Virus record (IMG/VR): IMGVR_UViG_3300044591_001459
Location: 1-21,983 of that record
Reading direction: 5' to 3' (one strand)
DNA length: 21,983 nt
Source: a virus
Part shown: one piece after another, positions 1 to 21,983 of the stretch
Position numbering within the stretch: the first letter of the stretch is position 1
How the letters are laid out: each line of letters starts with the position of its first letter
Notes under the pieces: generated by a model
Told to the model about the DNA's origin: nothing
Databases searched by the model: none
The model's input: the letters and a program-made list of their open reading frames with translations, nothing else
Position numbers and translations under genes: made by a program

Positions 1-126
1 TGCTGGGCTTCGGAATCTCGGCAACAACGCGCCAGGCGTTGGCGTCGCGCAGGCTGGACACAGCAGCGTATCGCTGACCGCCTCGGCTGCAGCCGCTCCA
101 CTGTTCGGCGGCTGCTGGCGGCCTGA
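1..126 (+). CDS. C-terminal end of an HTH DNA-binding protein (partial; possible small terminase subunit)
   Basis: Frame 1 is open from the window edge to the TGA at 124-126 and gives 41 residues, 5'-truncated. The last 25 read GWTQQRIADRLGCSRSTVRR plus LLAA, a textbook helix-turn-helix: Q..IA..LG as helix 2, turn, CSRSTVRRLL as the recognition helix. The preceding stretch is Arg-rich. Lying upstream of the large terminase it could be the small terminase subunit, which recognises the packaging site, but small terminases usually carry the HTH near the N-terminus, so a transcriptional regulator is equally possible. A second frame is also open across this stretch to about 259 but shows no recognisable motif. 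The HTH is seen; the terminase role is inferred from position only. Confidence 0.55.
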   Translation, partial: CWASESRQQRARRWRRAGWTQQRIADRLGCSRSTVRRLLAA

Positions 127-338
127 CGCCAGGCCAGCCGCTGCCGGACTAGTACGGGCGCACTACCGGGGGCAGGGTCCGGCGATTGGTGGCGCGTGGC
201 GCTGCTCAGGGAACCTGGAGCTACATTTGAAAATAACTGTTGTGTGTAACAAGGGGGTATAGGTCGCGTTTCTACGCTTTACGTGTGTAGGGTACCCAAA
301 AAATATGCTACCGTAGTGTTTAGGGAACCATACACACT
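127..338. other. Gene-free stretch with inverted repeats; candidate packaging (cos) or regulatory region
   Basis: I find no convincing gene in these 212 bases. The left half is GC-rich and holds a perfect 7-bp inverted repeat, GCCGGAC at 143-149 and GTCCGGC at 177-183, with a smaller TAGT/ACTA pair (150-153, 162-165) nested inside. The right half is AT-richer, with a purine-rich AGGGA at 322-326 before the HNH start at 339. TATA-like hexamers at 258-263 and 304-309 lack well-spaced -35 partners. A cohesive-end site commonly lies close to the terminase genes, so a cos role is possible but unproven. Confidence 0.35.
143..183. repeat. Inverted repeat upstream of the terminase block
   Basis: GCCGGAC (143-149) and GTCCGGC (177-183) are exact reverse complements separated by 27 bases. 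Within the interval, TAGT (150-153) can pair with ACTA (162-165). No T-run follows, so it is not an intrinsic terminator. Confidence 0.5.
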
Positions 339-839
339 ATGAACTACCCGGCTACTGCCGAAGAAGCTGAACGATTGGGACTACCGCTGTTCTACACCGG
401 AAAAGCGTGCGTACATGGGCACGTAGACCTACGGCGCTGGTGCCGATTTACGGTAAAAGGACAAAGTTATCTGGGCAGTAAATGCGAGACGTGCCGTAAA
501 AAGAATCGTGCTGAGCATCGTCACAAAGACGTAGCCGCCCGTCTCCGTAACCGTATCAACAATGTTCTGCGTAGCCGCATCAAAGGTTCGCGCCATCGCT
601 GCACCAAGATCGCAGAGCTGCTGGGATGCTCGATAGAGGAATACATGTACTACATTGAGAGGCACTGGCAGGAAGGCATGGAATGGGCCAACTGGGGAAC
701 CTGGCACATAGATCACATAAAACCGTGTAAAGGGTTCGATTTGACCGAGCCAGCAGCCGTACAGGAGTGTTTTCACTACACCAATACCCGTCCAGTGTGG
801 GCAGCACAGAACCGCAATCCCGGAAAGACGCATGAGTGA
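339..839 (+). CDS. HNH endonuclease with N-terminal zinc-binding cysteines, upstream of terL
   Basis: A 166-residue protein. The N-terminal part carries C24, H28, C49 and C52 in the arrangement C...GH...C..C, a likely zinc site common in small phage nucleases. The C-terminal part has the HNH core: W122-H123-I124-D125-H126 (the catalytic DH pair), then N149, P152 and N158. HNH nucleases encoded next to terminase can be partners of the packaging motor in HK97-like cos phages; others are homing nucleases. The Cys/His N-terminus resembles the free-standing phage HNH group, so either is possible. The last 8 bases overlap terL (ATG at 832), implying translational coupling. Base composition is less GC-skewed than terL, suggesting separate ancestry. 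AGGGA (322-326) is 12 bases before the ATG, a poor ribosome site. Confidence 0.85.
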   Translation: MNYPATAEEAERLGLPLFYTGKACVHGHVDLRRWCRFTVKGQSYLGSKCETCRKKNRAEHRHKDVAARLRNRINNVLRSRIKGSRHRCTKIAELLGCSIEEYMYYIERHWQEGMEWANWGTWHIDHIKPCKGFDLTEPAAVQECFHYTNTRPVWAAQNRNPGKTHE

Positions 840-2076
840 CAACACCATCAGCCTTCGCCACGCCCAAGGCGAGGTATTCAGCTCCCGCAAGCGTTTCCGC
901 GTCCTAGTGGCTGGACGGCGTTTCGGCAAAAGCTACCTTTCCTGCATAGAACTTCTCCGTGGAGCTATAGAAAGACCCGGAGAAACGTTCTTTTACTGTG
1001 CTCCCACGTACAGAATGAGCAAGGATATTGTATGGAAATTACTTAAAAAGCTTGTCCCCAAAGCCTGGATCAAATCCAAAAACGAAACCGACCTCAAAAT
1101 CGAACTCGTCAACGGCTCCACCATCGAACTGAAGGGCACCGAAAACGCCATGGCCCTGCGCGGCCGCAGTTTGGCCGGCGTGGTGCTCGACGAAGCCGCC
1201 TTCATGGACTCCGAGGTCTGGTTCGAGGTCATCCGCCCCGCCCTCGCCGACAAACAGGGCTGGGCCCTCTTCATTTCCACCCCGGACGGCACCGCCAGCT
1301 GGTTCTACGACCTCTGGTGCTACTGCGAAGAGGGCGACGCGGACTGGCAGCGCTGGCAATTCACCACCATCGAAGGCGATAACGTCCCCGCCGCCGAAAT
1401 CGAAGCCGCCCGCGCCCAACTCGACGCCCGCACCTTCCGCCAAGAATTCGAGGCCAGCTTCGAAAACCTCTCCGGCCTCGTGGCCATCTCCTTCTCCGAC
1501 GACAACATCGACAAAATCGTCCAAGACCTCCCGATACTCCCACTGCTCATCGGCTTGGACTTCAATGTCGACTTCATGGCCGGGATCTGCGCCGTCAAAA
1601 AAGGCGACGAACTCTGGGTATTTGACGAGATCATCCTCACGGGCGGCGCCACGACCTGGGATTTCTGCGAAGTTGTACAACAGAAGTTCGGAGTCGAACG
1701 TCGCATCATCAGTTGCCCAGATCCCACCGGCGGCGCCCGCAAAACCTCCGGCGTGGGTCAAACCGACCACTCCATCCTCCGCAAATCCGGCTTCACCGTC
1801 TCCAGCCCCCGAGCCCCTTGGAAAATCCGCGACAAGATCAATGCCGTAAACATGGGTCTACTGGATGCAGCGGGCAACCGCCGCATCCGCATTAGCCCCA
1901 AGTGTAAAGAATTGATAAAATCTCTCCGTACCCTCACTTATGCGCCCAACACCGGCCTCCCCAATAAAAATCTTGGCGTAGATCACGCATTCGATGCCCT
2001 GGGGTACATGTGTCTGCAAGTATTTAACCTCGCTAAACCTGAAAACATGGGCAAAACTAACTATCGAGTCTGGTAA
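832..2076 (+). CDS. terL: Terminase large subunit (packaging ATPase and nuclease)
   Basis: A 414-residue DNA packaging motor. The N-terminal ATPase shows Walker A as GRRFGKS at residues 28-34 and Walker B as VVLDE at 117-121, with E121 the probable catalytic glutamate. The C-terminal RNase H-like nuclease begins with an acidic strand, GLDFNVDF (D243), and ends with GVDHAFDALGYM (D384 and D388), both expected metal ligands. The protein docks on the portal, translocates DNA into the prohead and cuts concatemers. Length is at the short end of the usual 400-550 range, but all landmarks are present. ATG 832 lies within the end of the HNH gene, with GGAAAG at 822-827 as a weak ribosome site. The last 20 bases are overlapped antisense by the HNH gene ending at 2057. 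Codon use is strongly C-ending, like the portal. Confidence 0.95.
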   Translation: MSDNTISLRHAQGEVFSSRKRFRVLVAGRRFGKSYLSCIELLRGAIERPGETFFYCAPTYRMSKDIVWKLLKKLVPKAWIKSKNETDLKIELVNGSTIELKGTENAMALRGRSLAGVVLDEAAFMDSEVWFEVIRPALADKQGWALFISTPDGTASWFYDLWCYCEEGDADWQRWQFTTIEGDNVPAAEIEAARAQLDARTFRQEFEASFENLSGLVAISFSDDNIDKIVQDLPILPLLIGLDFNVDFMAGICAVKKGDELWVFDEIILTGGATTWDFCEVVQQKFGVERRIISCPDPTGGARKTSGVGQTDHSILRKSGFTVSSPRAPWKIRDKINAVNMGLLDAAGNRRIRISPKCKELIKSLRTLTYAPNTGLPNKNLGVDHAFDALGYMCLQVFNLAKPENMGKTNYRVW

Positions 2077-2566
2077 TAATCACTTCTACCGCGCATTTTG
2101 CCTCCTCTGCCGTGACAAAAACCGGCGTCGAGTACAACCTTCCGTTGCGTCGTACCTGTCCAATCCACTTAAGTCCGCGTCTATACACATGCTTGTAGGG
2201 CGAACGTCTCCTTCTATGCCCTCTTTGATTAGCGATATTCTGTCCCCGTTTAACTGTCCGCAGATTCTTCCACCTATTATCCAAACCATTCCCGTTTATG
2301 TGGTCAACCATCAACTCCCCTGGATCTTCTCCCGTCATATACATCCAAATCAACCTATGTGCGTAGTAAGTAACCGTGTGAAACCTGCCCGCGTAGTAAT
2401 GCTTGGTACTGTTTGACCCAGACGCCACCGATGTTTTTGTACCGAAAAACGTGCCCGGTCGAACACGCGACTGCGGATCCGGCATAAGCCATACCAATTC
2501 TCCGTTTTCGGGGTCGTACTCCAAGCATTCCTGCAAAATACCTTGCGGCGGAAGGGGTTTCGGCAT
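2057..2566 (-). CDS. HNH homing-type endonuclease with AP2-like DNA-binding domain, antisense
   Basis: A 169-residue protein when begun at the ATG at 2566 (residues MPKPLPPQG...). This start is preferred because the family opens with a short helix followed by a Y.PE.GEL.W strand, seen here at residues 17-26; the frame stays open far upstream to 2839 but that extension is the antisense of the 2631 gene. The HNH core is H70, V87-D88-H89-I90-N91-G92-N93, N97 and N101-L102. Residues about 115-160 (SPYKHVYRRG, WIGQVRRNGR, VFVTAEEA) match the AP2-like sheet that follows HNH in many phage homing nucleases. It faces terL and overlaps its last 20 bases; its 5' end is 64 bases from the divergent gene at 2631. 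No clear ribosome site. AT-richer than both neighbours, so probably a later arrival. Confidence 0.85.
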   Translation of the reverse strand: MPKPLPPQGILQECLEYDPENGELVWLMPDPQSRVRPGTFFGTKTSVASGSNSTKHYYAGRFHTVTYYAHRLIWMYMTGEDPGELMVDHINGNGLDNRWKNLRTVKRGQNIANQRGHRRRRSPYKHVYRRGLKWIGQVRRNGRLYSTPVFVTAEEAKCAVEVIITRLDS

Positions 2567-2630
2567 GACAAGCACAGATTCACTGTAGATCCTAACACAC
2601 CTAGACTTATATGTAGCCTCTGACCTGGCC

Positions 2631-2816
2631 ATGGCAGCTAAAAAACCCACCAAGGCCCAGAAAAAAGTCTCAAAAGTGATGCGTGAATACAGCAAAGGCG
2701 AACTCCACTCAGGCAGCAAAGAAGGCCCCGTGGTCAAATCCCGCAAACAGGCCATCGCCATCGCCATGTCCGAAGCCGGCATGAAGAAAAAACCCCGCAA
2801 AAAAGGTAAGAAGTAA
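2631..2816 (+). CDS. Small lysine-rich protein, DUF6496-like
   Basis: A 61-residue, very basic protein. The core KVMREYSKGELHSGSK, then VKSRKQAIAIAMSEAG, matches the pattern of the DUF6496 family (K.M.E...G.L.SGS.....V.SRKQAIAIA.SEA), small basic proteins of unknown function common in bacteria and phages. Both tails are Lys-rich (AAKKPTKAQKK; KKKPRKKGKK), which suggests nucleic-acid contact. ATG 2631 is the first good start; no strong ribosome site is visible. It opens a run of four small genes up to 3653 and is separated from the next start by only 3 bases. Confidence 0.75.
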   Translation: MAAKKPTKAQKKVSKVMREYSKGELHSGSKEGPVVKSRKQAIAIAMSEAGMKKKPRKKGKK

Positions 2817-2819
2817 GCC

Positions 2820-3185
2820 ATGGCCACTGGAACCGGCATCGTCTACGACGGCGAACTAACGATCTACCCCAGCCAGAGCCGCACCACGGCAGGCACACTA
2901 ACTTTTTCCGACGTCACTGCCGGCCACACCTGTTTTCAGGTCGTCGTCACGGATTTTGTCTCCGGCCACATTGACGTCGATTTCTACGCCAGCCTCAACG
3001 GCACCGACTTCGGCCTAGTCACCGCCGCCACCAAACACGCTGGAGCCCAGCGCATCAGCGCCAACGGCACCTATCTCTATTTCATCCAGGACAAACCCGT
3101 ACGCGACTACCGTTTCGAGGTCGTAACCATCACCCAAGCCGGCCCCACAATCACAGTCTCCCTTGGCGCACTCTCATCCAGCTAA
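2820..3185 (+). CDS. Beta-rich putative virion protein
   Basis: A 121-residue protein beginning at ATG 2820, directly after the DUF6496-like gene, and ending in a TAATG overlap with the next gene. It is dominated by alternating hydrophobic and polar residues with many Thr, Ser, Val and Gly (for example GHIDVDFYASLNGTDFGLVT), indicating a beta-sandwich of the type found in head decoration or neck proteins. There is no signal peptide, no membrane segment and no catalytic motif. Its place between terminase and portal and its C-ending codon use fit a structural or decoration role, but I do not recognise the family. Confidence 0.7.
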   Translation: MATGTGIVYDGELTIYPSQSRTTAGTLTFSDVTAGHTCFQVVVTDFVSGHIDVDFYASLNGTDFGLVTAATKHAGAQRISANGTYLYFIQDKPVRDYRFEVVTITQAGPTITVSLGALSSS

Positions 3186-3385
3186 TGCCCATCCAAACCA
3201 TCACCGGGGGCTGCATCCACGTCGAAATCGACGCCGAAGACGGCCTCACGCACGCCACCTTCGCCTTCAAAACCCCTTCCCTCCCCGAAACTCTGGGCGG
3301 CTTCGTCACAATCCTCGCCCACGGCATCGAAGTGCTGGTCCCAATCAACGACCCCGACGACGAGGAAGACGACGATGACGATTGA
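3185..3385 (+). CDS. Small protein with poly-acidic tail
   Basis: A 66-residue protein whose ATG shares one base with the preceding TAA (TAATG, 3183-3187), so it is probably translationally coupled. The first 55 residues look like a small beta domain (CIHVEIDAEDGLTHATFAFK; GGFVTILAHGIEVLVPIN). The last 11 are almost pure Asp/Glu (DPDDEEDDDDD). Its final 11 bases overlap the next gene. An overlapping frame at 3163-3378 is open but gives a low-complexity Arg/His/Pro sequence and is rejected. Function unknown; the acidic tail could neutralise a basic partner such as the product of 2631. Confidence 0.65.
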   Translation: MPIQTITGGCIHVEIDAEDGLTHATFAFKTPSLPETLGGFVTILAHGIEVLVPINDPDDEEDDDDD

Positions 3386-3653
3386 ATACCGAGGCGAAAC
3401 CTTCGAGGGCTACAACAAACCCAAGCGCACCCCCAACCACCCCAACAAATCCCACGCAGTCCTCGCCAAAGAGGGCAACGTGGTGCGTCTCATTCGCTTC
3501 GGTCAGCAGGGCGTAACTGGCTCACCACCCCAAAAAGGAGAATCAGCAGCAGACAAAGCCAGGCGGGCATCGTTTAAGGCTCGCCATGCGGCCAACATTG
3601 CCAAGGGTAAACTCAGCGCCGCGTTCTGGGCAGATCGCAGTAAGTGGAGCTAA
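3375..3653 (+). CDS. Conserved small phage protein of unknown function (GQQGV.GSP / GKLSAAFWAD type)
   Basis: A 92-residue basic protein starting at ATG 3375 within the Asp-rich tail codons of the previous gene. It has the layout M.IEYRGETFEGYNKPKRTP, then a short strand VVRLIRFGQQGVTGSP, an Arg/Lys/Ala helix (ADKARRASFKARHAANIAKG) and the ending KLSAAFWADRSKWS. I recognise this pattern from many tailed phages, where the gene usually lies near terminase and portal, but know no established function. The basic helix suggests nucleic-acid or packaged-DNA contact. The final 41 bases are overlapped by a minus-strand gene ending at 3613. The stop codon sits in one copy of the TGGAGCTA motif. Confidence 0.75.
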   Translation: MTIEYRGETFEGYNKPKRTPNHPNKSHAVLAKEGNVVRLIRFGQQGVTGSPPQKGESAADKARRASFKARHAANIAKGKLSAAFWADRSKWS

Positions 3654-3834
3654 CTTCCTGAGCTTTAATCCACTGCTTCAATTCCGCGACATACCATCGC
3701 AAATCCTGCGCCTTCGCCGCGTGCCACCCACTCCCACTGGAACGGTATAGCTCTTCGTGCCTATCAATCGCATCAAGACACTGCTTGATCAGCGCGTTCC
3801 ACGGCTCCCGAACCGGCGTATTCCACTCGCGCAC
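3613..3834 (-). CDS. Small hypothetical protein, antisense, between structural genes
   Basis: 73 residues from a GTG at 3834 to a TGA at 3613. The product, REWNTPVREPWNALIKQCLD then AIDRHEELYR, GSGWHAAKAQDLRWYVAELK and QWIKAQE, reads as two amphipathic helices with Trp anchors, which is protein-like rather than frame noise. The + strand here has no plausible gene for 3654-3886, which supports the reading. It overlaps the end of the 3375 gene tail-to-tail by 41 bases. No good ribosome site precedes the GTG and no ATG exists, so the start is uncertain. No known domain is recognised. Being antisense within the late operon it must have its own promoter or act in another phase of infection. Confidence 0.6.
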   Translation of the reverse strand: MREWNTPVREPWNALIKQCLDAIDRHEELYRSSGSGWHAAKAQDLRWYVAELKQWIKAQEVSSTYCDLPRTRR

Positions 3835-3874
3835 GGTAACAAGGCCGCGTTCACTGCCAAAATAGGTACAAAGT

Positions 3875-3879
3875 AGGAG
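3875..3879 (+). promoter_or_regulatory. Ribosome binding site fixing the GTG start of the portal gene
   Basis: AGGAG lies 7 bases before GTG 3887. It is one of the clearest Shine-Dalgarno sequences in the window and supports the GTG start over any later ATG. Confidence 0.7.
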
Positions 3880-3886
3880 TCCAGCC

Positions 3887-5326
3887 GTGGTCTACAGCGC
3901 CAACATCCCGCCAACCGGAGCTGTAGTCAGCGAATCCCCATTCGTTCGCAACCTGGACAGCATCGCCATGATGTCCGACTGGGGCGTCATGGCCGCCGTC
4001 ACCCGTGGCACCAACTACATCCGCGACCTCAGCGAAACCTACCTCCCCCAAGAACCCCGCGAAGACAACGACGCCTACACCACCCGCGTCGATCGGTCCG
4101 TACTATCGCCGTACACCAGCCGCCTAATCGAGACCGCCGCTGGCGCCATCCTCCGCAAACCCATCCACGTCGAGGGCGACCCCTACTGGCTGGAGCTAAT
4201 CCAGAACATCGACGGCCTGGGCTCCAGCATCAACGAATACGCCCGCCGCGCCCTCGTCAGTAGCCTCACCTACGGCCACAGCGCCATCCTGGTTGATTAC
4301 CCGGCCGCCATGGGCGCCCGCAACCTGGCCGAAGAACGCGCCTTGGGCCGCCGCCCCTACTTCGTCCACGTCGATGCCCCCCAAATCTGGGGCTGGCGCA
4401 AAGAGTCTGGCACCAACCGCCTCTTGCAGGTCCGCATCCACGACTACGACGTCCGCCCCCTGAACGAGTTTGGCGAAGAACAGGTCGAGCAGATGCGCGT
4501 CATCTACCCCGGCCGCTACGACCTCTACACCCTCGGCCAAGAAGTAGTCGAGTTCACCGAATCCGGCGACTACAGCCTGCCCGAAATCCCCCTGGTCCCG
4601 ATCTACAGCAACCGCCGGGGCCTCCTGATCTCCCAACCCCCACTACTCGACATCGCCAACCTCAACATCACCCACTACCAGCGCCAAGCCGACCTCATCC
4701 ACGCCCTCCACATCGCCGCCATGCCCACCCTCGTCCTAGAGGGCTGGGACGACACCACCGGCTCCGCAACGATGGGCGTCAACTACGCCATCGCCATGCA
4801 ACCCGGCAACAAGGCGTACTACGTCCAAGCCGACGCCACCAGCTTCGACGCCCAAATGGCCGAACTGGAATCCCTCGCCTCACAAATGTCCACGCTTGGC
4901 GTCACCAAACTCTTCGGCCAAAAATTTGTGGCCGAATCCGCCGAGGCCAAGCGCATCGACCAAGCCCAATCCAACTCCGTCCTCTCCATCATCAGCCAAG
5001 AACTGGAGTCCGCCCTCAACCAAGCCTTTGCCTTCGCGGCCCAATACGTCGGCCTGGAGCCCCCCGAAATCACCATCGACCGTGACTTCGACTACTACCG
5101 CCTGATCGGCCAAGACGTAGCCGTCCTGGCACAACTGGCCGACACCGGCAAGATCAGCAACGCCATGCTGCTGGAAGTCCTCCGCCGTGGCGAAATCCTC
5201 CCCGACAACATCAACATCGAAGAGGAACTCTTGGACCTACCAGATAACAGCGACCTCGAAGAAGTCGAGCAACCCGAGGCCGAGGAATCCGAAACCGATA
5301 CAATGAACGAATCGGAGGTCGAGTAG
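3887..5326 (+). CDS. Portal protein (DUF4055-like)
   Basis: A 479-residue head-vertex protein forming the ring through which terminase pumps DNA and to which connectors bind. The N-terminal half carries the family pattern YLPQEPREDNDAYTTRVDRS followed by L.PYTSRLIETAAGAILRKPI at residues about 50-90, and a wing region with LTYGHSAILVDYPAA. The clip/stem part is helical (residues about 325-400: AQMAELESLASQM, AEAKRIDQAQSNSVLSIISQ). The C-terminal 40 residues are highly acidic (EEELLDLPDNSDLEEVEQPEAEE), a common disordered portal tail. It starts with GTG at 3887 behind a good AGGAG. Codons are strongly C-ending (GCC, CTC, CAA), matching terL and the connectors. The next gene begins 4 bases after the stop. 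Confidence 0.85.
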   Translation: MVYSANIPPTGAVVSESPFVRNLDSIAMMSDWGVMAAVTRGTNYIRDLSETYLPQEPREDNDAYTTRVDRSVLSPYTSRLIETAAGAILRKPIHVEGDPYWLELIQNIDGLGSSINEYARRALVSSLTYGHSAILVDYPAAMGARNLAEERALGRRPYFVHVDAPQIWGWRKESGTNRLLQVRIHDYDVRPLNEFGEEQVEQMRVIYPGRYDLYTLGQEVVEFTESGDYSLPEIPLVPIYSNRRGLLISQPPLLDIANLNITHYQRQADLIHALHIAAMPTLVLEGWDDTTGSATMGVNYAIAMQPGNKAYYVQADATSFDAQMAELESLASQMSTLGVTKLFGQKFVAESAEAKRIDQAQSNSVLSIISQELESALNQAFAFAAQYVGLEPPEITIDRDFDYYRLIGQDVAVLAQLADTGKISNAMLLEVLRRGEILPDNINIEEELLDLPDNSDLEEVEQPEAEESETDTMNESEVE

Positions 5327-5330
5327 TCCC

Positions 5331-5669
5331 ATGGCCGTCTCCCCTGGCACCTACAACATCCGCCTGCAGCGCCGCGCCGACTACTCCGTAGCGCTCCAGT
5401 TCAACGACAGCACTGGAGCAGCAATCAACCTCACCGGCTGGACCGCCTACGCCCAAGCCTGGAACCGCGACCGCACAACAAAATACGCCGACTTCGCCAT
5501 CACCTACACCAACCGCGCAAGCGGCCAAATCACCATCTCGCTAACAGATAGTCAAACAACGACGTTCCCCAACGAATGCTATTACGACGTCCTACTGGAG
5601 AACCCCAGTACGATCCGTGAATACTATCTCGAAGGAACTATCTATGTATCCGAGGGCTATACAGCATGA
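5331..5669 (+). CDS. Beta-rich structural protein, first gene of the fibre-like cassette
   Basis: A 112-residue protein with ATG 5331 just after the portal stop. The order of strands (YNIRLQRRADYSVALQFNDS, INLTGWTAYAQAWNRDRTTK, FAITYTNRASGQITISLTD, CYYDVLLENPSTIREYYLEG) is that of an immunoglobulin-like or BppU N-terminal-like domain, which in other phages anchors fibres or receptor-binding proteins to the virion. There is no signal peptide or enzyme motif. Its stop shares an ATGA with the collagen-like gene at 5666, so the two are coupled. The BppU resemblance is by pattern only; a capsid-associated adaptor is an alternative. Confidence 0.7.
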   Translation: MAVSPGTYNIRLQRRADYSVALQFNDSTGAAINLTGWTAYAQAWNRDRTTKYADFAITYTNRASGQITISLTDSQTTTFPNECYYDVLLENPSTIREYYLEGTIYVSEGYTA

Positions 5670-6019
5670 CGTCCGTAAATATAAGTGAGTCTACGAATAC
5701 TGTAAATGTAACCACAGGGGACAACACAACCGCTGTTGTATCTGTACCTGTAACCACGGTGGTTACAGCCACCGCGACAGGACCGCAAGGTGCCCAAGGT
5801 GTAGCGGGACCAGTCGGCCCAGCCTCGGCTTTCTTCATTTACAACCAAGCGACTGCAGCATCCGAGTGGACAATCAACCACAACTTGGGCTTCAAGCCCA
5901 GTGTCCAAGCTTTCGATACCGGCAGCCAACAGATCGAGGGCCTGGTCACGCACTTAAGCATCAACACGACAGCTATCGTGTTCGTAGTACCTGTTGCCGG
6001 GTTTGCGCGGCTGACCTGA
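5666..6019 (+). CDS. Short fibre-like protein with collagen-type G-X-Y repeat
   Basis: 117 residues. Residues 1-38 are Thr/Val/Asn-rich beta sequence. Residues 39-53 are five G-X-Y triplets (GPQ GAQ GVA GPV GPA), a collagen-like trimer stalk. Residues about 60-117 (EWTINHNLGFKPSVQAFD, IEGLVTHLSINTTAIVFVVP) form a compact beta domain of the NHNLG...P.V type frequent at the tips of phage fibres. The same C-terminal domain appears in the next gene. The ATG overlaps the previous TGA (ATGA). The coding sequence includes a 21-bp inverted repeat at 5748-5768. Base composition is AT-richer than portal. Likely a virion fibre or adaptor. Confidence 0.75.
   Translation: MTSVNISESTNTVNVTTGDNTTAVVSVPVTTVVTATATGPQGAQGVAGPVGPASAFFIYNQATAASEWTINHNLGFKPSVQAFDTGSQQIEGLVTHLSINTTAIVFVVPVAGFARLT
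5748..5768. repeat. Perfect 10-bp inverted repeat inside a fibre gene
   Basis: CTGTAACCAC (5748-5757) and GTGGTTACAG (5759-5768) are exact reverse complements around a single central G. The 9-mer TGTAACCAC also occurs as a direct copy at 5707-5715. No T-run follows, so it is not a terminator. It encodes the Val/Thr-rich linker before the collagen triplets. Confidence 0.75.
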
Positions 6020-6020
6020 C

Positions 6021-6809
6021 ATGAGCAAGAAAATCTTTACCGATTTTGACTTCCAGTCGGTAAGCAAAGTCGTAAACCTGCCGACACCGAGTAGTGCGGG
6101 CGACGCGACTTCGAAAAGCTACGTGGATAGCTTGGTTGAGGGCCTCGCTTGGAAGGACGGCTGCCGAGTCGCCACCCAGTCAAATCTCAACCTGGCCAGC
6201 CCAGGCGCCACGATCGACGGCATCACGATGACGTCATCGGATCGCGTGCTGGTCCGTTCACAAAGCACCGCCTCCCAGAACGGCATTTACGTCTGGAACG
6301 GCGCCGCTGTCGCCATGACGCGGGCACTCGACGCCAGCACCTTCCCCGAGCTGGAGCAGGCCGTCACCACTGTCGAAGAAGGCACAAGCGCTGCCACCAG
6401 CTACCGGCAGGATCAGATCAACGGCACGATCGACAGTAGCTCTATTAGCTGGGTCACTTTCGGCACCTCCGCGCCTGCTGCAAGTGAGACGACCGCCGGC
6501 ATCGCTGAGATTGCCACGCAGGCCGAGGTCAACACCGGCACCGACGATCTGCGGTTCGTCACCCCGCTGAAGCTGGCCAGCTGGAGCGGCCGTCTCAGGA
6601 AATTCGCCGTGAGCATCGGCGACGGCACCAACACCAGCTACACGGTGACGCACAACCTCAACAGCCTCGATGTGGCTGTGACGGTCTTCCAGAACAGCAA
6701 CGGCGAGGAAGTTATCACCGATGTGACACACGCCACGGTGAACACGCTGACGGTGGTGTTTGCGTCTGCTCCAGCCTCTAACGCCTACCGCGTCGTGGTG
6801 GTTGGCTGA
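6021..6809 (+). CDS. Tail-fibre-like (or head-fibre) protein
   Basis: 262 residues. The N-terminal part (SSAGDATSKSYVDSLVEGLA, then WKDGCRVAT) is the attachment/shaft type seen in many phage fibres. Residues about 45-100 (IDGITMTSSDRVLVRSQS, ASQNGIYVWNG, MTRALDAST) match the common fibre repeat of the IDG..L..GDRVLVK.QT...NGIY....G.W.RA.D type. Residues about 158-185 (ETTAGIAEIATQAEVNTG, DDLRFVTPLKLA) match the GIAE.ATQAEV..G.DD...VTP.KL fibre motif. The C-terminus (YTVTHNLNSLDVAVTVFQ to the end) is the same NHNL-type tip domain as in the gene before. The ATG lies 1 base after the previous stop. Codon use is CTG/CAG-type, unlike the portal. Confidence 0.8.
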   Translation: MSKKIFTDFDFQSVSKVVNLPTPSSAGDATSKSYVDSLVEGLAWKDGCRVATQSNLNLASPGATIDGITMTSSDRVLVRSQSTASQNGIYVWNGAAVAMTRALDASTFPELEQAVTTVEEGTSAATSYRQDQINGTIDSSSISWVTFGTSAPAASETTAGIAEIATQAEVNTGTDDLRFVTPLKLASWSGRLRKFAVSIGDGTNTSYTVTHNLNSLDVAVTVFQNSNGEEVITDVTHATVNTLTVVFASAPASNAYRVVVVG

Positions 6810-7876
6810 TGACCGTCAACCTGCTCACAGGCGCCAATCTCCGCGGCCCTCTGGAAGTGAACGGCAGCGCCGGCACCAGCGGCCAGGTGCTGCAATCAGC
6901 CGGTGCTGGCGCAATCCCGACCTGGGCATCCGCTCCAGCTGCTGGCGCGGGCGGCAGCACGGGTCAGGTGCAGTTCAACAACGCCGGCGCTCTGGCTGGC
7001 GCTGGTGATGTCACGATCCACGAGGGCGATCTGGTTCTTGCGGACAACGCTGCAGCTACCTCGCCGGCAGCCGGCAGCAAGCTCGCGGCGCTGTCAATCG
7101 GCGGCCGCTCCATGCCGAGCTTCAAGAACAGCTCCACATCGGCCGCTGCTGTACTGCAGCCGACATTTGCTCAGAACCGCATCTGCATCTGGCAGGGCGC
7201 CTCTGGATCGAACGCTCCTGTCGTCATCGGCACCGCCACGCTCACTGCAACAGGCACCGCAACATCCGCCAACATCGCCACCACCAACAGGCAGACGCGA
7301 ACGCAGCGCCTTGAGTATCTCGTCACTACCGCAGCCACTACAGCGGTTGCCGGCTGGCGCTACCCCAACCTCGGCTGGACGGTCGGCGGCGCTGCTGCGA
7401 ATGAAGGCGGCTTCTTTTACGTCTGCCGCTGGGGACCGGCCACCGGCGTCGCAACAACCACGAACCGCGCCTTTGTCGGCATGGCCAACACCACTGCTGC
7501 GCCGACCGACGTTGAGCCGAGCACGATCACCAACATCGTCGGCATGGGCTGGGACGCAGCAGACGCCAACATCCAGATCATGCACCGGGGCACTGCTGCA
7601 ATCACCAAGGTCAACCTCGGCGCCAGCTTCCCTGTGCCAACAACAGACCGCACCAAGGCTTATGAGCTGGTGATGTTCTCACCCCCCGGCAGTACGCAAT
7701 CGGTGAGCTACACCGTGACCGATCTCGGCACCGGAGCCACAGCCTCTGGCACGATCAACACCAACATGCCAACCACCACCACGCTCCTGACCCAACGTGG
7801 CTGGATCAGCGTTGGCGGCACCAGCAGCGTCATCGGTATCGCCCTGATGAGCTGCTACCTGGAGACCGACTATTAA
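6809..7876 (+). CDS. Fibre/adhesin protein with Gly/Ala-rich shaft
   Basis: 355 residues. The N-terminus, LRGPLEVNGSAGTSGQVLQS then AGAGAIPTWA, and GSTGQVQFNNAGALAGAGD are the G(T/S)xGQVLxSxGxGxxPTW type repeats that occur in fibre shafts. Residues about 90-355 form a Thr/Ala-rich beta domain (ICIWQGASGSNAPVVIGTAT; GGFFYVCRWGP; IVGMGWDAADANIQIMHRG) probably the receptor-binding or jelly-roll end. Its ATG shares a base with the preceding stop (TGATG at 6807-6811). Codon style is shared with 6021 but not with portal or scaffold, so the pair probably moved together. Its place before the scaffold gene makes a head fibre or capsid-bound adhesin as plausible as a tail fibre. Confidence 0.75.
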   Translation: MTVNLLTGANLRGPLEVNGSAGTSGQVLQSAGAGAIPTWASAPAAGAGGSTGQVQFNNAGALAGAGDVTIHEGDLVLADNAAATSPAAGSKLAALSIGGRSMPSFKNSSTSAAAVLQPTFAQNRICIWQGASGSNAPVVIGTATLTATGTATSANIATTNRQTRTQRLEYLVTTAATTAVAGWRYPNLGWTVGGAAANEGGFFYVCRWGPATGVATTTNRAFVGMANTTAAPTDVEPSTITNIVGMGWDAADANIQIMHRGTAAITKVNLGASFPVPTTDRTKAYELVMFSPPGSTQSVSYTVTDLGTGATASGTINTNMPTTTTLLTQRGWISVGGTSSVIGIALMSCYLETDY

Positions 7877-7953
7877 GAGCGCGTCCCTATTTCCGAATAG
7901 CGAATACCTGTCCCCGTACTGTTAGCCTGTAAGGGTCCAAGTAGTACACAACC

Positions 7954-8664
7954 GTGCCCGAAGAACAGCAAGCAGTAGCCGCTCCCGTGGAGCCAACTGC
8001 TCCTCAGCCTGTGGCTGGTAGCTCCGATCTGGCCGCCCAACTCGACGCGCTTCGTGCGAAAAACCAGGAATTGATTGCCGAGCGCCGCAAAGACCGCGAA
8101 AACCGCGAAGCCCTCCAACAGCAACTCGACGAAATCCGCGCCAGCCAAGAACAAGCCAAAACCGCCAAACTTGCCGAATCCGGCGAATACCGAACCCTCT
8201 GGGAAGAAGCCCAACAAACCGTCTCCGACCTCAAACAACAGCTCGCCACCAAAGAATCCGAAGTCGAACAAATCCGCCAAGGCTTCACACAAGAACAACT
8301 CCGTGCCAGTGCAATCGGCCAACTTTCCCAGTCCGGTGCATTGGCGCCCGATCAGCTGTATCGTCTATTGCAGGAGAACCTTCGCGCCAAAGACGGAAAG
8401 CCTGTGGCTTATGTTGGCGGCGTAGAAGTTCCGATTGGCGAATACATCGCCAACCTTAAAAACCCCGGCAGCGGCTACGAGCATCATTTTGCAGCCACGA
8501 ACCGCGCCGGCATGGGTGTAGCAGGTAGTGCCCGCTCCACCGCCCTCCCCGGCCAAGCCAACCCCTGGTCCAAGGACGGCTGGAACATCACTCAGCAAAT
8601 GATGATGCTCTCCACCGACCCCGACAAAGCCAGGCTTCTTCGCGCCGAAGCCGGCCTCAACTAG
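7954..8664 (+). CDS. Capsid scaffold / assembly protein
   Basis: 236 residues. Position immediately before the major capsid gene and composition identify it. Residues about 25-115 are a long, charged coiled coil (LAAQLDALRAKNQELIAERR, KDRENREALQQQLDEIRASQ, ESEVEQIRQGF). Residues about 115-150 are a helical segment (LRASAIGQLSQSGALAPDQL). The C-terminal third is looser and Gly/Ser-rich, ending in LSTDPDKARLLRAEAGLN, the type of tail that contacts the capsid shell. The start is GTG 7954; AAGGG at 7931-7935 is too far upstream to be a good ribosome site, so the start is less certain. No protease motif is visible, so this is a scaffold rather than a protease fusion. Confidence 0.8.
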   Translation: MPEEQQAVAAPVEPTAPQPVAGSSDLAAQLDALRAKNQELIAERRKDRENREALQQQLDEIRASQEQAKTAKLAESGEYRTLWEEAQQTVSDLKQQLATKESEVEQIRQGFTQEQLRASAIGQLSQSGALAPDQLYRLLQENLRAKDGKPVAYVGGVEVPIGEYIANLKNPGSGYEHHFAATNRAGMGVAGSARSTALPGQANPWSKDGWNITQQMMMLSTDPDKARLLRAEAGLN

Positions 8665-8676
8665 CCCCTGTGGGGC
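8664..8676 (+). other. Small hairpin between scaffold and capsid genes
   Basis: GCCCC (8664-8668), loop TGT, GGGGC (8672-8676) overlaps the last base of the scaffold stop. GGGG at 8672-8675 could alternatively pair with CCCC at 8681-8684. It lies 34 bases before the capsid ATG and has no T-run, so a role as an mRNA end or processing structure is only a guess. Confidence 0.35.
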
Positions 8677-8699
8677 ACCTCCCCAACCCTGACTCCACT

Positions 8700-8703
8700 G
8701 GAG
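8700..8703 (+). promoter_or_regulatory. Ribosome binding site of the major capsid gene
   Basis: GGAG ends 7 bases before ATG 8711, inside a copy of the CACTGGAGCTA motif that recurs at other gene junctions. It is well placed for high-level translation. Confidence 0.7.
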
Positions 8704-8710
8704 CTATCCC

Positions 8711-9823
8711 ATGTCTTCCTTTACCGGAAACTACGGCTCAACTTCGACGTTCCTGTCGAACCTTGTCGCCCGCCCCGAGTTCCTGCAGTACACCGCCGAG
8801 GGCATCTTCGAGCAATCGAAGTGGGTCCAGAGCGGCATCGTGCAGCGCAACGCTGCCCTTGACGCCCGTGCTGGCGGCACCCGCGTGCGCGTCCCCTTCT
8901 TCGACCCCATCGCCCCGACTGAGACCCAGATCCTCAGCAACAACACCTGGGGCGGTGGCAGCGGCTTCCTCGTTCCCCAGAACGTGACGGCCGACGAGCA
9001 GATCATGACGCTGCTGCACCGTGGCTTCGCCTACGCCGCCGACGACCTCAGCAAGCTGGGCTCTGGCGCCGATCCACTGGCCCACGTCCGCAACCAGCTG
9101 ACCGCCGCCATCAACAAGCTGAAGACCGCCACCCTGGCAGCCCAACTGCTGGGCCTGTTCGGCGGCATCAGCGGCGCCGGTGTGCTGGGCGCCAACCAGA
9201 CGAACAAAACGTTCGCTGGCGTCCCCGGCTCCATGACGGAAGCCAACTTCCTGAACGTGGCCAACGTGGTGGCCGCCAAGGCCAAGCTTGGTGAGCGGAG
9301 CGACAACCTCGACTCCATCGCCATGCACTCCAACGTGGCGCACTACCTGCAGCAAGTCGGGATGCTGACCTTCAGCACCTCGGCCCTCTCCACCGGCGGC
9401 TCCATCGTCTGGGGCGGCGGCGGTGTTGGCGTGACTCAAACCGAGTCCGCCTTCTTCGCTGGCCTGCGCGTGGTGATCGACGACCAGCTGACCTTCCTGA
9501 CCGGCGGCACCTCCACCCATGTGGTGAAGTACCCCGTGTACATGTTCGCCTCCGGCGTCGTGTCCGAGGGCATCCAACAGGATCTGCGTCTGGCCGCCGA
9601 CCGCAACATCCTCTCCATGCAGGATGTGCTGGCCGTGGATTACCACTACGGCTACCACGTCACTGGTACCAAGTGGAACGTTGCCGGCGACAACCCAACC
9701 AACGCTGCCACCACCGGCAACCTGGGCGACACCGCCAGCTGGAGCCTCGTCTACAGCGCCGCCAAGCAGGTGCCCCTGTGCCGCCTGCTCGTGAACACAC
9801 CCTTCGACCTAACGGCGTACTGA
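8711..9823 (+). CDS. Major capsid protein
   Basis: 370 residues following the scaffold gene. The N-terminus (ARPEFLQYTAEGIFEQSKWV, QSGIVQRNAALDARAGGTRV, then RVPFFDPIAPTE) is the pattern of large coat proteins of the HK97 fold in scaffold-using phages: an N-arm helix followed by g.R..VPFF strands. The middle (ADDLSKLGSGADPLAHVRNQ, LTAAINKLKTATLAAQLLG) is the long spine helix. The region IAMHSNVAHYLQQVGML and YPVYMFASGVVSEGIQQDLR is the axial domain. It assembles the icosahedral shell. ATG 8711 has a good ribosome site; the stop at 9821-9823 is followed 27 bases later by a strong terminator, fitting a highly expressed gene. Codons are G/C-ending and highly biased. Confidence 0.85.
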   Translation: MSSFTGNYGSTSTFLSNLVARPEFLQYTAEGIFEQSKWVQSGIVQRNAALDARAGGTRVRVPFFDPIAPTETQILSNNTWGGGSGFLVPQNVTADEQIMTLLHRGFAYAADDLSKLGSGADPLAHVRNQLTAAINKLKTATLAAQLLGLFGGISGAGVLGANQTNKTFAGVPGSMTEANFLNVANVVAAKAKLGERSDNLDSIAMHSNVAHYLQQVGMLTFSTSALSTGGSIVWGGGGVGVTQTESAFFAGLRVVIDDQLTFLTGGTSTHVVKYPVYMFASGVVSEGIQQDLRLAADRNILSMQDVLAVDYHYGYHVTGTKWNVAGDNPTNAATTGNLGDTASWSLVYSAAKQVPLCRLLVNTPFDLTAY

Positions 9824-9848
9824 TAAACCGCACTACATGCGGTATGAT
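9820..9848 (+). promoter_or_regulatory. Predicted sigma70-type promoter nested before a terminator
   Basis: -35 CTGATA (9820-9825; 4 of 6 consensus), exact 17-base spacer, -10 TATGAT (9843-9848; 5 of 6). The -35 overlaps the capsid stop codon. The spacer contains CCGCA/TGCGG (9828-9832, 9838-9842). Expected transcription start about 9855, inside the left arm of the terminator. Prediction from sequence only. Confidence 0.4.
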
Positions 9849-9850
9849 AT

Positions 9851-9874
9851 GGGCCTCATCCGAGGCCCTTTTTT
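9851..9874 (+). terminator. Intrinsic terminator after the major capsid gene
   Basis: Stem GGGCCTC (9851-9857), loop ATCC, GAGGCCC (9862-9868), followed by six T (9869-9874). The HNH gene ATG begins one base later, at 9876. Confidence 0.9.
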
Positions 9875-9875
9875 C

Positions 9876-10385
9876 ATGGAACTGCGCCCCATCCCCTCTG
9901 TAATCGGTTACAGCGCATCAAAAAATGGAGAAATTATCAGCCACCACAAGCTGGAGCCCTTCGCACTGAAGGCAACAAATCACACACAGGGGTACAAACA
10001 AGTAAATCTCAAAACGGTAAAAGGTTTCCGCACAAGACTGGTACACGTACTGGTGCTAGAAGCGTGGGTCGGGCCACGTCCTGAAAAACACGTGACCAAT
10101 CACATAAACGGGGACAAGACGGACAATCGCCTAGAGAACTTGGAGTACGTGACGCAAACAGAAAACATGCGTCACTCATACGCTATGGGTCTGAGTCCGA
10201 AGCCCCCCACACGATACGGCGAAGATCTTAAACATCTTGCCAAGATGACAACAGAAAAAGTCCTGGCTATGCGAGCTGAAACAGACCGCGAGCCAGGTTA
10301 TCTAGAGCGTTTTGGAGTTAAGTACGGTATCAGTTCTGCAACAGTATCCAAAATACTGTTGCGTCAAACTTGGAAGCACATCTAA
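9876..10385 (+). CDS. HNH homing-type endonuclease with C-terminal HTH
   Basis: 169 residues from ATG 9876. The frame is open upstream to an ATG at 9837, but residues IPSVIGYSASKNGEIISHH at the start of the shorter form match the usual beginning of NUMOD4-type HNH nucleases, so 9876 is preferred. The HNH core is H57, then T74-N75-H76-I77-N78-G79-D80, N84 and N88-L89-E90-Y91-V92-T93; N75 replaces the common Asp, a known variant in this family. Residues about 124-169 (TTEKVLAMRAETD, LERFGVKYGISSATVSKILL, RQTWKHI) are a helix-turn-helix typical of homing nuclease specificity domains. It sits directly behind the capsid terminator and ends 1 base from a convergent gene. It is AT-richer than its neighbours: a mobile insertion. 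Confidence 0.88.
   Translation: MELRPIPSVIGYSASKNGEIISHHKLEPFALKATNHTQGYKQVNLKTVKGFRTRLVHVLVLEAWVGPRPEKHVTNHINGDKTDNRLENLEYVTQTENMRHSYAMGLSPKPPTRYGEDLKHLAKMTTEKVLAMRAETDREPGYLERFGVKYGISSATVSKILLRQTWKHI
10338..10362. repeat. Perfect 10-bp inverted repeat near the end of the HNH gene
   Basis: GCAACAGTAT (10338-10347), loop CCAAA, ATACTGTTGC (10353-10362). It lies in the codons of the HTH recognition region, 25 bases beyond the stop of the convergent minus-strand gene. No T-run follows in either direction. Confidence 0.7.
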
Positions 10386-10386
10386 C

Positions 10387-10665
10387 TCAGCTGCCCACTC
10401 GCACCCTCTCCTGCAACTCAAACACTTCCGGCGTATTCATCGTCATCTTGTAAGACTGCAGGAACAACTGCGTTACCACAGCAAGGCTGACCTGGAGCCG
10501 CGTAGAAATCTCCTGCGTACCCAGTCCCTCCTCGACCTGCAGCCGCCGCACCTCCAGCGCCACCTCCTCCAACTTCCTCACTGCATTACCGGGCAATGCA
10601 GAATTTTCTTTTTGGGCCTCGGCTTCTACGCTGGCCTCAGTTGACTTGCGAGCGGGCATGAGCAT
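10387..10665 (-). CDS. Antisense HTH-type small protein
   Basis: 92 residues from ATG 10665 (or 90 from ATG 10659) to TGA 10387. The N-terminal 25 residues are Ala/Glu/Lys-rich and probably disordered. Residues about 30-46 are a charged helix (VRKLEEVALEVRRLQVEEG). Residues about 48-70 (LGTQEISTRLQVSLAVVTQL) have HTH spacing: TQEIS..L.VS...V..L. The rest is YKMTMNTPEVFELQERV. The + strand alternative at 10312-10644 is a low-complexity shadow. It is tail-to-tail with the HNH gene (1-base gap) and head-to-head with the 10664 gene, whose start codons interlock with its own in CATGAGCATG. It could be a regulator or a terminase-like DNA binder. Function not assigned. Confidence 0.65.
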   Translation of the reverse strand: MLMPARKSTEASVEAEAQKENSALPGNAVRKLEEVALEVRRLQVEEGLGTQEISTRLQVSLAVVTQLFLQSYKMTMNTPEVFELQERVRVGS

Positions 10666-10843
10666 GGTACGTCTCTACGTGTTACAGGATAGTCGCCACT
10701 GGCACGAGGATGTCCCTTACGGCCAACACCTAGAACGCGCCGCCGACATCGAACTGGAGGGCGGCACCGTCTATCACGCCAGCATCCTGCCCAAAACAAG
10801 CACCCGCCCCACGCGCAGTAGACTCAAACAAAGGCTTTATTGA
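10664..10843 (+). CDS. Small hypothetical protein before the head-tail connector
   Basis: 59 residues from ATG 10664, ending in TGA 10841-10843, which overlaps the TTG start of the connector gene. The sequence has a Trp/His/Tyr-containing first half (VRLYVLQDSRHWHEDVPYGQ), a short acidic strand (ADIELEGGTVYHASIL) and a basic tail (RPTRSRLKQRLY). ATG 10658 and TTG 10646 are in-frame alternatives; none has a good ribosome site. Codon use (C-ending) and coupling to the next gene support a real gene of the head-completion operon, although its divergent overlap with the 10665 minus-strand start is unusual. No family recognised. Confidence 0.5.
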   Translation: MVRLYVLQDSRHWHEDVPYGQHLERAADIELEGGTVYHASILPKTSTRPTRSRLKQRLY

Positions 10844-11376
10844 CCGTGCCTGCAGTCGTTGACGCCACTCTTAGCGGAGCCTCGGCTAACAGCTATGTGA
10901 CGCTGGCTGCTGCCGATACCTACTTCGAGACCGTCCCCGACAGCAGCGACTGGACCGGCAAAAGCACCGACGCCAAAAACCGCGCCCTCATCTCCGCCAC
11001 CCGCTGGATCGACGGCCTCAGCTTCTACGGCGACCGCTGCACCACCACCCAAGCCCTGAAGTGGCCCCGCGACAACTACACCGTCGATGACGTTGACCTC
11101 GCCTGCAGTTTGATCCCCGAAGGCGTCAAGGTTGCTACCTACGAACTCGCCCGCGCCCTTGCCAACGACACCAACGCCATCACCGGCAGCACTGGCACAA
11201 CCGGCATCTACGACGAGGTGAAACTGGGCGACCTCCAAGTCAAGTACAAATCCAGCTCCACCACCTCCGGCGTCATCAACAACGTCTTCGACGTCTACCC
11301 CTGGCTCCAGTCCTACCTCGGCCCCTACTGCCAATCCGGCGCCGCCAACTACGCCGTCCGCCTGCTGAGAGGTTGA
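10840..11376 (+). CDS. Head-tail connector (adaptor), DnaT-like family
   Basis: 178 residues from TTG 10840, which has AAAGG at 10830-10834 five bases upstream; GTG 10846 is an alternative. The opening (VVDATLSGASANSYVTLAAA, DTYFETVPDSSDW) and the block ALISATRWIDGLSFYGDRCT, then ALKWPRD, are typical of proteins that databases call DnaT-like ssDNA-binding but which in phages occupy the adaptor position between capsid and stopper genes. A helical segment follows (IPEGVKVATYELARALAND), then a C-terminal region with VKYKSSS and YPWLQSYLG. Likely forms the ring under the portal. Followed after one base by the stopper-like gene. The DnaT label should not be read as replication. Confidence 0.75.
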   Translation: MTVPAVVDATLSGASANSYVTLAAADTYFETVPDSSDWTGKSTDAKNRALISATRWIDGLSFYGDRCTTTQALKWPRDNYTVDDVDLACSLIPEGVKVATYELARALANDTNAITGSTGTTGIYDEVKLGDLQVKYKSSSTTSGVINNVFDVYPWLQSYLGPYCQSGAANYAVRLLRG

Positions 11377-11377
11377 C

Positions 11378-11755
11378 ATGAGCCTCATCGACACCACCTT
11401 CGCCCCCATCCCCGGCCCGCTTTTGACGGATTGGGGCTCCGACATTACCTACATCAAGGCCGCCACAACCGAAACCTACAACCCGACAACCGGCCTAGTC
11501 AGCGGCGCCGAAGTCTCCTTCACGGTCCGCGCCATCATCACCCAAGTCAACCCCGAAGAGTTCGACAGCACCTACCAAACCACCGACCTCAAACTCATCA
11601 TCGGCAACACCGAGCTTGGTACATACGCCCCAAGCATCCGCGACCGCATCGAATACACCGACAACAGCACCACGAAAACCGCCCGCATCATCAACGTCAA
11701 AACAGTACGCGGCGACTCCCCCATCTACCACACCCTCATTGCGAGGCCCCAATAA
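11378..11755 (+). CDS. Head-closure (stopper) protein
   Basis: 125 residues, ATG 11378, one base after the connector stop. The profile is that of head-tail joining/stopper proteins: a Pro-rich start (TFAPIPGPLLTDWGSDITYI), then YNPTTG, a strand with AIITQVNPEEF, and a second half with LIIGNTELGTYAPSIRDRIE, YTDNSTTKTARIINVKTVRG and an ending YHTLIARPQ. These small beta-barrels plug the portal channel after packaging. Size and position between adaptor and tail-completion genes fit. The stop shares a base with the next start (TAATG at 11753-11757). Confidence 0.7.
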   Translation: MSLIDTTFAPIPGPLLTDWGSDITYIKAATTETYNPTTGLVSGAEVSFTVRAIITQVNPEEFDSTYQTTDLKLIIGNTELGTYAPSIRDRIEYTDNSTTKTARIINVKTVRGDSPIYHTLIARPQ

Positions 11756-12279
11756 TGGCCCGTAACGGCATCTGGAACCTCATAAAAGAACTGGATCAAG
11801 TAGCTGCTACGACGGTCTACAACGGTCCCAAGCGTGCTGCCGAAAAAATCGTCCGCGATCTACAAACACGCGGTCCAGCATGGTCCGGCAGTTTCTCCAA
11901 CTCCTGGCAAATTACATCCCCAACTGGAATCCAAGGCGGCACTGGAGCACCTGGCAAACCCCAACCTATTTACACTCCTGCACTCAGCGGCCAGCAAGTG
12001 GTTCGTTCGTTTCTCACCAAAAACAAAATCGTATTCACAATCAGCAACTTCTCTCCTTATGCCGATGTAGCTACTGACATGGAACCGGGCTTCTTTATAG
12101 ATCCAGGCACGAAACCGATTAAGCCCATCGAAAAAAGAGGCGAGCGCCAAAAAGGTATTCGAGGCTTGTTAACCGGCACAGGCGGAAACAGGCGCACCGC
12201 TCCAATGGACTGGTTCAGCATCTACCTGCGTGCCGGTGCTATTGATAAGGCAATCGAGATCGCCATGAGACGCCGATGA
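11755..12279 (+). CDS. Tail-completion / neck protein (HK97 gp10-like position)
   Basis: 174 residues from ATG 11755, behind GAGG at 11743-11746. The frame is open back to 11431, but that extension is a His/Arg/Pro-rich shadow of the stopper gene and is rejected. Features: an N-terminal helix (GIWNLIKELDQVAATTVYNG, PKRAAEKIVRDL), a central segment with the typical W.GSF.NSW pattern (WSGSFSNSWQITSPTG) and a C-terminal ISNFSPYADVATDMEPGFFI, with PMDWFSIYLRAGAIDKAIEI at the end. The N..PYA...E.G pattern is shared by phage HK97-gp10 and neck-type proteins. Its stop overlaps the next ATG (ATGA). AT-richer codons than the stopper gene suggest a different history. Confidence 0.7.
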   Translation: MARNGIWNLIKELDQVAATTVYNGPKRAAEKIVRDLQTRGPAWSGSFSNSWQITSPTGIQGGTGAPGKPQPIYTPALSGQQVVRSFLTKNKIVFTISNFSPYADVATDMEPGFFIDPGTKPIKPIEKRGERQKGIRGLLTGTGGNRRTAPMDWFSIYLRAGAIDKAIEIAMRRR

Positions 12280-12743
12280 ACTACCAGAATATCCGCGCCG
12301 TATTCGAGGCCCCGCTACTGACGGCATACAACACACTGGTGCCATCCGTCCCGGTGTACTTCGACAACGTGATGAACGATGGCGCCGACAGCGCCGAGGA
12401 GTTTGTCCACGTCAACATCCAGTTCGGCCTAACAACCGAATCCAGCCTGACAACCAACCACGAATACGTGCGCGGCGTAATCGTCATCCGCGCCTACACC
12501 CCGAAAGGTAAAGGCCCCGCCCGCAATCAAGAACTAATCCAAGTCGCGTACGACATTCTTAAGACAATCAATGACACACCTAAGCAATCAACAGGCATCT
12601 ACACCCGCACCGGCCCAATCGAAGGCCCCTCGTTCAGCCCCAACTTCAGCGGCACTGTCCCCGATCAACAATCCCGCCGCGCTTTTACGCCATTCTTTAT
12701 ATCTCGCATTGAGACCGGCTTCCAAGCAACCATCACAACTTAA
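12276..12743 (+). CDS. Tail terminator protein (DUF4128-like)
   Basis: 155 residues, ATG 12276 overlapping the previous TGA. The order is that of tail terminators: N-terminal helix (NIRAVFEAPLLTAYNTLVPS), strand VPVYFDNVMND, a second strand with FVHVNIQFG, then GVIVIRAYTPKGKGPARNQE and LIQVAYDILKTIN, the V.vy.P.G.G......l...i...l pattern of the DUF4128-like group. The C-terminal part closes the ring that caps the tail tube and joins the head. It is the last gene before the tail tube gene and fits the conserved order stopper, neck, terminator, tube. Confidence 0.75.
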   Translation: MNYQNIRAVFEAPLLTAYNTLVPSVPVYFDNVMNDGADSAEEFVHVNIQFGLTTESSLTTNHEYVRGVIVIRAYTPKGKGPARNQELIQVAYDILKTINDTPKQSTGIYTRTGPIEGPSFSPNFSGTVPDQQSRRAFTPFFISRIETGFQATITT

Positions 12744-12816
12744 TAGTTCCAATCACTGGAGCTAACCTGTACTAAGCCGGGCCGTGCCCGCGTCCACACC
12801 TCTTTAGGTACCTCCC
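12744..12816 (+). promoter_or_regulatory. Leader of the tail tube gene with TGGAGCTA motif and AGG ribosome site
   Basis: These 73 bases hold no gene. TGGAGCTA (12757-12764) recurs at other junctions, but lies too far upstream (about 50 bases) to serve the 12817 start. AGG at 12806-12808, 8 bases before ATG 12817, is the probable ribosome site. No convincing -35/-10 pair is seen. Confidence 0.4.
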
Positions 12817-13563
12817 ATGGCCACCGTTCTTTCGGGCACCTCCGGCGCCCTGTACTACTCCCCCGCTGGTACGTCCGTTACCACGCTCGCCGCAACCGCC
12901 TTCCCCTCCACCGGCTCCAACATCACCGTTGGCACCTACCTCGGCTTCAAGGTCAACGATCCCGTGACCCTGACCTACCCCGTCGGCGCCACGACCACCA
13001 ACGCAATCGCCGCTGGTGCGTACTTCGTCAAGACTTACGTCCCCGCCACCGGCATCATGACCATCAGCTCGACGGCTGGTGGCGCTGCCGCTACGGCAAC
13101 CGCTCAACCCTCCGTGTTTGGCGCGAACTTCGCCAGCATCGTGTACACCGCCCCAGTAGCTGTGGGCAGCGTGCGCGACTGGAGCTTTGAGATCACCCGC
13201 TCCGAGATCGACGTCACCACCATCGGCCAGGCAGCCACCCAGTACGCCCCCTTCCGCAACTACATCACCGGCTTTGCGGACGGTTCTGGCACTGCTACGG
13301 TCTACACGACCGACGACGACACGGCACTGTCCAGCCGCATGATCGAGGACGTGATCCAGTTCAACCAAACTGGCGCCACGGTCAAGCTGTACATCGACCG
13401 CATCTCGGTCAGCGGCACCGTGAACGACACCCTCAGCCGTTCCATCACCGTGCCCGTGATCCTGACCTCGGCCAGCCTCACCGTCAACCCCGACGACGGC
13501 CAGAGCGTGGAAATCGCCTTCCGCCCGAGCGCTGCTCCCACCTTCGACCTCTACAAGTCCTGA
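12817..13563 (+). CDS. Major tail tube protein
   Basis: 248 residues. It is Thr/Ser/Ala/Gly-rich and almost entirely beta, as expected for tube proteins: N-terminal insertion-like region (VLSGTSGALYYSPAGTSV), internal strands (FASIVYTAPVAVGSVRDWSF, EITRSEIDVTTIGQAATQYA, PFRNYITGFADGSGTATVYT), and closing strands (SITVPVILTSASLTVNPDDG, then QSVEIAFRPSAAP). W.FE.TR.EID.TT...... ..R.YI.G..DGSGTATV is the recognisable core: tube subunits in this class carry an I.VTT.G ...Y..G...G.G... motif. Position between terminator and chaperone genes and a strong terminator behind it fit a highly expressed gene. Stacked hexamers form the tail tube. Confidence 0.8.
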   Translation: MATVLSGTSGALYYSPAGTSVTTLAATAFPSTGSNITVGTYLGFKVNDPVTLTYPVGATTTNAIAAGAYFVKTYVPATGIMTISSTAGGAAATATAQPSVFGANFASIVYTAPVAVGSVRDWSFEITRSEIDVTTIGQAATQYAPFRNYITGFADGSGTATVYTTDDDTALSSRMIEDVIQFNQTGATVKLYIDRISVSGTVNDTLSRSITVPVILTSASLTVNPDDGQSVEIAFRPSAAPTFDLYKS

Positions 13564-13590
13564 TAACCTGCTGGTGTGATGGATCCCCGA

Positions 13591-13617
13591 ACCCCGGCTC
13601 TCCCGCCGGGGTTTTTT
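13591..13617 (+). terminator. Intrinsic terminator after the tail tube gene
   Basis: CCCCGGC (13592-13598), loop TCTCCC, GCCGGGG (13605-13611), six T (13612-13617). Flanking A and T extend the pairing by one. It lies 28 bases after the TGA. Confidence 0.92.
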
Positions 13618-13661
13618 ATTTCTACTCCGCTACACTAATGCGTGACCCATCAACCTAGCCC

Positions 13662-14012
13662 ATGGCTGCCTCCGCACCTCTGAGCCCACTGGAACGCCTT
13701 CGCAAAGCGGCCAACCTGGAGCCCACCAAAAAGGAAGTTGTACTGAGCGACGGCTCCGTATTTGAGATGTGGGTGACGCCGCTGACCATGGCCGAGCGCG
13801 AGCGTGCCCAGAAGCAGGCCAAGTCCGACGACGCCACCGCCTTCGCCATCCAGCTGCTGATCAACAAAGCCTGCGATGACACTGGCGCCCGCATGTTCAA
13901 AGCCGCCGAACTCGACGTGCTCAAAAACGAAGTCAAAGACAAAGACCTCCAGGCCCTGATGCTGGCGATCCTGACCGACGATTCGGAGGAGACCGACACC
14001 AAAAGCGTTTGA
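13662..14012 (+). CDS. Tail assembly chaperone, short (G-like) form
   Basis: 116 residues. The sequence runs SPLERLRKAANLEPTKKEVV, a strand SDGSVFEMWVTPLTMAERER, then AQKQAKSDDATAFAIQLLIN, KACDDTGARMFKAAELDVLK and NEVKDKDLQALMLAILTDDS. The F.....PLTMAER...QK ... INK..D..G..MF pattern is that of tail assembly chaperones that bind the tape measure during tail assembly. It lies exactly between tail tube and tape measure. The zero frame ends at TGA 14010-14012, while an overlapping frame continues in good protein sequence to 14196, so a longer product is expected by frameshift. The gene starts at ATG 13662, 45 bases past the previous terminator. Confidence 0.85.
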   Translation: MAASAPLSPLERLRKAANLEPTKKEVVLSDGSVFEMWVTPLTMAERERAQKQAKSDDATAFAIQLLINKACDDTGARMFKAAELDVLKNEVKDKDLQALMLAILTDDSEETDTKSV

Positions 14013-14196
14013 GGCTGCCCTCAAAAAGGACACCTACCTCCAAACCCAGTTCTACGTTGCCGAAAAACTGGGCCTGACCTTGGCTGAACTCCGCAGCCGC
14101 ATGACCGAAGACGAACTACTCGGCTGGAGCCTGTACTACAAGATCCGCCACGACGCCGAGCAAGCCGCCATAGACAAGGCCAAACGCCGCCGCTAA
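14005..14196 (+). CDS. Frameshift extension of the tail assembly chaperone (T-like part of GT)
   Basis: The frame shifted by +1 (equivalently -2) is open from 13975 to TAA 14194-14196. Read from 14005 it gives 63 residues: AFEAALKKDTYLQTQFYVAE, KLGLTLAELRSRMTEDELLG, WSLYYKIRHDAEQAAIDKAK, RRR. The FYVAEKLG.TL.EL...M...EL..W..YY pattern is the usual T-domain of chaperone pairs. It has no own start except an ATG at 14101, which would leave only 31 residues. Slippage of the AAA codon at 14001-14003 onto AAA at 14002-14004 joins it to the first 114 residues for a 177-residue product. A one-base sequencing or assembly error would look the same. Confidence 0.75.
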   Translation, partial: AFEAALKKDTYLQTQFYVAEKLGLTLAELRSRMTEDELLGWSLYYKIRHDAEQAAIDKAKRRR

Positions 14197-14211
14197 CCCG
14201 GCGGCTTTTTT
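14186..14211 (+). terminator. Intrinsic terminator overlapping the chaperone extension stop
   Basis: GCCGCCG (14186-14192), loop CTAACC, CGGCGGC (14199-14205), six T (14206-14211). The TAA stop of the frameshifted product lies in the loop, so ribosomes finishing the long form will cover the hairpin. Confidence 0.88.
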
Positions 14212-14252
14212 ACGGCGTAAACTGAAGTACCAGATTACGGCGGAACGACATC

Positions 14253-17200
14253 GTGGCCTATACAGCCGACATCAACATTGTCGTCAGAGGCCAAGCAGCT
14301 GTAAATACTCTGCAGACAAAGCTTACAGAGCTAGGTCAGAAAATAGATGACATCGCTAAAAAAAGGATTGGTCCTACAACTACACTTGACACCTTTAACG
14401 CTCAACTTGCCGAAGCCGCACGTAGATTAAATCAAGTAGCCGCTGGAACTGATCTAGAAAAAACCGCAATTGACAACTACGTTACCGCTTTGGGTAACGC
14501 TAACGCAGCAACAGATCGACAGAATAAACTCATACAAGAGCAGATTGATTTACGCCAAGCCTCGACACAAGGGGTTCAAGAACTAGCTGCCGTACAGCAG
14601 CACCTATACAACAAACAAGTACAACTAGAAAACTCAGAACTGGATGCTAAAGCAGCTGCAGTACAAGCTGCTCTAGACAAACAAGCTGCTGCCGCCGCAG
14701 AGAGTGCCGCTCAGATTGAGCTACTTAATAGGCGACAGGCTGATTTCATTGACCGCACCAATGAAGCGGCTCAGGCCGCGAGTCGTCAAACGGCCGAGTT
14801 CTATCGCCAGCAGCGTATAGCCAGAGAAGTCGCAAAACTTAATGCTGCTGCTCCGCCTCCACAGCTGCTACTTGCACCAGCAGCTCCTGGGGCACCAGCT
14901 ATGAGCGGCGGCGCTCGTTCGTTGATTACCGGGCCTGTTGAGCGCCTTGGAGGTGCTCGAACGCAAGACCAGGCGGATACTGCCCTGCGCTTTGCACAAG
15001 CCTTAAAAGAGCAAGTACGCCCCCTATCTCAGTTTGTTCCGCTGTACGCCGGTATTTTCCAGCAAGCCGAAAAACTATCCCGTGTCAAAGCATTGCCGGA
15101 TAGCGCAATGCTTAATGCCGCTGGACGTGGACTACAAACAATCGAGGGCATCGAAAGACGCCGCCTTGAACGCCTGGAGCGCATCCGACAGAAACTGCAG
15201 CAGATAGCCGAATACGAAGCATCTAAAGGCAGGATGGGTAACGCCGGCTTTGGCCCGCAAGGCCCTGCCATGCCCCCTGGTGGTATTCCAAAGAAAGGTG
15301 GCGGCGGGCTCGGTTTTAATCCGAATCCCAGTGGAGAGAACATGGCACTGGGCTTGGGCTTCCCGCTGCTGTTTGGCGGCGGCGCTGGTCAAGTGGCTGG
15401 CGGCCTTATCGGTTCCTTCTTCGGTGAAGGTTTCGGTGGGCAGATCCTTGGTTCCGCCATCGGCCAGATCCTCGAAGACGCCCAGCGGCGCATCACCGAA
15501 ATCGGCAACGCGCTGGACATGCTCGACATGGACAAGTTGCGCGAAAGCGTCGTATTCGTCAACGCCGAGCTGGATACAACTGTCCGCCGCCTCATCGAAG
15601 CCGGCGACGCCCAAAAAGCCCAAGCCATCGCCGCTGACGCCGTGGCAACTCAAACCGGCATGATCCCTCAGGCAGTTGCCGACATATCGGGCAACGCAAA
15701 CGTGCTCGTCAACATCTGGAACCAGTTCTTAGGTGCTGTATCCGGCACACTATCTATTATCGGCGTTCCGTTTGTTAGTGCTCTATCGCTAATTCTTAGC
15801 GGATTCACAAAAATTCTTCAATATACAAACCTTCTTGTCACCACAGTAGGTGCCTGGGGCGCATCGCTTGCTAGACAAGTAATGAATAAGTTTCCGTGGA
15901 TTGCACGTTACTACAATCGCCTACTTAACGGCACAAAAGCCATCACGGAAGAGGAAGAAAAGCGCAACGCTGTGCTCCAAGCTGCCATCGACAAACAAGT
16001 CAACCAAAATTACAATACTGCCAAAAATCTGGCCCTTGAAAAACAACGCACTCTCGGACGCACTGCAGCCGAAAAACTCATCAACATCGAACTAGATCGC
16101 GGACTAGAAATCAATCGGATAAACGCCGAGTACGAAGAAAAGATCCTGCAATTCCGTAGAGATAACGCAGGTGCTACCGCAGCCCAAGTAGAAAAAGGCG
16201 TCCGGCAAATCCAAGTTGCACAAGCCCTAGCTATCGAGCAAGTACGCATAAAAACTCTGCTGCAGGAGCAGGGTTTAGCGATGGACGCTATTAACGAACG
16301 CTACGACCGCGCTGCCGAAGCCATCCGGCGTCAACAGACCGCCCTGGAGACAAGCAACAACGTCCGCCAGTCCCAGTTATCGGCCGAATCCGCACTCAAC
16401 GACCTGTACGGCGCCCAACTGGAGCGCCAGTATCAACTCGCCACTACTTCTACCCAGCGGTACAACATCGCCATTGCTCAGTTCCAGCAGCAAGTACGTG
16501 CTGCACAAATTGAATACGTCCAATCAAAACTAAACAACCAGCTGCTCATACAAAGAGCTGCTATCGAAGCAAAACTTGCAGAGCTGCAGTATCGCAAGTA
16601 TGTAGCACAAAAACAACTCACTATTCTTGAAGCTGCGCGAAACGGGGCAACCTCAAAGCAAATTGATGCTATCGCATCTGGTTACGACGTGCTCTTGGGT
16701 ACGCAAATTGATGTTGTACAGTTCGCCTACGATCAAGTAGAAGCGGCTAAACAAATTGCAGCTAATCAAGACACCATTGCCGCAGCTGTGTATAAAACAA
16801 AAATAGTTCAGCTAGAAGGCGCACTTGCCCAAAAACTAACTACAACAGAAATAGGCCTGTCACAAAAGAACGCCGACAGCCTCGCCGGTTCCCTTGCCGT
16901 AGCAGCCTTCCAGGCTATAGATGTCAAGAATCAGTCTAGCCAACTTGCCGGTGTAATCCAAGTCGGAACTCAAAAAACACGCATACTTGCTTCCGCAATG
17001 TCCGATGTCGCGTATAACGCAAATATCGCTGCTAACAATATAGAGCGGGCTTTCCGTACTGGCGGACTAGCCGGCAGCAATAAACAACCAGCAGCAAAAA
17101 CACTTAGGGGTTCGATAACAGTCGGCAATAAAACAACAAAACTGTATGCTGCTGATGGTGCTTTTTGGCCTGGAGGCTTCAAGGCATTCGCCAAAGGTGG

Positions 17201-17516
17201 CGTCGTAAATCGCCCCACGCTCGGCCTTATCGGTGAAGGCGGCGAATCCGAATACATCGTGCCCGAGTCCAAGGCCGCCGGTTTCGCCACCAGCTACCTC
17301 TTCGGCAAACGCGGCGAAGACGCCATCCCCTCCGAAGGTTCCGGCGCTGGAGCACCCCCTCTTACAATCAACGTAACCACCGGCCCGGTGATGGAGTTCG
17401 ACGGCCAGCGCTATGTCACCGTGACCGACATGGAACGTGCCATGCGGTTGACCGCTGAAGGCGTGATCGGCCGTCTGCGCACGCCATCAGCACGCATCGC
17501 GCTAGGTATTGCCTGA
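14253..17516 (+). CDS. Tail tape measure protein
   Basis: 1087 residues, by far the longest gene. Start GTG 14253, with GGA at 14242-14244. The N-terminus is helical and Ala/Gln/Leu-rich (INIVVRGQAAVNTLQTKLTE, LNQVAAGTDLEKTAIDNYVT). A Gly-rich hydrophobic stretch lies at about 362-410 (MALGLGFPLLFGGGAGQVAG, GLIGSFFGEGFGG) and a second at about 481-544 (IIGVPFVSALSLILSGF), likely membrane-active during DNA entry. Long coiled-coil helices follow to about 950. The C-terminus has FAKGGVVNRPTLGLIGEGGE, SEYIVPESK, the hallmark ending of tape measures. At about 1.5 angstrom per residue the tail would be near 160 nm, so a siphovirus. Codon use changes within the gene (GC-rich at about 15230-15680 and after 17200, AT-richer elsewhere). 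Confidence 0.95.
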   Translation: MAYTADINIVVRGQAAVNTLQTKLTELGQKIDDIAKKRIGPTTTLDTFNAQLAEAARRLNQVAAGTDLEKTAIDNYVTALGNANAATDRQNKLIQEQIDLRQASTQGVQELAAVQQHLYNKQVQLENSELDAKAAAVQAALDKQAAAAAESAAQIELLNRRQADFIDRTNEAAQAASRQTAEFYRQQRIAREVAKLNAAAPPPQLLLAPAAPGAPAMSGGARSLITGPVERLGGARTQDQADTALRFAQALKEQVRPLSQFVPLYAGIFQQAEKLSRVKALPDSAMLNAAGRGLQTIEGIERRRLERLERIRQKLQQIAEYEASKGRMGNAGFGPQGPAMPPGGIPKKGGGGLGFNPNPSGENMALGLGFPLLFGGGAGQVAGGLIGSFFGEGFGGQILGSAIGQILEDAQRRITEIGNALDMLDMDKLRESVVFVNAELDTTVRRLIEAGDAQKAQAIAADAVATQTGMIPQAVADISGNANVLVNIWNQFLGAVSGTLSIIGVPFVSALSLILSGFTKILQYTNLLVTTVGAWGASLARQVMNKFPWIARYYNRLLNGTKAITEEEEKRNAVLQAAIDKQVNQNYNTAKNLALEKQRTLGRTAAEKLINIELDRGLEINRINAEYEEKILQFRRDNAGATAAQVEKGVRQIQVAQALAIEQVRIKTLLQEQGLAMDAINERYDRAAEAIRRQQTALETSNNVRQSQLSAESALNDLYGAQLERQYQLATTSTQRYNIAIAQFQQQVRAAQIEYVQSKLNNQLLIQRAAIEAKLAELQYRKYVAQKQLTILEAARNGATSKQIDAIASGYDVLLGTQIDVVQFAYDQVEAAKQIAANQDTIAAAVYKTKIVQLEGALAQKLTTTEIGLSQKNADSLAGSLAVAAFQAIDVKNQSSQLAGVIQVGTQKTRILASAMSDVAYNANIAANNIERAFRTGGLAGSNKQPAAKTLRGSITVGNKTTKLYAADGAFWPGGFKAFAKGGVVNRPTLGLIGEGGESEYIVPESKAAGFATSYLFGKRGEDAIPSEGSGAGAPPLTINVTTGPVMEFDGQRYVTVTDMERAMRLTAEGVIGRLRTPSARIALGIA

Positions 17517-17977
17517 TGAGAGCGCAAAGCCAATACCTCCGTATCTATGACGCCGGTGGTACCACCTACCAGCGCTGGCAGAGCTACTACGCCAACACCA
17601 GCGTTACATGGTCCGGCGCCAGCTGGAACTACGTGCCGTTCATTGCTGATGGCATCACCGCCGGTAGCAGTGGCACTGAAGAGTCAGTCTCTGTTACCGC
17701 TGCAGCAACCGGCCTGGTGTTAGATGCGTTTCTTGCTGCCATCAGCGATGGCCGCCTGGTGGATCTCAGCATCTACCAGTTCGATTCCACCGCCGGCAAC
17801 AACACACCGCAAGCTGGGCAAGAGCTGGTGGCTGCATACACCGGCCAAGTGGTTGGCGGCAATGGCGGATTGACTAGCCTGACCATACAACTCGGCTCGG
17901 CATTGTCTCCCGTTGGAGCGCAAGTGCCGCCGCGCCGGTTGACATTGGCGATCATGGGGCAGGGCATCAGGCAGTGA
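17516..17977 (+). CDS. Minor / distal tail protein
   Basis: 153 residues, TGATG overlap with the tape measure stop and GTGA overlap with the next gene. Beta-rich with Trp/Tyr near the start (QYLRIYDAGGTTYQRWQSYY, then WSGASWNYVPFIADGITAGS) and a conserved-looking end (GGLTSLTIQLGSALSPVGAQ, VPPRRLTLAIMGQGIRQ). The L.S.........PR pattern at the end, together with the position between tape measure and hub, is that of small tail-tip proteins of the DUF1833/lambda gpL-like position. I cannot tell which family it truly belongs to. CTG/CAG-type codon use begins here and continues to about 19560, marking the tail-tip module. Confidence 0.6.
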   Translation: MRAQSQYLRIYDAGGTTYQRWQSYYANTSVTWSGASWNYVPFIADGITAGSSGTEESVSVTAAATGLVLDAFLAAISDGRLVDLSIYQFDSTAGNNTPQAGQELVAAYTGQVVGGNGGLTSLTIQLGSALSPVGAQVPPRRLTLAIMGQGIRQ

Positions 17978-20196
17978 GCTTTCTCTCCTCCAGCGATCCA
18001 CTGGCACTGCTGGCCATCCAGGCCGGTCAGATCAATGCACCAGCTGATGCAACCGCCGCGCAGGGCACCACAGAGCTGGATAGCCCGCAGCGGTTCGCGC
18101 AGATTGGTGAGCCGGTGCCGATCGTGTTCGCCCGATTCCGCAACAGCAAAGGCGGCATCCTGATCAGTCCCGGCGCCACCGAAGCACGCTTCGAGAATGA
18201 CGCCAGCAACAACGTCACCGCCTATTACATGCTGGTACTGAGCGAGGGCCAGCTTGACAGCATCCCGGTCAAGGATGTGTTTCAGCGTGCCTGCCGCGTT
18301 GGCGCTCACACGCAGACCTACGACCGCAGGGCTGGCACCTGGACACCCGGCAACTATTTCGTGCAGCGTGCCGGTAAGGATTTGCCCGAGGCGCCGTTCT
18401 TCTGCGGCACCGTCGGCAGCTACCCCGGCATCAGCACGCTCAGCTTCAACGTCACCATCCCTGACGGCTTCGATCAGTACAACCGCCAGGTGCATCTGTT
18501 CATCCGTGGGGGCATGGCCGTGACCCGGATCTACGACAGTGTGACTGGGCCCAGCGACAACTTTGCGGACCTGGTGAAGTGGCTGCTGGTCAATACCAGC
18601 AGGGTGCCAGCGGCGATGATCGACAACACCGCCCTGCTGGCAGCAGCCACGTTCCTTGAGGTGAACGGCTTCACCTGCAACCTTGAGATCCGCGAAAGTA
18701 CCAACTACTCAGACCTCGCCGCCAGGCTGGCGCCCTATTTCCTGCTGGCTGAGAGCAGCGCAGGCGGCAAACGTGGGCTGCGGCCACTGCTGCCGGTGAC
18801 TGCCGGCAGCGCCATCAAGACCACGGCGATCACGGCGGAATACACCTTCACCGAAGACACCGTGCTGCCCGGCACGCTGGAGATCAACTATCTGTCACTG
18901 GCGGACCGGCAGCCGTTCGTGGCGCAAGTGATCTGGCGCCAGCAGCTGGAGAGCGACATTGGCATCATCCGCACCGCTGAGGTGCGTTACAGCGGCACCG
19001 CCGAGACTGGGCCGTATGAGTCGCATGATCTCTCGACGTTCTGCACCAGCGAGGATCACGCCGTCAAGGTTGGCGCCTACATCCTGGCCAAGCGGCTCTA
19101 CACCACGCACACCATCCGCTTTGCAGCCAGGCCGCAGGAGCACAACACGCTCATCAGCGCTGGCGACATCATCCGCGTGCAGCTGGCGCGTGATAACACC
19201 ACCTACACCAACTCAGTGCATGACTACCTCTACCAGGTGGAGCGGATCACCAAGACACTGGCGGGTGATGTGAGCTATGAGGCTACACACTTCCCGATCG
19301 ACGACCAAGGCCGCAGCCTGATCGCGTTGGATGTGGCTGCTGCTGTCGGCACCGGCATCATCCTGCCAAGTGGCCGCACCGGCGTGAGCTGTGATGTGAA
19401 CTCCAGCAGCGACAACACCATCCCGGCTGAGACGTTCACGGCTGCTGATGGTGATGACCCACTGGAGCTATCACCTAGCGGCGGCGGACTGGGCTTCAAC
19501 GATTCAGCGCCGACTGGCGACACCGGCAATGCTGATGATGGGTTGGACGCTTCAACGTCTTTCCCTCCAAACCCCCTATTCCCAGCAGACATTACGGCTG
19601 GTGTCGGTAGCACTTTGGCTCCGTACTATGGCCCTTACGGCCCGTGCGGCGTCAATCAAACCGAATCAATTACGTGGTTCAAGGACGGCACAAAGCTCGC
19701 AACAGTTACGTTTAACACTTCAGGCAATCCCATCAGCGTAGTGAATGAACCTGGGCAAGCAATGCCAACATGGCTCAACAGCACGTCACCTGGGATTCTG
19801 GCGATCGGTAGCACTCAGACTGGAGTTTATACATCAATCACAAAATGCTTTAACGGTTCTACATACGAAAGCTCTACAACAGGCGGCAGATCAGCCGCCG
19901 CCAATCAGTACATCTATCAAGATCAAGAGCTAACCATACTTGGGCCAGCGTCACCAGGTGTACTAGTTTGGTCGACGATGCTTGCTCTTAGCTATGGCTC
20001 ACCTTCGTGGAGCACGGTAGACGGCAACATGTACAGGCTAGATGAAGCTGGCAATGTAGCCAGCAATGGCTCACTTGCCCCGAATGGTCGAGTGTCTCCA
20101 CCGCAAATCAGAACATGGCGAATCTTTGAAATGATTGGCGGAGTGCAAACGCTTATCTATGACAGCGATCCAAACGCGCCGCCGTACGCTCCGTAA
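17974..20196 (+). CDS. Tail tip hub protein (J-like) with C-terminal variable extension
   Basis: 740 residues from GTG 17974. Residues 1-480 resemble phage tail hub proteins: QRFAQIGEPVPIVFARFRNS, then KGGILISPGATEARFE, AYYMLVLSEGQLDSIPVKDV, a middle domain with NFADLVKWLLVNTSRVPAAM, and a beta domain with TAEYTFTEDTVLPGTLEINY, HTIRFAARPQEHNTLISAGD and IIRVQLARDN. This hub closes the tail and usually carries host-contact domains. Residues about 480-535 are a Ser/Gly/Asp-rich linker. Residues about 535-740 (GPYGPCGVNQTESITWFKDG, STQTGVYTSITKCFNGSTYE, then PPQIRTWRIFEMIGG) are a separate beta-rich domain encoded by visibly AT-richer DNA from about 19560. It is a likely receptor-binding extension acquired by exchange. 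Confidence 0.75.
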   Translation: MSFLSSSDPLALLAIQAGQINAPADATAAQGTTELDSPQRFAQIGEPVPIVFARFRNSKGGILISPGATEARFENDASNNVTAYYMLVLSEGQLDSIPVKDVFQRACRVGAHTQTYDRRAGTWTPGNYFVQRAGKDLPEAPFFCGTVGSYPGISTLSFNVTIPDGFDQYNRQVHLFIRGGMAVTRIYDSVTGPSDNFADLVKWLLVNTSRVPAAMIDNTALLAAATFLEVNGFTCNLEIRESTNYSDLAARLAPYFLLAESSAGGKRGLRPLLPVTAGSAIKTTAITAEYTFTEDTVLPGTLEINYLSLADRQPFVAQVIWRQQLESDIGIIRTAEVRYSGTAETGPYESHDLSTFCTSEDHAVKVGAYILAKRLYTTHTIRFAARPQEHNTLISAGDIIRVQLARDNTTYTNSVHDYLYQVERITKTLAGDVSYEATHFPIDDQGRSLIALDVAAAVGTGIILPSGRTGVSCDVNSSSDNTIPAETFTAADGDDPLELSPSGGGLGFNDSAPTGDTGNADDGLDASTSFPPNPLFPADITAGVGSTLAPYYGPYGPCGVNQTESITWFKDGTKLATVTFNTSGNPISVVNEPGQAMPTWLNSTSPGILAIGSTQTGVYTSITKCFNGSTYESSTTGGRSAAANQYIYQDQELTILGPASPGVLVWSTMLALSYGSPSWSTVDGNMYRLDEAGNVASNGSLAPNGRVSPPQIRTWRIFEMIGGVQTLIYDSDPNAPPYAP

Positions 20197-20918
20197 TGGC
20201 TACCTTTCCTTCTCTGACGCCAGCCACACGCGCCTTCACGCCAGGTGAGTATCCGCACACGCCGTTCACCACCTACAACGGCCTGCAGAATCGCGTGCGT
20301 CATAGCAATGTGATGCTGAGCAGCTCAGTGCGGCTGAGTTTCATCGCCCTGGCTGAAGCTGACATGCTCAGCATCCTCAGCCACTACCAAGGCCGGTTCG
20401 GCAGCTTTGAGAGCTTTACCTTGCCGTCCAGCATCTGGAGCGGTGTCACCACCATCAGCGACTACGAGCTGACCAGTTACCGCTGGCGCTACACGGACCC
20501 GCCATCCGTGGATGACGTCTACTGCGGGCGCTATAACGTCGAACTGGCGCTTGAAACCGTGCCGCCTGATGGTGCGTTTGCCAGTGGCGCTGAGTTGGCA
20601 GTGATCATCACTCTGGCATTCGGCAGCGCCACTTCAACCAACGGCCTGCAGCAGAGTGTCACACTATCCATTGCTGGCGGCTCGGCTTCTCAAGTCATTG
20701 GCGGCGATGGTCTTCAGGAGAGCATCACGATCAGCCTCGTGGGTGGCACAGCTTCTGTGATTACTGGCGACGAGGCAAGCTTCTGGAGTGACTGGGCATT
20801 TACCAGCAGCGACATCTTCTTGTACGAGCAAGGAGCAGCAACCGAATCGCCTGCGTATTGGATGACGTGGCAAGCCTTGCCCGAAAGCTCTCCGCTGCTA
20901 TTTGAAGATGCCACCTAG
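20196..20918 (+). CDS. Minor tail protein with C-terminal tandem repeats
   Basis: 240 residues, TAATG overlap with the hub stop. Residues 1-125 (FPSLTPATRAFTPGEYPHTP, then LSSSVRLSFIALAEADMLSI, LSHYQGRFGSFESFTLPSSI) match minor tail proteins of the FPsL.P..R.FTPG.YP type with a H...G....F.LP core, the class next to the hub in related phages. Residues about 128-190 contain three imperfect repeats of about 20 residues: GAELAVIITLAFGSATSTN; GLQQSVTLSIAGGSASQVIG; GLQESITISLVGGTASVITG. The last 50 residues are Trp/Ser/Glu-rich (FWSDWAFTSSDIFLYEQG, PAYWMTWQALPESSPLLFED). Probably part of the tail tip, with the repeats as a beta-stack or interchangeable module. Confidence 0.7.
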   Translation: MATFPSLTPATRAFTPGEYPHTPFTTYNGLQNRVRHSNVMLSSSVRLSFIALAEADMLSILSHYQGRFGSFESFTLPSSIWSGVTTISDYELTSYRWRYTDPPSVDDVYCGRYNVELALETVPPDGAFASGAELAVIITLAFGSATSTNGLQQSVTLSIAGGSASQVIGGDGLQESITISLVGGTASVITGDEASFWSDWAFTSSDIFLYEQGAATESPAYWMTWQALPESSPLLFEDAT

Positions 20919-20968
20919 CTATCGCTAAGCTGGAAGCACACTGATTAGACGTTTGCAGTCTTGACGTT

Positions 20969-21337
20969 ATGGCAGCCCCCAATATCAAGAGCGGCAGCTC
21001 CGTCACGACGGTCACCGGCAAGACCGTGGGCTACGCCGTCACCACCTCAATGGCTGCAGCGCTGAGCAATGGCTCCAGCAGCGGCAAGGTGCTGAAAATC
21101 AATTCGGTGTACTGCGCCAACGTGGACGGCACCGCAGCAGCCGACATCAGCCTGGAGCACTACAACGGCACGACGGGGTTTGCGATCGGCAAGACCATCG
21201 CCGTACCGGCTGACGCTACGCAGGTGCTCGTGACACGCGAGGCTTACATCTACTTGGAGGAAGGCCACAGCCTCCGCGCACAGGCCAGCGCCACTGGCGA
21301 CCTGGAGCTGGTCATCTCCTATGAGGACATCAGCTGA
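20969..21337 (+). CDS. Small beta-rich virion protein
   Basis: 122 residues from ATG 20969 to TGA 21337, which overlaps the next ATG (TGATG). The sequence (TTSMAAALSNGSSSGKVLKI, NSVYCANVDGTAAADISLEH, YNGTTGFAIGKTIAVPADAT, QVLVTREAYIYLEEGHSLRA, then ATGDLELVISYEDIS) is a single beta-sandwich of the kind found in phage appendage proteins that have a N.VY..N....A..V....Y....G......I.VPA.....V.....YI.L.EG..L arrangement. No ribosome site is evident in the 50-base gap before it. The name of the family is not known to me; a tail-end or appendage protein is likely. Confidence 0.65.
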   Translation: MAAPNIKSGSSVTTVTGKTVGYAVTTSMAAALSNGSSSGKVLKINSVYCANVDGTAAADISLEHYNGTTGFAIGKTIAVPADATQVLVTREAYIYLEEGHSLRAQASATGDLELVISYEDIS

Positions 21338-21900
21338 TGCTTGGCTTTAACGGTGGCTTAATGGGCGTCAGGCGGACGCCTACAACCAGCTCGGCATCGG
21401 GACTGTGGTTTCAGAATGAGCAGAGCGTGGCACAAAGGGCGGGGATTTGGCCTTTTCCTGGGGCATACACAGCAAGGTACTTTCGGTTAGCAAATTTTGC
21501 CAACACGGCACTTGATAGTGATACTTTAGACTTTGGCGAGATTGAAGTTTACGACGGCAACACTCTGCATACCGGAATTACATGCACAAGCAACATCACA
21601 TGGGATGCCGGTCAAAATAGTTATCTTGTTGATGGCATTACAAGCACAGCCACCCGTTCGTACGTTCAAAGCTGGAGCAGCATACGGTCAACGGCGACAA
21701 TCACACTGGATCTCGGCTCAACTAAAACCGTGAGCCACATAAAGATCTTTTGCCTCTACGGTGCAAGTAGATTTCCCGAATCTTTTGACCTACAAAGCTC
21801 GGCTGACAACACAAGTTACGGCTACGTTGCCACAGTAACAGTTGGAACTTTAACTTCTATAGGTGGTTTCGCTTATTCCAGCGCCAAGGTGGCCATTTAG
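21337..21900 (+). CDS. Tail-end protein with a discoidin-like (F5/8 type C) carbohydrate-binding domain
   Basis: 187 residues. The first 40 (MLGFNGGLMGVRRTPTTSSA, then SGLWFQNEQSVAQRAGIWP) are the short N-terminal anchor I associate with cyanophage tail proteins. Residues about 44-187 look like a galactose-binding-like sandwich: YTARYFRLANFANTALDSDT, LDFGEIEVYDG, LVDGITSTATRSYVQSWSS, TATITLDLGSTKTVSHIKIF, then FPESFDLQSSADNTSYGYVA. The pairing of ...YFRL......L...EIEVYDG with I.LDLGS...V..I.IF is the discoidin signature. Such domains bind sugars or membrane surfaces, so this is a candidate host-recognition module. AT-richer than 20969. Confidence 0.72.
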   Translation: MLGFNGGLMGVRRTPTTSSASGLWFQNEQSVAQRAGIWPFPGAYTARYFRLANFANTALDSDTLDFGEIEVYDGNTLHTGITCTSNITWDAGQNSYLVDGITSTATRSYVQSWSSIRSTATITLDLGSTKTVSHIKIFCLYGASRFPESFDLQSSADNTSYGYVATVTVGTLTSIGGFAYSSAKVAI

Positions 21901-21902
21901 TC

Positions 21903-21983
21903 ATGCTCTACTCCCACCGCCAATCCATCCCAGCGCCCCTGCCGCATCGCATCCGCTTTGCGGACGGCAGCACCCGCACCGAC
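21903..21983 (+). CDS. Start of a further tail-region gene (partial)
   Basis: ATG 21903, two bases after the previous stop, and open to the window edge: 27 residues MLYSHRQSIPAPLPHRIRFA, DGSTRTD. The FADGSTRTD ending with Arg/Pro/His context is a start I recall from small proteins encoded at the end of cyanophage tail operons. Truncated by the window, so product not assigned. Confidence 0.55.
   Translation, partial: MLYSHRQSIPAPLPHRIRFADGSTRTD

Follow-up and report, generated by a model that had tools for sequence, protein, structure and literature searches.

A probable +1 frameshift at a conserved AAA AGC site in the tail assembly chaperone gene of an aquatic phage family

Frameshifting in phage tail assembly chaperones

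A conserved G-T frameshift was reportedly described by Xu, Hendrix and Duda in 2004. The frameshift of this pair of phage tail genes has been reviewed (PMC5009743). In phage lambda, one gene located between the tube and tape measure genes yields a short chaperone (gpG) and a long one (gpGT) by means of a frameshift near the end of G, with tRNA-Lys at the site. Lambda and most other phages shift by -1 on a heptamer. Shifts of +1 and -2 are also documented in tail chaperones, the direction differing between phages; Mu uses -2, and the chaperone of Halorubrum virus HSTV-2 very likely uses +1 (PMC5009743). In actinophage chaperones, forward-shift sites were sought as runs of three or four identical bases, and no general motif for forward shifts has emerged so far (PMC10885494). 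Shifting by +1 in tail chaperones is known but rare, and within programmed frameshifting as a whole the +1 sites are the half that is poorly understood.

The locus described here resembles that of lambda in its position, its two predicted products and the tRNA-Lys expected at the site, but its apparent shift is +1, on AAA_A.GC. It shares the gene kind and the direction with HSTV-2 and the actinophages, which have other hosts; there is no evidence that their sites are homologous to the present one, and AAA_A.GC is not mentioned there (PMC5009743, PMC10885494). The +1 sites of yeast, CUU_A.GG_C in Ty1 and ABP140, CUU_A.GU_U in EST3 and GCG_A.GU_U in Ty3 (PMC12661321), have in common with it an AGN-box codon in the A site and a G-initial codon in the +1 frame (NNN_A.GN_N), but they involve the eukaryotic ribosome, other P-site tRNAs and unrelated genes, and the perfect re-pairing possible at the present site sets it apart. 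A search of the open-access literature turned up neither an AAA_A.GC site of this kind nor a switch of direction at a point of recombination. Three features appear to be new: the recurrence of AAA_A.GC, the lack of such a site in the cultured relatives that were found (all of them -1), and the recombination at the slip site.

The chaperone locus

The window, i.e. the whole stretch analysed, is a virus record of 21,983 bases whose structural module is siphophage-like and comprises genes for terminase, portal, major head protein, tail terminator, a probable tail tube protein, G, T, the tape measure protein and tail tip proteins. All genes of the tail region discussed here are on the plus strand. 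The probable tube gene (12817-13563) is assigned by its position, a family search having given no convincing match, and its counterpart in phage S-2L is annotated as major tail protein. It is followed by G (13662-14012) and by the tape measure gene (14253-17516; phrog_167, E 9.8e-5), an order identical to that in S-2L. The C terminus of the tape measure protein matches those of phages S-LBS1 and S-CBS1.

G encodes a protein of 116 amino acids, ending in EETDTKSV, which matches the tail assembly chaperone family phrog_344 (E 4.5e-6) and, more strongly, phrog_20784 (E 6.6e-32); phrog_344 was also matched by 27 of the 38 members tested. The best PDB match of an AlphaFold model of G (mean pLDDT 70, three rows from annotated records having been left out of its input) was the HK97 chaperone 2ob9 (E 1.4e-4, probability 1.00), yet the identity between the two is 16%. 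A sequence-profile search of the PDB gave no match for G, and for T only weak matches to unrelated proteins. T belongs to tail-protein families, phrog_337 and phrog_14766 being matched by 35 and 33 of 37 aligned relatives, respectively. Predicted fold, profile matches and synteny thus support the assignment of G as a tail assembly chaperone, as had been proposed from the sequence alone, and place it with the lambda G/HK97 type. In gene order, family and frames, the locus follows the lambda G/GT arrangement: G lies between the (positionally defined) tube gene and the tape measure gene, has a chaperone family and fold (phrog_344, 2ob9), and is followed by a C-terminal T in another frame near its end, as in 189 distinct sequences described below.

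The 3' end of G reads GAC ACC AAA AGC GTT TGA, with the UGA at 14010-14012. The T-like domain lies in the +1 frame, which is open from 13975 to 14196, and not in the -1 frame, exactly as the sequence-only reading had it. Both frames are open over 38 nt (13975-14012), an overlap that the relatives narrow to 17 nt or fewer. Within it, the codons AAA AGC (14001-14006; Lys, then Ser), read as AAA A|GC, form the putative slip site, and the T-like extension, phrog_337 and phrog_14766 tail protein, spans 14002-14196 with the stop TAA at 14194-14196. Joined at AAA, G and T would give a protein of 177 residues (DTK-AFEAALKK at the junction, RRR at the end), with which the closest relatives align end to end. 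The Lys at the junction of the fusion is a trypsin cleavage point.

Two ORFs of the HNH_3 endonuclease family (Pfam PF13392, E about 1e-14), at 2057-2839 on the minus (opposite) strand and 9837-10385 on the plus strand, sit between structural genes and are likely homing endonucleases. Near the record end (21337-21900), a protein with an F5/8 type C (discoidin-like) carbohydrate-binding domain is a candidate receptor-binding protein.

Conservation of the slip site

Searches of viral contigs and isolate records yielded 438 tail assembly chaperone loci with both halves, representing 355 distinct sequences, mostly from uncultured viruses; a scan of genome contigs with a KBS-like query found no relative. 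T lies in the +1 frame in 189 of the distinct sequences and in the -1 frame in 164, while two were scored as single-frame. One of the latter (L079) was considered as a fused gene, which was rejected, since it belongs to the -1 members and has an indel upstream.

A zero-frame AAA AGN occurs within the overlap of all 189 +1 sequences (AGC in 180, AGT in 6, AGA in 3), in the frame relation seen in the window; these sequences are related by descent, so that this and similar counts are not independent trials. In the window (14001-14003) and in each of the 189, AAA is the sole overlap codon that could re-pair perfectly one base 3', AAA onto AAA, which bears out what had been noticed in the window itself. 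The overlap is as short as 8 nt for 59 members, while 35 have 11 nt and 23 have 17 nt. A stop codon stands immediately before the AAA of the +1 frame, and closes that frame, in 113 of the 189. Column entropy was compared in three groups that are roughly 34-54% identical to one another in G protein sequence; in each, the freely varying third positions are those of the zero frame up to AAA and those of the +1 frame from there on, which locates the frame switch at this codon.

The Lys codon of the site is AAA in 100% of the +1 sequences (189/189) and never AAG, as would be expected because re-pairing on AAAA requires AAA; elsewhere in the G genes, AAA makes up 39% and 40% of Lys codons in the window's group and the L/K group, and 77% in the third group. 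AAA AGN was found in frame at no other place in 68 G genes of the window's group. Similarly, AGC occupies the A site in 72 of 73 members of the AG-345-A17 group, compared with 12% of Ser codons elsewhere. Immediately upstream of AAA, the codon differs between sequences (ACC, AAC, TTA, TTG, ATG, CTG, CTC, GCC or TCC), which leaves AAA AG as the conserved core. G is invariant as second base of the A-site codon, implying that the AGN codon, or the G-initial codon of the +1 frame, is itself selected. Judged by codon choice, the conservation of the slip site is greater than amino-acid need.

A separate regularity is the GA-initial codon two positions before the slip-site Lys in all aligned +1 members. 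It encodes Asp, or Asp/Glu in the AG-345-A17 group, and a D-x-K motif is also found in many -1 members.

Proposed mechanism and alternatives

With high confidence, though from sequence comparison, 13662-14196 is taken to encode a chaperone of the lambda G/GT type, whose long form would arise by a +1 slip of tRNA-Lys at AAA AGC. The majority of ribosomes would terminate at UGA 14010-14012, giving the short form. In a minority, peptidyl-tRNA-Lys would be in the P site after translation of GAC ACC AAA, with AGC waiting in the A site; while the latter is vacant, the tRNA would move one base forward, from AAA to the overlapping AAA. GCG would then be decoded as Ala, and reading would continue to UAA 14194-14196, producing the 177-residue fusion. 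We infer that the slip takes place in vivo, at an efficiency that leaves the fusion the minor product, and that decoding of AGC is the slow step. If the usual roles apply, G would bind the tape measure protein and T would recruit tube subunits.

A conventional -1 shift on X_XXY_YYZ does not apply here, the T frame being +1; slippery heptamers do occur in -1 relatives from this family. A +1 slip at a later codon, either AGC or the codon before the stop (GTT UGA, similar to the shifty stop of prfB), appears improbable. In its favour, UGA comes shortly after the slip site in members of the window's group, and +1 shifting is stimulated by a stop codon in the A site. However, the stop adjoins AGC only in part of one group, the A-site codon at the conserved site is AGC and not a stop, the codon before UGA (GTT, GCT, CCT, ACT or ATT) is mostly unable to re-pair, and AGC would pair poorly with GCN. 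A later slip would also make no difference between AAA and AAG.

A -2 slip as in Mu, which was left open in the sequence-only reading as the other way into the same frame, would add one residue, and the frame change by itself cannot separate it from +1. The relatives speak against it: in 113 of the 189, a -2 slip would place tRNA-Lys on a stop codon (TAA or TGA; the window has CCA there), and the constant AAA in place of AAG would have no reason. The +1 part of that reading is therefore retained, and -2 is considered quite improbable.

An assembly error, a broken gene or a separate T gene with its own start hardly comes into question. In isolate records G is indeed annotated with no T attached to it, and phage genes often overlap. 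Nevertheless, the same arrangement recurs in eight contigs of independent metagenomic origin, which match the window at 97-98% identity across the joined protein; this excludes the one-base indel for which a check had been advised. Moreover, in 113 relatives a stop codon immediately precedes the opening of the T frame, no ATG, GTG or TTG is present between the opening of the T frame and 40 nt past the site in 144 of the 189, and the G-T junction is conserved across divergent groups. Transcriptional slippage, with a base gained or lost in the A run of the site, can practically be dismissed, as this run has only four A and the sites of such slippage have a far longer one, of more than seven (PMC3711429).

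As for what might stimulate the +1 slip of tRNA-Lys, the A-site AGN is conserved, yet AGC makes up 32% of Ser codons in the G genes of the window's group and is not rare, so a stall at a rare codon is not obvious. A Shine-Dalgarno-like GGAGG (13985-13989), 11 nt from the P-site codon, was rejected as a stimulator since it is not conserved among relatives; in the prfB arrangement such an element stands only a few nt 5' of that codon. A 7-bp hairpin (TTTGAGG-CTGC-CCTCAAA, 14008-14025, -9.0 kcal/mol) lies just 3' of the slip site, but it is not conserved in +1 relatives, and it was likewise rejected because large +1 groups have no consensus structure; an Rfam search at the slip site found no family. 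In contrast, the -1 group similar to KBS-S-2A has a strong 3' hairpin (mean z -2.7). This difference fits a +1 mechanism, in which a slow A-site codon usually weighs more than 3' structure (PMC5009743).

The 189 sequences are natural variants of a single, apparently bacterial, +1 site whose core does not vary, and near-identical -1 relatives are available as controls. Thus, the roles of P-site Lys slippage and of the A-site AGN codon become directly testable.

Relatives with a -1 frame and switching of direction

Every isolate examined has T in the -1 frame: KBS-S-2A, S-2L, MED4-184, MED4-117, S-H1, S-LBS1, S-CBS1, S-CBS3, two Pelagibacter phages and Moraxella phage Mcat29. Their slip sites and those of other -1 relatives are C_CCA_AAR, A_AAA_AAC/A or A_AAG. 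The sole named record with +1 is the single-cell virus AG-345-A17. KBS-S-2A, S-H1, S-2L and MED4-184/P-HS2 are sequence relatives of the window's G and/or T, and S-LBS1, S-CBS1 and S-CBS3 are related to the window only via the tape measure C terminus. In all of these cultured phages the chaperone gene is located directly before the tape measure gene, as in the window, but they differ in having T in -1 (A_AAA_AAC, C_CCA_AAG, or A_AAG in MED4-184), and their annotations either lack T or leave it unjoined. The host of the window virus is likely cyanobacterial, because Synechococcus or Prochlorococcus is the host of those cultured matches of the fusion protein for which one is recorded.

A tree of joined G and T needs at least five changes of direction, their number and polarity being uncertain because of the shortness of the T alignment and because quick searches supplied the SH-aLRT support values. 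Direction cannot be read from a single tree: in that of G, the +1 window group is interspersed with -1 relatives of 82% identity, and in that of T the two are separate, which ties direction to the cassette of T and tape measure. The +1 sequence L034 and the -1 sequence L071 agree at about 90% from the tube gene to the end of G (91% in the 700 nt before G, 86-97% within it). Identity then falls sharply, to 61% in T and 43% past it in the tape measure region, the break being at the slip site. In another member (L422), G belongs to the -1 group and T is nearest to +1 KBS-like members, the site being ATG AAA AGT. On these comparisons, shift direction seems to travel with an exchangeable T-tape measure cassette. 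A broader reading, towards which we lean without strong conviction, is that AAA_A.GC may be a self-sufficient bacterial +1 element that arose or spread repeatedly, and that a cassette of the site, T and the tape measure gene might recombine at the slip site onto a common G and tube, flipping the polarity and leaving the length and register of the fusion unchanged.

Whichever the shift direction, T is missed as the second half of the chaperone in annotations of these phages, a widespread aquatic family. For KBS-S-2A (L082), S-2L (L083), MED4-184 (L084) and S-H1 (L448), T is unannotated or given as a separate hypothetical protein that a -1 frameshift would join to G. In MED4-184 and the 70 MED4-184-like -1 sequences, A_AAG is preceded by NNA and there is no full heptamer; a hairpin is predicted after A_AAG in these members (alifold -8.3).

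Transcription terminators

An intrinsic terminator with its stem at 14186-14205 has the C-terminal Arg codons of the long form as its 5' arm and the stop TAA (14194-14196) in its loop, in agreement with the sequence-only reading. In the window's group, such a terminator with an enclosed long-form stop occurs in 56 of 63 -1 and 43 of 66 +1 members, i.e. about equally commonly, and in 42 of 43 members of the L group; it is absent from all 72 AG-345-A17-like (+1) and all 63 MED4-184-like members scored. A tie between the terminator and shift direction was accordingly rejected, and the enclosed stop is a lineage feature independent of direction. The coupling of frameshifting to termination that had been put forward is possible, but these counts give it no specific support.

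Another intrinsic terminator (13589-13614) lies between the tube gene and G. Every scored member of the window's group (66/66 and 57/57) has it, as do 26 of 26 members of the -1 KBS-like group, suggesting that transcription drops in steps from the tube gene via the chaperone gene to the tape measure gene.
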